A stretch of 64,000 nt of DNA from Actinobaculum suis (GTDB lineage: Bacteria; Actinomycetota; Actinomycetes; Actinomycetales; Actinomycetaceae), in assembly GCF_900102025.1 (NCBI RefSeq), contig NZ_FNAU01000005.1, positions 1 to 64,000 of the forward strand, in the 5' to 3' direction. The position numbers and the translations under genes were made by a program. This document shows positions 1 through 64,000 of the stretch, piece after piece (within the stretch, counting starts at the first letter, position 1; each line of letters opens with the position of its first letter). Below the pieces are notes generated by a model. The model did not search any database. It was given only the letters and a program-made list of their open reading frames with translations, and had not been told where the DNA came from.

Positions 1-112
1 GCAGAAAACAATACCCACCCCACCCCAAAAACACAAACCAAAACCCCAGTGACACCAAACACACACCCACAAAACCCCACCAACACAACAAAAACCCAAA
101 CCAAAAACAACA
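1..112. other. A/C-only low-complexity segment
   Basis: Almost every base on the plus strand is A or C (I count only a few T and G), so the minus strand is nearly pure G/T. It carries no convincing reading frame and abuts a perfect hairpin. It lies at the window edge, so the flanking gene is not visible. Its origin is unknown. Confidence 0.7.
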
Positions 113-150
113 AGTAGCCCCGCAAGTCAGCGTGACTTGCGGGGCTACTT
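112..150 (-). terminator. perfect 18-bp stem hairpin, probable intrinsic terminator
   Basis: The arms at 112-129 and 133-150 are perfectly complementary with a 3-base GCG loop. Read on the minus strand the stem is followed by GTTGTTTTTGG, so it most likely ends leftward transcription coming from tyrS, about 215 bases away. On the plus strand only scattered T follow, so it could also serve a plus-strand gene left of the window. Confidence 0.65.
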
Positions 151-364
151 GGGAGCTATTTATTTGCTTCTTACTGGTTTGGCCACTCTCTTGCGAGGCT
201 CACTGTTTTCTGAGGTTTGACCGCTTGTTGAAACGCTCGCCGCTTTTACGAGATCAGGCCCTTCTTACGAGGTTTGCCTGTTTCGTTTGCCTGTTTCGTA
301 GGCGTTTATCGGACTCGTACAGGGTTCGCGCTTGCTCGCGGGCGCGCTCAAACAAACATGGTGT

Positions 365-1639
365 CTATTCGCGCGCAATACCGTCCAGCACACCAACTGC
401 CAAGTTCTTCTTGCCCTTGCGCAAAAGTACATATCCGCCATCGAGTACTTGCTCGGCACTGAGTACGGCGTTTTCGTCTTCTACTTTCTGGTTGTTGATG
501 TACAGGCCGCCGGAGCGAATGGTGCGGCGTGCCGCGCCCGTCCCCCTTTCTTGGCCGGTAGCGGCAAAGAGTTCTACGACGGGCTGGCCTACCTCGACAT
601 CGGCTGCCGGAAGCTCGGCGACGGCGTCGTGCAGGGTGGCAGCGTCCAGATCGAAAAGCTCATCGCTTCCGAAAAGTGCGCGGGAAGCTGCTTCTACCCG
701 CGCGGTCGCCTGCGCACCATGCACCCAGGTGGTTACGTCACGGGCAAGCAGCCGCTGCGCCTCGCGTGCCTGGGGGCGTTCCGAAACCTGTTTGGCAAGC
801 TCTTCGATTTCTTCCCGAGTACGGAAAGTAAAGACTTTGAGCATACGGACGGCGTCTTCATCAGCGGTGTTGAGCCAGAACTGGTAGAAGGCGTAGGGAG
901 ACATCATCTCGGGATTAAGCCAGATTGCGCCACCTTCGGATTTACCGAACTTGGTGCCGTCTGCCTTGGTGATGAGCGGGTTCGTCATCACGTGCACTTC
1001 TTTTCCTTCGACCCGGCGAATGAGGTCAAGCCCGCCCACCAAGTTGCCCCACTGGTCGTTTCCGCCCAGCTCCAACGTGCATCCGTAACGCCGATACAGT
1101 TCGAGGAAATCGTAGGCTTGCAAAATTTGGTAGGAGAATTCCGTGTAGGAAATACCTTCTTCAGATTCCAAGCGCCGCGCCACAATATCTTTATTGAGCA
1201 TGGTTCCTAGGCGGAAATATTTTCCGATATCGCGCAGGAAATCGATGGCGGAGATATCTTTCGTCCACTCGTAGTTATTGACGATCCGCGCGGCATTTTC
1301 GCCCTCAAAAACAAGCAAACCGCTGATCTGGTTGCGCAACGCTTCCGCCCATTGCGCCACGGTTTCGCGCGCATTGAGCTGCCGCTCCGAAGTGGGCCGC
1401 GGGTCACCAATTAGCCCGGTTGCTCCCCCAACCAAAGCAATCGGTTTATGGCCGGCAAGTTGCAAGTGCCGCATTACCTTAATTGCTACGAGATGCCCGT
1501 GATGCAAAGAAGGAGCGGTGGGATCGAAACCGCAATAATAGGTAACTGGACCCGCCGCCAGGTGCGCGCGTAGCGCCTCCAGATCGGTATGTTGCGCGAT
1601 CAGTCCGCGCCACTCAAGTTCGTCCAGAACGTCCGTCAC
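365..1639 (-). CDS. tyrS: tyrosyl-tRNA synthetase
   Basis: Charges tRNA-Tyr with tyrosine in the cytoplasm. The 424-residue product has the class I signature as HHGHL near residue 47, the tyrosine-pocket stretch GGNDQWGN, the KMSKS-type loop as KFGKS near residue 230 and a C-terminal S4-like RNA-binding segment (IRSGGLYINNQKV). I place the start at the GTG at 1637-1639, because AAAGGA sits seven bases before it. A GTG five codons further upstream has no ribosome site. It is the next minus-strand gene after argH, across a 235-bp gap that holds a short repeat of CAGTTCCCTGC but no gene. Length and motifs are normal for the family. Confidence 0.97.
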   Translation of the reverse strand: MTDVLDELEWRGLIAQHTDLEALRAHLAAGPVTYYCGFDPTAPSLHHGHLVAIKVMRHLQLAGHKPIALVGGATGLIGDPRPTSERQLNARETVAQWAEALRNQISGLLVFEGENAARIVNNYEWTKDISAIDFLRDIGKYFRLGTMLNKDIVARRLESEEGISYTEFSYQILQAYDFLELYRRYGCTLELGGNDQWGNLVGGLDLIRRVEGKEVHVMTNPLITKADGTKFGKSEGGAIWLNPEMMSPYAFYQFWLNTADEDAVRMLKVFTFRTREEIEELAKQVSERPQAREAQRLLARDVTTWVHGAQATARVEAASRALFGSDELFDLDAATLHDAVAELPAADVEVGQPVVELFAATGQERGTGAARRTIRSGGLYINNQKVEDENAVLSAEQVLDGGYVLLRKGKKNLAVGVLDGIARE

Positions 1640-1874
1640 TATTTGTCCTTTCACCTATTTTGCGGGCCGCCCAACACGTACCCACTAAAGAAATCTTGCC
1701 TGTTTCTGCCCGCTAAGGCAAAACCATTTCGCAACCGTTTCGCGGTGCAGTGCCCGCTCAGTTCCCTGCTTTGCCTGCCGGTTCAGTTCCCTGCCGGCTC
1801 TCCGCACCAGAAATCACACTTTCACGCCGCATACCGGTGGCGACGCCGTCGTACCCCGGATCCCCGGTGCTTGC

Positions 1875-3377
<1,503 letters not shown>

Positions 3378-3451
3378 TCAGCGCGAGCTACGTACGGGCC
3401 AAGTGAGCGAATGTACGCCCGTGCAGAACGGCGCGAATCGTCAGAAGCACG

Positions 3452-3524
3452 CTAAATCCCCGCGAGCAGAAACTCGCTACTTCCCCGCGGGCAAAACCCA
3501 CTAATTCCCCGCAGGCAGGAACTC
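3452..3524 (-). repeat. three tandem ~24-bp copies spanning the nitroreductase stop codon
   Basis: On the minus strand the last seven sense codons plus TAG of the nitroreductase gene (3501-3524) are followed head-to-tail by two diverged copies, at 3477-3500 (24 bp, again ending AAGTAG) and 3452-3476 (25 bp, ending ATTTAG). Shared core: CTGCC/TGCGGGGAATTAG with scattered changes. Only the first copy is translated. Confidence 0.85.
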
Positions 3525-4262
3525 GAAACCTTGCTCCAGGATGATCTGCGCGTTTTCAGCCCGGCGAGCGGCAATATGCTCCATTCGAGAAGCAACCGTT
3601 TCCGTGAACGGTCCCACTTTTTTACCGTAGCGGGTATCCACCCAGTCTTTAATTTGTTCATCATACGCGGCCAGCGCCTGCGTCCAAGATTCTGGTTCCG
3701 TATACTGGTTTTCCATCATCCGTAATTCCGCGGCCATTCGCGGCTTTACCTCCGGTTCTTCAGCCGGATGCCCAAAGATCACGCCGAGCACCGGATAAGT
3801 GAGCTTGGGCAGTCCCAAAATTTCGATCAGCCGGCGCGTGTCATTTTGAATCGAACCAAGGAAGCAAGTTCCCAGACCTAAACTTTCCGCCGCTACCACC
3901 AAGTTTTGTGCCATCAGGCACGCATCGGTGAAAGCTGCCGTAAACGCATCGTAGGAAGAGGCGGCCATGCCGCTCACCCCATTTTCTTGGGAGATACGCC
4001 GGGCGCGGCGCGTATCAACAATGAAAATCCACAGTTCGGGAGCCTGCGCCACATAATCTTGCGTGCACACCTGCGCGATCTGCGCGGCAATTTCCTTATC
4101 GGTTACCCGAATCATCGAAGAATGCTGCAAACCTTGTGAACTCGGCGTGCGGTTAACCGCGGCCTGCAAGGCAGCAAGGGTTTCCGCCGAGATCGGTTCC
4201 GCCGTGAATTTCCGAATTGTCCGATGGTCAAGTTGCGTTTCAATTGTGCTATTCATTTCCAT
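3501..4262 (-). CDS. nitroreductase-family FMN oxidoreductase (NfsA/Frp type)
   Basis: Predicted flavoprotein that reduces nitro or quinone compounds, or free flavin, with NAD(P)H. The 253-residue product starts with the FMN-phosphate motif HRTIRKF, has SSQGLQHSSMIRV about 35 residues on, the central helix LMAQNLVVAAESLGLGTCFLGS and the Frp-type segment GVIFGHPAEEPEVKPR. I use the ATG at 4260-4262; an in-frame ATG two codons later is equally possible. It sits between argH and a divergent efflux pump, which would fit a shared detoxification role (inference). Its 3' end is tandemly duplicated. Confidence 0.88.
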   Translation of the reverse strand: MEMNSTIETQLDHRTIRKFTAEPISAETLAALQAAVNRTPSSQGLQHSSMIRVTDKEIAAQIAQVCTQDYVAQAPELWIFIVDTRRARRISQENGVSGMAASSYDAFTAAFTDACLMAQNLVVAAESLGLGTCFLGSIQNDTRRLIEILGLPKLTYPVLGVIFGHPAEEPEVKPRMAAELRMMENQYTEPESWTQALAAYDEQIKDWVDTRYGKKVGPFTETVASRMEHIAARRAENAQIILEQGFEFLPAGN

Positions 4263-4439
4263 GGTCAAATTCTCTCACGTTTCTGGAAGGCTCGGCGCTG
4301 CTCCTTCTTGCACCCCACTTGCCCACACTTGCACCCCGCTTGTCCACAGTGCGGACACTTCTGCAAAAATCGCAGACCTCAGGTTCTGTGACGCGAAAAG
4401 CATTTTGCTTAGCCTTCCTTTTTCTTGAAGCCTGATAGA

Positions 4440-4726
4440 GTGCAAGTGCAATGGAGCATCCCTCCAGCTGCATCCCAGCTCGCGGATACCGCGGGCTATT
4501 TTTTATGCGGCAGGTGGGCCTCCATGCATCCTGGTTCCGGCGCCCGCGGGCTAGAAACGGTGAGTATTCACCGGGTTTGTATAGCCCCTCGCGTTCCGTT
4601 CCGGGAAAATCTCCGGTACTGGAGTTGCGAAGCCACCTGCCGCGTATTTGCTACGTATTTACTGCGTGCGGCAGGTCTCATTCGGCAAGTCCGTATCGGA
4701 CTCATCGTCTTTCATATAAGGGTTTA
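4440..4726 (+). promoter_or_regulatory. structured 5' leader with terminator and alternative stems, upstream of efflux pump
   Basis: A roughly 285-base non-coding leader precedes the efflux gene. It contains a terminator-like hairpin at 4477-4497 (AGCTCGCGG/CCGCGGGCT, one G-U) followed by six T at 4499-4504. It also has a perfect 11-bp complement between 4507-4517 (GCGGCAGGTGG) and 4633-4643 (CCACCTGCCGC), and a third element at 4668-4676 (GCGGCAGGT) that can pair with the same 4635-4643 strand. Small hairpins lie between (CGGTGA/TCACCG at 4558-4573, CTCC/GGAG near 4612-4625). Mutually exclusive pairing suggests attenuation. I do not recognise a known riboswitch class. Confidence 0.6.
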
Positions 4727-6277
4727 ATGGAAAATAACGGAAATACACGGTTTTTTAGGGTCCCCGGATCCGATCGCGAGTACGACCGCAATAAGCTTCT
4801 GCTGGTTCTTCTGGTCTCACTTGTTATCTCACTTATTCAGGTCAGTTCAGTAAATAATCTTTTGCCTGTTATTACTTTGGACTTGCATGCAGAACGTTCG
4901 GACCTGCAGTGGGTGCTTTCGGGGTATGCGCTTCTCTTTGGTTTAGCTTTGGTCCCGGCCGGGCGGCTGGGTGATATTTTCGGCCGCTCAATGACCTGGA
5001 TGATCGGGGTAGCGATTTTCACGCTCGGTTGTGTTTTGTGTGGAAGCGCGACGACGCCGACCATCTTGAATCTGGCGCGAGCACTACAAGGATTGGGAGC
5101 TGGCGTCTTTTCACCGCAGGTAACCGGCTTGATCCAACAGTTCTTCTCCGGGCACGCCCGGGCCAAGGCTTTCTCCTATATGGGCTTGGCTATTTCCGCG
5201 TCCGTGGCCGTTGGTCCGCTTATTTCCGGCAGCCTTGTGCAATTCCTCGGTAATGCTGGCTGGCGTTGGAGCTTCTTCTTCAACGTGCCGCTCGGCCTGC
5301 TGGGTATCGTCCTCGGTTTCTTCTGGCTACCTTTCTCGAAGGAACGGCGCACAATTGGTCCGTCTGCTTCCGCAGCGAACCGCGAGTATCGGGCCAAGCA
5401 GCGCGCCCGCGGGCGTAAACCGGCCCGCAAGCGTGGCGACCGGATCGATTTGGACCCGATCGGCATGCTTTTGCTAACGGTATCCGTGCTGGGCATCATG
5501 TTGCCTTTCATGACGGACTACAGCTGGCGTTGGTTCATGTTGCTCGGCGCGGTGGTGCTCATGGCCGTCTGGGTTTGGTGGGAAGGCTACTACCCCAAGC
5601 GGGGCGGGATTCCCATGGTTAACCTCAGGCTCTTCACGATCGAATCTTTCTCCTACGGGGTGGCTATTGCCGGTATCCAATTCCTGGGTACTACCTCTGT
5701 TTTCGTAGTTTTGGCTTTGGTCTTCCAGCAAGGTTTGGGCTTTTCCGCGCTAATGGCAGGTTTGATTGGCTTGCCCAATGCGCTACTGTCTGCATATTTC
5801 GCAGTATGGTCTGGCAAGCGGGCAGTAACACACGGCCGGCGTTTGCAGACGGATGCTTTGCTCATTATGTTTGTTTCGCTGCTGGCCTCGATCGGGGTTG
5901 CCTGGGGTGTTTTGACCGCCGGCTGGAACCCATGGTGGATCATGGTTCCGATCGGGTTCTTCGGTATCGGGCAGGGCATTATGGGCTCCGTCAACCAGAC
6001 GGTTACCATGTCTGATGTGCCCCGGGCACACGGCGGTACCGCTGGTGGTATTCAGCAAACCGCGCAGCGTATTACCACCGCAATCGGTAATGCGATGATC
6101 ACGGCGATTCTGTTCACTTTCGTCAGCGATCAAGATAATGCTTCGCTACATGACTGGGCGATTGGTTATGCCGGTTCTATCGGTACGATCTGCGTGATCG
6201 TTGCATGCTCGCTAATTCTTGCCTTTATCTTCCAGCGTCGCCCGCTGCAGCCCGCGCCCGCCGACCGCGGCGACTAA
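4727..6277 (+). CDS. DHA2-type MFS efflux transporter, 14 transmembrane segments
   Basis: Proton-driven drug exporter of the EmrB/QacA (DHA2) group in the cytoplasmic membrane. The 516-residue protein shows motif A as GRLGDIFGRS after TM2, the typical DLQWVLSGYALLFGLALVPAG stretch in TM1-2, the TM5 antiporter region around GPLISGSL and about 14 hydrophobic segments. An Arg/Lys-rich loop (residues about 205-230) follows TM6. The ATG at 4727 is six bases after AAGGG. The frame stays open upstream to 4451, but that part is the structured leader. The leader suggests drug-induced expression (inference); the substrate is unknown. Confidence 0.9.
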   Translation: MENNGNTRFFRVPGSDREYDRNKLLLVLLVSLVISLIQVSSVNNLLPVITLDLHAERSDLQWVLSGYALLFGLALVPAGRLGDIFGRSMTWMIGVAIFTLGCVLCGSATTPTILNLARALQGLGAGVFSPQVTGLIQQFFSGHARAKAFSYMGLAISASVAVGPLISGSLVQFLGNAGWRWSFFFNVPLGLLGIVLGFFWLPFSKERRTIGPSASAANREYRAKQRARGRKPARKRGDRIDLDPIGMLLLTVSVLGIMLPFMTDYSWRWFMLLGAVVLMAVWVWWEGYYPKRGGIPMVNLRLFTIESFSYGVAIAGIQFLGTTSVFVVLALVFQQGLGFSALMAGLIGLPNALLSAYFAVWSGKRAVTHGRRLQTDALLIMFVSLLASIGVAWGVLTAGWNPWWIMVPIGFFGIGQGIMGSVNQTVTMSDVPRAHGGTAGGIQQTAQRITTAIGNAMITAILFTFVSDQDNASLHDWAIGYAGSIGTICVIVACSLILAFIFQRRPLQPAPADRGD

Positions 6278-6396
6278 AACCGCAACTATTAAGGTGCGGC
6301 GAATAAGACGCCGTCACTAAGAACGCGGTCACTAAGAACGCGGTCACTAAGAACGCGGACGCGGCACTAAAACGCGTGGCTAAAATGCGCGGCGAG
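6265..6396 (+). repeat. stop-containing tandem repeats at efflux gene 3' end
   Basis: After the stop codon at 6275-6277 there are three exact 15-bp units (GTCACTAAGAACGCG) at 6313-6327, 6328-6342 and 6343-6357. They are flanked by diverged copies that all keep ACTAAA/G plus a CGC run, resembling the gene's own end (CGACTAAAACCGC). Confidence 0.85.
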
Positions 6397-6444
6397 TAAG
6401 GCACTTTTCGCTAGCTACATATAAAAGACGAGGCAGACATGCCA

Positions 6445-6489
6445 AGGGCCGGGCGGGAAACACACGAATCGTGTTTCCCGCCCGGCCCT
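6445..6489. terminator. 19-bp stem terminator between convergent genes
   Basis: The arms AGGGCCGGGCGGGAAACAC (6445-6463) and its perfect complement (6471-6489) enclose a 7-base loop. It lies between the plus-strand efflux gene and minus-strand argG, so it probably stops both transcripts. Neither side has a strong T tract. Confidence 0.7.
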
Positions 6490-6746
6490 AGTCACTTTCT
6501 AGCTGTATAACGGCAACATAGCTATAGCTGTATAGCTGCGAATAGCTGCGAGCACAGCATAGCGGCGAGCACGGCTGTGAATTGCCGGGAGCACAGTGCT
6601 GCGGCTAACCGCAGCACTGGCGCGGTTAACCGCAGCACTGGCCTATTAATCGCAAACTAGCTAGCCGCACTTGTACCGCAAACTCTTTGGCCACATACTT
6701 GCTCGATAATCGTCGATTACCGCAAGCTAGCTGGCCGCTTGTTTGC
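6490..6746. other. gene-free 3' flank of argG with degenerate repeats
   Basis: No gene seen. It holds A/T-richer degenerate repeats, including TAGCTGCGA units near 6530-6570, two copies of GGTTAACCGCAGCACTGG-like sequence near 6604-6644, and a GCTAGC-centred motif repeated at about 6658-6668 and 6726-6736. Confidence 0.6.
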
Positions 6747-7982
6747 TTAGTTGAGAGCGGACTTGCCGATGGCTTCGCCGCGGCCGAACTTGACGTCCCG
6801 GGCTGCTGCGAGCTGGCTGGGAAGCCCGGTTAGTTCGATGAAGCCCCGCGAGAGGGACTGATCGAAGGAGTCGCCGGCGTCATACGTGGCAAGGTTGAAA
6901 TCGTAGAGCGAAGTTTCGGAGCGCCGGCCGTTCGGCGTCGCCCGCCCACCATGCAAAACCATGCGCACATCACCGGAAACATACTGCTGCGTATCATCAA
7001 TAAACGCATCGAGGGAACGCTTGAGCGGGCTGAACCACTGACCTTCATACACCAGTTCCGCCCAGCGTTCAGATACGCGCCGCTTGAAACGCGCCTGTTC
7101 GCGATCCATCGTTACGTTTTCGAGGTCCTTGTGCGCTTCAATCAGGGTCATGGCGCCGGGAGCTTCGTAAATCTCACGGCTCTTAATCCCCACCATGCGG
7201 TCTTCGACGACGTCGATGCGGCCGATCCCCTGCGCCCCGGCACGTCGGTTGAGCTCTTGGATAGCTTGCAAAGGCGTAACGTAACGGCCGTCAATTTGCA
7301 CCGGGATGCCCTGTTCGAAAGTAATGATTACTTCATCTGGAACCGGCGAATACGTGGGATCATCGGTGTATACGTAAACATCCTTCGTAGGCGCGTTCCA
7401 CAGGTCTTCCAAGTAACCGGTTTCGACGGCGCGGCCCCACACATTTTGGTCGACCGAGAACGGATTATGATGCGTCGTTTCGATCGGCAAATCATGCTTA
7501 TTGGCGTAATCGATCGCAAATTCGCGCGTGAGGGCGAGGTCGCGCACCGGAGAAAGACACTTTAGATCGGGCGCCAAAGAGGTAATGCCGTTTTCGAAAC
7601 GGACTTGGTCGTTCCCCTTGCCGGTACAACCGTGGGCCACCGTGGTGGCACCGAACTGGCGGGCAGCCGATACCAAGTGCTTCACGATCACCGGGCGCGA
7701 AATCGCGGAAACCAGCGGGTAGCGATCCATGTACAGGCCGTTCGCCTTCAGTTCCGGCATGCAGTATTCATTCGCGAACTCGTCTTTCGCGTCTGCCACA
7801 TAAGCTTCTACCGCACCGCAGTCCAGGGCTCGCTGGCGAATAGTTTCGAGGTCTTCGCCTCCCTGCCCCACATCCACCGCAACGGTGATAACTTCCGCTC
7901 CGGTTTGTTCTCCGATCCAGCCGATTGCTACCGAGGTATCGAGCCCACCTGAATAAGCGAGCACCACCCGATCTTTAGCCAT
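6747..7982 (-). CDS. argG: argininosuccinate synthase
   Basis: Joins citrulline and aspartate using ATP to give argininosuccinate. The 411-residue product has the PP-loop [11 protein letters not shown] near its N-terminus and the family stretches [15 protein letters not shown] (here [15 protein letters not shown]) and [12 protein letters not shown]. The ATG at 7980-7982 follows GGAGGAGA closely, a strong ribosome site. It lies downstream of argR on the same strand across a 183-bp gap without an evident ARG box. Confidence 0.97.
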
Positions 7983-8165
7983 TTCTCTCCTCCCGCGCTA
8001 CGCGCGATACTTCTCTTCGTTTTGCCGGCGGAATTACCTCCGCCTTACCAACAGGCTTGCTTCGTTTTGCCAAGGGATTTACTTCGTTTGCCGGCGAACT
8101 TGGCCCGCCCAAGTCTTACCGGCGGGTCTGTTTTCATACCTGGCCACCTAAGCCAACTGCACTGC

Positions 8166-8624
8166 CTAGGCCAGATTGAGCAGATGTTCCGTAAGGTTTT
8201 GTGCCCGCTCTTCCGATTCGGTAACCACGAGCACAGTGTCATCCCCCGCTATGCATCCCAACACGCCGGGGAAATGCGCCCGGTCTACCCCGGAAGCTAG
8301 CAATTGTGCCGCTCCCGGCGGGGTGCGAAGCACTATTTGGTTTAGTGAATAGCGGGCACTCGTCATAATTTCCCGTGCCCAGCGAGCAAGTTGACCGCGC
8401 GCCTCCGAATCCGGGGAATCCGGAATCTTGTACACGCTCACTCCATCGACTTTGGTTTTCACCGCGCCGAGTTCATCGAGGTCGCGCGAAAGCGTGGCCT
8501 GCGTGACGTCTACACCTTCCGCTGCGAGCAACTGCCGCAAATCGTTTTGGGAACGCACCTGATGCGAATCCAAAAAATCCGAAATAAGGCCTTGCCGCGC
8601 TGCGCGGGTAGCCGGAATGTTCAT
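8166..8624 (-). CDS. argR: arginine repressor
   Basis: Arginine-responsive hexameric repressor of the arg genes. The 152-residue protein has the N-terminal winged helix with VTQATLSRDLDELGAVK as recognition region (residues about 39-56) and a C-terminal arginine-binding domain ending LGCIAGDDTVLVV. It is transcribed with argG downstream; a good ARG box lies 48 bp before its start, which fits autoregulation. Confidence 0.95.
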   Translation of the reverse strand: MNIPATRAARQGLISDFLDSHQVRSQNDLRQLLAAEGVDVTQATLSRDLDELGAVKTKVDGVSVYKIPDSPDSEARGQLARWAREIMTSARYSLNQIVLRTPPGAAQLLASGVDRAHFPGVLGCIAGDDTVLVVTESEERAQNLTEHLLNLA

Positions 8625-8671
8625 ACTGTCACCGCCTATTCACTTCACTACGAAACATGCCGTTTTAGACA

Positions 8672-8685
8672 TGCATAACTATACA
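8672..8685. promoter_or_regulatory. ARG box upstream of argR
   Basis: TGCATAACTATACA matches the palindromic ARG-box pattern TGNATWWWWATNCA at all defined positions except one C in the central WWWW. It lies 48-61 bp upstream of the argR start and 100 bp after argD, so it most likely controls an argR promoter. Confidence 0.65.
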
Positions 8686-8784
8686 CGCGATCTAATACAA
8701 AGAGCGCTGTAAGGCTGTGTTTCTCCTCGCACCATGCGCTGGTTATGCCCACAGCCTCTGACGGTAACGCTGAGGCTTCGGGCG

Positions 8785-9945
8785 TTATCCTCTAAGCGCT
8801 GCTTTCTCGCGCATAAACTCCGTGAAAGGAGCCAATTCCGCGCGGGTGATGCCCAACGGCGGCGCTATGCGCAAAGTGTTTGCATTGGCGGGGTTGACGA
8901 TAAAGCCCGCTTCGAGCAGTTCGGCGGCAAGTGCCGGCGCATCTTCTACCGCGATGCCCAGTAACAGCCCTTTACCTCGCACCGCATATCCGGCCGCGCT
9001 TAGTTCTTCTTGCAGCCAAGTGCCGGTGGCCTGCACGTGCCCGGATTGCAGATAGCCCGAGATTACTTCCAGGGTGGCAAGCGCTGCTCGCGTAGCCAGC
9101 GGATTGCCACCGAAGGTAGAGCCGTGATCGCCCGGGCCTAATAATTCCCCGGCCTTGCCAATACCGATGCAAGCTCCCACAGGAACGCCCGAACCTAGCC
9201 CTTTGGCAAGGGTGACGACGTCGCCCCGTACCGTTTCACTCGAGGCTAACCAGCTGCCGGTGCGCCCCACCCCGGTTTGAACTTCGTCAATAATGAGGAG
9301 GGCGTTGTGGCGGTCGCATGCCTGGCGGGCCGCCTGCAAAACTTCCGGAGCGAGCGGTACCACACCCGCTTCCCCTTGAATCGGCTCTACAAAAAGCGCG
9401 GCCACGGATTCGTCAACCCCGCTTTCGATACCGGCAACGGTTGCCGGAACCAAGCCTGTTTGTCCCACTAGCGGCGCGAAAGGCTCACGCAACGAAGCTT
9501 TCGAGGTAACCGAAAGGGCCCCGAAAGTACGGCCGTGGAAAGAGCCTTCTAGCCCCAAGATTTTCCCGCCGGGCTTATGGGCGCGGGCAATTTTCAGGGC
9601 CGCCTCATTAGCTTCCGTACCGGAGTTGGTAAAAAACACGCGGGCCGGCTGTGTATATCCGGCCTCCGCAATAATTTCCGCCAACTTTTCGGCCAGGGCG
9701 AGTTGCGGGGCGGTAGCAAAGAAATTCGAAGTGTGTACAAGCTGTCCTAGCTGCTCGCGCAAAGCCGCTACCACCTGCGGATGACTATGCCCCGTGGAAT
9801 TAACCGCAATCCCTGCCAGTAAGTCCAGATAGCGCCGCCCTTCGCTATCCCAAACGTACACCCCTTCCCCGCGCACCAATTGCCGCGCCGGAGTAGGGAA
9901 AGTCCGCATCATCACGGCCTCATAGCGTTCCTGATAACTCTTCAT
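8785..9945 (-). CDS. argD: acetylornithine aminotransferase
   Basis: PLP enzyme converting N-acetylglutamate semialdehyde to N-acetylornithine. The 386-residue product has FTNSGTEANEAALKIAR, the PLP-Asp region LLIIDEVQTGVGRTG and the lysine site VTLAKGLGSGVPVGA. I start at the ATG at 9943-9945, which gives a normal length and has AAAGG about ten bases before it. An open frame continues 84 codons upstream, but that stretch is tandem repeat and looks non-coding. It follows argB in the argCJBD order. Confidence 0.95.
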   Translation of the reverse strand: MKSYQERYEAVMMRTFPTPARQLVRGEGVYVWDSEGRRYLDLLAGIAVNSTGHSHPQVVAALREQLGQLVHTSNFFATAPQLALAEKLAEIIAEAGYTQPARVFFTNSGTEANEAALKIARAHKPGGKILGLEGSFHGRTFGALSVTSKASLREPFAPLVGQTGLVPATVAGIESGVDESVAALFVEPIQGEAGVVPLAPEVLQAARQACDRHNALLIIDEVQTGVGRTGSWLASSETVRGDVVTLAKGLGSGVPVGACIGIGKAGELLGPGDHGSTFGGNPLATRAALATLEVISGYLQSGHVQATGTWLQEELSAAGYAVRGKGLLLGIAVEDAPALAAELLEAGFIVNPANANTLRIAPPLGITRAELAPFTEFMREKAALRG

Positions 9946-9948
9946 TGC

Positions 9949-10010
9949 TTCGTACCTTTGCCTCGTACCTTTGGCTCGTGCCTTTGCCTCGTAACTTTTA
10001 CCGCGTGTCT
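9949..10010 (-). repeat. short tandem repeats before argD start
   Basis: Four diverged copies of a roughly 13-base unit (plus strand CGTACCTTTGCCT) sit directly upstream of the argD ATG. Each carries an AAAGG on the minus strand, so the ribosome-binding region itself has been multiplied. Confidence 0.7.
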
Positions 10011-10046
10011 TTTGCCTTTTACATTTGCTGTTCTTTTTGGTTGTCT

Positions 10047-10117
10047 CTAGTTTCCCCGGAGGGCTAGTTTTCCAACCGGGGCTAGTTTTCCCCGGAGGGC
10101 TAGTTTTCCAACCGGGG
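10047..10117. repeat. 35/36-bp tandem repeat in argB-argD gap
   Basis: Two near-identical units at 10047-10081 and 10082-10117 (they differ by one T) plus a degraded third from 10118. Each unit is itself two related 18-bp halves beginning CTAGTTTTCC. The CCCCGG and CCGGGG parts could form hairpins between the genes. Confidence 0.85.
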
Positions 10118-10200
10118 CTAGTTTTGCCCGGCGGCCAGTTTCCCCCAGCCTGCGAGAATCCCCAGCAGCTTATTTCCACAGCCGCTAAGTTCTTCACCGG

Positions 10201-10240
10201 AAAAACTACTCATCGGGATAAAAAACTACTCATCGGGATA
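10201..10240 (-). repeat. exact 20-bp tandem duplication including argB stop codon
   Basis: 10201-10220 and 10221-10240 are identical. The right copy encodes the last residues (YPDE) and TAG of argB; the left copy is an untranslated exact duplicate. Confidence 0.95.
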
Positions 10241-11188
10241 AATTGCGGTGCCAATACCCTCGTCGGTGAAAACTTCGACGAGCATGGAGTGTTCCAGGCG
10301 CCCATCAATCACGTGTACTTCCGGCACGCCCCCAGAAAGGGCTTGCAAGGCCGCTTCCATTTTCGGAATCATGCCCGAGCTCAGCGCCGGCAAAAGCTCC
10401 CGCAACTCCCCTGCCCGCATACTGGTAATGAGCGAGTTTTTATCCGGCCAGTTGCGATACACGCCTTCCACGTCCGTCACCATAATGAGCTTGCGGGCTC
10501 CCAGCGCGGCCGCCAGATCTGCGGCCGCCAGGTCCGCATTAATATTGAGCACTTCCGTAGTGGATTCAACGTCCACGCCAATCGAGGAAACTACGGCGAT
10601 CCGCCCGTTTTCTAATACCCCTTCAATCGCGGCCGGATTCACCCCTACCAGTTCTCCTACGTGCCCTAAATCAGCAGCCTTCCCAGCCCCATCGGTACGG
10701 GCACGCCGTGCCATAAATAGCTGCGCATCTTCCCCGGAAAGCCCAATCGAATACGGATGGTCCGCATTGAGGAGTGAAACCAATTCGCGTTGCACTTTCC
10801 CGGTAAGGACCATGCGCACCACATCCATGGTTTCTGCGTCTGTATACCGGAACCCGCCCCGAAATTCCGGTTCTATGCCAAGCCGGCGCAACATTTCATT
10901 AATTTGCGGGCCGCCCCCATGTACCACGACCACGCGAATCCCCACATGATGCAGGAAAATAATGTCGTGCGCTAGGGCCTGGCGGAGCTGATCGGAAACC
11001 ATCGCATTTCCGCCATATTTGATCACAAATACTTCTCCTGCAAACCGGCGCATCCACGGCAAGGCTTCTACGAGCACGCTCGCTTTGCGCCGCGCCCACG
11101 CGGTTTCGCCGTTTGGCTCACCCGAAACCGGGTGGTCTTTGGCCGCCGGGCCAAGTGCTGTTTCAGTTTCTGTTTCTGGATTGACCAT
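10226..11188 (-). CDS. argB: acetylglutamate kinase
   Basis: Phosphorylates N-acetylglutamate, the usual arginine-controlled step. The 320-residue protein has the amino-acid-kinase lysine motif VIKYGGNAM, the glycine loop [14 protein letters not shown] and, near the end, [14 protein letters not shown]. There is an extra N-terminal stretch of about 30 residues rich in Thr/Glu before the kinase fold. Start is the ATG at 11186-11188. It is separated from argJ upstream by 204 bp that contain a 28-bp direct repeat. Confidence 0.95.
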
Positions 11189-11276
11189 TGCTTACTGCCT
11201 TCGCGTCTATCGTTAGTGGGTGGTATTTACGGGCTTGCCGTTACCGGGCGCCCGGATTGCGCGTGCCCATGTGCCC

Positions 11277-11364
11277 CGCACAGGTGCGCCCGCCAGGAGG
11301 TCCCTTTGCCTTTAGGAGCGCGTCAGCCAGCTCGTTCGCACAGGTGCGCCCGCCAGGAGGTCCC
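11277..11364. repeat. 28-bp exact direct repeat, 60-bp period, argJ-argB gap
   Basis: 11277-11304 and 11337-11364 are identical (core CAGGTGCGCCCGCCAGGAGG). The 32 bases between them look unrelated. It interrupts the arg operon between argJ and argB. Confidence 0.9.
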
Positions 11365-11392
11365 AGCAGTTGCCCCGCAGGCGAGTTTCTGG

Positions 11393-12553
11393 CTACGTGC
11401 TGTACGCAGAGTTTTCGTGCACATAGTCATGCGTAAGATCATTTGTAAGGAGCGTTGCGGTTGCCGAGCCCGCATTCAAAACGAGGCGGATATGGGTTTC
11501 CCGCGAGCTCAGATCCGTGCTGTTTCCGGTACCGCTCCCCTGCCGAGCCAGGCATACCCCGTTTATATACAACTCCACTTCCGCCGGATCATAAGGCGCA
11601 ATATCGGCAGGTACGGTTCCGGCAGCCGCCAAAACCCGGCCCCAATTTGCGTCATTACCAAAAATCGCCGTTTTCACTAGGTTCGACCGCGAAATCGCGC
11701 GCGCTACTGCCAGCGCGCCCGCTTCCGTGGCCGCTTCTGCCACTTCCACGCGAATCACGTGGCTCGCCCCTTCGGCGTCGTCAATCAACTGCGCGGCAAG
11801 ATCTGCGCACACGGCCGTGAGGTTCGCCGTAAAATCCGTGGCGGATGGAGTGTGCGCGCTCGCTCCCGAAGCTAGGAGTACCACGGTGTCGTTCGTAGAC
11901 ATACACCCGTCCGAATCGAGGCGATTAAACGTCTTCCCCACGGCTTCCTGCAAGGCGGTTCGCGCAAGTTCGGGGGCCACCACCGCATCCGTAGTAATAA
12001 CACAAAGCATGGTTGCCATTTCGGGGGCGAGCATCCCCGCACCTTTCACGATTCCGCCAAGGCTATAACCGGCACCTTGCACCGCCGCGTTTTTCGCGTA
12101 CGTATCAGTGGTCATAATCGCTTGCGCCGCGTTTTGCCCGGCTTCTTGAGAAGATGCGAGTTCCTTCGCCGCGGTTTCTATACCCGCCAGTATTGTTTCC
12201 ACAGCTAAGGGTTTGCCGATTAGCCCGGTAGAACAAACGACGACGTCGTTCGCCGCTACGTCTAGGGTTTCGCCAACTTTTTTCGCTGTGGCCACGGTAT
12301 CGGCATACCCGGCCGGGCCGGTGCACGCATTCGCATTCACCGCATTCAGAACTACGGCACGGGCCTGACCATTTGCCACCACTTCCCGCGTATACACAAC
12401 CGGTGCGGCCGTAAAACGGTTCGCGGTAGTCACGGCCGCCGCGGTGTACTGCGGGCCTTCATTTACGATTAGGGCCAGATCTTTCGCCCCGCTTTTGCGC
12501 AACCCGCAGGCAATGCCGGCCGCGCGAAATCCTTGTGGCGTGGTAACCGTCAT
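11393..12553 (-). CDS. argJ: glutamate N-acetyltransferase / amino-acid acetyltransferase
   Basis: Transfers the acetyl group from N-acetylornithine to glutamate, closing the acetyl cycle. The 386-residue product has the autocleavage motif in MLAPEMATMLCVITTDA (cut before the Thr of ATML, giving alpha and beta chains) and the conserved end YVHENSAYST. Its ATG overlaps the argC stop as ATGA (12550-12553), so it is translationally coupled to argC. Whether it is mono- or bifunctional cannot be told from sequence; no argA is visible here. Confidence 0.95.
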   Translation of the reverse strand: MTVTTPQGFRAAGIACGLRKSGAKDLALIVNEGPQYTAAAVTTANRFTAAPVVYTREVVANGQARAVVLNAVNANACTGPAGYADTVATAKKVGETLDVAANDVVVCSTGLIGKPLAVETILAGIETAAKELASSQEAGQNAAQAIMTTDTYAKNAAVQGAGYSLGGIVKGAGMLAPEMATMLCVITTDAVVAPELARTALQEAVGKTFNRLDSDGCMSTNDTVVLLASGASAHTPSATDFTANLTAVCADLAAQLIDDAEGASHVIRVEVAEAATEAGALAVARAISRSNLVKTAIFGNDANWGRVLAAAGTVPADIAPYDPAEVELYINGVCLARQGSGTGNSTDLSSRETHIRLVLNAGSATATLLTNDLTHDYVHENSAYST

Positions 12554-13779
12554 GGCGTTACTCCATTTCCTGGTAGGCCCAGGGTTTCGGGTAGCCCTAG
12601 CGCCAAATTCAAACTTTGGATAGCAGCACCTGCGGTGCCTTTCACGAGATTATCGAGTGCGCAAATCACCGTCATCCGCTCCCCGCTACGATCCAGCTCC
12701 GCATGCACGAGGGCAGTATTGCTTCCATATACCGCCGCGGTGGTAGGCAAATCCTCACTCCACTGCACAAAAGGTTCGCCTGCATACGCCGCTTGATAAG
12801 CATCGCGTACATGCTCGCCGGTAGTTCCGGGCCGCACCGGCAAAGAGACACAGGCTAAAATCCCGCGGGCCATGGGCACCAAAATCGGCGTCATCGAAAG
12901 CGAAAAAGTGGTTTTTGGCGCGGCCACATATCCCAGTTTTTCCTGGATCTCAGGAATGTGCCGGTGGCGCCCGGCGATGTTGTATGCGGAAGCTGATTCC
13001 AGAGCTTCAGCGGCAAGCAAATGTGGGGCCGGGTTTTTTCCTGCCCCGGAATAACCAACGGCAAGGGTTGCCACCATGTCTTCTCCGGAAACAAGCCCGG
13101 CCGCCAAGGCCGGCTGGATAGCAAAAATCATTGCCGAAGCATTACAGCCCGGCCCGGCAATCCGCCGCGTAGTAGCCAATGCAGCGCGCTGTGCTCGTGC
13201 CGCAGCTATTACAGCGGTGGCGCTTCCAGTAGCGCTTGCTGCCTCACCGCCACTATTTGTGGAAAACGCATCCTCGCCTCGTGAGGGAAAAACGACGCCC
13301 CCAGGAAAGGTCCCCTCTTCCTTTGCGGATAGCGGTCCCCCGGTGGGAAGCGCCTCAGCGTTGGGAAGCTCGTCACTTTTATCGCGGCGTAGCAGTTCCG
13401 GCATTCCATACGTCCAGGCCGAGCGGTAGGTACCGCCATAAAAAGCATTCCAAGCCTGTTCGCTTTCTAGACGATGATCCGCGCCCAGATCAACAAGAAT
13501 TGCATCCGGGTTGATTTCCGCGATTTCTTGTGCCAATTGGCCGGAGGCTCCGTGCGGGAGGGCAAGCACGACTACATCACCTTCTGCGAGCCGCGCCGCC
13601 GAAGTTTCAACGACGTCGTACTTTGCATAACTACGCAAATGCGGGTGGTACTTACGCAAGCTGCCACGCGAGGAGCCCGCGCTGAGAACCCCGGGCGTAA
13701 ATTGCGGATGACACGCGATTAAACGCAGAAACTCGCCCCCTGCATAACCGGTGGCACCGGCAAGATTAACGGTGAACAT
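12550..13779 (-). CDS. argC: N-acetyl-gamma-glutamyl-phosphate reductase with low-complexity insert
   Basis: NADPH-dependent reduction of acetylglutamyl phosphate. The 409-residue product starts with the Rossmann motif LAGATGYAGGEFLRL and has catalytic Cys in AGPGCNASA. Between MPELLRR and RIAGPGC lies an insertion of roughly 65 residues rich in Gly/Ser/Ala/Thr/Glu, which explains why it is longer than the usual about 345. I choose the ATG at 13777-13779, directly before the Rossmann strand; an ATG 15 codons upstream would add an unlikely leader. A TATAGT box ends six bases before the chosen ATG, so the mRNA may be leaderless. Confidence 0.94.
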   Translation of the reverse strand: MFTVNLAGATGYAGGEFLRLIACHPQFTPGVLSAGSSRGSLRKYHPHLRSYAKYDVVETSAARLAEGDVVVLALPHGASGQLAQEIAEINPDAILVDLGADHRLESEQAWNAFYGGTYRSAWTYGMPELLRRDKSDELPNAEALPTGGPLSAKEEGTFPGGVVFPSRGEDAFSTNSGGEAASATGSATAVIAAARAQRAALATTRRIAGPGCNASAMIFAIQPALAAGLVSGEDMVATLAVGYSGAGKNPAPHLLAAEALESASAYNIAGRHRHIPEIQEKLGYVAAPKTTFSLSMTPILVPMARGILACVSLPVRPGTTGEHVRDAYQAAYAGEPFVQWSEDLPTTAAVYGSNTALVHAELDRSGERMTVICALDNLVKGTAGAAIQSLNLALGLPETLGLPGNGVTP

Positions 13780-13785
13780 GCGTGT

Positions 13786-13815
13786 ACTATATCCGCCAGA
13801 GTGCATAAATAAAAG
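13786..13815 (-). promoter_or_regulatory. candidate leaderless argC promoter with half ARG box
   Basis: On the minus strand TATAGT (13786-13791) ends six bases before the argC ATG, placing transcription start at or next to the start codon. Immediately upstream is TGCAT (13802-13806) in the 14-base string TGCATAAATAAAAG, a good half of an ARG box with a poor second half. It lies in the argC-argF divergent gap and could regulate both. Confidence 0.5.
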
Positions 13816-13921
13816 TTTGCTCATTTTGTAAGATTACGGTACGGCAGGCGCGCCCAGTTTGCCTCCGGAAATGCCTTTCCCGTTACGGAAAGCGGTATTC
13901 CACCAGGAAGGAAAAACGAAA

Positions 13922-14929
13922 ATGGTCAACCTCAAGGGGCGTTCATTCCTCAAGGAACTTGATTTCACGAGCGCAGAGTGGCGGCATTTACTAGACCTGG
14001 CTGCTCAGCTCAAAGCACATAAGAAGGCGGACACTGAGGTGCCGCACTTAGCGGGTAAAAACATTGCCTTGCTCTTTGAGAAGACCTCCACGCGCACGCG
14101 TTGCGCTTTTGAAGTGGCGGCCTACGATCAAGGCGCGAATGTGACTTATTTAGATCCAACCGGTTCACAGTTGGGCCACAAAGAATCAGTGGCCGATACC
14201 GCGCGGGTACTGGGGCGTTTTTATGACGGGATTGAGTTCCGCGGGCACCGGCAAGCCGATGTGGAAGAACTGGCGCGGCTCGCGGGAGTGCCAGTGTGGA
14301 ACGGGCTTACCGACGAGTGGCATCCCACCCAAACTTTGGCCGATCAACTCACGATGTTTGAACACGCGGGCAGGGCTGATTATGCCGATATAACTTTCGC
14401 GTATGTGGGCGATGCTCGGAACAATGTGGCCCATTCTTTGCTTGTGGGTGCGGCCTTATTGGGCATGAAAATGCGGGTAGTAGCCCCCTCCTCACTTCAG
14501 CCAGAACCACAAGTATTGGCACAAGCGCAGGCGCTTGCCACCCAAACCGGCGCACAACTGATAGTAAGCGACGATCCGCGCAACGGCGTCGTTGGTTGTG
14601 ATTTTGTTTACACTGACGTGTGGGTATCCATGGGTGAACCGGAGGAAGTGTGGGAGGAACGAATCTCGCTTTTGCAGCCCTACCAGGTAAATCGGGAAAT
14701 GTTGGCAGCTACTGGAAAGCCCGCAAAATTCCTGCACTGCCTACCGGCCTTCCACGATAGGAATACTGCTATTGGCGAGGAGATTTACCAAAAGTACGGT
14801 CTGGAATCCATGGAAGTAACCAATGACGTCTTCGAATCTGCGGATTCGATCGTGTTCGATCAGGCCGAAAACCGGATGCACACGATCAAGGCAGTTATGG
14901 TCGCCACCATAGGAAATCCGCTTATTTAA
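13922..14929 (+). CDS. argF: ornithine carbamoyltransferase
   Basis: Makes citrulline from ornithine and carbamoyl phosphate. The 335-residue protein has the carbamoyl-phosphate motif [23 protein letters not shown], the ornithine-side [11 protein letters not shown] and the active-site Cys in [10 protein letters not shown]. Start is the ATG at 13922, preceded by AGGAAGG; the open frame reaches 21 codons further but without a ribosome site. It is divergent from argC rather than inside the argCJBD run, so it has been moved or inverted relative to the usual actinobacterial order. Confidence 0.96.
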
Positions 14930-15210
14930 GACGCCGTAGCTGGCAGGAAACGGCCGGGTAGCCGGCGGGAAAAAGCCGGGCAGGCGGCAGAAGGGCAGGC
15001 GGCGCGAAAAAGCCGGCAGCCGGATGGAAGGCAGCCGGCGGGAAACCGGCAAGAAACGGGTGGGATATTAGCGGTAGATGGGCGGGGATTGGGCGCCCAC
15101 AACGAATTGAAAGCAAAGTACGCAGAAAGCTGGTGGGCCGAGTGGGTACCGAAACCGGCACTCCGCGTACCTTACTTTCTACTATTTTTCTTTAGGTATC
15201 TTCAACCTTG
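14930..15210 (+). other. gene-free 3' flank of argF with GCCGGCGGGAAA-type repeats
   Basis: From 14950 to 15060 the plus strand is G/A-rich with about eight diverged copies of a GCCGGCGGGAAA-like unit. 15060-15210 is ordinary sequence with no supported gene. Confidence 0.6.
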
Positions 15211-15243
15211 GAAAAACCTTGAAACACAAGGTTTTAGGTCGTT

Positions 15244-15321
15244 TTGCCTTGCAGATACCACTTCGGTATAAATATTATTACTATCGTGCCGGGGGTACCG
15301 GCGTGAGGTAAAGTATACCTC
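15244..15321 (+). promoter_or_regulatory. tetR promoter and candidate TetR operator
   Basis: TTGCCT (15244-15249) and TATAAA (15267-15272) are 17 bases apart. Downstream, GAGGTAAAGTATACCTC (15305-15321) is an inverted repeat of GAGGTA/TACCTC with a 5-base centre, ending 22 bases before the regulator's start: a plausible autoregulatory operator. Confidence 0.55.
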
Positions 15322-15343
15322 CACTAAATTTAAGGAGAACAGG

Positions 15344-15925
15344 GTGCGGGGAGTCGCGGCGTCGGATAATTCGACTGCTTTGACCAAGGGTGAAAGACGG
15401 CGCCAAGAGATAATTGAGGCTACGGCAAAGATTATTCTGGAGGAAGGCCCCGAGGCTGTAACACACCGAAAAGTTGCCAGCCGCGCCCGTTGCTCACTTT
15501 CAGCCACCACCCATTATTTCAAGAACATTGATGAACTTCTTTCCGAAGGCGGCCGGTACAATATTTTCGCTTGGGCACGCGCTGCCGAGGAGGCCGTGAA
15601 GTTTGTTGAGAAAACTGATCCGCCCCAAGCACTAACCGCAAAAATCGAGTTGATTTTGCGGGCCTGTTTGCCGCACTCTGGCGTTTTACCGAATCATTAT
15701 CGGCAACTTTTAGCAGCTTTTGAGTACCCGAAGGTAGCCGAAGCATATGCTCAGTGCCGTGGTGATCTAGAAACAGCGGTGGCTTCTTTGCTGGACTTTC
15801 TGAAAATTGAGGCGCCAGTGCCAGTGATTATGGCTTTAGTGGATGGCGGTGCGGTAGCCGCAATTTCGGGTGGACGGGATGTGCGGGCCACCGCCGCCGA
15901 AATATTAGAACAGTATTTGGGCTAG
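15344..15925 (+). CDS. TetR-family transcriptional regulator
   Basis: Predicted ligand-responsive repressor of 193 residues. The N-terminal helix-turn-helix is clear: KGERRRQEIIEATAKIILEEG, then THRKVASRARCSLSATTHYFKNIDELL, the usual TetR pattern. The C-terminal ligand domain has no recognisable subfamily. The GTG start at 15344 follows AAGGAG by six bases. A palindrome between promoter and start suggests self-repression. It stands alone between argF and the GTPase operon, so its target is unknown; the efflux pump at 4727 is about 10 kb away and need not be related. Confidence 0.9.
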   Translation: MRGVAASDNSTALTKGERRRQEIIEATAKIILEEGPEAVTHRKVASRARCSLSATTHYFKNIDELLSEGGRYNIFAWARAAEEAVKFVEKTDPPQALTAKIELILRACLPHSGVLPNHYRQLLAAFEYPKVAEAYAQCRGDLETAVASLLDFLKIEAPVPVIMALVDGGAVAAISGGRDVRATAAEILEQYLG

Positions 15926-16022
15926 CGGGCCGCGAGATAAATCAGAGCACACCCTGGGATAAAACCATCGCTACGCCCCACCTCGGCTTCAGCGCCGGCC
16001 CCAGTTCAGCGCCGGCACCGGC

Positions 16023-16058
16023 GCTCACCTCTAGCTTAAAGCTCACCCCTAGCTCAAA
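16023..16058 (-). repeat. 18-bp tandem repeat including GTPase stop codon
   Basis: On the minus strand TTTGAGCTAGGGGTGAGC (16041-16058), which contains the stop TGA, is followed by TTTAAGCTAGAGGTGAGC (16023-16040). Two of 18 bases differ. Confidence 0.9.
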
Positions 16059-18054
16059 CAGTTACGGTACGCAGGCTTTCAGCCGCCTGCCGGAACTCGG
16101 CGTAGTTTTTGCGTTCTTGTAGGAGCGGTGCACAGAAGGACTTCCGGGTTTGTTCTTCTACCCTTTGCATAATCCGTTCCCGTACGCGCCGGGCCAGTGC
16201 TTCTGCATTGTCATGGCGGAGCACACGGGCGAGGGCCGAAACCACGAGGCCGAGCAGCCCTCCCCCAACTACCAGCACGAAGGGCCAGGGTAGCGAGCCA
16301 AGGCTCGGGGCTGGGCCCAATCCAAACCCGAACAAAGCACCGAGGGCGCGAACAATCACCCACGCCAAGCCAAGTACCAATGCCAGCACGCCGATCCATT
16401 GCAAAATAGCGCCAACGGTCCAGCGGAACGGCCGCCTATCCGCCTCGGTATCCGTGGTAGTCACAATCCGTGCCCCGAGATCAGCAAGGTCAGCTCCCGA
16501 AGCAGCCACGCGCTCACGCACAGAATTGCGCCACCGCAAAGGCAAAGGCTCACTCACTGCTTCCGCGTAGCGCCGCAATTCTAATTCTGCTCGTCCCGCT
16601 TCTACCGGACTGAGTGCTAAGCTCACTACCCCGCCCGCCAGATTTGGCACAGCGGATTCGGGCGCCGCAACTTTTCGCGATCCGTCTTCCGGAACGCCAG
16701 TCTTCGAGGTTCCGGTTTCCAAAATCGCAATCTCCGCGTTCCCGGGTTCCGGAGCGTTATTTTCCAGGTTCTCTGTGCTGCCGGTTTCCACATTTCCAGC
16801 CGGAGTGTTCCCCGTTTCTGCTGCGTGATCTTCCCACCCCTGAGCAACCGGTTCTACAGTATGTTCGGTTCTCGTAGACGGCGCCAATGCGGGTGTGGTT
16901 TCTGCGCCCCCAGTACTAGTTGTTCCGGCCCCGGTTCCAGTTTCTACGGCTTCTGCGCGAGTTCCGGTATTCCCGGTACTAGCTACTGCCGGCCCGGTGC
17001 GGCCTTCCGCTGTAGTGCTGGTGGCTACAGTTGGTGCCGTTCCGCCAGCAAACCTTGCCGTTCCCGAACGCAAACCGATAGCTTCTAAGGGATCAACGCG
17101 GTGCCGCAAGCGGAAGCGAGTTAGCGGCCAGCCGGTGGCTAGCGCCGAACGTTGCGTGTACGACTTTGCGGCCGCGCGGGTTACTTCTTCCGCACCGGCC
17201 GCCCAGGCCACCGCTGCTGCGAGCGGCCGGCTGTCCGGTTCGACTTCCGCCACTTCGGTGCCGCCCGCTTCCTCAATATCTGCGCTGATAGCCCCACCCA
17301 CGGTCCGTATATCGCCCGCGATGCGTTCTGCCGAAGCCCGTTTACTTGCCGCAGCTTCCCGTAAGAAGCCACGCAGTTGCCCAATACCGTGCCCCTGCAC
17401 TGCCGAGGTCACCAGGATCGGTGCGGCCAGCCCGTCCGCGGCTAACAGTTCACGCAAATGCTGCACAATTTCGGCGCGTTCTACTTCCGGTACCGAATCA
17501 GCATGGTTAAGTACCACGGCGCTGGCCCGGCCAAGTTCGGCCAGGGGCCGCAAATAGTCTTCGTGGATCACCGCATCCGCATATTTTTGTGGGTCCACTA
17601 CCCAAATGATCACATCAGCCCGGGCAATAATCCGGTTCGCGATCTCCCGATGTTCCAGATGTGAAGAATCCAAATCGGGCAAATCAACCAGCACCAAGTC
17701 CGAAAGTGGCGCCGTCGAAAGTTGCATCACTATCTTCCGGTTTGACACGCCAAGCCAGTCTCCGATTTCTGGGGCGTGATCTCCGGAAACCACCACAGGT
17801 TCGTGAGTTGCCGGCCGGATTGGCGAAACCTTCACCACTTCTTGCCCTACGAGAGCGTTAATAAGCGAAGATTTCCCGGACCCGGTAGCACCCGCAAAAG
17901 CAATAATCGTGCGCGAAGTACCGATGGTTCCCCGCTCCTGTGCTTTCGCCAAGACGGCTTCGCCCTGCTGACGCACCTCTGCAGATAAATACCGACCCCC
18001 GAGTTCCAGGGCTCGGTCCAAATATGAAAGTCCATTCGGGAGGCTTAGAGCCAC
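16054..18054 (-). CDS. membrane-anchored dynamin-like GTPase (YfjP type), second of pair
   Basis: A 666-residue predicted membrane-remodelling GTPase. The P-loop is GATGSGKSS at residues 55-63. The G3 box reads DLPDLDS, without the usual Gly, and the G4 box is LNHADS. A disordered Thr/Glu/Gly/Ala-rich stretch of about 140 residues (about 330-470) follows, then two hydrophobic segments (VGAILQWIGVLALVLGLAWVIV and PWPFVLVVGGGLLGLVVSAL) and a basic C-terminus. The GTG start overlaps the end of the other GTPase by 10 bp and follows GGAGGGGAG. Actinobacteria are known to carry tandem dynamin-like pairs (DynA/DynB, IniA/IniC); whether this is an ortholog is unproven. Confidence 0.8.
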   Translation of the reverse strand: MALSLPNGLSYLDRALELGGRYLSAEVRQQGEAVLAKAQERGTIGTSRTIIAFAGATGSGKSSLINALVGQEVVKVSPIRPATHEPVVVSGDHAPEIGDWLGVSNRKIVMQLSTAPLSDLVLVDLPDLDSSHLEHREIANRIIARADVIIWVVDPQKYADAVIHEDYLRPLAELGRASAVVLNHADSVPEVERAEIVQHLRELLAADGLAAPILVTSAVQGHGIGQLRGFLREAAASKRASAERIAGDIRTVGGAISADIEEAGGTEVAEVEPDSRPLAAAVAWAAGAEEVTRAAAKSYTQRSALATGWPLTRFRLRHRVDPLEAIGLRSGTARFAGGTAPTVATSTTAEGRTGPAVASTGNTGTRAEAVETGTGAGTTSTGGAETTPALAPSTRTEHTVEPVAQGWEDHAAETGNTPAGNVETGSTENLENNAPEPGNAEIAILETGTSKTGVPEDGSRKVAAPESAVPNLAGGVVSLALSPVEAGRAELELRRYAEAVSEPLPLRWRNSVRERVAASGADLADLGARIVTTTDTEADRRPFRWTVGAILQWIGVLALVLGLAWVIVRALGALFGFGLGPAPSLGSLPWPFVLVVGGGLLGLVVSALARVLRHDNAEALARRVRERIMQRVEEQTRKSFCAPLLQERKNYAEFRQAAESLRTVTV

Positions 18055-19856
18055 GCTGTCTCCCCTCCGCGTGCTGCCTTGCCAGCTTGCGTAAAAGCAG
18101 CTTGCGCGGCCGCACGCTTTTCTGTACTGATCCCCAACCGCTTTATCTCATCTTCATAAGGCTGGGTATCTTCATTGAAATATTTTTCTGCCCGGATCAG
18201 GAAATCTTTCCGCGCGGTAGTGGTCATGCGGCGTACGGCGTCGTCGCCGAAAATCGCCTCCAAAACTTTTTGTGCCACGACTGCGGTACCACCCGCGATC
18301 GCTATTTCCCCGCCGGAAATTCCCGCGGTTTGTGCGAAAACCACCACCATAAGCGCTATCCCCACAGCATTTACCCCCAGGGCGGCGATACGTGCCGTGG
18401 CCCGCTTATCTTGCCCCTCAGCGCGCAGCAAATCGAGCACGGCGCGTTGCCAGTCGCGTACCAGCCGGCCGGCGGTTTCTTCCCGTACCGGCCGGGTGCG
18501 TAAATTCTTTTCCGCGGCCATGGCCAGCCCTGCCCCGCTGGCATTGCTTTCGAAACTGCTCCGGATCTGCGAAACCATATTTTCCGCCGTGGCCACTAGC
18601 ACGGCCTGCAGGGAATCTTCGATCGCTTCCCGGGTTTTTGTTTCGCGGCGCGCCGTGTCTACCCCGCGAATCCAGGTGCTCAACCGGTCGCGTACCGAAG
18701 CCACTCCGGTCTCAATTTTCCGCATTACATCTCCGGTGCCGACGACGTCTTGCCAGCGCCGCAGCACTTCCCCGCGCAAAATCTGGTTATCGGCCAAACT
18801 TGCTGCAATGGTTGTACCGGCCGCGTTACGGGCTTCGGAAATGATTTCTTGCAGGCGGGTTATTTCCGCAAGTTGTGCCTCATATGCGGGCAGGACCGTA
18901 CTGGCACGGTCGATAATGGTAGCCACCGTGCCCTCGAGGGTTTGCCGGGCTACCGAGGTGCGGGCCCGGCCATCTTCGGTCAAACCTTCCAGCCAGCCGC
19001 GCAGGGGCGCAATATCGGCATTCGGTAGTAGATCTACCGGCCCGGAAGCTTCTCCGATTACGAACAGTGGAGCCCTACCTAGCCCGTGAGCTTCCAGTTC
19101 GCGGAAAAAATCGGGACGTACTTGCCCGGACGTACCGGGTGGCACGCGATTGAGCACTACGGCGAGCACGATCTTCCGGCGCTGCGCGTCATCAAGCATG
19201 GCCCAGGGGATCGCATCCGCATAACGGGCGGCCGTGGTCACAAAAATCCACAAATCTGCAGCCGCCAAAAGCTGGCCGGCTAACCGCCGGTTTTCCACCA
19301 CTACGGAATCAATATCTGGCGAATCGAGCAAAGCCAATCCGGAAGGAACGGCCTCCGATTCCACCACATGTAGCTCTACCGGGCCCGGTGTCTCGGCGTC
19401 TACCGGAACGAGTGCGGCGTCCCCCATACCCGGTGCCGTTTCTTGCGACGCCGCGACAGTTTGCACGCGCGGCAGGGAAGGCAAGATCCGTTGATCGGTA
19501 AACCAGTGGCCTTCGCCCGGAGCGTGAATGAGTACTGGTTGGCGAGTGGTGGGCCGCAAAGCTGAAGAGCGGCTCACTTCCCGGCCAAGTAGCGAGTTGA
19601 CGATAGTGGATTTACCCGAACCGGTAGAACCACCAACCACTGCCAATAAGGGTGCGTCCACTGCCCGCAAGCGTGGCAATACGTAATCCTCAAGCTGCCC
19701 GCGGGTTTCCGTAACCGCATCCCTACCGGCTTCATGTTCGGGCACAGACAGCGGGAAAGACAGTGCGGCTAAGGAATCCCGAAGTTCTTCCAAGGCCACG
19801 ATGAGCGGATCTTCGGCTCTGCTCTTACTGCTTCCACTGCCACTGCGACTACTCAC
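18045..19856 (-). CDS. membrane-associated dynamin-like GTPase, first of pair
   Basis: A 603-residue partner of the next gene. The P-loop is GGSTGSGKST at residues 75-84, followed by the switch region LLDSPDIDSVVVENRRLA in place of canonical DxxG. The G4 site is LNRVPPG, lacking the Asp that normally selects guanine. A hydrophobic hairpin near residues 500-545 (ALGVNAVGIALMVVVFAQTAG, then EIAIAGGTAVVAQ) may insert in the membrane. The GTG start overlaps the hisS stop as GTGA and sits after GGAGGTG, so it is translated together with hisS. Role in division or membrane stress is inference. Confidence 0.8.
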   Translation of the reverse strand: MSSRSGSGSSKSRAEDPLIVALEELRDSLAALSFPLSVPEHEAGRDAVTETRGQLEDYVLPRLRAVDAPLLAVVGGSTGSGKSTIVNSLLGREVSRSSALRPTTRQPVLIHAPGEGHWFTDQRILPSLPRVQTVAASQETAPGMGDAALVPVDAETPGPVELHVVESEAVPSGLALLDSPDIDSVVVENRRLAGQLLAAADLWIFVTTAARYADAIPWAMLDDAQRRKIVLAVVLNRVPPGTSGQVRPDFFRELEAHGLGRAPLFVIGEASGPVDLLPNADIAPLRGWLEGLTEDGRARTSVARQTLEGTVATIIDRASTVLPAYEAQLAEITRLQEIISEARNAAGTTIAASLADNQILRGEVLRRWQDVVGTGDVMRKIETGVASVRDRLSTWIRGVDTARRETKTREAIEDSLQAVLVATAENMVSQIRSSFESNASGAGLAMAAEKNLRTRPVREETAGRLVRDWQRAVLDLLRAEGQDKRATARIAALGVNAVGIALMVVVFAQTAGISGGEIAIAGGTAVVAQKVLEAIFGDDAVRRMTTTARKDFLIRAEKYFNEDTQPYEDEIKRLGISTEKRAAAQAAFTQAGKAARGGETAWL

Positions 19857-21211
19857 TTGTTTTCACCTCCAGTATTTGCCTCCGCCTCCTCCTGCGGCTC
19901 CAAAATCTGCACTGATAGGTCTTCAATTGGCGGCATCCAGCTGCTCGGATCGGCGTCGTACTGTTCTCCGCTGCGAATATCGCGCACCTGCTCCCCTTCT
20001 GCGGTAGTGAACCACACATAGGGAATGCCGCGCCGATCGGCATTGCGGATCTGCTTACCGAATTTCACCGAGTTATGGGAAACCTCGCACGGAATCCCGC
20101 GCCGGCGCAAAGCCATCGCGACCCCTTCGGCGTGCATGCGTTCTGTTTCATCGTTTACCGCCACGTATACGGCCACCGGTGTGGCACGGGAAGCTACCAG
20201 TTTGCCGGTAGGAATAAACCGCGAAAGCAAACGTGAAACCCCGATCGAAAGGCCCACGCCCGGATACTTCTTCTTGCCGCTACTAGCCAGTTGGTCGTAG
20301 CGCCCACCCGAACAAATAGAGCCGAGATCTTCGTGACCTACCAGAGTTGATTCGTACACCGAACCCGTGTAGTAGTCCAGGCCGCGAGCAATCGACAAAT
20401 CCGCTTGCAAAGAACCAGGGAGCAACTCGTTGGCACCCTCGATCAACACGGTTAGCTCTTCCAAACCGGCATCCAGCAAATCCCCGCTAACGCCAAGTTT
20501 ACGTACCGCATCTGCAAAGGAAGCATCCGGCGTGCGGATCTGCGCCAGTTGCAGGGCCAGGCGGGCTTGGGCCGGTGTGGCCCCCACCTGTTCGCCCAGC
20601 AATTCGGTAACGGCATCCGGGCCGATCTTGCCCAGTTTGTCAATAATCCGCAAAGTTTCTTCCGTATCCGCAATCCCAATCGCTTCGTAGAATCCCTGGG
20701 CCAGTTTGCGGTTGGAAGCACGAATAATCACCTGTGGCAAAGGCAACCGAGCAAATGCATCCACCATGGTGAGCGGCACTTCAATTTCGTGGTGGAAAGA
20801 AAGCTCGCCATCGCCAATCACATCTACGTCTGCCTGGTAGAACTCCCGGAACCGACCATCTTGGGGCCGCTCGCCGCGCCACACCTTCTGGATTTGATAG
20901 CGCCGGAAGGGGAAAGTGAGCTTGCCCGCATTTTCCAAAACATAGCGGGCCAGCGGAACCGTGAGGTCAAAATGCAATCCCAATTCTGCCGGTTCTTGCC
21001 GCGCATGATCTTGGAGCCGGGAAAGCACGTAGACCTCTTTCGAGGTCTCACCTTTGCGCAGTAGCTGACTCATAGGTTCTACCGCGCGGGTTTCGATCTC
21101 TGAAAAACCGTGCAGTTCAAAAGTAGAACTGAGAGTATCGAGCACGCGGCGCTCAATGAGCCGCTCCTGCGGTAGCCATTCCGGAAATCCTGACAGCGGA
21201 GCAATCTTCAT
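19853..21211 (-). CDS. hisS: histidyl-tRNA synthetase
   Basis: Charges tRNA-His. The 452-residue class II enzyme shows motif 2 as QKVWRGERPQDGRFREFYQ and the histidine motif RGLDYYTGSVYES, then a C-terminal anticodon-binding domain with GIPYVWFTTAEGEQV. ATG start at 21209-21211. It heads a run with the two GTPases. The C-terminus has a Glu/Ala-rich tail. The preceding metallo-hydrolase on the same strand is 122 bp upstream, an arrangement common in actinobacteria. Confidence 0.95.
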   Translation of the reverse strand: MKIAPLSGFPEWLPQERLIERRVLDTLSSTFELHGFSEIETRAVEPMSQLLRKGETSKEVYVLSRLQDHARQEPAELGLHFDLTVPLARYVLENAGKLTFPFRRYQIQKVWRGERPQDGRFREFYQADVDVIGDGELSFHHEIEVPLTMVDAFARLPLPQVIIRASNRKLAQGFYEAIGIADTEETLRIIDKLGKIGPDAVTELLGEQVGATPAQARLALQLAQIRTPDASFADAVRKLGVSGDLLDAGLEELTVLIEGANELLPGSLQADLSIARGLDYYTGSVYESTLVGHEDLGSICSGGRYDQLASSGKKKYPGVGLSIGVSRLLSRFIPTGKLVASRATPVAVYVAVNDETERMHAEGVAMALRRRGIPCEVSHNSVKFGKQIRNADRRGIPYVWFTTAEGEQVRDIRSGEQYDADPSSWMPPIEDLSVQILEPQEEAEANTGGENK

Positions 21212-21333
21212 GCGTAGATTCTTTCACGTTTTGCGAGCCCGGGTGGCGATCACCACTCGGGCACAAATTGAAGTAATGTTGAATTTTATTTATATTCGTT
21301 TCGGTTTTATGGGCAACTCTACTGCAAGGAGGC

Positions 21334-22056
21334 CTACTGCAAGTAGGCGCGCAGGAAGGGCGAGTGTTTCAATTCTCGGCCGATAGTTGAAGGACCGCCG
21401 TGCCCCGGGAAGAAGGGGTGGCTATGGTCAAGTTCGTCCACGATTTTCCGGAGCGTGGAGCGCATAACGGCGTCGTTCCCGCCAAGCGTATCGGTACGCC
21501 CAATACCGTCCCGGAATAGCACATCGCCCGTGATGATGTAATTATCGCCAAAACCCCAGTCCGGCAGCGCGGGAGTGTACTCATCGCGCGCGAACCGCCC
21601 CGAGAACAAGAAGAGCGTGGAACCTTCGGTATGCCCGGGCGCGGCAAAAGCACTCAGCTGCACACCTTTAACGATTTCAATCCCTTCCCGAGTGAAGATC
21701 TCATCCGGTAGGGGCAATACCTTTCCCGGCGCCGCCCAATCATGGCCACCAATTCGGCGCACCAGATCCCCAGCGATCGTGGTGCCCAGCGGATCTTCCA
21801 TCCGGTAGGCATCGTGCCGGTTAATATAGAAGGGCACTTCATCGCCGGCGATAATGCCGGCATCAAAAACATGATCGGAATGCCCGTGTGTGGCTACCAC
21901 CGCCGCTAAACGCAAGCCGCGTGACTCCAGTACCTCGGAAACCCAGCGCGCACTTCCCGCGCCCGGATCGATCACCAGTGCTTCCCGGGCCTCAGTATCT
22001 GCCAGGAGGTAACAGTTTGCCTCGAGGGCTGTTCCATTGAAACGCAAAAACAGCAT
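21334..22056 (-). CDS. metallo-beta-lactamase-fold hydrolase (glyoxalase II-like)
   Basis: Soluble Zn hydrolase of 240 residues. It has the metal motif THGHSDHVFD (HxHxDH), a second His in FAAPGHTEGSTLF, Asp in YIITGDVLF and the last His in FFPGHGGPST. This fits the small glyoxalase II-like group found next to hisS in actinobacteria, whose substrate is generally unproven. ATG start at 22054-22056. The C-terminal end is AYLQ followed directly by a short repeat of CTACTGCAA just after the gene. Confidence 0.85.
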   Translation of the reverse strand: MLFLRFNGTALEANCYLLADTEAREALVIDPGAGSARWVSEVLESRGLRLAAVVATHGHSDHVFDAGIIAGDEVPFYINRHDAYRMEDPLGTTIAGDLVRRIGGHDWAAPGKVLPLPDEIFTREGIEIVKGVQLSAFAAPGHTEGSTLFLFSGRFARDEYTPALPDWGFGDNYIITGDVLFRDGIGRTDTLGGNDAVMRSTLRKIVDELDHSHPFFPGHGGPSTIGRELKHSPFLRAYLQ

Positions 22057-22220
22057 ACAAATACGCTAGCGCGTTACCAGCTTCCTAACAAATAAAAGCC
22101 TCACCGGGCGAAACGTGAATCATACCGGGCAGGAGGTATTTGAGAGGTATTTGAGAGGGAATGCCACCGCGCGAAAACGGCCCCCTCCGCTAAAACATGT
22201 ATAAACGCCAACCGAAAAAT

Positions 22221-22261
22221 GCCGAAAAACCGTGGGGGCGTGCCCACTTTCGGCTATTTTT
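22221..22261 (+). terminator. plus-strand intrinsic terminator ahead of DUF349 gene
   Basis: GCCGAAA (22221-22227) pairs with TTTCGGC (22248-22254) and GTGGG (22232-22236) with CCCAC (22243-22247); TATTTTT follows. There is no plus-strand gene upstream of it, so it may end a short RNA or act as an attenuator for the gene starting 118 bases later. Confidence 0.6.
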
Positions 22262-22378
22262 CGTCGCATTGCGCACCCCATTGCGGTAACGTCCCATATG
22301 AAGCCAGTTTTCGACGTAAACTAGGCGGACAGTTGATACCGTACGGCGCTGTATGCGCCGCCTTCTGAGGAGCGTTTT

Positions 22379-23728
22379 ATGAGCGAAGAGACTCCCACCC
22401 CAAAGCCCACCCCGGCACCGGCCCAGCGGCCCGCACCGCAACCCGCTAAGACCGGCCCGGTCCACGCCACTCCCACTGATTCTTTGGCAGCCGCGGAGGC
22501 AGCCAAGTGGGGTCGGGTAGACGATGCGGGAAATGTGTGGTTGCGGTCTAGTGAAGGCGAAAGGATCGTCGGCCAGTATGCTGCTTCCGGTTCGAGTGAA
22601 GATGCTCTGGCGATCTTCGTGCGGCGCTACCTTGACTTGGAAACCCAGGTTGCTGTGGTGGAAACCCGGGTTGAAAACGTACACCCGGACGAAGTACAAA
22701 AGTCCATCAAGACCTTGACGAAGGAACTTACCGAACCGGCCGCGGTAGGCGATATCGAATCCCTGCGCACCCGTTTGGAAGCTGTGCGGGAGCGGGCGGC
22801 CCAGCGGCGCACCGAAATTGCGGCGGAACGCCAAGCGGCGAAGGAAGAAGCGCTTGCCTACCGCACGCAAATCGTGGAGCGTGCCGAGGAGATTGCCGGG
22901 CAAGATCCGCAGCGAATTCATTGGCGTAACTCCCGCGAAGAGCTTTCCACACTGTTTGACCAGTGGAAGCAGGCTCAGCGCCACGGTGCTCGCCTGGACC
23001 GCGCGGTAGAGCAGGGCTTGTGGAAGCGTTTCTCCCATGCGCGCACGCTTTTTGATCGCGAACGACGCCGTTATTTCGCCGAATTGGATAGCCAGCGCAA
23101 GGAAGTGGTAGCGCGCAAGGAGAAGCTGATCGCGCGGGCCGAAGAACTCAGCACCTCCACGGATTGGGGTGCTACTGCCGCCGCCTACCGAGATCTCATG
23201 GAGGAATGGAAGGCCGCCGGCCGGGCCGCGCGGCGCCAAGACGATGCCCTATGGGAACGTTTCCGGGCCGCCCGGCAGCCCTTCTATGATGCCCGCGAAG
23301 CTTTCTTCAATGAACGCAATGCGGAAGAAGTGGCCAACCGGGATGCCAAACTGGAGCTCGTAGCCGAAGCCGAAGCGCTTTTGCCGATCCGCGATATTGA
23401 GGCGGCCCGCGCCAAGCTACGCGATATTGGCGAACGTTGGGATGCAATCGGGCCCGTCCCCCGGGCCGATATCGACCGGACGGAAGGGCGTTTGCGCCGC
23501 GTAGAAGACGCCGTGCGCGGGGCCGAGGCCGAACAGTGGCGGCAAACCGACCCGGAAAAGGAACAGCGTTCGCAAGGCATGGCCGCACAGCTCGAACACC
23601 TGATTGCCGAATTGGACAAGGAAATCGCTGCTGCCCAAGCAGCTGGCGATGAAGCCAAACTCAAGGAGCTCGGCGCGGCCCGGGAAGCTCGCGTGGCCTG
23701 GCTCGAACAGGTGCAAAAAGATCTGTAA
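22379..23728 (+). CDS. DUF349 domain protein
   Basis: A 449-residue, highly charged, mostly helical protein of unknown function. After a Pro/Ala/Thr-rich N-terminus (residues 1-35) come repeated DUF349-type helical units, recognisable by recurring patterns such as WKAAGRAARRQDDALWERFRAA and LWKRFSHARTLFDRER, and a coiled C-terminal end. The ATG follows GAGGAGC by six bases. DUF349 proteins are commonly found near rel in actinobacteria and this one is about 1 kb from rel, convergent to it. No catalytic motif is visible. Confidence 0.85.
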   Translation: MSEETPTPKPTPAPAQRPAPQPAKTGPVHATPTDSLAAAEAAKWGRVDDAGNVWLRSSEGERIVGQYAASGSSEDALAIFVRRYLDLETQVAVVETRVENVHPDEVQKSIKTLTKELTEPAAVGDIESLRTRLEAVRERAAQRRTEIAAERQAAKEEALAYRTQIVERAEEIAGQDPQRIHWRNSREELSTLFDQWKQAQRHGARLDRAVEQGLWKRFSHARTLFDRERRRYFAELDSQRKEVVARKEKLIARAEELSTSTDWGATAAAYRDLMEEWKAAGRAARRQDDALWERFRAARQPFYDAREAFFNERNAEEVANRDAKLELVAEAEALLPIRDIEAARAKLRDIGERWDAIGPVPRADIDRTEGRLRRVEDAVRGAEAEQWRQTDPEKEQRSQGMAAQLEHLIAELDKEIAAAQAAGDEAKLKELGAAREARVAWLEQVQKDL

Positions 23729-23767
23729 ACCGCTACCGCGCGAGCTGACCGCTGCCGCGCGAACTTG
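23729..23767 (+). repeat. 19-bp tandem repeat directly after DUF349 stop
   Basis: ACCGCTACCGCGCGAGCTG (23729-23747) is followed by ACCGCTGCCGCGCGAACTTG (23748-23767), starting at the first base after TAA. A weaker third copy may follow. Confidence 0.75.
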
Positions 23768-23810
23768 GTAACGCGCAAGCGAACAGCGCGCAGGGCGCAG
23801 ACTGGTTATG

Positions 23811-23859
23811 ACCGGCTGGTTGCTACGGGATTTTTCCCGGTAGCAACCAGCCGGTTTTT
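23811..23859 (+). terminator. intrinsic terminator after DUF349 gene
   Basis: A long GC-rich stem (CCGGCTGGTTGCTACGGG with its complement, one bulge) around an ATTTTT loop is followed by TTTTTGT. It ends the plus-strand DUF349 transcript. Confidence 0.9.
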
Positions 23860-24002
23860 GTGTCGGAAGGGCCACCATGCAGGGTGGCAAGCGCATAAAA
23901 ATGCACAACAAACGCACAATAAACTTATCCACAGCCAGGCTGACCTGCCATCAATCCACATCAAACGCAATCAAATGGCATCACAGGTCTTTATTTGCGA
24001 GA

Positions 24003-24617
24003 ATGGCCAGCATGAAAGATTGGAGAAATGCGGCGCCCTTGGGGCACGCGGAACGGCTCGGGGTTTCCCGCGGTTTGTTGGTGGAGTATTTACCCGGAAA
24101 AGTGGCGCCGGCAGATTTGGCTAGCTGCCCTTCTTTGCGGGCTGATTTATTGGCACCGGAAGTGCGCCCGGGATACGTGATTTGTGGGTTTTCAGCGGTA
24201 TGGGTGCACACGGGATGGTGGCCGCCAGAGAAAATGCGCGAACTTACCTTGGCACATCCTACGACCGCCCGCTACCCGGTGGTGATGCGCACCAGAATCC
24301 CGGATGCGGAGGTGCAATATCTTGCCAACCGGCCGGTTACTACTTTGGAGCGCACGGCTACCGATATTCTCAAACTCGGCGGCACCGCCTGGTTGGGTGA
24401 AGCGATCAGCGCTTGTTTTCATCTTTTTGCGGCCGGGTTATCCCTAGATAGGTTGTTGGCCCAAGCGTCTCGCACGCCCGAGCTACGCCCATCCCGGCAT
24501 CCGCAAGCTCATGCTTTCTTACAGGCACTGCCCCACTACCACAAACTCGCGGCCGGTCAGGCACATATGCCCGCAGCCACCCGAAACGCCCGAGCCACCC
24601 GGCGCGCCGTGGCCTAG
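24003..24617 (+). CDS. AbiEi-antitoxin-like protein without partner toxin
   Basis: A 204-residue protein that resembles the actinobacterial AbiEi-type antitoxin C-terminal family: VICGFSAVWVHTGWW corresponds to the SAAWLHG-type strand and NRPVTTLERTATDILKLGG to the conserved VTTPERTAVDLAR-like helix. The N-terminal helix-turn-helix is weak or missing. Several starts are possible; I use the ATG at 24003, an ATG three codons on is similar, and neither has a strong ribosome site. No AbiEii-like nucleotidyltransferase is adjacent, so a working toxin-antitoxin pair is not supported. After the stop, GCCTAGC recurs several times. Confidence 0.6.
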   Translation: MASMKDWRNAAPLGHAERLGVSRGLLVEYLPGKVAPADLASCPSLRADLLAPEVRPGYVICGFSAVWVHTGWWPPEKMRELTLAHPTTARYPVVMRTRIPDAEVQYLANRPVTTLERTATDILKLGGTAWLGEAISACFHLFAAGLSLDRLLAQASRTPELRPSRHPQAHAFLQALPHYHKLAAGQAHMPAATRNARATRRAVA

Positions 24618-24784
24618 CCCGCACTCCGTGTGCTCTACGCACTGCCCTTTCGCGAGCCCTGCCCAGTGCCTAGCACAGTGCCAGCCCGGCGCCTAGCCGC
24701 CTAGCCCGGTACTTTGCCCCGCCGCGACCTGGCCCTGTGCTCTACGGGGCGCTGCCTGGCCGCTCCCCGCGGCTATACCCGGCG

Positions 24785-27085
24785 TTACTGTTCGGGCACG
24801 CGGCGCTTAGAGCTCTTCTTTGCCGGGGTTATCCGGTAGGCGTCGTACACGCCTTCAATACTGCGTAGATCCGCCAGGATCCGGCGCAAATGGTGTGTAT
24901 CTGCCATCTCGAAACTGAAGACGGAACGGCTCATGCGTTCTTTCGTCGTCGTCATATTACCGCCGAGCAAATTGACTCCGTTATCGAGCAATACCCGAGA
25001 AATATCGGAAAGCAGCCCCTGCCGATCTAACGCGTCTACCTGAATCTGCACCACAAATACGGCTTCGGAATCGTCCGACCAAGCCACATCAATAAAACGA
25101 TCCGGTTCGCGTTGGAGCTGGGCAACGTTCGGGCAGTCCGCACGATGCACAGAAAGGCCGTTCCCGCGCGTCACGAAGCCCACGATTTTATCGTTCGGTA
25201 AAGGCGTGCAACACTTGGCAAGTTTTACCATTACGTCCCCGGAATCTATGCCACGCACGCGAATTGCTGATTCGGCACCGCGGGAAGCCGGCCGGGCAAT
25301 CTGGGTGGGAGTAACGCCTTCTGCCAAGGTTTCTTCCACCCCGGCTTCCCCGCCCTGCATATTGATAAGCTCACGCACCACGGTTTCTGCCGAAACCGCG
25401 CCTTCGCCCACCGCCACATATAAATCGTCCACGCTCTTGCGGCCCAGCTGGCGGGCCACATCGGAAAGCGATTCGTGGGTCATGAGCCGCTGTACCGGCT
25501 GGTTACGTTTGCGAATCGCCCGGGCTAAACGGTCCTTACCGTTTTCCAGCGACTCATCCCGGGCAGATTTGCGGAACCATACCCGAATCTTGGCCCGTGC
25601 GCGCGGGGTGGCCACAAATTCCATCCACCCCCGGGAAGGCCCAGCTTCCGGATTCTTGGAAGTAATGATCTCCACGGTATCGCCAGATTCCAGCTTGTGA
25701 TCGAGCGTTACCAGCCGGTCATTGACTCGTGCCCCCACCGTGCGATGCCCTACCTCGGTGTGTACGGCATAGGCGAAATCCACCGGGGTGGCCCCGGCTG
25801 CCAGCTCCATCACTTCCCCAGCCGGAGTAAACACGTATACCTTGTTGCCGGAAATTTCATAAGAGAGCGATTCTAGGAACTCGGCCGGATCCGCAGTTTC
25901 GCGTTGCCAATCCACGAGTTGGCGCAACCAGGTAAGTTGAGTTTGCTGATCGGTAGCAACGTCCTGTGCTTCTTGCTGCTTGGCGCTCTTACCGGCGTTT
26001 TCCTTATACCGCCAGTGTGCGGCCACCCCGTATTCAGCCCGCCGGTGCATATCGTAAGTGCGGATCTGAATTTCTAGGGTGCGATCTTCCGGGCCGATCA
26101 CGGTAGTGTGAATCGACTGGTACAAGTTGAATTTCGGGGTGGCAATATAGTCCTTAATCCGCCCCTGCAAAGGTGTGTACAGCGTGTTAGCCACGCCGAG
26201 CACCGCATAACAATCCGGGATGGTATCCACCAGTACCCGCACTCCTACCAGATCATAAATGTCGTCGAAGTCTTTACCTCGCAAAATCATTTTCTGGTAG
26301 ATCGAGTAGTAGTGCTTCGGCCGGCCGGTAATCGTGCACCGAATATGCTGGTTTTTCAGCGCCTTTGAAAGCTGATCTTCAATCCGGGCAATATAGGCTT
26401 CACGTTCCGGAGTGCGTTCCTGTACCAACTTTTCGATCTCCGAATACACTTCCGGATACATGGTTTTAAAGCTGAGGTCTTCCAGCTCCCATTTGATCGA
26501 ATTCATGCCCAAGCGGTGTGCCAGCGGCGCATAAATCTCTAGGGTTTCGCGTGCTTTGGCCCGGGCTTTATCGGCCGGCATGTACTTCCACGTGCGGGCA
26601 TTATGCAAACGGTCCGCTAGTTTTATGAGCAACACCCGGATATCTTTGGCCATGGCGATAACCATTTTGCGCACGGTTTCAGCTTGCGCGGCCTCGCCGT
26701 ATTCCACTTTGTCCAGTTTGGTAACGCCGTCTACCAGGAGTTCTACGGTGGGGCCAAATTCTGCCCGCACCTGCTCCAAGGTGTAATCGGTATCTTCGAC
26801 CGTATCGTGCAGCAGCGCACCCACTAAAGAATCTTCATCCATGCCAAGTTCGGCAAGGATCGTAGCTACCGCTACCGGATGGGTGATGTAGGGTTCGCCG
26901 GAACGCCGGAATTGGCCTTCGTGGCATTTTGCGGCCACATTGTAGGCGTGGATGATCCGCGATTTGTCGATAGATTTGGTGCCCAGCGCACGCATAAGGG
27001 GTTCCAGTTCATCGGGCACCTGCGTTCCCGACCTGCCTGTTAGCCACGATAGTCGCGAAATCACCCGTGGTCCGTTCTCTGACAT
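24785..27085 (-). CDS. rel: bifunctional (p)ppGpp synthetase/hydrolase
   Basis: Makes and degrades the alarmone (p)ppGpp during starvation. The 766-residue protein has the hydrolase HD motif LLHDTVEDTD near residue 95 and the synthetase domain with YSIYQKMILRGKD, where RGKD matches the RxKD pattern of bifunctional Rel enzymes. A TGS domain (VYVFTPAGEVMELAAGATPVDFAYAVH) and a C-terminal ACT domain (DALDRQGLLSDISRVLLDNGVN) follow. I start at the ATG at 27083-27085, which follows GGGAGGG; the frame is open 30 codons further. It lies downstream of apt as in Streptomyces. Confidence 0.96.
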   Translation of the reverse strand: MSENGPRVISRLSWLTGRSGTQVPDELEPLMRALGTKSIDKSRIIHAYNVAAKCHEGQFRRSGEPYITHPVAVATILAELGMDEDSLVGALLHDTVEDTDYTLEQVRAEFGPTVELLVDGVTKLDKVEYGEAAQAETVRKMVIAMAKDIRVLLIKLADRLHNARTWKYMPADKARAKARETLEIYAPLAHRLGMNSIKWELEDLSFKTMYPEVYSEIEKLVQERTPEREAYIARIEDQLSKALKNQHIRCTITGRPKHYYSIYQKMILRGKDFDDIYDLVGVRVLVDTIPDCYAVLGVANTLYTPLQGRIKDYIATPKFNLYQSIHTTVIGPEDRTLEIQIRTYDMHRRAEYGVAAHWRYKENAGKSAKQQEAQDVATDQQTQLTWLRQLVDWQRETADPAEFLESLSYEISGNKVYVFTPAGEVMELAAGATPVDFAYAVHTEVGHRTVGARVNDRLVTLDHKLESGDTVEIITSKNPEAGPSRGWMEFVATPRARAKIRVWFRKSARDESLENGKDRLARAIRKRNQPVQRLMTHESLSDVARQLGRKSVDDLYVAVGEGAVSAETVVRELINMQGGEAGVEETLAEGVTPTQIARPASRGAESAIRVRGIDSGDVMVKLAKCCTPLPNDKIVGFVTRGNGLSVHRADCPNVAQLQREPDRFIDVAWSDDSEAVFVVQIQVDALDRQGLLSDISRVLLDNGVNLLGGNMTTTKERMSRSVFSFEMADTHHLRRILADLRSIEGVYDAYRITPAKKSSKRRVPEQ

Positions 27086-27140
27086 CTGGCCCTCCCTTCT
27101 ACGCGCCTGTGCGTAATATCTTAGCGTTATCATATGGGTT

Positions 27141-27195
27141 AACGATGAAGGTTGCGCACTTCTTCCCGTGCGCAACCTTCATCGTTAGATTTTTA
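27141..27195 (+). terminator. 19-bp perfect hairpin, plus-strand terminator in the apt-rel gap
   Basis: 27141-27159 (AACGATGAAGGTTGCGCAC) and 27168-27186 are perfect complements with an 8-base loop. The T-rich tail (ATTTTTAGTTTT) follows only on the plus strand, although both neighbours are on the minus strand. Either it ends a transcript antisense to the rel 5' end, or it is a minus-strand mRNA processing hairpin. Confidence 0.65.
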
Positions 27196-27244
27196 GTTTT
27201 ATTTGCGATAACGCCACTCGCGGTAACTTTATTCTAAAGTCCCT

Positions 27245-27790
27245 TTAGTCGAATGTTACTACCGAATCTACCCGGTAGCCGGAGAGCCGTTCGCGCCCGC
27301 CCAAACCGCTGAGTTCCACGAGCACACAGAGGCCTACCGGAATGCCACCTGAACCCTCTACCAGTTGGAATGCGGCGTTCGCGGTGCCACCGGTGGCAAG
27401 CACATCGTCCACCACGAGTACCCGCTGTCCGTCTTCCACGGTGAAAGGTTGTACTTCCATGCGTGCCGTACCATATTCGAGTTCGTAATCGACGCCGATC
27501 ACCGGGCCGGGAAGCCGGCCGGCCTTGCGGATGGTGATCATGCCGATCCCCATCGCATAAGCCAGCGGCGCGGAAAGAATAAACCCGCGTGATTCTAGCC
27601 CTGCTACCGCATCAATTTGCCCGTCATAGTGCTCGGCGATGCCGTCAATTGTGCGTTTGAAAGCAGCGCCGTCGCTCATGAGCGGGGTGATATCCCGAAA
27701 TAGGACGCCGGGTGCCGGAAAATCTTCCTTTACCCGGATTTTCGAGTAAACAAGATCTGAGAACTCTTGTGGAAATCCCTTGTCACTCAC
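27245..27790 (-). CDS. apt: adenine phosphoribosyltransferase
   Basis: Salvages adenine to AMP using PRPP. The 181-residue protein has the PRPP loop VLVVDDVLATGGTANA, the Apt segment FPAPGVLFRDITPLM and GLESRGFI. The GTG at 27788-27790 directly abuts the secF stop codon and follows GGAGG, so it is coupled to secF. The order secF-apt-rel matches other actinobacteria. Confidence 0.95.
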   Translation of the reverse strand: MSDKGFPQEFSDLVYSKIRVKEDFPAPGVLFRDITPLMSDGAAFKRTIDGIAEHYDGQIDAVAGLESRGFILSAPLAYAMGIGMITIRKAGRLPGPVIGVDYELEYGTARMEVQPFTVEDGQRVLVVDDVLATGGTANAAFQLVEGSGGIPVGLCVLVELSGLGGRERLSGYRVDSVVTFD

Positions 27791-28912
27791 TTACTTCCTC
27801 CGATTCTTGCGGCGCGGCTGGGCTTTTTGGCCCCGGTGCCGGCCCGGACGGGAAGGCCCGGCAACTGACAGGGCATCCTCCGTAATATCTTCGCCGGCGG
27901 CGCGGCGCGCCTCGATCTGCTCTGCTCGTTTTTCCCGAGCCTTCGCAACCTTCTGGTTGTGCTCCTTGATCCGCGGATCCAAATTCGTGAGCTCCACCGC
28001 AAGCGGAGCCGCCAAGAAGATTGAAGAATAAGCGGAAAGGAGTAGGCCTACAAAGAGTACCAGGGCCAGATCCCGCAGGGTTCCCGCGCCCAAAAACAGC
28101 ACGCCTATAAACAGAATAGACGCTACCGGCAAGAGCGAGGTTATCGAAGTGTTAATAGACCGGATCAAGGTCTGATTTACGGCCCGGTTGGTGGCTTCCC
28201 CGAAGGTGTAACGATCTTGCTTGAGCACGTTTTCGGTGTTCTCGCGCAGTTTATCGAAGACCACCACGGTGTCATACAAGGAATAGCCGAGGATCGTTAG
28301 CAAACCAATCACCGTAGACGGCGTGAATTCGAATCCGAACAGGCAGTACAGCCCCACCGTCACGATCAGATCGTGGAACAGTGCCAGCACCGCGCCCAGC
28401 GCGTTGCGCCAAGACCGCATATAAATCGAAAGTCCGATGAGTACCAAGACGATGAATACCACGAAACCTTGCAAGGCCTTCATGGAAATCCCTTGGCCCC
28501 ACACCGGCCCAATAAAGGTTGAGGTCACGTTATTTACGGAAGTGCCATACGCTTCCGCTAGTTCGCCGCGAATCTTTTCGGTGTCAGCATTGGTAAGGGC
28601 TTGCCCTTCTTCTCCGGTAGACACCTGGATCCGCAAGGAGCTATCCCCTACTTGCGCCACGCGGGCCACTTCCCCGGTGTGCTGGGCGATAATCTCGCTC
28701 GCCTTGTTCTGTTCCACGGTTTGTGCATGCGAAACCGTGAACTGCGAACCTCCGGTGAAATCAATTCCGAGGTTCAATCCCTTGCCAAAGAGCGCCGCGA
28801 AAGAAACGATGATCGCCACGATGGCAACCCCGAACCAGATGCGTCGCTTGGAAATGACGGGCACCGCTTTGCGGCCCGAATATAGATCATTACCGAGGCT
28901 ATAGACCGACAT
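27791..28912 (-). CDS. secF: protein translocase subunit SecF
   Basis: Membrane partner of SecD that uses the proton gradient to help proteins through SecYEG. The 373-residue product has an N-terminal TM (WFGVAIVAIIVSFAALF), the SecDF D1 motif GLNLGIDFTGGSQF, and the C-terminal five-TM block with VVVFDKLREN. A long basic Arg/Lys/Ala tail ends it (RPGRHRGQKAQPRRKN). Its ATG overlaps the secD stop by one base (TAATG) after AAAGGAG. Confidence 0.95.
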   Translation of the reverse strand: MSVYSLGNDLYSGRKAVPVISKRRIWFGVAIVAIIVSFAALFGKGLNLGIDFTGGSQFTVSHAQTVEQNKASEIIAQHTGEVARVAQVGDSSLRIQVSTGEEGQALTNADTEKIRGELAEAYGTSVNNVTSTFIGPVWGQGISMKALQGFVVFIVLVLIGLSIYMRSWRNALGAVLALFHDLIVTVGLYCLFGFEFTPSTVIGLLTILGYSLYDTVVVFDKLRENTENVLKQDRYTFGEATNRAVNQTLIRSINTSITSLLPVASILFIGVLFLGAGTLRDLALVLFVGLLLSAYSSIFLAAPLAVELTNLDPRIKEHNQKVAKAREKRAEQIEARRAAGEDITEDALSVAGPSRPGRHRGQKAQPRRKNRRK

Positions 28913-31005
28913 TAGGCGTTCTCCTTTCCGTCTGTCTCCGGCGAGGGTGCCGCAATCCCCTCGGCTTTCATTTGCGCGCGGCGCTCTTCCTTCCGCCTTT
29001 CGGCCAAGGTAGGTCCAGCTTCTCCTGTGTTATCCGCGCGAGCACTAGGCTCGCTGTCCGGCGTCGTACTGGAAGCTGCAGTTACCGTGGCTGATACCTT
29101 TTCCGGTGCGGGGGCCGACGCCGTACGCGAACGCAACCTGCCGCGCCCAGCATAGTTCGGGGAACGTCCGAGCAGTTCGGCGCTCAATCCCGACCAGCGG
29201 TGCCCACCACCGAAGAACTTGGTACGCACCAAAAGCTTCATGGTGGGGTAGGTAAAGATGAAGGCAACGATCAGGTCGAGAATCGTGGTTAGTCCCAAGG
29301 TGAAGGCAAAACCACGTACCGAACCGATTGCTAGGAAGTACAGGACCACGGCGGCTAGCAAGTTCACCGAATCGGAAGCAATAATCGTGCGCCGTGCTCG
29401 GGTCCAGCCGCGTTCCACAGCTTGCCGCAAGCTGTGCCCGTCCCGAATTTCATCGCGTATACGTTCAAAGTAAACGATGAAGGAATCAGCGGATATGCCG
29501 ACCGAAATTATCAGACCAACCACGCCAGCCATGGATAGTCGGTAACCGATTGTCCAGGAAAGCAAACACACGATGAGGTACGAAATACCGGTGGCCAGCA
29601 CTACCGAGAGGATAGCTACCGCGCCCAGGGCGTGATACTGCCAGAACAGGAAGGCTACTACCAAAATCAGGCCGATCAGGCCGGCGATCAGGCCGGCGCG
29701 CAAGGATTCCGAACCCAAAGTGGCCGAAATTTGCTGCTGGGATTGCACTTCGAAATGGAGCGGCAAAGAACCAAACTGCAGCTGGTTAGCAAGCGTGCGC
29801 GCCCCCTTGGCGTCGATGCTGCCGCCGGTGATTTGGGCTTGACCATCCCGGATTTGGGTACTAGGCACCGGGTTGGAAAGTACCTTACCGTCTAGCACGA
29901 TAGCGAACTGGTTGCGCGGCGACTGCAAGCTGATCAGGCGCCCGGTGACGTCGGAGAAAGCCTTCGCGCCTTCTTCGTTGAGCCGCAAGGAAACTGCCGG
30001 TTTGCCATTCTGATCGAAACCAGCCGTGGCTTCCTGAATTTGCGTGCCTTCTACTTCAGACGGGCCGAGCACGAATTTTTGCGGGTGGAGCTCGCCGGTA
30101 GCCGGATCTTTTTGCGCACCGCAAGCTACGAGCGGCTGGGCCGGATCATCATTCGAGTTCGGGGTTACTTCACCAGTACAATCCAAAGTCCAAAAATCGT
30201 ACAGCATTTGCTCGGTGAGCCAGCTCAGGTCCGAAGCATCCTGCGGAGTGGCGGCAGGTTCCGCCGAAATCTTGCCATCACCATCGGCATCCGCCAGCTT
30301 GGTAACTGCCTCTTCCAAAGCCTTCCCAGAAAGTGGGGTGGAAGCGGGAGCGGCTCCTGCCTGGCCATCCTTGGCACCATTTGCGGCGCCATCCTTACCG
30401 TCTGCCCCGGCGGAAGCATCTGCGCTAGCCTCCGGGCTATCGGTAGTTGGAGCTGCCGTGGGAGCTTCCTTTGCTTGCGGATCTAGGGTGCCAGCCGCAG
30501 AGGATGGAGCTTGGCTTGGCTGTTTGCCATCGGCTTGCCCATCGGCTTTCTGTTCTGCGGCCTTGGTGGCCTGATCGAACTGTTCTTGGGTAAGCACACC
30601 CGGCGCCCCGGAAGCCAGCACCGGCCGCATCCGCAAGATCGCGGAGGAACGAACCAGGTTCAGGGTTTCTTCGGAAGGCTGCCCGGGCAGGCCAACCACA
30701 ATATTTTGGCCACCTTGAGAGCTGATTTCAGCTTCCGCTACACCTTGCGCGTCTACTCTTTGGCGAATAATTTCAATCGCCTGGTTGACGTCTTCATCGG
30801 TAATTTCTGATCCGTCCGTAGTTTGCGGGGTGAGGATCAGTTCGGTGCCGCCTTCGAGATCAAGCGCAAATTTCGGGGTCCAGCGGGATTCTTTTCCCAC
30901 GAGGCTACCGACCAGGAGCGTAATGATCAAAGTGCAGGTGAGTAGTACTAACAAAATGAGACGACGCCGCGGCATGCGGGCGTCCGCGTTATGTGAAGAG
31001 GACAT
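28912..31005 (-). CDS. secD: protein translocase subunit SecD with Ala/Asp-rich insert
   Basis: Large SecDF-YajC subunit, 697 residues. It has N-terminal TM (ILLVLLTCTLIITLLVGSLV), motif FALDLEGGTELIL, the P1 domain, and the six-TM RND-type half including GLTTILDLIVAFIFTYP. An extra low-complexity stretch of about 80 residues rich in Ala, Asp, Gly, Pro and Thr (about 155-235) interrupts the extracytoplasmic domain, and the C-terminus carries a charged tail. It is therefore longer than many homologs. ATG at 31003-31005. Confidence 0.95.
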   Translation of the reverse strand: MSSSHNADARMPRRRLILLVLLTCTLIITLLVGSLVGKESRWTPKFALDLEGGTELILTPQTTDGSEITDEDVNQAIEIIRQRVDAQGVAEAEISSQGGQNIVVGLPGQPSEETLNLVRSSAILRMRPVLASGAPGVLTQEQFDQATKAAEQKADGQADGKQPSQAPSSAAGTLDPQAKEAPTAAPTTDSPEASADASAGADGKDGAANGAKDGQAGAAPASTPLSGKALEEAVTKLADADGDGKISAEPAATPQDASDLSWLTEQMLYDFWTLDCTGEVTPNSNDDPAQPLVACGAQKDPATGELHPQKFVLGPSEVEGTQIQEATAGFDQNGKPAVSLRLNEEGAKAFSDVTGRLISLQSPRNQFAIVLDGKVLSNPVPSTQIRDGQAQITGGSIDAKGARTLANQLQFGSLPLHFEVQSQQQISATLGSESLRAGLIAGLIGLILVVAFLFWQYHALGAVAILSVVLATGISYLIVCLLSWTIGYRLSMAGVVGLIISVGISADSFIVYFERIRDEIRDGHSLRQAVERGWTRARRTIIASDSVNLLAAVVLYFLAIGSVRGFAFTLGLTTILDLIVAFIFTYPTMKLLVRTKFFGGGHRWSGLSAELLGRSPNYAGRGRLRSRTASAPAPEKVSATVTAASSTTPDSEPSARADNTGEAGPTLAERRKEERRAQMKAEGIAAPSPETDGKENA

Positions 31006-31035
31006 ATATTTCTCGACGAACTCTACTTCCGGGCT

Positions 31036-31629
31036 TTACAACCAGGCATTGCCCGGGCGTTCCTTAGGTTCAGCTGTACGGCCAGCCGGGAATCCGGTTT
31101 GGGGTTCCGATTCGAAGGCGGAGCCCCTATTTTCGGTCTTATTTCCGGCGTCTGCGGTGTTTCCGGCGGCTGCAGAATCACTTTGCGCGGCAGTGTTCTT
31201 TGCAGCTAGCTCAGCATTCTCCGTATCACCTGCCTGGCTGAAGTCCTCGGCTGCTGCGGTTCCTTCCGCTTCGTCTGCGGCTTCCGCCGCTTCGGTACCG
31301 TTTAGTGCCGCAGCTTCGGCTGCTTCTGCTTTATCTAGCTCAGCTGCTTCTGCTTCAGAAATGGGGGCAAAGGGAATTTCCGCGCGGCCCATAATGGCTT
31401 TGCGGATCCACACGCTTTCATCACCAGAAGGCGATTCGAGCGTGATGGCATCGCCGTCAATGGAAACGATGGTCCCGAAGAACCCAGAGGACGTCATGAC
31501 GTTAGCGCCAATAGTGATCGCTGAGTCTCTCTCATTTTCCATTTTTTCTCGTTGCTTCTTGGATGAGCGGCTAAAGAACCACATCATCACAACCATGACC
31601 ACGAGTAGAACTATGAATTCGGGTCCCAC
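31036..31629 (-). CDS. yajC: preprotein translocase subunit YajC with long acidic tail
   Basis: Small accessory protein of the SecDF complex. The core is standard: TM at residues 4-20 (EFIVLLVVMVVMMWFF), the SKKQREKMENERDS helix and GANVMTSSGFFGTIVSIDGD. From about residue 90 a 105-residue Ala/Glu-rich, probably disordered tail follows, making the protein 197 residues instead of about 100-130. The GTG start at 31627-31629 follows AAGGAG. It sits in order ruvB-yajC-secD. Confidence 0.92.
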   Translation of the reverse strand: MGPEFIVLLVVMVVMMWFFSRSSKKQREKMENERDSAITIGANVMTSSGFFGTIVSIDGDAITLESPSGDESVWIRKAIMGRAEIPFAPISEAEAAELDKAEAAEAAALNGTEAAEAADEAEGTAAAEDFSQAGDTENAELAAKNTAAQSDSAAAGNTADAGNKTENRGSAFESEPQTGFPAGRTAEPKERPGNAWL

Positions 31630-31847
31630 CGGCTGACTCCTTACATGTGAACAATTACCGTGCCAGTGTACCCGTGAACGCTGTGAACCCCAGAAAAAAC
31701 GCTCATTTTCTGTGGGTGCAACCAGACACGTCGCGGTGCCCGATAACTAATTCCGCGATTTGCGCGCGGCCGCGCGCCAGTATTCTTTGCAATTTCGGCG
31801 CCGCCGCGTGCCGCCCTGTGCTGCTGCGTGCCGCCCAGCGCCGCCGG

Positions 31848-32864
31848 CTAGTCAAACAGCGTATTTTCTTGCGGCGGGGTAAGGCCTAGGTGATCCCAGG
31901 TTTTTTGGGTCGCTACCCGGCCGCGCGGGGTACGCAAAATATAGCCTTCGCGTACCAAATACGGTTCGGCCACGGTTTCCACAGTTTCGGGTTCTTCCCC
32001 CACCGAGGCGGCCAGGGTGGATAGCCCTGCCGGGCCTCCGCCAAAACGTTTGCACAGCACATCGAGGACGGCGCGGTCCAAACGATCTAGGCCTACCGGG
32101 TCTACTTGGAAAAGTTCGAGGGCCGCGCGAGCGGCAGCTATATCCAGGTGCCCATCGCCTTTTACTTCCGCCCAATCTTGGGCGCGCCGCAACAGCCGGT
32201 TGGCAATACGCGGGGTGCCGCGCGAACGGGAAGCAATTTCGAGGGCCGCATCGGGATCAATAGTGATCTCCAGTTTGGCAGCTGAACGGTTGACGATGCG
32301 TGCCAGTTCTTCTTTGCTGTAATACTCGAGGTGGGCAGTAAAGCCAAAACGATCACGTAGCGGAGCGGGTAATAAGCCGGCCCGCGTGGTGGCCCCAACC
32401 ACGGTGAAATACGGAAGCGGGAGCGGAATAGAAGTGGCGCCCGGCCCTTTCCCTACCATTACGTCTACCCGGAAATCTTCCATGGCCAAATAGAGCATTT
32501 CTTCCGCATTGCGCGCCAAACGGTGAATTTCGTCAATAAACAGCACGTCGTTTTCTTGGATGGAAGAAAGAATCGAGGCAAGATCGCCTGAATGCTGAAT
32601 TGCCGGACCAGAGGTGAGCCGCAATGCTCCACCTACTTCATTGGCAATAATCATGGCCAGCGTGGTTTTCCCCAGCCCGGGTGGCCCGGATAGGAGCACG
32701 TGATCGGGGGTGCGGCCGCGTTCTACCGCGGCTTGCAATACCAATGAAAGCTGGCGGCGTACTGTTTCCTGCCCCACAAATTCAGAAAGCTGGCGGGGTC
32801 GCAATGCTGCTTCCGCTGCCCGTTCCGAATCGGAAGCTTGGGGTGATACTACAGATTCGCTCAT
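31848..32864 (-). CDS. ruvB: Holliday junction branch-migration ATPase RuvB
   Basis: Hexameric motor that drives branch migration with RuvA. The 338-residue protein has Walker [12 protein letters not shown], Walker B FIDEIHRL, sensor GATTRAGLL and the winged-helix end [12 protein letters not shown]. The ATG overlaps the ruvA stop by one base (TAATG). 218 bp without a gene separate it from yajC. Confidence 0.97.
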
Positions 32865-33451
32865 TATCGCCGTCCCAAAAGTTGCAGACTAGTCCGCAAA
32901 AGTTCGGGCATGCCCGCCTGCGGGTTGGCCTCGACCGCTTCTTGGTAGGCGCTGGCCGCATTGCGTTCCGGCCAGCCCAAACCTACGAGAGCTTCGATCA
33001 CATCCGAGTTGGAAGCCGGCGCACTCCCGCTTGCCGGTTCACTTCCCACGGCCGGGCCGAGTTTGCCCGCAAGTTCCAAAATTAGCCGTTGTGCGCTCTT
33101 CTTCCCGATTCCGGGCACGCGCATAAGCGCCGCTTCATCTTTCATTTCGATCGCGCGGCGCAGTTCATTCGGGGTCATTACGGATAGCAGGGCAAGCGCG
33201 ACCTTCGGCCCCACTCCGGAGACCGATTGCAAGGTCTCGTAGGTGTCACGTTCGTCGTCGTCATGAAAACCGTAGAGGGTCATGGAATCTTCGCGCACCA
33301 CAAAAGAAGTTGCTAAACGCGCCGATTCGCCTTCCCGTAAGTCGGCGAGAACGCTCGGAGTGGCTAGCACTTTCAGACCGAAACCACCGACCTCAATAAC
33401 CGCAAAAGTGGGGGCTACCGTCAATACTTTCCCGTTGAGGCTACTAATCAT
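32864..33451 (-). CDS. ruvA: Holliday junction DNA-binding protein RuvA
   Basis: Binds four-way junctions and loads RuvB. The 195-residue product begins [10 protein letters not shown], has the helix-hairpin-helix pairs [18 protein letters not shown] and [19 protein letters not shown], a flexible linker and the C-terminal RuvB-binding domain [16 protein letters not shown] start at the ATG at 33449-33451 behind AGGAGG; a frame open 17 codons further is unsupported. Confidence 0.96.
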
Positions 33452-33695
33452 CGAACTTCCTCCTGCCGCCGTTTGCCGGCCGCCGCGTTTTTGCCGCGCC
33501 ACCGCACAACCTCACTTCTCCATTCCCCCACTCACCTTATGCGCCTACCCGGTTGGGACCAGGCACCTTCCATAGGTGCGAAACTTTAGGTTTTGGTGCA
33601 CCAGTTCGCTTTTGCTTCCACGACCTCCGCGCAAGCTCTCGGCACGGGTTGCTTAGGCAGCGCCCCGCCCGTTCGTTCGAACACTTGTTTGGATC

Positions 33696-34334
33696 TTACC
33701 GGGGATCTTTTGTTTTGGGGGCGACGGCGCCGGCGCGCCGGCTGAGGCGTTCGGCGGAAGCCCATGCACGTTGGGCTGGAGTGAGCCCGGGGCCTTCCGC
33801 GCGCGGCAGCGTATTGGCTCCGCCGTGTTGGCTGTTATTGACTTCTGCGTCTAGCGCGTGTGCTCCGCCGCGCCAGGCATGGCAGATGGCGATAGCGAGC
33901 GCGTCTGCGGCGTCTTTGGGGCGCGGCAGCTCGGGCAGGCGCAAAATTCTTTGCACCATGTTTTGCACCTGTAATTTGCCGGCCCGTCCTGAACCGGTGA
34001 CGGCTGCTTTCACTTCGGAAGGCGAATGCATTCCGAGCGGTAAACTCGCCCGGGCTGCGGCCAGCATCGCCACGCCGGCCACCTGCGCGGTAGACGTTAC
34101 CGAACGCATGTTTTCTTGTGCAAAAACGCGTTCGATTGCCACCACATCGGGCTGAAACTCGCCAATCACCTGCTCGATTTCGTCGAACACTAGCATTAGG
34201 CGTTTATGCGGTGCCATTTCTTTTGGTGAACGGGCCACGCGCATATCAACAAGGCTCACCCGGCGTGCCGGATCAGCATCAATAGTGCCAAGCCCGCACC
34301 GGGTGAGCCCCGGATCGATTCCTAAAACTCGCAA
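33696..34334 (-). CDS. ruvC: Holliday junction resolvase RuvC
   Basis: Endonuclease that cuts Holliday junctions. Catalytic residues are recognisable in LGIDPGLTRCG (Asp), VAIERVF (Glu) and KDAADALAIAICHAW (Asp pair). At 212 residues it has a C-terminal extension of about 40 residues beyond the fold. The start is a TTG at 34332-34334 with GAGG eight bases before; no ATG or GTG lies close. 244 bp separate it from ruvA. Confidence 0.93.
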   Translation of the reverse strand: MRVLGIDPGLTRCGLGTIDADPARRVSLVDMRVARSPKEMAPHKRLMLVFDEIEQVIGEFQPDVVAIERVFAQENMRSVTSTAQVAGVAMLAAARASLPLGMHSPSEVKAAVTGSGRAGKLQVQNMVQRILRLPELPRPKDAADALAIAICHAWRGGAHALDAEVNNSQHGGANTLPRAEGPGLTPAQRAWASAERLSRRAGAVAPKTKDPR

Positions 34335-34432
34335 TCCTTATCCTCTATTTTTGGCCGGTGCTACCAGTCGCCACTTCTGCGGCCGCGCCCCAACCGTTAC
34401 TGCCCGGCGCACTGGTTTACGACCGTCTCTAC

Positions 34433-34566
34433 GTGGTACCGACAGTTACCCACGTGTACAGACTGCTGTCCGCGTGTACCGACCGTTACCCGCGTGGTAC
34501 CGACTTCTCGGCGATCCGACGATGGCGAACAAGACTGGTACCGACCGTTACCCGCGTGGTACCGAC
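34433..34566. repeat. 29-bp direct repeat, 62-bp period, between yebC and ruvC
   Basis: 34476-34504 and 34538-34566 are identical (core GTACCGACCGTTACCCGCGT). Partial copies such as GTGGTACCGACAGTTACCC precede from 34433. The 259-bp gap contains no supported gene. Confidence 0.85.
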
Positions 34567-34593
34567 CGTTGCCCAACGCACCGCCGCATCCGT

Positions 34594-35346
34594 TTAGGCG
34601 TCGAGCTCTTCCATGATTTCATCCGAAATATCGGCGTTGGTATAAACCTCTTGGATATCGTCTAGATCATCAAGGGCATCGGTGAGTCGGAGCAGCTTTT
34701 CGGCGCCGGCCTTATCGAGAGGCACTTCCGTGGAAGGAACCCACTTGGATTCGGCCGAATCGTATTCAATCCCGGCTTCCTGGAGCGCGGTACGTACCGC
34801 TACTACATCCTTCGGATCACTTTCGATAATGAAAGTATCCCCGGTTTCGGTAACGTCTTCCGCCCCGGCATCTAGGACCGCCAGGAGGATATCTTCTTCG
34901 GTGTTATCGCCCTTCGGGGCTTCCACAATGCCGCGCCGATTAAACAGATAGGCCACCGATCCCGGATCGGCAAGGGTGCCTCCATTTCGGGAGAGCGCCA
35001 CGCGCACTTCCGAAGCCGCCCGGTTGCGGTTATCGGTAAGGCATTCAATGAGGATCGCGACGCCGTTGGGGCCATAACCTTCGTAGGTGATGGATTCGTA
35101 CTGTACGGAATCATCAGTTTCGCCCGAACCGCGCTTGACGGCGCGTTCGATATTATCGGCCGGTACCGAGCTGCGCTTCGCTTTCTGAATGGCATCGTAA
35201 AGAGTAGGGTTTCCGTCGGGATCGCCACCACCCGTTCGCGCTGCTACTTCAATGTTCTTGACGAGACGTGCGAACATCTTTCCGCGCTTGGCATCATTCG
35301 CCGCCTTCTTATGCTTTGTGGTGGCCCACTTTGAGTGTCCCGACAC
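34594..35346 (-). CDS. yebC: YebC/PmpR-family regulator or ribosome-associated factor
   Basis: A 250-residue protein with the invariant opening [22 protein letters not shown] and the core [22 protein letters not shown]. The family was described as DNA-binding regulators, and some members relieve ribosome stalling; sequence alone does not decide. The GTG at 35344-35346 has AAGGGG nine bases upstream and starts exactly at the family N-terminus. Located next to ruvC as in Streptomyces, but pdxST is absent. Confidence 0.93.
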
Positions 35347-35574
35347 TGCAGTATTCCCCTTCTTCAACAACAATTACCGCGGCTATTCTACGCGCGATAC
35401 CGGCGGCTCGCTGTCATCCGTTTCACCGCGTTCCATTACCTAGCTCACGTATTTTACCGCTTCCGCTGTGATTTTATTTTCGTACGGTTTCCCGGTTTCT
35501 TCCCTGCCTGCGGATTTTCGTTCGCGCCTGCTTTCCCGGGTACGACGCCCGGTACGACGCCGGCCATCCGGCCA

Positions 35575-36168
35575 CTATTCTTCGTGGATTTCGCGCATAG
35601 TTCCGTCCCAACCTTGGAACCACTGGGCAGCGTATTGCGGAAGTTCCCGCGGATAGATGGGTACCGGGCCAGCGGCAAGTGCTGCTAGTTCAGCTGGGCT
35701 GTGCCAAGCGATAGCATCCAAAACGTCCTGTTCTAAAACGGTTAGCTGGGTGTTGGTTCCGGAAATGGCGGCTTTGGCTTCCTCCGCTGTGAGATGGACG
35801 AGGAAGAATAGTTCATCTTGCCGGCGGGTTTCGCCCACAAAACGAAAAACTGCGTGGCGGGAAAGTACCGGCCCAATGAGCCGGGTAGCGGATATATGCA
35901 CGCCGGTTTCTTCCGCAAATTCGCGGGCCGCGCCACGCTGCGCGGATTCGCCCGGGTTGAGGCCGCCGCCGGGCGTAAACCACCAGCGGTGTTGTGAATC
36001 GGCCGAATCGTGGCCAAGTTGCAACAGTACGCGCCCTTGCGTATCGAAAGCTACCACGCGGCCAGCCGCGCGCCGCAAAATCCCATCCGGCCCCGGCTTC
36101 CACTCATTTTCTAATTCCGCGATTTGTGCGGCGTAGTCTTTTTGTTCCTGAGGTGCCGCAGGCTCCAT
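35575..36168 (-). CDS. Nudix hydrolase
   Basis: Predicted hydrolase of a nucleoside diphosphate linked to another moiety, 197 residues. The Nudix box is complete: GGGLNPGESAQRGAAREFAEETGV, around residues 67-90. The N-terminus (Ala/Glu-rich) and the C-terminal region with YPRELPQYAAQWFQGWDGTMRE resemble actinobacterial Nudix proteins found between yebC and pimA. Substrate unknown. Confidence 0.88.
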   Translation of the reverse strand: MEPAAPQEQKDYAAQIAELENEWKPGPDGILRRAAGRVVAFDTQGRVLLQLGHDSADSQHRWWFTPGGGLNPGESAQRGAAREFAEETGVHISATRLIGPVLSRHAVFRFVGETRRQDELFFLVHLTAEEAKAAISGTNTQLTVLEQDVLDAIAWHSPAELAALAAGPVPIYPRELPQYAAQWFQGWDGTMREIHEE

Positions 36169-36444
36169 ACCGTTTCCTTCTTCGTGCTAGTTGTTCTCGC
36201 TGATCTGCGCCGCCCTGCGCGGCACTGGGCTAGTCTGAGCCGATCTGAGTAGGCCGCGACGTCAGAGTAGGCCGCCGTGCTTCAGCCGGCCGAAACGCCG
36301 AAGCTGACTAGGCCGGGCGATTAATCGGCTATTGCCAGCTTGCCAATACCCGGCGCTTGGCAGGCTAATCCGGGCTACTAATACCCGCTACTAATATCCG
36401 GCGATTACCGCGCAATTACCATGCCAATGCCAGGCCAATTCCGG
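36169..36444. other. gene-free gap with degenerate repeats
   Basis: Downstream of the 206-residue membrane-protein gene; contains diverged copies of GGGCTACTAATACCCGC/GGCGATTAcc-like units at about 36310-36410 and AGTAGGCCG repeats at 36247-36270. No gene seen. Confidence 0.55.
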
Positions 36445-37065
36445 CTATTCGTCGTCGATATCGATGGTTTGTGGCATTGGTGCTCGGCCGGCCAGGCGGA
36501 AGAGCCGAACCAACCAGAGTTTGTGTAGGTGGCGGGCTTGAGCTACTTGCGAGTTGTGGAATTTGCGGGTCATGCGCACGTCCAAGCGGGCCCGTTCCAG
36601 TTTCGCAAAAGTATCCTGGTGCTCCGGAGCGATATCTGCGGGGTCGAGCTCACCTACGGTAAGCCGCAAAGTGCGCGATAGTTCGGATTCTAGGTTTCGC
36701 CGCTGCGCCGTGGCCGCCGCCGCTTCTGCCGGAGTGATTTCGCTATTATTGCGCCGCGCGCCGGAAAGCGCATCGGCGTCGTACAGTTCCTCCAAGCCTT
36801 CGGAAACGATTGGCACCATGGAATTATCCAGGCAAGTTTCGGCGCGTTCGGTCAAGATCAGCGCACCGGCAATATCTAGTTCCCCACTGCGGGCCGCCTC
36901 CGAAGCATAACGCGCGCGGGCGGCTAAAGCTTGTTCGGCAACCAGCCGGGCTTTCAGTACGTTGGAGTGCAAACGGTTGAGACGGCGCGCCAACATGACG
37001 CACAAAGACATCACGATGAGGGCGATAAGTACCATTATCAACAGGGTAATTTGCCAGGGCGTCAT
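36445..37065 (-). CDS. uncharacterised single-pass membrane protein
   Basis: 206 residues, function unknown. One N-terminal TM (ITLLIMVLIALIVMSLCVML) is followed by long helical cytoplasmic or external segments with LNRLHSNVLKARLVAEQALAARARYA, loosely similar in layout to LemA proteins, and a basic C-terminal region ending in acidic TIDIDDE. Its ATG overlaps the pimA stop as ATGA, so it belongs to the PIM lipid operon and might serve envelope biogenesis (inference). Confidence 0.75.
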   Translation of the reverse strand: MTPWQITLLIMVLIALIVMSLCVMLARRLNRLHSNVLKARLVAEQALAARARYASEAARSGELDIAGALILTERAETCLDNSMVPIVSEGLEELYDADALSGARRNNSEITPAEAAAATAQRRNLESELSRTLRLTVGELDPADIAPEHQDTFAKLERARLDVRMTRKFHNSQVAQARHLHKLWLVRLFRLAGRAPMPQTIDIDDE

Positions 37066-38186
37066 GAACTTACCTCCGTGCGTACGGTACGAATCGCGGT
37101 TTCATAAACGGCTAGCACTTGCGAGGCCACGGTCTGCCAATCATAACGTTGCGATTCGAGCTTACCGGCCTGCGCAATTTCTTCCCGGTGTTGCGGATCG
37201 CGAAGCGCGCTAATCACCGTTTGCGCTAGGGCGTGCGGATTTTCATTGCTAAACAGGGCCCCGAATTTACCACCGCCCAGTACGGCCTGGAAAGCCGGAA
37301 TATCGGAAGCGATCACGTAGGCACCGGCGGCCATCGCTTCCACCAAAATAATGCCGAAAGATTCCCCGCCCGTATTGGGAGCAATGTAAGTATCTACGGA
37401 AGCCAGCATGGCTGCTTTTTCTGCATCGGAAACCCGGCCTAGGAAAGTTACCCGCTCACTGCAGGTACCAAAAGCCTTGCTGGCAGCATCCAGATCACCC
37501 GCGCCGGCCACAATGAACCGCACCCCGGGAATTTCCGCTTCAATAAGTGGGGCCGCGGCAGCCAAAACCGGCAGGCCCTTACGCGGTTCGTCTAAACGGC
37601 CCAAAAACCCGACCGTTGGGGCATCCTGCGTGCCGGTAAAGCGCGGATCGGCAGGCACGTCGAAATCGGAAGTGTAAACCCCATTGGGGATAATAAAGGC
37701 GTCTCCGCCCAGGTGATCGACGATGGTGCGCCGCGCTTCTTGGGAAACCGCGATTCGCGCCTGAATCTTTTCCAGAAGTGGCCGCAAGATCGGCGTGAAC
37801 ATATCGAGTGCCCGGGACCGTTCCATCGAAGTGTGATGCGTGGAAACCACCGCGCAATCCGCGCTCATTAACGCCAACATGGCTACCGATGGGACCAAGG
37901 GTTCGTGTACGTGCAGCACATCGAAATCCCCATCGCGCAACCACTGCCGCACCGCGCGGTTCACACGCGGACCAAAAGATAGCCGCGCCACCGAGCCGTT
38001 ATACCGAATCGGTACGGCTGCGCCTACCGGCACCACGTAGTCTTCCAATTCCTCTTCCTGCTCGCTGGGTGCAATCACCGAAACGGTGTGGCCGCGAGCT
38101 ATGAGTTCTTCCGCTAAATCACGAATATGAAACTGCACGCCCCCGGGTACATCCCAGGAATAGGGACAGGCAATACCTATTTTCAC
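37062..38186 (-). CDS. pimA: phosphatidylinositol alpha-mannosyltransferase (PimA-like GT4)
   Basis: Adds mannose from GDP-mannose to phosphatidylinositol on the inner membrane face, starting PIM synthesis. The 374-residue GT-B enzyme opens with CPYSWDVPGGVQFHIRDLAEEL and has the GT4 donor site NTGGESFGIILVEAMAAG with its paired Glu. The GTG start overlaps the acyltransferase stop as GTGA. The neighbours (PatA-like, PgsA) support the assignment. Confidence 0.9.
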   Translation of the reverse strand: MKIGIACPYSWDVPGGVQFHIRDLAEELIARGHTVSVIAPSEQEEELEDYVVPVGAAVPIRYNGSVARLSFGPRVNRAVRQWLRDGDFDVLHVHEPLVPSVAMLALMSADCAVVSTHHTSMERSRALDMFTPILRPLLEKIQARIAVSQEARRTIVDHLGGDAFIIPNGVYTSDFDVPADPRFTGTQDAPTVGFLGRLDEPRKGLPVLAAAAPLIEAEIPGVRFIVAGAGDLDAASKAFGTCSERVTFLGRVSDAEKAAMLASVDTYIAPNTGGESFGIILVEAMAAGAYVIASDIPAFQAVLGGGKFGALFSNENPHALAQTVISALRDPQHREEIAQAGKLESQRYDWQTVASQVLAVYETAIRTVRTEVSS

Positions 38187-39487
38187 GGTCGTCCTCCACT
38201 ATTGCCCGGGCGGTTACCGGCGGTATCTTCCGGGCTCTGTTCCTGATTTTTGCCAGCGGTACTTTCCGAGCTGTTTGCCGGGCCAGGCAGATCCGTCTTT
38301 TCTGCGCCCGGCTCTGGATTTAGTTCCGAGCGTTGCTGATCTGCCTTTTCTGCCCTAGTTCGCTCTACCCTAGCCCGCCCGGCGCTCGGATTCTTAGAAT
38401 TGGCGGTATCGAGCGTAGAAGCAGTATCGTTCGACGAGACGATACCGTGCGTCGAAATAGAGCTTGTTTCCGCAGAATTTGCGCTTCTACGCGTAGCGGT
38501 GCCGTGTGCGGCGGCTCGGGCGGCGAGTTTTGCCCGCGCCTTTTCGCGGTTGGCAAGGTAACGGTCTTGATCTAGATCGGCCACGAATACTTTTTGTAGC
38601 ATGTGCCAATCATCCGGGTGGGCGGCGATTATCGGTTCGAACGCATCCACCCAAGCTTGGGTCATGCGTGCTATATCGCGCTGCTTTTCTACAGGTCCGC
38701 TTTCACTAGTTTCTTGCGGATAGATAAGCGGCCCACCTTCAACTACCGTGCGCCAGCGCGTGGGAAGCGCCCCGCGGTTTTCCGCTTTCCGATAGTAGAT
38801 ATACACCGGTAAAATCGGGCTTCCCGTTTCTTGGGCGAGAATTGCCGGCCCGGCGGCGGCCAACATCTTCTCCCCAAAGAATTCCACTTCGATACCGGAA
38901 GCGGTGAGATCACGATCCGCAAGCACGGGCGCGAGCACTTTTTCTTCCCGCATCACGCCGGCCAGTTTGTGGATCGCCCCGCCGCCTTTAATTACCGGGA
39001 AGATGATCATGCCGATCCCTTCCCGGAAATCCACGAAAGCACGATACAGTTCTTCGGGTTCAAGCTTTTCTACCAGGGTGGCAACCTTCGCCAAATTCTG
39101 ATTTGACCATGCCCCAGCCAAATCCCAATTCCCCATGTGCATAAGCGCCGCGGCCAAAGAATCCCCGGAATCGAAAGCTTCCCGCGCTTCCTCCAAATTG
39201 CGTTCTTCCACGCGCGCCGCAATGTTTTCCGCATCCCAGCTCCGCAAATGCAAAGCTTCATAGTAGTACCGCATATAGGAGCGCATCCCGGCCCGGGAAA
39301 GCTGGCGCAACTGCGCTGGCCGTGCGTCTTTTTTAATGCGTGCCAGATTCTTTCGCAGTTGCTTAGTACCCGCCGTGGGCAGCGTACCGGCCACTGTGCC
39401 CACAAGATTGAAGAGCGCCCGGCCCACCGGTTCTGGCAGACCGTTAACTAAAGCGTCCGCAATCCGGAACACCCGCATTATATTCAT
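38183..39487 (-). CDS. patA: PatA-like acyltransferase (lipid A acyltransferase superfamily)
   Basis: Expected to acylate the mannose of PIM. The 434-residue protein has the HxxxxD catalytic motif as HMGNWD near residue 116, the second motif region VLADRDLTASGIEVEFFG and DDWHMLQKVF. Beyond about residue 325 comes a low-complexity tail of around 110 residues rich in Ser, Thr, Asn and Glu, which homologs normally lack. It overlaps both pgsA and pimA by four bases, so the operon is tightly coupled. Confidence 0.88.
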   Translation of the reverse strand: MNIMRVFRIADALVNGLPEPVGRALFNLVGTVAGTLPTAGTKQLRKNLARIKKDARPAQLRQLSRAGMRSYMRYYYEALHLRSWDAENIAARVEERNLEEAREAFDSGDSLAAALMHMGNWDLAGAWSNQNLAKVATLVEKLEPEELYRAFVDFREGIGMIIFPVIKGGGAIHKLAGVMREEKVLAPVLADRDLTASGIEVEFFGEKMLAAAGPAILAQETGSPILPVYIYYRKAENRGALPTRWRTVVEGGPLIYPQETSESGPVEKQRDIARMTQAWVDAFEPIIAAHPDDWHMLQKVFVADLDQDRYLANREKARAKLAARAAAHGTATRRSANSAETSSISTHGIVSSNDTASTLDTANSKNPSAGRARVERTRAEKADQQRSELNPEPGAEKTDLPGPANSSESTAGKNQEQSPEDTAGNRPGNSGGRP

Positions 39488-40287
39488 GCGTCGCTCCCCT
39501 CGGCCGCGGCGGTACCGTGCGGTTCTGCGGTGCCGCTCGCTTCCGCGGTGCCGCTCGGTGCCGCCGTGCCGCTCGGTTCCGCCGGTGCCGGCTTAGTTTC
39601 TGCCGTGGGAGCCGCGGCCGTACCGTGCGGGGCACTATTGAGTAGGTTGTGCGGGTCTGCTTGGGCTTGCCGGTAGACGGCTACCATGCGTTGCAAAACG
39701 GTGTAATAGCCGGCGATGAACAAATACCACACGGCCACGAGCAGTATCCAGGCTCCCCACGGGAACCAGCCGGTACCGGTGAGCCACAAAGCCAGCAGAA
39801 TTATGACTAGCCGATCCGCCCGTTCCGAAAGCCCCAGGTTAGCGCTGTAGTCTACGGCTTCCGCACGGGCGCGCGCGTACGACGTCGTCAACCCCGCCGC
39901 CAGGGCGCCCACGCCACCCACCAAAATCCAGGTGGTAAGACCTTGTGCGGCACCCACCTGGTAGCGGTATACCCAGGCGAGCACGCCCGCGAATATTGCG
40001 GCGTCCGCCACCCGATCCATAGTGGAATCCAGGAAAGCACCCCACTTGGAAGAAGTTCCGGTAAGCCGAGAAATCTGGCCGTCTAACGAATCGCACACCA
40101 CCACGGCGGCGATCAGCCAGGCCGCCCACACCGGGTGCCCACTGGCCGGCAAAATGAGGGCGAGCGCAACCACCAAAACCGTGCCGGCAATAGTGACCGC
40201 GTTCGCAGAAATACCGAGGCGAACAAAAACCTTCGCGATCGGTCCGAAAATCCTCTGCGCCAATGGGCGCCCAGTGCGAGACAGCAT
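39484..40287 (-). CDS. pgsA: phosphatidylinositol(-phosphate) synthase, CDP-alcohol phosphotransferase
   Basis: Makes phosphatidylinositol phosphate from CDP-diacylglycerol and inositol phosphate in actinobacteria. The signature is present as DSLDGQISRLTG...GAFLDSTMDR (the usual AR is SR). About six TM segments. The last 50 residues form a repetitive tail with SGTA units (PSGTAAPSGTAEASGTAEPHGTA). Start ATG at 40285-40287. Upstream is thrS; the HIT-family gene often found between them is missing. Confidence 0.9.
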   Translation of the reverse strand: MLSRTGRPLAQRIFGPIAKVFVRLGISANAVTIAGTVLVVALALILPASGHPVWAAWLIAAVVVCDSLDGQISRLTGTSSKWGAFLDSTMDRVADAAIFAGVLAWVYRYQVGAAQGLTTWILVGGVGALAAGLTTSYARARAEAVDYSANLGLSERADRLVIILLALWLTGTGWFPWGAWILLVAVWYLFIAGYYTVLQRMVAVYRQAQADPHNLLNSAPHGTAAAPTAETKPAPAEPSGTAAPSGTAEASGTAEPHGTAAAEGSDA

Positions 40288-40306
40288 TATTTAGCGCGCC
40301 TCTCTC

Positions 40307-42409
40307 CTACTTCTCGGGACTTTGCGCGGGAGTTGCGGCACCTGGTTCCGGCGCCACCGCGCTTTGTTCCGGGGTATCTTCCACGGCCGGTTCCGGATGC
40401 AGTTTCTCTTCTTCCGGCTTATTACACCGCTGCGCAATCACCTGGCAAATATGGTCGATCGCGGTAGCTACTGGCACCCCGTTTTCTTGGCTGCCATCGC
40501 GGTAGCGGAAGGAAACAGCACCGGCAGCGGCGTCTTCCCCACCGGCAATTAGCACGAAGGGAATCTTTTCCTTGGAAGCATTGCGGATCTTCTTACCGAA
40601 ACGATCATCGGAAGTATCTACCTCAACCCGCACGCCGCACTGGCGCAACTGGGCCGCCGTCTGTTCGCAATACTTGGTGAAAGCATCAGCGACCGGTACC
40701 AAACGTACCTGTACGGGAGCCAACCAAGCCGGGAACGCACCCGCATAGTTTTCCAGCAGCACGGCCAGGAAGCGTTCCACCGAACCGAACAGAGCGCGAT
40801 GAATCATCACCGGGCGCTGGCGCGAACCATCTGCCGCGGTATATTCCAGACCAAAGCGTTCCGGCAAATTGAAATCAAGCTGCACGGTAGACATCTGCCA
40901 GGTGCGGCCCAAAGCGTCGCGCGCCTGCACGGAAATCTTCGGGCCGTAGAAAGCGGCGCCTTCCGGATCGGGCACCAATTCCAGGCCGGATTCGACTGCT
41001 ACCTCTTCCAAAACGGCTTCCGCTTCATCCCACAGGGCCGGTTCGCCAATCATCTTGTGCGAATCGCGGGTAGACATTTCCAGATAAAAATCGTCGAGCC
41101 CGAAATCAGATAGCAAGGACAAAATGAACTGCAAAGTACTGGCCAGTTCATCGCGCATTTGCTCGCGGGTGGTGTAGATATGGGCGTCGTCTTGCGTAAA
41201 ACCGCGCCCGCGGGTAAGCCCGTGCACCACACCAGACTTTTCGTACCGGTACACCGTGCCAAATTCGAACAGCCGCAAAGGCAGATCACGGTAGGAACGG
41301 CCCCGCGAACGGAAAATCAGCGAATGCATGGGGCAGTTCATGGGCTTCAGGTAGTAGTCCTGGCCCTGCCGCGTAATATTGCCTTCCGCATCACGTTCCT
41401 CATCCACATGCATGGGCGGGAACATACCGTCCTTGTACCAAGAAAGATGCCCGGAAGTTTGGAAGAGCTGCGCCTTGGTGATATGCGGGGTGTAGACGAA
41501 GCTATACCCGGCTTCGATATGCCGGCGGCGCGAATACTCTTCCATTTCCATGCGGATAACGCCGCCCTTGGGATGGAAAAGCGGCAGGCCGGAACCTACT
41601 TCTTCCGGGAAGGAGAACAGATCTAGTTCTTGGCCGAGGCGGCGATGATCGCGCCGCTCGGCTTCTTTGATCCGCTCCTGGTATGCGTCTAGTTCTTCCT
41701 TGCTCGGCCAGGCCGTCCCATAAATACGTTGCAGCTGGTCATTGTTCTGATCGCCCTTCCAGTAGGCGGCCGAAGAACGCGTGAGCGCAAAACCGTTGCC
41801 AATATATCGCGTAGAAGGCAGGTGCGGGCCGCGGCACAGGTCGGTCCAAATGATTTCGCCCTTGCGATTCACATTGTCGTACATGGTGAGCCCGCCAGAG
41901 CCCACTTCCACACTGGCTTCCTCCGTGCCGCCACCCTTGGTGTGGATCAGTTCGAGCTTGTAGGGCTGGTCCTTTTCCTCGACTAGCGCCGCTTCCTCAC
42001 TGATTTCGCGCCGCACAAAACGCTGGTTGTCTTTAATGATGCGTTTCATGCGTTTTTCGAGGTCTTTGAGCAGTTCCGGAGTTACCGGATCGATATTGCC
42101 AAAGTCGTAGTAGAAGCCGTCTTCGATGTACGGGCCGATACCGAGGTGCGCCTCGGGGAAAACTTGTTGCACTGCCTGCGCGAGCACGTGCGTGGCGGAA
42201 TGGCGCAGAATATTTAGGCCATCCGGACTGTCGATTCGCACCGTTTCCACCGTGGCTCCATCGAGGGTGGCCAGGTCTGTGGCTAGGTCGGTTAGCGTTC
42301 CGTTGACCTTGAGGGCTACTACCTCCCGGTCCTTGGCGTATAGATCTGTTCCCAGCGTGGGCTCTTCGAAAGAGTGGGCGGTGCCGTCAATCGAAAGGTG
42401 AGCTGACAT
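40307..42409 (-). CDS. thrS: threonyl-tRNA synthetase
   Basis: Charges tRNA-Thr and edits mischarged serine. The 700-residue protein has the N-terminal TGS domain, the editing motif [11 protein letters not shown], the class II core with [10 protein letters not shown] and [16 protein letters not shown], and the anticodon domain [24 protein letters not shown] Pro/Glu-rich tail of about 35 residues ends it. The ATG at 42407-42409 follows AAGGAG. 20 bp separate it from pgsA. Confidence 0.96.
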
Positions 42410-42719
42410 GCGCAGGCTCCTTTTTCTGTTGTGCGTGGCGCCCATACCGGGGGCGCCTTTTCTTACTACTACGCGGCTTGTTACCGCTACGCAGTTTCTA
42501 GCTGCTACGCGGTTTGTTACCGCTTAACAGTTCCTTGCCGCTTAGCGGTTTATCGTCGCAACGCAGTTTGTTACCGCTAGCGGTGCCGGTTTGCGCGGCG
42601 TGCGTAGTTGTGTGGCCGGATACGTGCCCGGTTCCGTTCGCAATTCCGTTCCGGGTTACGGCAGACGGTGGCGTGCTTCCGGCTGGCCGGGAACGTGCGA
42701 CCACTGCCCCAGCATACAG
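42410..42719. other. gene-free thrS upstream region with degenerate repeats
   Basis: Between thrS and the dps terminator. 42470-42590 holds about six diverged copies of a CTACGCGGTTTGTTACCG-like unit. The thrS promoter should be here, but I could not pick one confidently. No gene seen. Confidence 0.55.
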
Positions 42720-42755
42720 CGAAAACCGCGAAGAATTTCTCCTCCGCGGTTTTCG
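42720..42755 (-). terminator. intrinsic terminator after dps
   Basis: CGAAAACCGCG (42720-42730) and CGCGGTTTTCG (42745-42755) form a perfect 11-bp stem. Minus-strand transcripts from dps, 80 bp away, would end here. Confidence 0.7.
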
Positions 42756-42833
42756 TAGCCATTTTCATGCTATTTACCGAACCCGGTTTTCTATCGCGCG
42801 TTTCTACTGCGCGGGGTTTACGTTACGCGGCGC

Positions 42834-43271
42834 TTACTTGGCAGCGCGGAAGAACCAGGCCTGCTTCTCCAGGTTCTTGCCTACCCCTACTAGGATGTCT
42901 CCGCTGTACGGATCTGCTTCGTCCACCTTGTCCAGATCGGTAAGGATACGATCCGAAGCCTGCTGGAGCTTTTCTGCCATGGTTGCGTATGCTTCCGCTA
43001 CATCGAAGGGGCCGACGCCTGGGTCAGCCAGCCCGGAATCCTTGGCTACCGTTGCCGCCCGAGCATCCGGGTAACCGCCGATCTGGGCGATACGTTCGGC
43101 CACCTCATCACTATCTTCGCGGGTAACGTCCACTACCTCATCAAGTGCCAGGTGCAGGGCGCGGAATCGCGCACCCTGGATATTCCAGTGATACTGCTTG
43201 GCCTGCAGGGTCAGATCCGTCAGGTCAACTAGTGCACGCTGCAGTGCATCTACAACAATCTTCTCAGCCAT
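42834..43271 (-). CDS. dps: Dps-type DNA-protecting ferritin
   Basis: Stores iron and protects DNA from peroxide as a dodecamer. The 145-residue protein has the ferroxidase helix QAKQYHWNIQGARFRALHLALDEVVDVTREDSDEVAERI, with the conserved His, His, Asp and Glu positions, and NLEKQAWFFRAA at the end. ATG at 43269-43271 follows AGGAAAGG. Single gene, own terminator. Confidence 0.93.
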   Translation of the reverse strand: MAEKIVVDALQRALVDLTDLTLQAKQYHWNIQGARFRALHLALDEVVDVTREDSDEVAERIAQIGGYPDARAATVAKDSGLADPGVGPFDVAEAYATMAEKLQQASDRILTDLDKVDEADPYSGDILVGVGKNLEKQAWFFRAAK

Positions 43272-43911
43272 TTCATTCCTTTCCTGTGCTGGGGCAAAAT
43301 GCTTCCGTGTGTGCTGCCCCGCGCTCCAACCATCGGGAAACTAGTTAAGACCCGCGAACATGAGCGCTGAGCTGTGCTCTCACTTCGGTTTTATAGCCAC
43401 TCCAACACGATCCGCTATCTGGAATCATTCCAAATGATAGCGCATTGGGTGAAGCTTCGCAGGCACAACACGCATCTGCCGTCTACCCACTCGTTTCACA
43501 CTTCCTAGCGCCATGCCTTTTCAATTCTCAGCAGGCGGTTTTATTCCAATTGGGCAGGTAAAACAAATTCGGGTAGGCACTTACGCCCACAAAGTCAGCT
43601 TCTATACGGAATTTAGGATACCGCACACACTCAATCCCGAGTAGGTACGCACTCCACCCGCGAACAAGGTAACTGCTGGCGGCAACCTTTCGCCTTCTGC
43701 TCATTCCAAGCCCTTGCCCGCTCACAGTTTTGCCTCTACAGCTCCAAGCCACTCCAAAAGAACGCAAAGAGCGAAGCCATCTGCTCCCCGTGTCTCAATC
43801 ATCCCCTATTGAAGCGCCCAAATGTCAACCAAACCTACAGCCGCCCCTTTGACCGTTAACCCACATTCTGATCATTAACCACCGAACGAGCTTGGAAGAC
43901 GCATGGAAACA
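43272..43911. other. gene-free region upstream of dps
   Basis: About 640 bp with lower GC than its surroundings and no supported coding frame; the longest open frames lack ribosome sites and family resemblance. The dps promoter probably lies in the AT-richer 43390-43450. Confidence 0.6.
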
Positions 43912-44016
43912 AAGGTGAGACCAGGTGAGACCAGGTGAGACCAGGTGAGACCAGGTGAGACCAGGTGAGACCAGGTGAGACCAGGTGAGACCAGGTGAGA
44001 CCAGGTGAGACCAGGG
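43912..44016. repeat. 10-bp tandem array (CCAGGTGAGA, about ten copies)
   Basis: Nine exact copies fill 43921-44010, flanked by partial ones at 43912-43920 and 44011-44016. The unit length is not a multiple of three and no start or spacer structure is present, so it is a simple tandem array likely to vary in copy number. Confidence 0.97.
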
Positions 44017-44118
44017 ACGAGCGGGCCAAGAATGCAAAAAACGGCAACCACACCCGGCTGCCGCAAAAGATATTCTATTCAGTTAGGCGAAGAGGTCTTT
44101 CCCGGCTTTTCCCGAGGG

Positions 44119-44191
44119 TGGGCGATACAGGATTTGAACCTGTGACCTCTTCCGTGTCAGGGAAGCGCGCTAGCCCCTGCGCCAATCGCCC
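44119..44191 (-). tRNA. tRNA-Val (anticodon GAC)
   Basis: Cloverleaf with acceptor GGGCGAT/ATCGCCC, anticodon stem CTTCC/GGAAG around loop CTGACAC, and T loop GTTCAAATC. Last of three minus-strand tRNAs. CCA is not fully encoded (CC follows the discriminator A). Confidence 0.93.
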
Positions 44192-44197
44192 TTTGCG

Positions 44198-44268
44198 AGG
44201 TGGGTACGGGATTCGAACCCGTGTACACGGCTTTGCAGGCCGTTGCCTCGCCTCTCGGCCAACCCACC
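44198..44268 (-). tRNA. tRNA-Cys (anticodon GCA)
   Basis: Acceptor GGTGGGT/ACCCACC, anticodon stem ACGGC/GCCGT with loop CTGCAAA, T arm GGGTTCGAATCCC. Six bases upstream of tRNA-Val(GAC) in the same transcript. Confidence 0.93.
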
Positions 44269-44300
44269 GTGCGGATTGAAAGAATGCCTTCCATCCTCCG

Positions 44301-44373
44301 AGCGGACAACGGGGCTCGAACCCGCGACCTCAACCTTGGCAAGGTTGCGCTCTACCAACTGAGCTATGTCCGC
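44301..44373 (-). tRNA. tRNA-Gly (anticodon GCC)
   Basis: Acceptor GCGGACA/TGTCCGC, D arm AGCTCAGTTGGTAGAGC, anticodon stem CAACC/GGTTG with loop TTGCCAA, T loop GGTTCGAGC. First gene of the minus-strand tRNA cluster. Confidence 0.95.
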
Positions 44374-44401
44374 AATGTCAGCCTCGCGGCGACAGATAGA
44401 A

Positions 44402-44431
44402 ACTATAGGCGAGATTTTACCCCTTGTCCAA
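44402..44431 (-). promoter_or_regulatory. promoter of the Gly-Cys-Val tRNA cluster
   Basis: On the minus strand TTGGAC (44426-44431) and TATAGT (44402-44407) are 18 bases apart, about 28 bases before tRNA-Gly: a strong housekeeping-type promoter. Confidence 0.75.
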
Positions 44432-44695
44432 TCGCAGAAGCGAGGTTCAGACCACACCCGCGTTTAGGCGTGTCCTCCCACACTTACTTACCTCATATAC
44501 TATCCTCCCGCACCCGCGTGCCTCTGCCCGCGCTTCGGTGTTCCCGCACCCGGTTTCCCTTCCATGTACTTCAATCCGTTTGTTCCCATCCTCTTAGCTC
44601 ACCTCCCTAGTCCACTCCATTTGCTCCCGGGCTTATGGATTTGCCGCCCAATACCGCCCACTACAGGAGGTGAGACGGCTCCCACAGCTAAAAAT

Positions 44696-44725
44696 TTGAG
44701 TTCTGGGCCGCAAAGGCGGTAACCT
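44696..44725 (+). promoter_or_regulatory. promoter of tRNA-Val(CAC)
   Basis: TTGAGT (44696-44701) and TAACCT (44720-44725), 18 bases apart, end 13 bases before the tRNA. The stretch from 44432 to here holds no gene. Confidence 0.5.
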
Positions 44726-44738
44726 GTTACTTCGTTAC

Positions 44739-44811
44739 GGGCGATTGGCTCAGGGGTTAGAGCGCTTCGTTCACACCGAAGAGGTCACTGGTTCGATTCC
44801 AGTATCGCCCA
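44739..44811 (+). tRNA. tRNA-Val (anticodon CAC)
   Basis: Acceptor GGGCGAT/ATCGCCC, anticodon stem CTTCG/CGAAG with loop TTCACAC, T arm CTGGTTCGATTCCAG. Divergent from the other three tRNAs and sharing most arms with tRNA-Val(GAC). Confidence 0.95.
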
Positions 44812-44836
44812 CCGTAATAACTGCATATCGCAGACC

Positions 44837-44870
44837 AGGCGAGCGGAAATGCTCGCCTTTCTTTTTGTTT
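44837..44870 (+). terminator. terminator after tRNA-Val(CAC)
   Basis: AGGCGAGC/GCTCGCCT stem with GGAAAT loop, then TTTCTTTTTGTTTT. Confidence 0.92.
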
Positions 44871-45071
44871 TCGCGCACCTCGCCGCGCCTACCTCGCACA
44901 CTTTCGTGTTTCTTGCCTCTACCTTGCACTGCTCTTGCCCCTACCTGGCACCGTGCAATACCGGCATCGCGCCCTCCCAGTTTTCGCGCTAGCACCTATT
45001 TGCTCTATGCTTTGCCTTCTTGGCGCGCATTTTCTACCGCGCATTCAGCAGATCATGAGAGACTAGGAACT

Positions 45072-47345
45072 ATGAGAATATGGCCAGGACGCCCTTATCC
45101 GCTCGGAGCAACCTTCGACGGCTCGGGTACTAACTTTGCTATCTACTCTTCCGTGGCGGAGAGAATAGTGCTCTGCCTGCTCGACGACGATAACAATGAG
45201 ACACAGGTAGAACTGCGGGAAGTGGACGCGAGCGTATGGCATTGCTATTTGCCGTCCGTGCGCCCCGGGCAACGCTACGGGTATCGCGTCTACGGACCAC
45301 ACGATCCCTCCCAAGGTTTACGTTGCGATCCTTCGAAATTCTTACTTGATCCTTATGCCAAGGCCATCGATGGGAATATCACCAATACCCAAGCGGTATT
45401 CTCCTATGACTTCGATGATCCGAGCAAACCTAACCGGCAAGATTCCCTCGGGCATGTACCGATTTCCGTGGTTATCAACCCCTTCTTCGATTGGGGGCAT
45501 GACCGCCCACCGGATCACGATTACGCCGATACGGTGATTTACGAAACACACGTGCGAGGTTTTACCAAACTCAATCCCAAGATTTCCCCGGAATTGCGCG
45601 GCACTTATCGCGGCATTTCCTCCCCCGCTTCGATCGAATACTTCAAGAAGCTGGGTGTAACCGCCGTCGAACTGATGCCTATTCACCAGTTCATCAACGA
45701 CACTTCTTTGCAAGACCGTGGCCTTAGCAATTATTGGGGCTACAACACCATCGGGTTCTTTGCCCCGCATGATGGCTATGCCACCGCCGGGCGCGGCGAC
45801 CAGGTCTACGAATTCAAGTCCATGGTGAAGGCCTTGCACGAAGAGAATATTGAGGTGATTCTCGACGTCGTCTACAACCACACCGCGGAAGGCAACCACC
45901 TGGGGCCCACGCTTTCCTTCAAGGGGATCGACAACCCGGCCTACTACCGTTTAGTGCCGGATGATAAAGAACATTACTTCGATACCACCGGCACCGGGAA
46001 CTCGCTGAATATGAGCTCCCCGCACACCCTGCAAATGATTATGGATTCATTGCGCTACTGGGTGGTGGAAATGCATGTGGATGGTTTCCGCTTCGACCTC
46101 GCCTCCACCCTGGCCCGCGAACTGCACGCGGTGGATAAGCTTTCTTCCTTCTTCGACATCATCCAGCAAGACCCGATTATTTCGCAGGTCAAACTGATTG
46201 CCGAACCGTGGGATGTGGGTGAAGGGGGCTACCAGGTAGGTGGTTTCCCGCCGCTGTGGACGGAATGGAATGGCAAGTATCGGGATACCGTGCGCGATTT
46301 TTGGCGCGGTGAACCGGCTACGATTCCCGAATTCGCTTCCCGACTTACCGGTTCTTCGGATCTGTATGAAACTTCCGGGCGCCGGCCTTTCGCCTCGATC
46401 AACTTCGTCACCGCGCATGACGGTTTTACTATGCGGGATCTCGTTTCCTATAACGAGAAGCACAATGAAGCAAACGGAGAAGGCAATGCGGACGGGGAAT
46501 CGAATAACCGTTCCTGGAATTGCGGGGTGGAAGGCCCTACGGATGATCCAGAAATCCTGGCCTTACGCAAACGCCAAATCCGCAATTTCCTCACCACCCT
46601 GATGGTTTCGCAGGGCGTGCCCATGCTCAGCCACGGTGATGAAATCGGGCGCACCCAGCAGGGTAATAACAACACCTACTGCCAGGACAATGAACTTTCC
46701 TGGGTGGATTGGGACCTCGACGAATCCCAGGAAGAACTTTTGGAATTCACGCGCAAGGTCATCGATTTCCGGATGCGGCACCCGGTGTTGCGGCGCCGCC
46801 GGTTCTTGCGTGACGAATCACGCGTGGTAGGGCCCGATTATGTGGGCGAAATCCAGTGGTTCCAACCCAATGGCAAGGTGATGCAAAACGAGGATTGGGA
46901 TACCGGTTTTGCCCGCTCCCTCATGGTGTTCCTGAACGGAAGAGGGATCCGCGAACCAGATGCTTACGGTATGGATATTGTTGATGACGATATTCTCCTC
47001 ACCTTCAATGCCGGTGATGAGGACGTTATCTTCAATATTCCAGATTCTCCGTATGACCGGGAATGGAAGGTAGCAATCGATACCGCTGTGCGCCCGGATC
47101 CGGAAGAAGTGTTGCGCCCGGGAGATTCTTTCTCCGTAACCGGCCGTTCTTTACGCGTGCTGATTCACGAGCGCACCCAGGAACCGGAAGCCGAAATTCC
47201 CGTAGCCAGTGCATTCGTATCCGAACCAGTAAGCGAAACGCCGGCGGCGGCCACGCCCGTGCCCGCGCCGGAACCGGCCAGCGGCTCGGTTTCAGATACG
47301 CCCGAAACGGCACCGGCGGAGGTTTCCGACACCCCGGCCGTTTAG
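45072..47345 (+). CDS. glgX: glycogen debranching enzyme (GlgX/TreX type)
   Basis: Hydrolyses alpha-1,6 branches of glycogen, delivering linear maltodextrin for TreY. The 757-residue GH13 protein has an N-terminal CBM48-like domain (PYPLGATFDGSGTNFAIYSS) and the catalytic motifs DVVYNHT, DGFRFDLASTL (nucleophile Asp), LIAEPWDVG (acid Glu) and FVTAHDGFT (Asp). The last 50 residues are a Pro/Ala/Glu/Ser tail. The ATG at 45072 has AGGA just before it; the frame is open back into tRNA-Val, which I exclude. It leads the trehalose cluster. Confidence 0.93.
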   Translation: MRIWPGRPYPLGATFDGSGTNFAIYSSVAERIVLCLLDDDNNETQVELREVDASVWHCYLPSVRPGQRYGYRVYGPHDPSQGLRCDPSKFLLDPYAKAIDGNITNTQAVFSYDFDDPSKPNRQDSLGHVPISVVINPFFDWGHDRPPDHDYADTVIYETHVRGFTKLNPKISPELRGTYRGISSPASIEYFKKLGVTAVELMPIHQFINDTSLQDRGLSNYWGYNTIGFFAPHDGYATAGRGDQVYEFKSMVKALHEENIEVILDVVYNHTAEGNHLGPTLSFKGIDNPAYYRLVPDDKEHYFDTTGTGNSLNMSSPHTLQMIMDSLRYWVVEMHVDGFRFDLASTLARELHAVDKLSSFFDIIQQDPIISQVKLIAEPWDVGEGGYQVGGFPPLWTEWNGKYRDTVRDFWRGEPATIPEFASRLTGSSDLYETSGRRPFASINFVTAHDGFTMRDLVSYNEKHNEANGEGNADGESNNRSWNCGVEGPTDDPEILALRKRQIRNFLTTLMVSQGVPMLSHGDEIGRTQQGNNNTYCQDNELSWVDWDLDESQEELLEFTRKVIDFRMRHPVLRRRRFLRDESRVVGPDYVGEIQWFQPNGKVMQNEDWDTGFARSLMVFLNGRGIREPDAYGMDIVDDDILLTFNAGDEDVIFNIPDSPYDREWKVAIDTAVRPDPEEVLRPGDSFSVTGRSLRVLIHERTQEPEAEIPVASAFVSEPVSETPAAATPVPAPEPASGSVSDTPETAPAEVSDTPAV

Positions 47346-47432
47346 CGCGGTTACTGTGCCGAGCTCGGCAAAGATGAGCGGGTAGCAAAAGGTAGGACGC
47401 CGCGCCACGTGGTCTCGGTTACGCTAGGAAGT

Positions 47433-50057
47433 ATGACGAGCAGCGAAACCGAAAACATTGTGGCGCGGCGCGCCCATATGCCCGCCCCGGGTAAGCATGT
47501 TCCTATTTCTACTTATCGCCTGCAATTGAGCCCCGATTTTACTTTTGCGGACGCGCAAAATCTGGTGCCTTATTTGCAGCGACTCGGGGTCACCGATATA
47601 TATTGTTCCCCGATTTTGCAGGCGGCCCCCGGGTCTATGCACGGCTACGACGTAGTTGACCACACGAATATTTCTGCGGCTTTAGGCGGCCGGGAAGGCT
47701 TCGAAAAACTGGCAGATGCCGCCCACGAAGCCGGCCTAGGAGTGGTAGTGGATGTGGTGCCCAATCATATGGCCGTGCCCACTCCCCTGTACTTGAACCG
47801 CGCTTTGTGGTCGGTTTTGCGCGATGGCGCCGAATCCCCATTTTCTGCCTGGTTCGATATTGATATCACCAGCGCCGAAAACGGGATTTTACTTCCCGTG
47901 CTGGGCGAACGAATCGGCACCGTGCTGGCGAAAGGCCAGATCACCCTGGATCAGATGGTGGTGCCCGGTTTCGAGGCCGAAGGGGAACAACACGTTTTGC
48001 GGTATTTCGACCACGTGTTCCCGGTCCGCAAAAACACGGACCAGCTTCCCATTATTGAGTTACTAGAACGCCAGTACTACCGGCTCGCCTACTGGAAAGT
48101 AGCCGAAGAGGAACTGAACTATCGGCGCTTCTTCGATGTGGATACTTTGGCGGCAATCCGCGTGGAAGATCCGGAAGTTTTCTTCGCCTCCCACGCCTTG
48201 CTTTTAGACCTGTACCACAAAGGCTATATCGATGCTTTCCGGATCGACCATCCCGATGGGCTTTCTGATCCGCGCCAATACATGGCCCGTTTGTATGAGG
48301 CCACCGATGGAGCGTGGATTGCGGGAGAAAAGATCCTCGAAGGCGATGAGGAGCTTCCCTCCGATTGGAAGGTAGCCGGGTGTACGGGGTACGAAGTTTC
48401 GTGGCGGATTGGTTCCGTGCTCACTGATCCGGTAGGCGCGCGGAGCTTGACCGCCCAATACGTGGAGCTTTCCGGTACCACCGATTCGTACGCAAACATC
48501 GCGCTCGCTTCCAAAAAGCAGATCGTCAACACCTCTTTGCACGCGGAATTGGAGCGCCTTACCGGCGTGATTTCCGATATTTGTAACGAAGATTTGCGGT
48601 TGCGAGACCACTCGCGCCGTTCCATCCGGGAAGCGCTCGCCGCGCTGGTGGTAAATCTGGATCGTTACCGTGCCTATGTAGTTCCCGGCGAAAAAGCTTC
48701 TGCCCTGGCCGAATCGGTAGTCACTGCGGCAGCGGCCCGCGCCCGGCAAGAATTGAATGAAGATCGGCAGGAAACGCTGGACGTCGTCGTCGATATTGTG
48801 CTGGGCCACGAAATCGGTTCCGCCTCAAAACTGCACGACGACGCACGTAACGAAGCGATTGTGCGCTTCCAGCAACTGTGCGGTCCGGTGATGGCGAAAG
48901 GTATTGAAGATACGGCTTTCTACCGGTACACGCCCCTGACTTCTGCCACGGAAGTAGGTTCAGACCCGTTGCGCGCCAATATTGATCCGGATGCTTTGCA
49001 TGCCTGGACGGAACGGATGGGTAGTACGTGGCCGGCAATGATGAGCACTTTGACCACGCATGATACGAAACGCGGGGAGGATGTGCGGGCGCAGATTGCT
49101 ACCCTCACCGAATTTGATGAGGATTGGCTGGCTTTGCTTACCAAATTGCGAGCTCGGCATGCGGCGGCGCGGCCGGCCCAATTGGACGGCCAGATTGAGA
49201 ATCTGCTGTGGCAAACCATTATTGGCACGTACACGGATCGCGGGCCGATCGAAATTGACCGGCTACTGGAGTACTTAACTAAGGCGGCGCGCGAACAGAA
49301 AACCTGGACCACCTGGACAGCCCCGGACGAGGAAGGGGAAACCGGGCTGTTTAGTTATGCTCGGGACATTCTTTCCAACCCGGAAACTCTGCAGGATTTG
49401 GCAGCGTGGCGGGAACGCACTTTGCCGGCTCTAACCTCGCGGATTTTGGCGCAAAAGACTTTGTCCATGACCCTCGTGGGCGTTGCCGATACGTATCAAG
49501 GCGAGGAAATCACGCGCAATATTTTGGTGGATCCGGATAATCGCCGGCCGGTTGATTTCCGGAACTTGCAAAATTTGCTCGAGGAATTAGATGCGCGTGG
49601 CTCCCTGCCCGGGGATGCCAGTTTGGATGAACAAAAACTGTGGGTAACCTCCCGGATTTTGCATTTGCGGCGGCGCCGCCCGGATACTTTTGTTTCCTCC
49701 CGGAGTGGTTACACGCCTTTGCCGAGCACTACCGGGCACGCAATTGCTTTTGCTCGCACCCTGGACGACGTACCTGATGTGGTGGTAGTCACTGATAGGT
49801 TGCGGCATCGTTTGGAAGAAGCGGGCGGCTGGCGCGATGCCACGGTGGTACTCCCCGCTGGTGCTTGGCGCTCCATTTTCAATGGCAGTACTTTTACCGG
49901 CGGGCCGGTAAAGATGGCTGATTTGCTGAAGAGCTTGCCGGTGGCCGTCCTCGAAAAGGTAGAAGATACTGCCACTGCAGAAGGCAGCGATCTAGCGGAC
50001 GCAAAAACTGATGCCACCACTGAGAAGGCACCCGCGGCGAAAACGAAAGGCAAGTGA
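47433..50057 (+). CDS. treY: maltooligosyl trehalose synthase
   Basis: Converts the reducing-end alpha-1,4 bond of maltodextrin to an alpha,alpha-1,1 bond. The 874-residue GH13 protein has STYRLQLSPDFTF, YCSPIL, DVVPNHMA, IDAFRIDHPDGLSDP (nucleophile), WIAGEKIL (acid) and TTHDTKRGEDVRAQI, all typical of TreY. I start at the ATG at 47433 after AGGA; a GTG eight codons upstream is weaker. A Lys/Ala-rich tail ends it. 87 bp after glgX. Confidence 0.95.
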   Translation: MTSSETENIVARRAHMPAPGKHVPISTYRLQLSPDFTFADAQNLVPYLQRLGVTDIYCSPILQAAPGSMHGYDVVDHTNISAALGGREGFEKLADAAHEAGLGVVVDVVPNHMAVPTPLYLNRALWSVLRDGAESPFSAWFDIDITSAENGILLPVLGERIGTVLAKGQITLDQMVVPGFEAEGEQHVLRYFDHVFPVRKNTDQLPIIELLERQYYRLAYWKVAEEELNYRRFFDVDTLAAIRVEDPEVFFASHALLLDLYHKGYIDAFRIDHPDGLSDPRQYMARLYEATDGAWIAGEKILEGDEELPSDWKVAGCTGYEVSWRIGSVLTDPVGARSLTAQYVELSGTTDSYANIALASKKQIVNTSLHAELERLTGVISDICNEDLRLRDHSRRSIREALAALVVNLDRYRAYVVPGEKASALAESVVTAAAARARQELNEDRQETLDVVVDIVLGHEIGSASKLHDDARNEAIVRFQQLCGPVMAKGIEDTAFYRYTPLTSATEVGSDPLRANIDPDALHAWTERMGSTWPAMMSTLTTHDTKRGEDVRAQIATLTEFDEDWLALLTKLRARHAAARPAQLDGQIENLLWQTIIGTYTDRGPIEIDRLLEYLTKAAREQKTWTTWTAPDEEGETGLFSYARDILSNPETLQDLAAWRERTLPALTSRILAQKTLSMTLVGVADTYQGEEITRNILVDPDNRRPVDFRNLQNLLEELDARGSLPGDASLDEQKLWVTSRILHLRRRRPDTFVSSRSGYTPLPSTTGHAIAFARTLDDVPDVVVVTDRLRHRLEEAGGWRDATVVLPAGAWRSIFNGSTFTGGPVKMADLLKSLPVAVLEKVEDTATAEGSDLADAKTDATTEKAPAAKTKGK

Positions 50058-52333
50058 TGAGTGAGGAACTGTTTCAGCTGCGCGTTTGGGCACCTTATGC
50101 CCACCGCCAGGTAGAAGTACTCACCGAAGGCAAGCGCTACCCGATGCGCCCGGAAACGAATGACGCTCGCCACAGCGCGAAAACGGCTAACGACCCCGCA
50201 GAAACTGCTAACCACACCGCAGAAACGGCTAACCACAGCACGAAAACTGCTAACCACACCGCGGAAACGTACGAGCCGGGATGGTGGGTGTGCGAAACCG
50301 GTTTTCCGGCGGGCACGCGCTACCAGTTTTCGCTTGATGGCGGAATGCCTTTGCCCGATCCGCGTTCGCGCCGCCAACCGGAAGGCGCACATGGTCCTTC
50401 TGAAATCGTGGATACCGCCCAGTTCGAGTTTTCGGATTTTGCCGGCGTAGATCCTTTGGGCAAAGTGTTCTATGAATTGCATATTGGTACTTTCACGCCG
50501 GAAGGGACTTTCGCGGCCGCCGCGGAAAAACTGCCCTACCTGCGTGATCTGGGTGTAGACGTAGTGGAACTGCTACCGATTCAACCGGTACCGGGCCGGT
50601 GGAATTGGGGGTACGACGGCGTCGACCTGTATGCAGTTACGGAAAACTATGGCGGGCCGGCTGGTTTTGCCGCTTTTGTGGAGGCTGCTCACCAAGCCGG
50701 GCTAGCGGTGTGTTTGGATGTGGTCTACAACCATTTCGGGGCGGATGGGAACTATATAGGCCAGTTCGGCCCGTATTTCACGGAAACCCATCACACACCG
50801 TGGGGCGCGGCCCTGAATTTTGATGGGCCGGAAAGTGGCCCGGTACGGCGTTTCTTTATCGAGAATGCAGTGCAGTGGGCCCGTGATTACCGGGTAGATA
50901 TGTTCCGCCTGGATGCCGTGCACGCGATTATTGACGATTCGCCGCGTCATATTTTGGCGGAACTTTCCGATGCACTCAAAGCTTTTGGGAAGACTGCGGG
51001 CCGCACAATCGGGCTCATTGCCGAATCTGATATTAACGACCCGGCAATGGTGGAGTCTACCGCGCGCGGCGGGTACGGCATGGATATACAGTGGACGGAC
51101 GATATCCACCACGCCCTACATGTTGCCTCCACGGGAGAAACCCAAGGTTATTACGCAGATTTTGGGGAACCGGGTGCGTTGGAGAAAGCTTTGCGGCACG
51201 TTTTTGTGCACGACGGCGTCTACTCCACTTTCCGCAAGAAACTGTGGGGCCAACCGGTGCCCGAAACCACTGATTCGCGCCGATTTTTGATCTATACCGA
51301 AAACCACGATCAAGTGGGCAACCGGGCTACCGGGGATCGGCGCACGGCAACGATTTCGCCCGGTGCAGCGGCCGCCGCAGATGCCGTGGCCGCACTCTCT
51401 CCGTTTTCCTACATGTTGTTCCAGGGCCAAGAATGGGCAGCTTCCTCCCCCTTCCAGTTCTTCACCGACCACGGCCCCGAACTGGCCCCCAAAGTGGTGC
51501 AAGGCCGCATCGAGGAATTCAAAGATTGGGATTGGCAGGCCCTGACGCCCGCAGTTCCTTCCCCGCAGGAGGAATCAACTTTCTATGCTTCCCAGCTCAA
51601 CTGGGAAGAAGCCGAACGCGGCGAGCACGCGAAATATTTGCGGATAACGCGGGAGCTCTTGCGTTTGCGGCGTGAAGTGCCAGATTTCGCGAATGCAAAC
51701 CGGGCTGATTCAGAGATTGTCCGCTTGGGCCGGGCTGGATACTACCGGCGCGGTAATTCGTATATTGTATTCAACTTTGTGGGACCGGCCACGGTTACTT
51801 TGCCGGGCACACTCTGCTTGCCGGCCACGGTTCCTCTGCCCACTACAGATTTCTTAGCCCCTGAGCCTGGCCACGACCTAACAGAAGCGCCAACCCGCGG
51901 CGCGGATGATTCTGCAGGGACCGAATCTGAGAGTATGGAAGCTGAACGTGAGGGGTCCGGGCGCGGGGAATTTCGCCACGCAAACTCTGGAAACCCTGGT
52001 TCTGGGCACGCGGCCTGTGGACGCCCGGGATCCAGCCACGCCGATTCTAATCGCGAAGTGCTTGAGCTAGCTTTGGCTTGGGATAAACCGGAAATTATTC
52101 CTATTCCAACTACGCAGGTAACGCCCGTTACAAATACCGGAATCCAGGGCAAAATGGTTGAAAACGGGCCCGCTCCAAACGCCACGCTCCCCCACCGGCC
52201 GGTTGAAAGCGGCTTAGCGGCCACGGATACGGATATTACGGGCTGGCAAGTGCATTTGTACCGGCCCGGTTTTGCCGTGTTCGTGCCCGCGCGGTCCGGG
52301 AGAAAACCCATGAATCTTGGGCACCCTAGGTAA
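50057..52333 (+). CDS. treZ: maltooligosyl trehalose trehalohydrolase with repeat inserts
   Basis: Releases trehalose from the TreY product. The 758-residue protein has LRVWAPYA, YELHIGTFTPEGTF, DVVYNHFG, VDMFRLDAVHAI (nucleophile), GLIAESDIND (acid) and TENHDQVGNRATG. Two oddities: near residues 35-74 there are five 7-residue repeats of the AETANHT type inside the N-terminal domain, and a disordered insert of roughly 130 residues precedes the final strand WQVHLYRPGFAVFVP. The ATG overlaps the treY stop (TGATG) and follows AAAGG. A second, diverged copy of its 3' end lies at 53243. Confidence 0.93.
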   Translation: MSEELFQLRVWAPYAHRQVEVLTEGKRYPMRPETNDARHSAKTANDPAETANHTAETANHSTKTANHTAETYEPGWWVCETGFPAGTRYQFSLDGGMPLPDPRSRRQPEGAHGPSEIVDTAQFEFSDFAGVDPLGKVFYELHIGTFTPEGTFAAAAEKLPYLRDLGVDVVELLPIQPVPGRWNWGYDGVDLYAVTENYGGPAGFAAFVEAAHQAGLAVCLDVVYNHFGADGNYIGQFGPYFTETHHTPWGAALNFDGPESGPVRRFFIENAVQWARDYRVDMFRLDAVHAIIDDSPRHILAELSDALKAFGKTAGRTIGLIAESDINDPAMVESTARGGYGMDIQWTDDIHHALHVASTGETQGYYADFGEPGALEKALRHVFVHDGVYSTFRKKLWGQPVPETTDSRRFLIYTENHDQVGNRATGDRRTATISPGAAAAADAVAALSPFSYMLFQGQEWAASSPFQFFTDHGPELAPKVVQGRIEEFKDWDWQALTPAVPSPQEESTFYASQLNWEEAERGEHAKYLRITRELLRLRREVPDFANANRADSEIVRLGRAGYYRRGNSYIVFNFVGPATVTLPGTLCLPATVPLPTTDFLAPEPGHDLTEAPTRGADDSAGTESESMEAEREGSGRGEFRHANSGNPGSGHAACGRPGSSHADSNREVLELALAWDKPEIIPIPTTQVTPVTNTGIQGKMVENGPAPNATLPHRPVESGLAATDTDITGWQVHLYRPGFAVFVPARSGRKPMNLGHPR
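50160..50270 (+). repeat. 21-bp in-frame repeats inside treZ
   Basis: Five diverged units of about 21 bp (core GCAGAAACGGCTAACCACAC) encode AKTANDP, AETANHT, AETANHS, TKTANHT, AETYEPG in tandem. Confidence 0.9.
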
Positions 52334-52363
52334 AGAAACACCTGCTGTTTGATGCTGGGTTAG

Positions 52364-52395
52364 GCACGAACCGAGCACCGGTGCTCGGTTCGTGC
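52364..52395. repeat. perfect 32-bp palindrome after treZ
   Basis: GCACGAACCGAGCACC is followed immediately by its exact reverse complement with no loop. There is no T tract; it could be a treZ terminator, a protein-binding site or the left edge of the cassette that follows. Confidence 0.9.
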
Positions 52396-52443
52396 ACCAC
52401 CGCCGTTACTCGGCTTAACTACGTCCGCCAAAACTCAATTCTG

Positions 52444-52725
52444 CTATTCCCTGATTCCGGCCTTTACCGCTCTCATCGCAAGCTCACCGCGCGTTGCACA
52501 ACCGGTGTGCCTGAGGATATCCGATACATAGGATTTCACTGTCGCTTCTGTGAGCCCAGTTTTCCTCGCAATGTTTTTATTAGACAGTGCTTTAAGCATC
52601 AGACGGAAAACTGGTCGCAAATGGGAGGCAAGGGTCTCCACTGCTGCAATAAAGTCTGCGTATTTTTCGCGGTCTTCTTGAGCATGTGCATAAGATGCAG
52701 TATCGAAAAGAGACTGTGGAAACAA
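52444..52725 (-). CDS. small LuxR-type helix-turn-helix protein or remnant
   Basis: The 93-residue frame contains a LuxR/GerE DNA-binding domain: LKALSNKNIARKTGLTEATV, then VKSYVSDILRHTGCATRGEL, equivalent to the usual LSNKEIA...TVKxHVSxILxKLG pattern. The N-terminal 45 residues are unrecognised and far shorter than a receiver domain, so it may be the end of a truncated response regulator. The only in-frame start is TTG at 52725 with TATAAT 13 bases upstream (plus 52738-52743), so expression is possible. It is divergent from, and slightly overlaps, the peptide gene. Confidence 0.6.
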   Translation of the reverse strand: MFPQSLFDTASYAHAQEDREKYADFIAAVETLASHLRPVFRLMLKALSNKNIARKTGLTEATVKSYVSDILRHTGCATRGELAMRAVKAGIRE

Positions 52726-52842
52726 GCAGCGCTCACTATTATAAAAGTGGTCGGCAAGAACGCTATCAAAGGTGGCCTAGCGGGGCTCGCCGCATCTTTA
52801 GCTGCATCTGCAGCTTGGTGCCTCACGCCGTGGGCCAAGTAA
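52684..52842 (+). CDS. small cationic hydrophobic peptide, bacteriocin-like (unrecognised)
   Basis: 52 codons. The N-terminal third is basic (Lys/Arg), followed by ALTIIKVVGKNAIKGG and an Ala/Gly/Leu-rich helix-like C-terminus with two Trp (AAWCLTPWAK). The GG after IK could be a double-glycine cleavage site, but the leader is not typical. The stop TAA is fused to the next gene's ribosome site (TAAGGAG), which supports real translation. The start is uncertain: ATG 52684 lacks a ribosome site, and ATG 52621 or GTG 52747 in the same frame are alternatives. I know no family for it; antimicrobial function is inference. Confidence 0.45.
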   Translation: MCIRCSIEKRLWKQAALTIIKVVGKNAIKGGLAGLAASLAASAAWCLTPWAK

Positions 52843-52851
52843 GGAGTTATC

Positions 52852-53139
52852 ATGCGTAAAGATTCTGATCGCAAGGCATTTTCCAAACTAGGGCTCTACA
52901 CGTTGCTTCTGCTCTACACGTTGCTTATGTGTGGTTTGTTCTTCTTGTGGCTCTGGGTTAGCTTGGGAGCCAGATTCCAAACCTTGATGGCTGATTACGG
53001 TTCAACGCTTCTCACCTTCTGCGTGGTAATTGTTGCTGTATTTCCGCTCGTGGGGACAGTGACGAGATCGTGGACTAGCGCGCCCGAGGTTAGCGAAGAG
53101 AGACAAAACGTACCTGCAACACTTGCGAAGGCAAGCTAG
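52852..53139 (+). CDS. small two-TM membrane protein
   Basis: 95 residues, not recognised. A basic N-terminus (RKDSDRK) is followed by TM1 (LYTLLLLYTLLMCGLFFLWL), a short loop, TM2 (TLLTFCVVIVAVFPLVGTV) and a polar tail. The ATG has an ideal AAGGAG six bases upstream, and that site overlaps the stop codon of the peptide gene, so the two are coupled. Such a pair would suit a peptide plus immunity or export helper, as an inference only. Confidence 0.7.
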   Translation: MRKDSDRKAFSKLGLYTLLLLYTLLMCGLFFLWLWVSLGARFQTLMADYGSTLLTFCVVIVAVFPLVGTVTRSWTSAPEVSEERQNVPATLAKAS

Positions 53140-53193
53140 CTTCGCCCAAGTGCGGCTTCAGTAGCTTGAAATTACCGCCACGAAAAACTTACT

Positions 53194-53229
53194 GTGGCCG
53201 GTCCTGCACAACTGCTCAGGGCCGGCCAC
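53194..53229 (+). terminator. hairpin at right end of peptide cassette
   Basis: GTGGCCGGTCCTG and CAGGGCCGGCCAC pair over 13 positions with one T-G wobble around a 10-base loop; TATATTTAT follows. It ends the peptide/two-TM transcript. Confidence 0.7.
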
Positions 53230-53320
53230 GTATATTTATCGCTGGCAAGTGCATTTGTACCGGCCTGGTTTTGCGATGTTCGTGCCCCAGCAAGCCGGTA
53301 ACTTAGCAACTGTTATCTAA
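53222..53320 (+). pseudogene. second, diverged copy of the treZ 3' end
   Basis: 53241-53265 is identical to treZ 52242-52266 (25 bases), and the frame reads on as WQVHLYRPGFAMFVPQQAGN to a stop at 53318-53320. Compared with treZ, 14 of the first 15 residues agree (Met for Val), then the ends differ completely. Weaker similarity (GGCCACG-TA-TATT) extends left. It has no start and is a displaced gene end. Confidence 0.85.
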
Positions 53321-53378
53321 AAATCGGTCCGCGGTTATTCTTGATTCGCTACCTGGAACGAAAGGAAGGCCGAGCGAT

Positions 53379-55019
53379 TTGTGGGCGAAGATTCATGCTA
53401 AAACGCGCGGTTTGAGCCGAAGGTTAGCCGGGACGATTCGGCAACGGGTTGCTTTGGCCATGATTGCTTTCGTGGCTTTTGTGGTGGGCGCCGTCGGCAT
53501 TGCCACCGTGTGGGTGGAATATCACGTGCGCGTGGAATCCGTACAAGAAGAACTCGATATTGTTGCCCACGAACTGCGGATCCTTGCCGAAGAAGGTATC
53601 AACCCGGAAACGGGTGGTACTTTTACCGGACCTTCCACACTTTTACAAACCTTTATGTCCAGAAAAGTTGTTTCCACGGTGGAAGGAGAAGTTGGGCTCC
53701 TGAATGGCGAGGTTGCGTGGGTATCCGGAGAAATTGGTACCGTCCGCCCCGAAGATGATCCGGAACTCATCGCTCATGTGGCAACCGCTGCCCGCGGAGA
53801 CAGAATCGTCAAAGGGAAAATCACTACCGCAACTAATAGCTATTTCTACACCGTTATCCCCGTCCATTTTTCCACCACCGGGGATATTGACATCGACGTC
53901 GACGCCCCGGGCCATCCCAGCGCATCTACAAGTGCCTCGCCCGCCACAGATACCGCTTCTCCTCCAGCAGCAGGAGCACAATCCGGGGCCCTTTTGCATG
54001 TGCATCTGACAAGCGCCGTTAACTCCGAGATCTTCAACCTTATCCGCATCTACGTTTTAGTTGCGGTATGTGCCATTGCCCTTTCCGCTCTGGGCATTGG
54101 GATCATCACTCGCCGTCTTACCCAACCGATCGACACTCTGCGCGAAGCAGCCGAACAGATAGAAGAGAAAGATCTGAGCGTGCGGGTGCCGGTGCAAGGT
54201 AGCGCTGACGTTGCCCAACTTTCCCAAGCCATGAATTCCATGCTGGACCGGCTAGAAATATCCGTCACCAATCAGCAGAATCTTCTCGACGACGTCGGCC
54301 ACGAACTGCGCACCCCAATCACGATTGTGCGCGGGCACCTAGAACTTGTGGATCCCCACGACCCAAAAGACGTGCAAGAAACCCGTGACCTCGCCCTCGA
54401 TGAATTAGACCGTATGGCCGAGCTGGTTTCTGACCTGCTCCTTCTCGCAAAATCTAAGCAACCCGGTTTTATCCAACTGCAAGCTACGGATACCGATCAG
54501 CTCACCCGTCAAGTATTTGAGAAGGCGCGGGCACTTGGCGAGCGTAACTGGCAACTGACCGAAGTGGCCGAGATAACCGCCCCGCTAGATACGCAACGGC
54601 TCACCCAAGCTTGGTTGCAGCTAGCTGCCAACGCCGTGAAATATTCGCAGCCGGGAAGCCGGATAGAAATTGGTTCCCGTACGGCATGGCCACGTTTGCA
54701 TCTGTTTGTAAGGGACGAGGGGCGCGGGATTCCCCGCGCCGAAATCCAAAATATTACGGGCCGATTTACCCGCGGTTCTACTGCTGCGGGGGCAGACGGG
54801 GCCGGCTTGGGGCTAGCTATCGTGCAATCTATTGTCACCGGCCATGGGGGCCGCCTGGCAATTGAGTCCGAAGTTGGCAAGGGTTCACTTTTCACGATTA
54901 TGATCCCCTACGCGGGCACCGCGGGCACTAACCCAGGCACCGCAATCACTACCCCGGGCACCGCGGGCACTAACCCAGGCACCGCGGCCAGCACCCCGCA
55001 CACGAAACAGAGACAGTAA
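53379..55019 (+). CDS. sensor histidine kinase (HK1)
   Basis: Membrane two-component sensor of 546 residues. TM1 is about 25-48 and TM2 about 225-250, enclosing an extracytoplasmic domain of about 175 residues with a Ser/Ala/Pro-rich insert. A HAMP domain, the H box DDVGHELRTPITIVRGHLEL, N box QLAANAVKYS, G1 DEGRGIP and G2 GAGLGLAIVQS follow, all intact. The C-terminus has in-frame repeats (GTAGTNPGTA twice). The start is TTG at 53379 with AAGGAAGG upstream. It lies 9 bp before the response regulator, its likely partner. Confidence 0.93.
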   Translation: MWAKIHAKTRGLSRRLAGTIRQRVALAMIAFVAFVVGAVGIATVWVEYHVRVESVQEELDIVAHELRILAEEGINPETGGTFTGPSTLLQTFMSRKVVSTVEGEVGLLNGEVAWVSGEIGTVRPEDDPELIAHVATAARGDRIVKGKITTATNSYFYTVIPVHFSTTGDIDIDVDAPGHPSASTSASPATDTASPPAAGAQSGALLHVHLTSAVNSEIFNLIRIYVLVAVCAIALSALGIGIITRRLTQPIDTLREAAEQIEEKDLSVRVPVQGSADVAQLSQAMNSMLDRLEISVTNQQNLLDDVGHELRTPITIVRGHLELVDPHDPKDVQETRDLALDELDRMAELVSDLLLLAKSKQPGFIQLQATDTDQLTRQVFEKARALGERNWQLTEVAEITAPLDTQRLTQAWLQLAANAVKYSQPGSRIEIGSRTAWPRLHLFVRDEGRGIPRAEIQNITGRFTRGSTAAGADGAGLGLAIVQSIVTGHGGRLAIESEVGKGSLFTIMIPYAGTAGTNPGTAITTPGTAGTNPGTAASTPHTKQRQ

Positions 55020-55028
55020 CGGAGCGTA

Positions 55029-55736
55029 ATGGCACACATTCTTATCGTCGAAGATGAAAAACGCATCGCCACATTTATCACGAAAGGTTTAAAAGCCGCC
55101 GGTCATACTAGTTTCGCCACCCCAAGCGGCCAGGAGGCAATTAGCGAAGCCCTCTCCGGAGCCTACGGGCTCATCATTTTAGATATTGGGCTACCTGATA
55201 TGGATGGTTTCACGGTGCTTGAAAACATTCGCGGGCAAGGTGTACGCACCCCCGTTATTTTGCTTACCGCCCGCGCTTCCGTGGAAGACCGCGTGGCCGG
55301 CCTGGAATCCGGAGCCGATGACTACATGCCCAAACCCTTCTCTTTCGAAGAACTCCTCGCCCGTATCAAACTGCGCTTGCGGGATTCGGCCACCGCCACC
55401 GCGAGCGCGGAGGCGCGTGATACTGGTGGGCTGGTTACGGTGTTGCGAGGTGGGGATGTGGCGATGAATTTGTTGAGTAGGCAGGTGACGGTGGCCGGGG
55501 AGCCGGTGGAGTTGTCGGGGCGAGAGTTTGATGTGTTGCGGATGTTTTTGGAGAATCCGGGGCGGGTGCTTTCGCGTGAACAGTTACTTTCTCGGGTGTG
55601 GGGTTTTGATTTTGATCCGGGTTCGAATGTGGTTGATGTTTATGTGCGGTATTTGCGGGGCAAGATCGGGCGCGAACAGATAGAGACTGTGCGCGGGATT
55701 GGTTACAGGTTCGCTGCGATGCCCGAGCAGAGCTAG
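55029..55736 (+). CDS. OmpR/PhoB-family response regulator
   Basis: DNA-binding partner of HK1. The 235-residue protein has receiver residues EDE (acidic pocket), phospho-acceptor Asp in IILDIGLPDMDG, Thr in LLTAR and Lys in PKPFSFEELLARI, then a winged helix (ELSGREFDVLRMFLENPG, VVDVYVRYLRGKIG). ATG follows GGAG. Codon choice changes abruptly near residue 135: before it codons often end in C, after it they end mostly in G or T and Leu is TTG. Six bases separate it from the convergent poly-Asp gene. Confidence 0.95.
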   Translation: MAHILIVEDEKRIATFITKGLKAAGHTSFATPSGQEAISEALSGAYGLIILDIGLPDMDGFTVLENIRGQGVRTPVILLTARASVEDRVAGLESGADDYMPKPFSFEELLARIKLRLRDSATATASAEARDTGGLVTVLRGGDVAMNLLSRQVTVAGEPVELSGREFDVLRMFLENPGRVLSREQLLSRVWGFDFDPGSNVVDVYVRYLRGKIGREQIETVRGIGYRFAAMPEQS

Positions 55737-55742
55737 CGGGCA

Positions 55743-56201
55743 TTAGTCGTCATCGTCGTCATCATTGTCGTCGTCATTGTCATCATCGTCGTCGTCATCG
55801 TCGTAGTTGCCGACGTAGGCGGGTGGGGCTTTCGGGGCGCGTTGCGGTTGTGGGACGGCGGCGGGAGCGGGTGAGCCAGCTGGTGCGGGGGCAATCCCTG
55901 CTGTCCCGTTCGGCGGCGCGGTGTCAGTTTCTGAGTTGTTTTGCGGGCCGCCGGGCGTGCCGTTTTTGGGGCCGTTTGGGGCGGAGCTGGTGGTTTCTTG
56001 GTTTGCGGTTTCGGTGCTGGCAGGGTCGCTTTCTGGGGTTGCGGTGCTAGTTTTTGGATCTGTTTGGTTACTTTCGACTACTATTGCTGGTCCGCCGTCG
56101 AGTTCGAAAGAGTCGTTTTTCCCAAGCATTAGCGCGGCTGCTCCGGTGCCTAGACCAGCGATAATTAGCACGACTATCAAAATTGTGAGTTTTCTTCGCA
56201 T
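55743..56201 (-). CDS. membrane-anchored protein with poly-aspartate tail
   Basis: 152 residues. A TM or signal anchor at 5-25 (LTILIVVLIIAGLGTGAAALML) is followed by a Pro/Thr/Asn/Ser-rich disordered region and a C-terminal run of about 20 residues made almost only of Asp with two Asn. The tail is presumably outside the cell and could bind divalent or cationic molecules such as Ca2+ or cationic peptides. It is downstream of HK2 on the same strand and convergent with the response regulator. No enzymatic motif. Confidence 0.75.
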   Translation of the reverse strand: MRRKLTILIVVLIIAGLGTGAAALMLGKNDSFELDGGPAIVVESNQTDPKTSTATPESDPASTETANQETTSSAPNGPKNGTPGGPQNNSETDTAPPNGTAGIAPAPAGSPAPAAVPQPQRAPKAPPAYVGNYDDDDDDDDNDDDNDDDDDD

Positions 56202-56215
56202 GTCTTGCTTTTCCG

Positions 56216-56251
56216 TTTCGTGGTTATTCGCCTAATTCGTGGTTATTCGGC
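56216..56251 (-). repeat. 19-bp-period tandem repeat including HK2 stop codon
   Basis: On the plus strand ATTCGTGGTTATTCGGC (56235-56251), containing the stop (TTA at 56243-56245), is preceded by TTTCGTGGTTATTCGCC at 56216-56232. Confidence 0.9.
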
Positions 56252-57967
56252 TACGGGGAGGCAGAGCTTGGCAATAGTGCCGGTACCTGCCTGGGTTGAT
56301 GTAATTGGGCGGGATTTAGTTGGGCCGGTTCCGGCCGGACCAGATCCGGTTGGGCCGGATTCTGCGGGACTTAGTGTGAGGGTACCGCCATGGGCCGCTG
56401 CTATGGCCGCGCATATTGGTAGGCCCATACCGCTGCCGGGTTGGGAGTCATTGGTGGCGCGGCCAAAACGGCGCATTACCATCGCGTGTTCTCCTTCCGG
56501 TATGCCTCGCCCCGCATCGGTAACGGTGATGACTACGCTGGTGCCCGCAGCGGTATTTTCCACGGTGGTGTGTACAAAGATGTATACCGCAGCATCTGCG
56601 GAGGCCCGGTTTGGTGTATCGGAATTCTGCGTATCGGAATTTGGCCTATCAGGTGCCGTGCTTTCTAGGGCGGGGTTTTCTTGGGCCGGCGAATGCGAGG
56701 GCCCGGTTGCATCCGGTGGCGTGATCTGGCTGGCGTGGGCCGCGTTTTGCAGTAATTCGTATAGCGCAGATTGTAAGGCTTGCCCGTCGCCGCGCATGGT
56801 CAGATCAGTGGGTGTCTCCTGGGTTTCGTAAGCTAAAACGGGTGTAGCGGTGAGTTGCCGTTGTTTCCTGTTCCATGTGGTTACGGCCTCGGTGACGATG
56901 CGGGCAACTGAGACGTCATTGGTAAAGGTTAGTGCTTTGCCGTTGCTGAAGTTTTGCCAGTTTGCCACGCCTCGCAAGGAAGCGCGTAGCCGCACAATTT
57001 CGCTGTGCATTTCTTCCCGCGTGATGCCGCTTTCCGGGTTGTTTATTCCGGATGCGAGAAGTGCTACCGGGGTGGTGAGCTCGTGCAATAGATCTTCAGA
57101 AAATGCGGCTTCGCGTTCTACTGCGGCTTCTGCTGGAGCGAGTAGTTCATTGGTGGTTTGTGCCAGGCGCACGTATTCGGCAGAACCGGTTTCTTCCAGT
57201 TGCGGAACGGTGTGCCCATGGTGGGTAGCCCGCGTAATAGCCCGGTTAGCTTTGCGGGTAAATTCTCCGATATGCCCGGTTATTCGGGTAGTTACTACCC
57301 AGGCGACGACGCCGGTAAGCACCAAGACCACCAGGCATACTCCGGCCAGAGAAAGTATCTGGGTGCGGATAGATTCTTCGTCTGCTACATGGAAATGGAT
57401 AATTGCTACCGAACCACTATCGGTAGCCGCTTGGATTTCCACATTTACCCAGGTGAGTTTGCCAAAGCTTGCAGAAACGGCCTGCCCGCCAGAACCTGGT
57501 ACGGCAAGGCGTTGGCGCAAACTTGGCTCAAGGTCTGCCCAAGTGGGGGCTGCCGCGCCTCGTTTTTCGCCCAGCAATTGCAAGGATTCCCCCAGCTGGT
57601 GTTCCCCGGCGGGCAGGTTTTCAGTACCGGCCAGCAGCTGGGTGCGAGTTGGCACTTGCCGGGCCAGGTAGGCGGAGATCAGATCGGTAGCGCTAGCAAA
57701 TGGTTTACCGGTGTGTGGATCGTGTACTTCTGCGGCAAATTGGCGTAGCTCTTGTGATTCTTGGGAAAGGGCTACGCGAACGTCTTCGGCTACCCGATAG
57801 CGCAACACGAAAGAGAAGACCAGTAAAAGCAAAATCAGGGATACGGCAACCGTTCCCATCAACCACATCCACGTGACCGCGCTACCTTTCCGGCCTGGCG
57901 ATAACTCCGTGTTTTTACGTTCCTGTTTCGTTGCGGTTTCGCGAGTTTCGTTTTTACTATTAGCCAT
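56243..57967 (-). CDS. second sensor histidine kinase (HK2), paralog of HK1 with altered H box
   Basis: 574 residues, TM1 about 31-56 and TM2 about 208-232. The extracytoplasmic domain resembles HK1: both have ELRxxAxE...PxTGxxF...L...RxV in the same place. The H box reads FSEDLLHELTTPVALL, with Thr for the usual Arg after HEL; the His is kept. N box ELLQNAAHAS, G1 DAGRGIPE and G2 GSGMGLPI are present. Low-complexity inserts lie between N and G1 and before the end. The ATG at 57965-57967 overlaps the end of the ABC-like gene by 8 bp. No own response regulator, so it may act on the same one as HK1. Confidence 0.88.
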   Translation of the reverse strand: MANSKNETRETATKQERKNTELSPGRKGSAVTWMWLMGTVAVSLILLLLVFSFVLRYRVAEDVRVALSQESQELRQFAAEVHDPHTGKPFASATDLISAYLARQVPTRTQLLAGTENLPAGEHQLGESLQLLGEKRGAAAPTWADLEPSLRQRLAVPGSGGQAVSASFGKLTWVNVEIQAATDSGSVAIIHFHVADEESIRTQILSLAGVCLVVLVLTGVVAWVVTTRITGHIGEFTRKANRAITRATHHGHTVPQLEETGSAEYVRLAQTTNELLAPAEAAVEREAAFSEDLLHELTTPVALLASGINNPESGITREEMHSEIVRLRASLRGVANWQNFSNGKALTFTNDVSVARIVTEAVTTWNRKQRQLTATPVLAYETQETPTDLTMRGDGQALQSALYELLQNAAHASQITPPDATGPSHSPAQENPALESTAPDRPNSDTQNSDTPNRASADAAVYIFVHTTVENTAAGTSVVITVTDAGRGIPEGEHAMVMRRFGRATNDSQPGSGMGLPICAAIAAAHGGTLTLSPAESGPTGSGPAGTGPTKSRPITSTQAGTGTIAKLCLPVAE

Positions 57968-59627
57968 TGTTTTCGTCCACATTCCACCGGGTATAGCTAT
58001 CCAAGAATTTTTCCGGAGCCTGCGTATTTGCCACGAGAATTCCCGGATAATTTTCTAAGGTGTGGCGCAAGTGGGAAAGACCGTCTTCATTAAGCGGTTC
58101 ATCAATCCGATCCAGCACTAACAACGGCGGGTTTCCGGCTATCGCGCGGGCAAGTTGCAGCAGTGCTTGCGCGGAAACAGATAGGGGTTTGCCGCCGCGT
58201 TTTAACACGGTGTTCTCCTCATCAGGCAGTTCAGCAACGATCTTCGCCAAACCCACCTGTTCTAGAAGTTCGTGCACGGGCACGTTAGCTTGCGGTAGAC
58301 GATAGCGGACAATACGAGCAACAGAGGCCCGTTCCAGCGGCACATCCCGCAAGGCTACCCCTACCAGTTCCCGGCGCACCGTAGCGGGGAGCAAAGCCAG
58401 TTCTCGCCCGGCAATATTCATCCGCGCATAGTCTTCCGTTTCCTCGCCTACTAATAGGCGCAAAACTTGGTTTACGCGGGTTGGGGAACCGGTAATAATA
58501 ATGCGTGCCCCGGGCCGAGCTACGAGTTCTGGGAACTCTTCTTGTAGCGCGCCCCCACTTACAAGATGGAGCGCACCGGCCGCTAAACCTGGAATATCTC
58601 CCCGGTGTTGGGATCTTGCCGCGATTTTTCGAGCTTGGCGTTGCTGGGTGCGGAAAAGCCGCGCATCTTCAAAAATCGGGTAGAGCACGCGGGCCGCAGC
58701 CCGGAAATTCTGCCGGTACTCTCCCACCCTGCCCAAATCTTGGATAGGTGAAGCCATCAACCCGGCAATAAAGATCGCGGTGGTGACTTCTTCCGGCGTC
58801 GCCGCCGCAAGGCTACCCACCACCCCAATCAGCACGGAAAGTAGCGCGGTAACCGCAGAAGCTCCCCCGCGCATTGCCCCGGAAACCACGGCCCGGCTTC
58901 GCGCGGCGCGCTGCACCCGTGCCGAAAGTTGGTCAATGCGCGTGACCTCCCGATTAATCCCACCCGAAACTCGAATCGCCGGTCCGGCCTGCACGATGTC
59001 AGAAATCTGGCTGGCCATCCGGCCCCGAACCTTACGTAACCGGCGTGCCCGGCCCAACAACGGGCGGGAAAGGAGCAACAACCCCACCCCAAAAACTACT
59101 AGCACGCCCAGAATAACCGTGCCCAAAGCGGGAATGAGAAGGAACATGCCAACCACAATCCCCGCCAGGAGCGGCACCCCCACCACCAAGGGAGCAATCC
59201 CCAAAGACACCCAGTTTTTCACTGCCGAAAGGTCATTCGTAGACCGGGCGATAGTAGTTCCTAAGCTCGTGGGCCGCTGCGGGGCAAGCGCTGCCGTGAT
59301 TAGGAGTTTGCGCACCGACCGCACATAGTCATTACCTAATTCTTCAGCCACCACCCGCTCGCCCATACGCGCCACACCTAAAAGTAGAGCCGCGAGCACC
59401 AAGAGGCCCGCGAGCGCCGGAAAACTCATCCCCGTGCCATTGCTATGCGGGCCACTTGCGCTTCCTGCTCCCCCGGTCAGACCGCTTTTTGCAAAAGCAG
59501 TTCCCAGTTGGGGCGTATAAAAAGCAATGGCTACACTGAGTACGGCTTGGATGAGGCCCAGTCCGATAAGGATTGCGAGCAACCAGCGGCGCCGGCCGTG
59601 AAATACGTGGGGAAAGGTGTCTTTCAT
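57960..59627 (-). CDS. ABC exporter-like protein with degenerate ATPase domain
   Basis: 555 residues: a six-TM exporter-type membrane domain (about 1-300, with ARSTNDLSAVKNWV as in real ABC exporters) and a C-terminal nucleotide-binding-like domain. The ATPase motifs are lost: the Walker A position reads IIITGSPTRVNQVLRLL without GK[ST], the signature reads LSVSAQALLQLARAI, Walker B is LLVLDRIDEPL with Arg for the catalytic Glu, and the switch His is absent (LVANTQ). The frame is intact, so it is not a plain pseudogene. ATG at 59625-59627 overlaps the upstream stop (ATGA). A sensory or accessory role for HK2 is inference. Confidence 0.82.
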   Translation of the reverse strand: MKDTFPHVFHGRRRWLLAILIGLGLIQAVLSVAIAFYTPQLGTAFAKSGLTGGAGSASGPHSNGTGMSFPALAGLLVLAALLLGVARMGERVVAEELGNDYVRSVRKLLITAALAPQRPTSLGTTIARSTNDLSAVKNWVSLGIAPLVVGVPLLAGIVVGMFLLIPALGTVILGVLVVFGVGLLLLSRPLLGRARRLRKVRGRMASQISDIVQAGPAIRVSGGINREVTRIDQLSARVQRAARSRAVVSGAMRGGASAVTALLSVLIGVVGSLAAATPEEVTTAIFIAGLMASPIQDLGRVGEYRQNFRAAARVLYPIFEDARLFRTQQRQARKIAARSQHRGDIPGLAAGALHLVSGGALQEEFPELVARPGARIIITGSPTRVNQVLRLLVGEETEDYARMNIAGRELALLPATVRRELVGVALRDVPLERASVARIVRYRLPQANVPVHELLEQVGLAKIVAELPDEENTVLKRGGKPLSVSAQALLQLARAIAGNPPLLVLDRIDEPLNEDGLSHLRHTLENYPGILVANTQAPEKFLDSYTRWNVDENNG

Positions 59628-60817
59628 AGACCGATAGTTTCCCTTGCAATATGGGGTTTGCACAGGTCGAAAGTAGGAATAATTGGTACGTCTACTACTT
59701 CCACGGCTTCTTGGGTGATGAGCGGAGAGGAAGTAAGCCGGCCTGATACGGCTTTCAAAGGTAGTTTGGCGTCGCGAATCAGGCCTACCCCGGCGGCGGC
59801 AGAAAGAGCTTCCCCGCACGCGAATACTACAGAATCTACCAGTTCGCCAAAATCGGGATCGCGCATCAAAGCCGCTGTTTCTCCTTGGTAGATACCGTCC
59901 GCAATTTCGATGAGTACTACGTCTGGGCTATCTTCGCACAGGCTTGCCACCATGGAGAAAAGTACGTTCTTTACGTCTTCCATGGATAACGTGAAAGTGG
60001 AAGAAAGTCCGAAATCGGTGAAATCTACAACGCGATTCGCCCCGGCGTCGCGAAATAGGCCGGCGTCGTTTCCGGCTCCGGTACCGGTGGCTTTTCCGGC
60101 ATTCACGGTGAGGCCGGCAGCGCTAATTCCGTTTACCAAACAACCGAGAGTGGTGGATTTTCCGGAGTTCATGGAAGAACCAAATACCACGGTAATGTGC
60201 GGCCGGTTTTTAAGTTGTGCATACTCGTTTTGGGCTTGTTGCCAGGGGCGGATCTGGTGGTCGGCTAACCGTGACATGGAAAGCACGCCTTCGCTATCGC
60301 AAATTAGCCCGAGTGGTTCAATCACGGTTGCCGGCTGAATATTGGCATGTTTTTCGATTACTCTGCCTGCCATGCCTCCCGCGGCCACGAGGTTCGTGTA
60401 ATTCAAATTGCGGGGAACTTCCGCTAAAAATTGGTCTGGTGCATATCGGTTGCCGTAGGCAACGATTATTTCGTCGCCTTCAAACAGGTGCCGGCGCCGC
60501 GAAGTTTGCGATTCGAGCCGTTTGTGTTGCCCGATCGTAGTTACCCGGGCAAGCACAAAATCCCCGGCTTGGGGTGTTACCCCGCGTCCGCGCCGCAAAC
60601 TAAAACCCTGGTTATCAGTCTGCCGGAGAAGAGCATGCAGACCGCGCGCATTGTACGATTTTTTGGCGCGCCGCAAACGTCGTGGTTCTAAAGCTACTTC
60701 TTCCACGCCGGTGGCTGCTGCCATTCCTTCGGAAGGGCTATCGGAAAGATGCCGGTTCTTTCGTTCCAACAGTTGTGCGATTTCGAAAGCCAAATCGAAA
60801 CTATCGGTAGTGGTCAT
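59624..60817 (-). CDS. DUF1611-like P-loop protein
   Basis: 397 residues. The C-terminal half has a P-loop VVFGSSMNSGKSTTLGCLV near residue 220, AGKATGTGAGNDAGLFRDAGA, and VVLIEIADGIYQGETAAL, which I associate with the DUF1611 family; some members act in D-amino-acid or N-acyl metabolism, but this one is unassigned. The N-terminal half is unrecognised with an Arg/Lys-rich part. The ATG at 60815-60817 has GGGAG five bases upstream, which decides against an ATG four codons earlier. It leads an operon with the ABC-like gene and HK2. Confidence 0.6.
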   Translation of the reverse strand: MTTTDSFDLAFEIAQLLERKNRHLSDSPSEGMAAATGVEEVALEPRRLRRAKKSYNARGLHALLRQTDNQGFSLRRGRGVTPQAGDFVLARVTTIGQHKRLESQTSRRRHLFEGDEIIVAYGNRYAPDQFLAEVPRNLNYTNLVAAGGMAGRVIEKHANIQPATVIEPLGLICDSEGVLSMSRLADHQIRPWQQAQNEYAQLKNRPHITVVFGSSMNSGKSTTLGCLVNGISAAGLTVNAGKATGTGAGNDAGLFRDAGANRVVDFTDFGLSSTFTLSMEDVKNVLFSMVASLCEDSPDVVLIEIADGIYQGETAALMRDPDFGELVDSVVFACGEALSAAAGVGLIRDAKLPLKAVSGRLTSSPLITQEAVEVVDVPIIPTFDLCKPHIARETIGL

Positions 60818-60833
60818 GTCTTCTCCCATTCTC

Positions 60834-60871
60834 AGCCAGGATTTGCATCTCTAGCCAGGATTTGCATCTCT
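60834..60871. repeat. exact 19-bp tandem duplication upstream of DUF1611-like gene
   Basis: AGCCAGGATTTGCATCTCT occurs twice head-to-tail (60834-60852, 60853-60871), 17 bases before the gene's start. Confidence 0.95.
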
Positions 60872-61248
60872 TGTGACACGAAGGAGACTAACGGCGCGAG
60901 ATGACGCCTCCATGAATAGAAAAGGAAAAAATTCTCATCTAGAAGGAGAAACTCTCATGTAGCTAATGGGAACTATCAGCGAAAAAGTTATCAAAGTTGC
61001 ATACCTGTTCGCCCGGTTTATTTGCAAGGAACGATTTTGGAGATATCTCTCAATAATAGTTCTTTAGGGTACAGTGCGGTATTCTCGAAAGATACAATAT
61101 AACTCTTAGGTTTTATGTGCCGCAGGGTTATATGTGCGGCGTACCTGCGTCGCGCTGGGCCACGGTCCGAAATATCGCAGCGTACGCCAACAGGCACGCA
61201 TTATTTTCGGCCGGTCCACTCCGTAGATCCCTACGAAGGGTTAAAACC
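60872..61248 (+). promoter_or_regulatory. divergent gap and POT-gene leader with a possible 16-codon ORF
   Basis: No ordinary gene. A short frame at 60912-60962 (MNRKGKNSHLEGETLM) ends in ATG-TAG, and that ATG has AAGGAG nine bases before it (60943-60948). TACAAT at about 61094-61099 is a weak -10 candidate. The frame upstream of the POT start is open but unsupported. Confidence 0.35.
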
Positions 61249-62811
61249 TTGACCGAAAGTAACCAGGAAAATATAGAACTAACTAGCGCAGACTATGAGC
61301 GTTACAGCCCGCCCGAGCAAGAACTCATTCGGCAGGCTCGCGCCGCTGACCGCCTCGCCCAAAAAGACACCTCGTTTATGGGCCATCCGCGCGGATTACT
61401 GACGCTTTTCAACCTCGAATTATGGGAGCGTTTCTCCTACCTGGGATTCCAGGCCATTTTGGCGCTCTACCTTTCTGCCGCCGTGGTCAATGGCGGCCTC
61501 GGCTACGAAACTACTACCGCTTCCTCTATTGTTGCTGCCTACGGCGCGCTGCTTTATCTTCTCTCCATAGGCGGAGCGTGGATAGCGGACCGCATTATTG
61601 GTACCCACAAAGCTGTACTGTGGGGCGGGATTATTATTGCCGCCGGTCATATTTGCATGGGCATTCCCGGGCATGTGGGGCTCACGTGGGCAGGCCTCGG
61701 TTTCATTATCGTGGGTACCGGCCTGCTCAAACCGAATGTTTCCACCAAAGTTGGGGAACTATATTCACCCACCGATCATCGGCGCGACGCCGGCTTTTCC
61801 ATCTACTACGCGGGCATCAATATCGGCGCTTTCCTCGGCCCCCTCGTGGCTGGCTGGTTGGGCCAAAAAATCAACTGGCATGCCGGTTTTTCCGCGGCTG
61901 CCATCGGCATGATTATCGGCGTCGTTTTGTATTCGGTACAGGGCCGTTACTTGGGCGGCCACGAATCTGCCACCCGGATTCGTATCAATTTCCGTCCCGA
62001 TAAAAACTTCTGGTATGTGGTTGGACTAGCGGCCGCAGTAGTGGTGCTCGCGATTATTTTTGCCGCCACCAGCCTCGTTGAACTCGATGGTTTCATCAAC
62101 GCGATTACTGCTCTTACGATCGCCGTACCGGCCATCTACCTCGTGTGGATGTACCGCTCCCCGCGCGTCACCAACCCCGAACGCGGCAACCTGCTGCCCT
62201 ACGCGTTCTTGCTAATCGCGCTCGTCATGTATAACCTCACGTATTTCCAAACCGGAAATACCCTCAACTTCTTGGCTCTAGAACGCACAAATAATACGCT
62301 CGGCAGCTTCCACTACCCTTCCACCTGGTACATTTCCCTCACCGCCATCGTGGAAATAATTATGGGCCCCGTGCTGGCCTGGGTGTGGGTCAAGCTCGGC
62401 AAACGCCAACCGCATGTAGCCGCGAAAGTCGGCCTCGGTACCATCCTGGGTGGATTCGCTTTTATTTTGATTGCCCTGGGTGGATTGGCGACGCCGCATG
62501 GGCACCTTATGAGCGCCATGTGGATGTTCGGTTGTTACGTTTTCTTGGGATTGGGCGATCTCCTGGTGCAAACCTCAGGGATGTCTGCCACTACAAAACT
62601 GGCGCCGCGGGCTTTTGCTTCCCAAACCATGGCGGTTTGGTTTGCGGCTATGGCCATGGCCCAAGGCGTACAAGCCCAGATCGTCAAGTTCTTCAGCTAC
62701 GAAAACATCGTGGCCTATTTCGGAATCCAGGGATTGGTAATTATTGCCTACGGCCTCTTCCTAGTTGCGCTCACCCCTTGGATGCGTAAACGCATGACGA
62801 ACGTGGCTTAA
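61249..62811 (+). CDS. POT/PTR-family di- and tripeptide transporter
   Basis: Proton-coupled uptake of small peptides. The 520-residue, about 14-TM protein has GHPRGLLTLFNLELWERFSYLGF, containing the ExxER motif of TM1, GAWIADRIIGTHKAVLWGG and GLLKPNVSTKVGELY, which are PTR2 signatures. I take the TTG at 61249 as start with GAAGGG nine bases upstream; the next option, ATG 61378, would remove the polar N-terminus only. The following gene is a CocE-type hydrolase, which fits a peptide-use pair. Its 3' end is tandemly duplicated. Confidence 0.93.
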   Translation: MTESNQENIELTSADYERYSPPEQELIRQARAADRLAQKDTSFMGHPRGLLTLFNLELWERFSYLGFQAILALYLSAAVVNGGLGYETTTASSIVAAYGALLYLLSIGGAWIADRIIGTHKAVLWGGIIIAAGHICMGIPGHVGLTWAGLGFIIVGTGLLKPNVSTKVGELYSPTDHRRDAGFSIYYAGINIGAFLGPLVAGWLGQKINWHAGFSAAAIGMIIGVVLYSVQGRYLGGHESATRIRINFRPDKNFWYVVGLAAAVVVLAIIFAATSLVELDGFINAITALTIAVPAIYLVWMYRSPRVTNPERGNLLPYAFLLIALVMYNLTYFQTGNTLNFLALERTNNTLGSFHYPSTWYISLTAIVEIIMGPVLAWVWVKLGKRQPHVAAKVGLGTILGGFAFILIALGGLATPHGHLMSAMWMFGCYVFLGLGDLLVQTSGMSATTKLAPRAFASQTMAVWFAAMAMAQGVQAQIVKFFSYENIVAYFGIQGLVIIAYGLFLVALTPWMRKRMTNVA

Positions 62812-62893
62812 CCCGGCCAGCTCAAACGTGGTTTAACCCGGCCAACTGCTTTACCGGGCCAACTGCTTTACCGGGCTAACTGCTTTACCGGGG
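62800..62893 (+). repeat. 25-bp and 17-bp tandem repeats covering POT-gene stop codon
   Basis: 62800-62824 (AACGTGGCTTAACCCGGCC..., holding the stop TAA) is repeated at 62825-62849, and 17-bp units TTTACCGGGCCAACTGC and TTTACCGGGCTAACTGC continue at 62850-62866 and 62867-62883. Confidence 0.9.
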
Positions 62894-63018
62894 TATTGGT
62901 ATTTAGCTCCCCACTAGCTAAGTCCCCCAGAAAACAGCCCCAGACCAGCTGGCCTTAGCTAAAAACCAGCCTGCCCCAGCCGGTTTAGGCACCAGAACCT
63001 CGCACAGAAAGGAACACC

Positions 63019-64000
63019 ATGCAGTATTTGCAACCTGAAGATTTTCCCTACCGGGTAAAGGTTATTGAAGACTGGATACCGGTTACGGACGGCACCCGTC
63101 TTTTTATGAAGGCATGGATGCCTGAAACTACGGAACCGGTTCCTGCAATTCTCGAATATTTACCGTACCGGGCTACCGATTGGACGTTACCGCGCGATTC
63201 GGAACGCCACCCGTACTATGCCGGCCACGGTTATGCTTCCATCCGCGTAGATATCCGCGGCCACGGTAACTCCGAAGGCGTGCCCGGCGAAGAATACGAT
63301 ATGCAAGAACACTTGGATGGCGTGGATGTTATTAACTGGATCGCCGCCCAAGACTGGTGCACCGGAAAAGTTGGCATGTTCGGCATTTCCTGGGGCGGTT
63401 TCAACTCCCTCCAGCTTTCCTATCTACAACCCGAACCTTTGAAAGCTATCGTGACGGTATGTTCCACTGACGACCGGTACGACAATGACGTCCACTACAT
63501 GGGTGGCTCGATGCTCGGCGTCGACATGTTTGCGTGGGGCGCCACCATGCTGGCCTTCCAATCCCGCCCGGTAGATAAACGCATCTGGGGTGAAAAATGG
63601 CGGGAACAGTGGCTTTCCCGGTTAGAGAAGGCCGAACCATATATGGAAAACTGGATGAGCCACCAAACCCGAGACGAGTTTTGGCAACACGGATCAGTGT
63701 GCGAAGACTATTCCCGGTTGAATACGGCAGTGCTCGCCGTTGGCGGCTGGTTTGACCCGTACCGGGATACCGTGCTGCGGCTGGTCGAAAACCTTTCCGC
63801 TTTGGGGAAGAACGTACGCGGGTTGATCGGACCGTGGTCGCACCAATACCCGGACCGTGACCTGAAACCCGGCCCGCATATTGATTTTCTGGGAGAAACT
63901 TTGCGCTGGTGGGACCACTGGCTCAAGGGCATCGACACCGGCGTAATGGAAGAACCACTACTCAAAGCCTGGATTATGGATCCCATTCCGCCGCGATCCT
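63019..64000 (+). CDS. CocE/X-Pro dipeptidyl-peptidase-type alpha/beta hydrolase (cut by window end)
   Basis: The first 327 codons are inside the window and the frame is open at 64000. After DWIPVTDGTRLFMKAWMP comes DIRGHGNSEG, the nucleophile elbow FGISWGG (Ser), the Asp in VGGWFDPYRDT and the His in LIGPWSHQ, with the cap region between: the S15/CocE layout. Such enzymes cleave X-Pro dipeptides, esters or acylases' substrates; the exact one is unclear. ATG follows AAAGGA. Being next to the POT transporter suggests hydrolysis of imported peptides. Confidence 0.88.
   Translation, partial: MQYLQPEDFPYRVKVIEDWIPVTDGTRLFMKAWMPETTEPVPAILEYLPYRATDWTLPRDSERHPYYAGHGYASIRVDIRGHGNSEGVPGEEYDMQEHLDGVDVINWIAAQDWCTGKVGMFGISWGGFNSLQLSYLQPEPLKAIVTVCSTDDRYDNDVHYMGGSMLGVDMFAWGATMLAFQSRPVDKRIWGEKWREQWLSRLEKAEPYMENWMSHQTRDEFWQHGSVCEDYSRLNTAVLAVGGWFDPYRDTVLRLVENLSALGKNVRGLIGPWSHQYPDRDLKPGPHIDFLGETLRWWDHWLKGIDTGVMEEPLLKAWIMDPIPPRS

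What the first reader, a model, noticed from the sequence alone, without database searches (positions are those of the whole stretch)
52444..53229. Candidate bacteriocin-like cassette: LuxR-type protein, 52-residue peptide, two-TM protein
The peptide is basic at the N-terminus and Ala/Gly/Leu-rich with two Trp at the end, with a GG at positions 30-31. Its stop codon is fused to the perfect ribosome site of a 95-residue two-TM protein. A divergent LuxR-type DNA-binding protein sits beside it, and the unit ends in a terminator. Size and arrangement recall peptide plus immunity or export units, yet I recognise no family.
Basis: inference. Interest (0 to 1): 0.7.

Follow-up and report, generated by a model that had tools for sequence, protein, structure and literature searches.

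The report
Beheaded bacteriocin locus, immunity gene kept
The "52-residue peptide" and the "LuxR protein" are the two broken ends left when one deletion of about 2.4 kb removed the middle of an EntV-like antimicrobial-protein locus, leaving intact only the small membrane protein that probably protected the cell from its own toxin.

Summary
The open reading frames are real, but the unit is not a working cassette. The peptide's last 46 residues match the C-terminus of a 197-aa Sec-exported bacteriocin precursor in Actinotignum schaalii; related precursors match EntV/enterocin O16 along their whole length. The 93-aa "LuxR protein" matches the last 85 residues of a 220-aa NarL-type response regulator. 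In A. schaalii these genes lie back to back: regulator, histidine kinase and a small secreted peptide on one strand; precursor and a 78-aa two-TM protein on the other. In the window, homology to both genes ends at one point (52701|52702), so a single deletion, 2,416 bp in A. schaalii coordinates, removed both 5' ends, the kinase, the signal peptide gene and the divergent promoter region. Only the two-TM gene is complete and has a good ribosome site. A. sanguinis and a third Actinotignum-type genome also lost the toxin gene, in different ways, and kept the two-TM gene, so orphan immunity is the best reading. The lost control module belongs to a candidate family of Cys-x3-Pro-x4-Cys secreted peptides encoded just before HK-RR pairs across Actinomycetaceae, which I did not find described. 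The immunity and signalling roles are inferred.

The parts
52444..52701 (-). Remnant of a NarL/LuxR-type response regulator: last 85 codons (HTH domain) plus stop; receiver domain missing
   Evidence: 76% identical over residues 8-93 to full-length regulators of the same family, frames of about 220-254 aa; homology starts at T9 of the 93-aa frame
52701..52702 (.). Deletion junction joining the inside of the regulator gene to the inside of the bacteriocin precursor gene
   Evidence: Equivalent to regulator T137 and precursor I152 of A. schaalii; the DNA between them is 2,416 bp there
52702..52842 (+). Remnant of an EntV-like bacteriocin precursor: last 46 codons (equivalent of EntV helices 6-7 and second Cys) plus stop
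   Evidence: 71% identity to the A. schaalii precursor; genome search with the Glutamicibacter precursor finds only this place, E 6e-14
52684..52842 (+).
52444..52725 (-).
52841..52846 (+). Ribosome-binding site AAGGAG, overlapping the precursor stop codon
   Evidence: sequence
52852..53139 (+). Intact two-TM protein, 95 aa; probable immunity protein
   Evidence: 45-47% identical to 78-aa proteins beside the intact or deleted precursor in A. schaalii, A. sanguinis and G052; shared FxTLMADYGS
53190..53232 (+). GC-rich hairpin at the end of the unit, possible weak terminator
   Evidence: -28.6 kcal/mol, z -5.9
52364..52395 (.). 32-bp perfect palindrome between treZ and the regulator remnant, possible bidirectional terminator
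   Evidence: z about -6.8
52212..52288 (+). Left copy of an imperfect direct repeat: 3' end of treZ
   Evidence: 87% over 60 bp with the right copy
53214..53287 (+). Right copy of the direct repeat; part of it reads as a second treZ C-terminus (57% identical to treZ residues 721-750)

Best explanation
This is the relic of a peptide-regulated, EntV-type bacteriocin locus. The ancestral order was regulator <- kinase <- small secreted peptide | operator/promoter | precursor -> two-TM protein. One deletion from inside the regulator to inside the precursor removed both 5' ends and everything between (shown by comparison). Neither fragment can do its old job: the peptide has lost its signal peptide, propeptide and the first of two conserved Cys, and the regulator has lost its receiver domain (shown). 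The two-TM protein stayed intact with its ribosome site (shown) and most likely acts as an orphan immunity protein in the membrane, protecting the cell from the bacteriocin of relatives (inferred from position and from retention in three separate toxin losses).
For: Intact A. schaalii locus with the same gene orientations. Precursor alignment and full-length profile matches: A. schaalii E 2e-12 and Glutamicibacter E 2e-18 to EntV_fam, 8e-7 to the EntV crystal structure 7roa. Regulator homology stops at residue 8-10 of the window frame in every top hit, and the precursor homology starts on the next base. No other copy of the precursor or the small peptide, and no closer HK, in the genome; the two HKs present are 34-35% identical paralogues. 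The operator-like palindrome of relatives is absent from the window even with 2 mismatches. A. sanguinis has an internal precursor deletion and G052 has no precursor; both keep the two-TM gene. The regulator remnant has changed residues that are fixed or nearly fixed in intact relatives (LP to LA, LAIT to LAMR), a weak sign of relaxed constraint.
Against: No intact version of this locus is held for the same species, so the deletion is inferred from relatives with 68-76% (regulator) and 71% (precursor) identity. Both remnants are free of stops, so the deletion is recent or the remnants have some use. Immunity function of the two-TM family is not proven; its C-terminus is longer here (95 against 78 aa). 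Its native promoter is gone and no replacement was identified.
Confidence: 0.87

Rival explanations
1. The 52-mer is a functional leaderless or GG-leader bacteriocin, with the two-TM protein as its immunity or export partner.
For: Open frame, hydrophobic C-terminus, adjacent two-TM gene. In EntV the last helix alone has antifungal though not antibacterial activity (PMC9562342).
Against: The full-length homologues are 180-200 aa Sec precursors. Residues 1-5 are antisense regulator DNA. No ribosome site, no transporter gene nearby, first conserved Cys missing; in EntV the disulfide is required for antifungal activity (PMC6606811).
Confidence: 0.04
2. The deletion made two new working products: a receiver-less, always-on HTH regulator and a cytoplasmic peptide.
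For: Both frames open without stops; solo HTH regulators such as GerE exist (own knowledge).
Against: No ribosome site at the TTG start, loss of the divergent operator, substitutions at conserved HTH-domain positions.
Confidence: 0.06
3. Assembly or sequencing artefact joining two separate loci.
For: Draft genome of 38 contigs, 95.5% complete.
Against: Junction lies inside a 142-kb contig. The two joined genes are neighbours in exactly this orientation in relatives. The missing parts are nowhere else in the assembly.
Confidence: 0.03

Closest known systems
EntV / enterocin O16 / enterococcin V583 (E. faecalis ef1097; PDB 7roa; NCBIfam NF058576)
   Same: Sec precursor with propeptide and C-terminal domain with two Cys; whole-length profile match of the intact relatives; in E. 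faecalis also under peptide-pheromone two-component control (Fsr; PMC5454873)
   Different: Relatives score below the equivalog cutoff. Here the regulator is a NarL-type RR with a HisKA_3-like HK and a Cys-x3-Pro-x4-Cys peptide, genetically linked and divergent, not the Fsr/LytTR system 800 kb away. In the window only the last 46 residues remain.
Corynicin JK (Corynebacterium jeikeium ypkK; Swe 2007, cited in PMC10683109 and PMC5454873)
   Same: Actinobacterial member of the same bacteriocin family (from literature)
   Different: Its sequence was not compared here; gene neighbourhood unknown to me
Orphan immunity genes of bacteriocin and T6SS systems
   Same: Immunity-type gene kept while the toxin gene is lost
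   Different: Here the membrane protein family has no tested immunity function, and the toxin was lost by three different deletions in related genomes
Glutamicibacter plasmid genes AOZ07_RS17975-70 and AARI_RS18315-00310
   Same: Precursor 61% identical over the retained 46 residues, followed by a small membrane protein
   Different: Plasmid-borne, mobilisable, precursor intact, downstream protein 121 aa with more TM segments

Membership tests
EntV/enterococcin V583/corynicin JK bacteriocins | Full-length precursor matching the EntV profile | tested here: not met
   Window peptide matches only profile positions 121-161 of 162; intact relatives match 2-161
EntV/enterococcin V583/corynicin JK bacteriocins | Sec signal peptide and propeptide | tested here: not met
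   Absent in the window; present in A. schaalii, Glutamicibacter and B. pumilus precursors
EntV/enterococcin V583/corynicin JK bacteriocins | Two conserved Cys forming the essential disulfide | tested here: not met
   C191 equivalent kept (C46 of the peptide); C130 equivalent lost; need for the bond from PMC6606811
EntV/enterococcin V583/corynicin JK bacteriocins | Extracellular proteolytic maturation and antimicrobial activity | not testable with these tools
   needs experiment
Class II GG-leader bacteriocin | Double-glycine leader at N-terminus, cleaved by a dedicated ABC transporter | tested here: not met
   GG lies inside the conserved C-terminal domain of longer precursors; flanking genes are treY/treZ-type and a two-component system, no transporter in 49-57 kb
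NarL/FixJ response regulator | Receiver domain plus LuxR HTH | tested here: not met
   Only GerE HTH in the window; A. schaalii homologue has Response_reg 5e-29 plus GerE
Orphan immunity gene | Intact homologue of a toxin-linked small membrane gene without a working toxin gene | tested here: met
Orphan immunity gene | Protects against the cognate bacteriocin | not testable with these tools
   needs experiment

The most novel reading that the evidence does not exclude
The lost control module belongs to an undescribed, family-wide peptide signalling system of Actinomycetaceae: a Sec-exported peptide ending in a 10-residue Cys-x3-Pro-x4-Cys loop of variable sequence, read by the adjacent histidine kinase and NarL-type regulator, which switch on Sec-exported bacteriocin-like proteins. 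Under this arms race the toxin gene is repeatedly deleted while the immunity gene is kept, as in this window.
Probability: 0.6. Interest if true: 0.75.

Novelty: new variant of a known kind. Interest (0 to 1): 0.5.

Why it matters
It turns an unrecognised small-ORF cassette into an explained deletion product and names the intact system it came from. The comparison exposes a candidate immunity family for EntV-type bacteriocins (the self-protection mechanism in E. faecalis is described as open in PMC5454873) and a candidate peptide signal family for Actinomycetaceae, both testable with synthetic peptides and simple expression experiments.

Tried and rejected
Pfam gives nothing for the peptide or the two-TM protein; Pfam and NCBIfam give nothing convincing for the two small signal-type peptides tested. 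AlphaFold2 of the A. schaalii proprotein without an alignment gave pLDDT 51, so no fold search was run. tblastn of the full A. schaalii precursor against plasmids found nothing at E 0.01, although the 52-mer had found plasmid homologues. G001, the only congener held, has treZ but neither the locus nor the same downstream genes, so the empty site cannot be shown. GG-leader and leaderless readings were considered and rejected. An assembly artefact was considered unlikely. Literature searches found no description of the Cys-x3-Pro-x4-Cys peptides or of Actinotignum bacteriocins of this type in the held library.

Full report
What was checked. The three frames, the GG pair, the fused stop/ribosome site and the end hairpin are all present as described. 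Only the two-TM gene has a Shine-Dalgarno sequence (AAGGAG, a few bases before ATG); the peptide ATG (52684) and the LuxR TTG (52725) have none. The two frames overlap by 42 bases.

The peptide. Against plasmids the 52-mer matched the C-termini of 186-aa proteins of two Glutamicibacter plasmids (61% over residues 7-52) and, more weakly, of 183-aa proteins of Bacillus pumilus plasmids. These have a signal sequence, a propeptide, a first Cys, then the matched domain, and each is followed by a small membrane-protein gene. In the window's own family (213 genomes) a complete precursor of 197 aa stands in G054 = Actinotignum schaalii AS1054 (named through). The window peptide shares 71% with its C-terminus. 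NCBIfam places the full precursors along the whole EntV profile (2e-12 and 2e-18, below the equivalog cutoff of 130 bits), and their profile matches the EntV crystal structure 7roa at 8e-7. The alignment shows that the window keeps the equivalents of the last two EntV helices and the last Cys and lacks all before them.

The regulator. The 93-aa LuxR frame matched regulators in 69 of 213 genomes. In the closest hits the match begins at residue 8-10 of the window frame while the hit continues into a full frame of about 220-254 aa; the A. schaalii homologue has a receiver domain. Residue 9 of the window frame lies at 52699-52701; the first homologous precursor codon (Ile) is 52702-52704. The two homologies therefore abut. 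In A. schaalii the equivalent points, regulator T137 and precursor I152, are 2,416 bp apart, and between them lie the rest of the regulator, a membrane histidine kinase, a 71-aa secreted peptide gene and the divergent promoter region. The simplest account is one deletion. The missing parts are not elsewhere in the assembly; the two other HK-RR pairs of the genome are distant paralogues on C32 and C33. The operator-like sequence CCGACATNCGTCGG of the relatives occurs in loci from A. schaalii, A. sanguinis, G052, G205, G206 and G075, is seen in slightly altered form in G190, and is absent from the whole window with up to 2 mismatches.

The two-TM gene. It is 45-47% identical to 78-aa proteins of A. 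schaalii, A. sanguinis and G052, with the core FxTLMADYGS invariant. In A. sanguinis the precursor has an internal deletion (its first codons run into the last 23, out of frame) while signal peptide gene, kinase, promoter region and two-TM gene stay; in G052 the precursor is gone and the two-TM gene follows the promoter region directly. With the window this makes three different toxin losses with the membrane gene kept, against one intact locus. Elsewhere in the family precursors are broken in G064, G132 and G212 and fused to an antiporter frame in G178. Small TM proteins, mostly with two segments, follow the precursors in G131, G132, G017, G064, B. pumilus and Glutamicibacter and a different secreted protein in G190. 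This is why I read it as immunity; no protective activity has been tested.

The setting. The unit is flanked by an 87% identical 60-bp direct repeat of the treZ 3' end (52229-52288 and 53228-53287). The right copy reads as a second treZ C-terminus. This suggests that the locus was inserted at the end of treZ; in A. schaalii it sits beside a patatin-like gene instead, and in this genome the patatin-like gene (C32) has another HK-RR module beside it. The one congener held lacks the locus but is not syntenic, so the insertion itself cannot be shown.

The lost control module. A profile of six small secreted peptides found new members at E 4e-12 to 5e-7 directly beside independently found regulators in G190, G191, G205 and G075. 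Scanning the loci fetched for the regulator alone, 16 of 39 with an HK carry a frame ending in C-x3-P-x4-C within 250 bases of the HK start: 16 of 191 segments there against 11 of 5,568 elsewhere, Fisher p 1e-17 (loci chosen by the peptide hits were left out). The residues inside the loop vary between systems. This is the pattern of a peptide signal and its receptor; it is a prediction, and part of the loci are close relatives, so the p value overstates independence.

Judgement. As a window feature it is a deletion relic with a probable orphan immunity gene (interest about 0.5). The intact systems behind it deserve more attention than the relic.

Noticed in passing
L048:7205-7420, L049:7055-7378, L051, L054, L055, L063, L082-L085, L087, L088, L096, L100, L104, L106, L109-L111, L116-L120: Small secreted peptides ending in Cys-x3-Pro-x4-Cys with variable loop residues, encoded just upstream of HisKA_3-type kinases and NarL-type regulators across Actinomycetaceae; candidate peptide pheromone family.
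   Followed up: partly
L048:7106-7119, L049:7356-7369, L050:2090-2103, L052:10386-10399, L083:3665-3678, L084:3717-3730: Conserved palindrome CCGACATNCGTCGG with direct repeats CGTCGGTAT near the start of the peptide gene (between peptide gene and bacteriocin gene where that is present): candidate regulator binding site.
   Followed up: partly
window 52212-52288 and 53214-53287: Imperfect direct repeat of the treZ 3' end flanking the relic; suggests insertion of the locus at the end of treZ.
   Followed up: partly
L051:11272-12257 (G190): A different 240-aa secreted protein plus 88-aa two-TM gene, divergent from the same type of peptide-HK-RR module and with the same kind of operator: another bacteriocin-like cargo.
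   Followed up: no
L036:1492-2883 (G178): EntV-like C-terminal domain fused in frame to the end of an Na+/H+ antiporter-type protein; deletion product or true fusion.
   Followed up: no
L034 (G064), L035 (G212), L042 (G132): Further EntV-like precursors interrupted by stops; in G064 and G132 a small TM gene next to them is intact.
   Followed up: no
L062:3370-7996 (own genome C32) and L061:456-2828 (own genome C33): Two further HK-RR modules of the same class in the window's genome, one beside a patatin-like gene as in Actinotignum, with small secreted or TM proteins nearby.
   Followed up: no
window 55743-56201 (-): Small membrane-anchored protein with an Asp-rich C-terminal tail next to a two-component system.
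   Followed up: no
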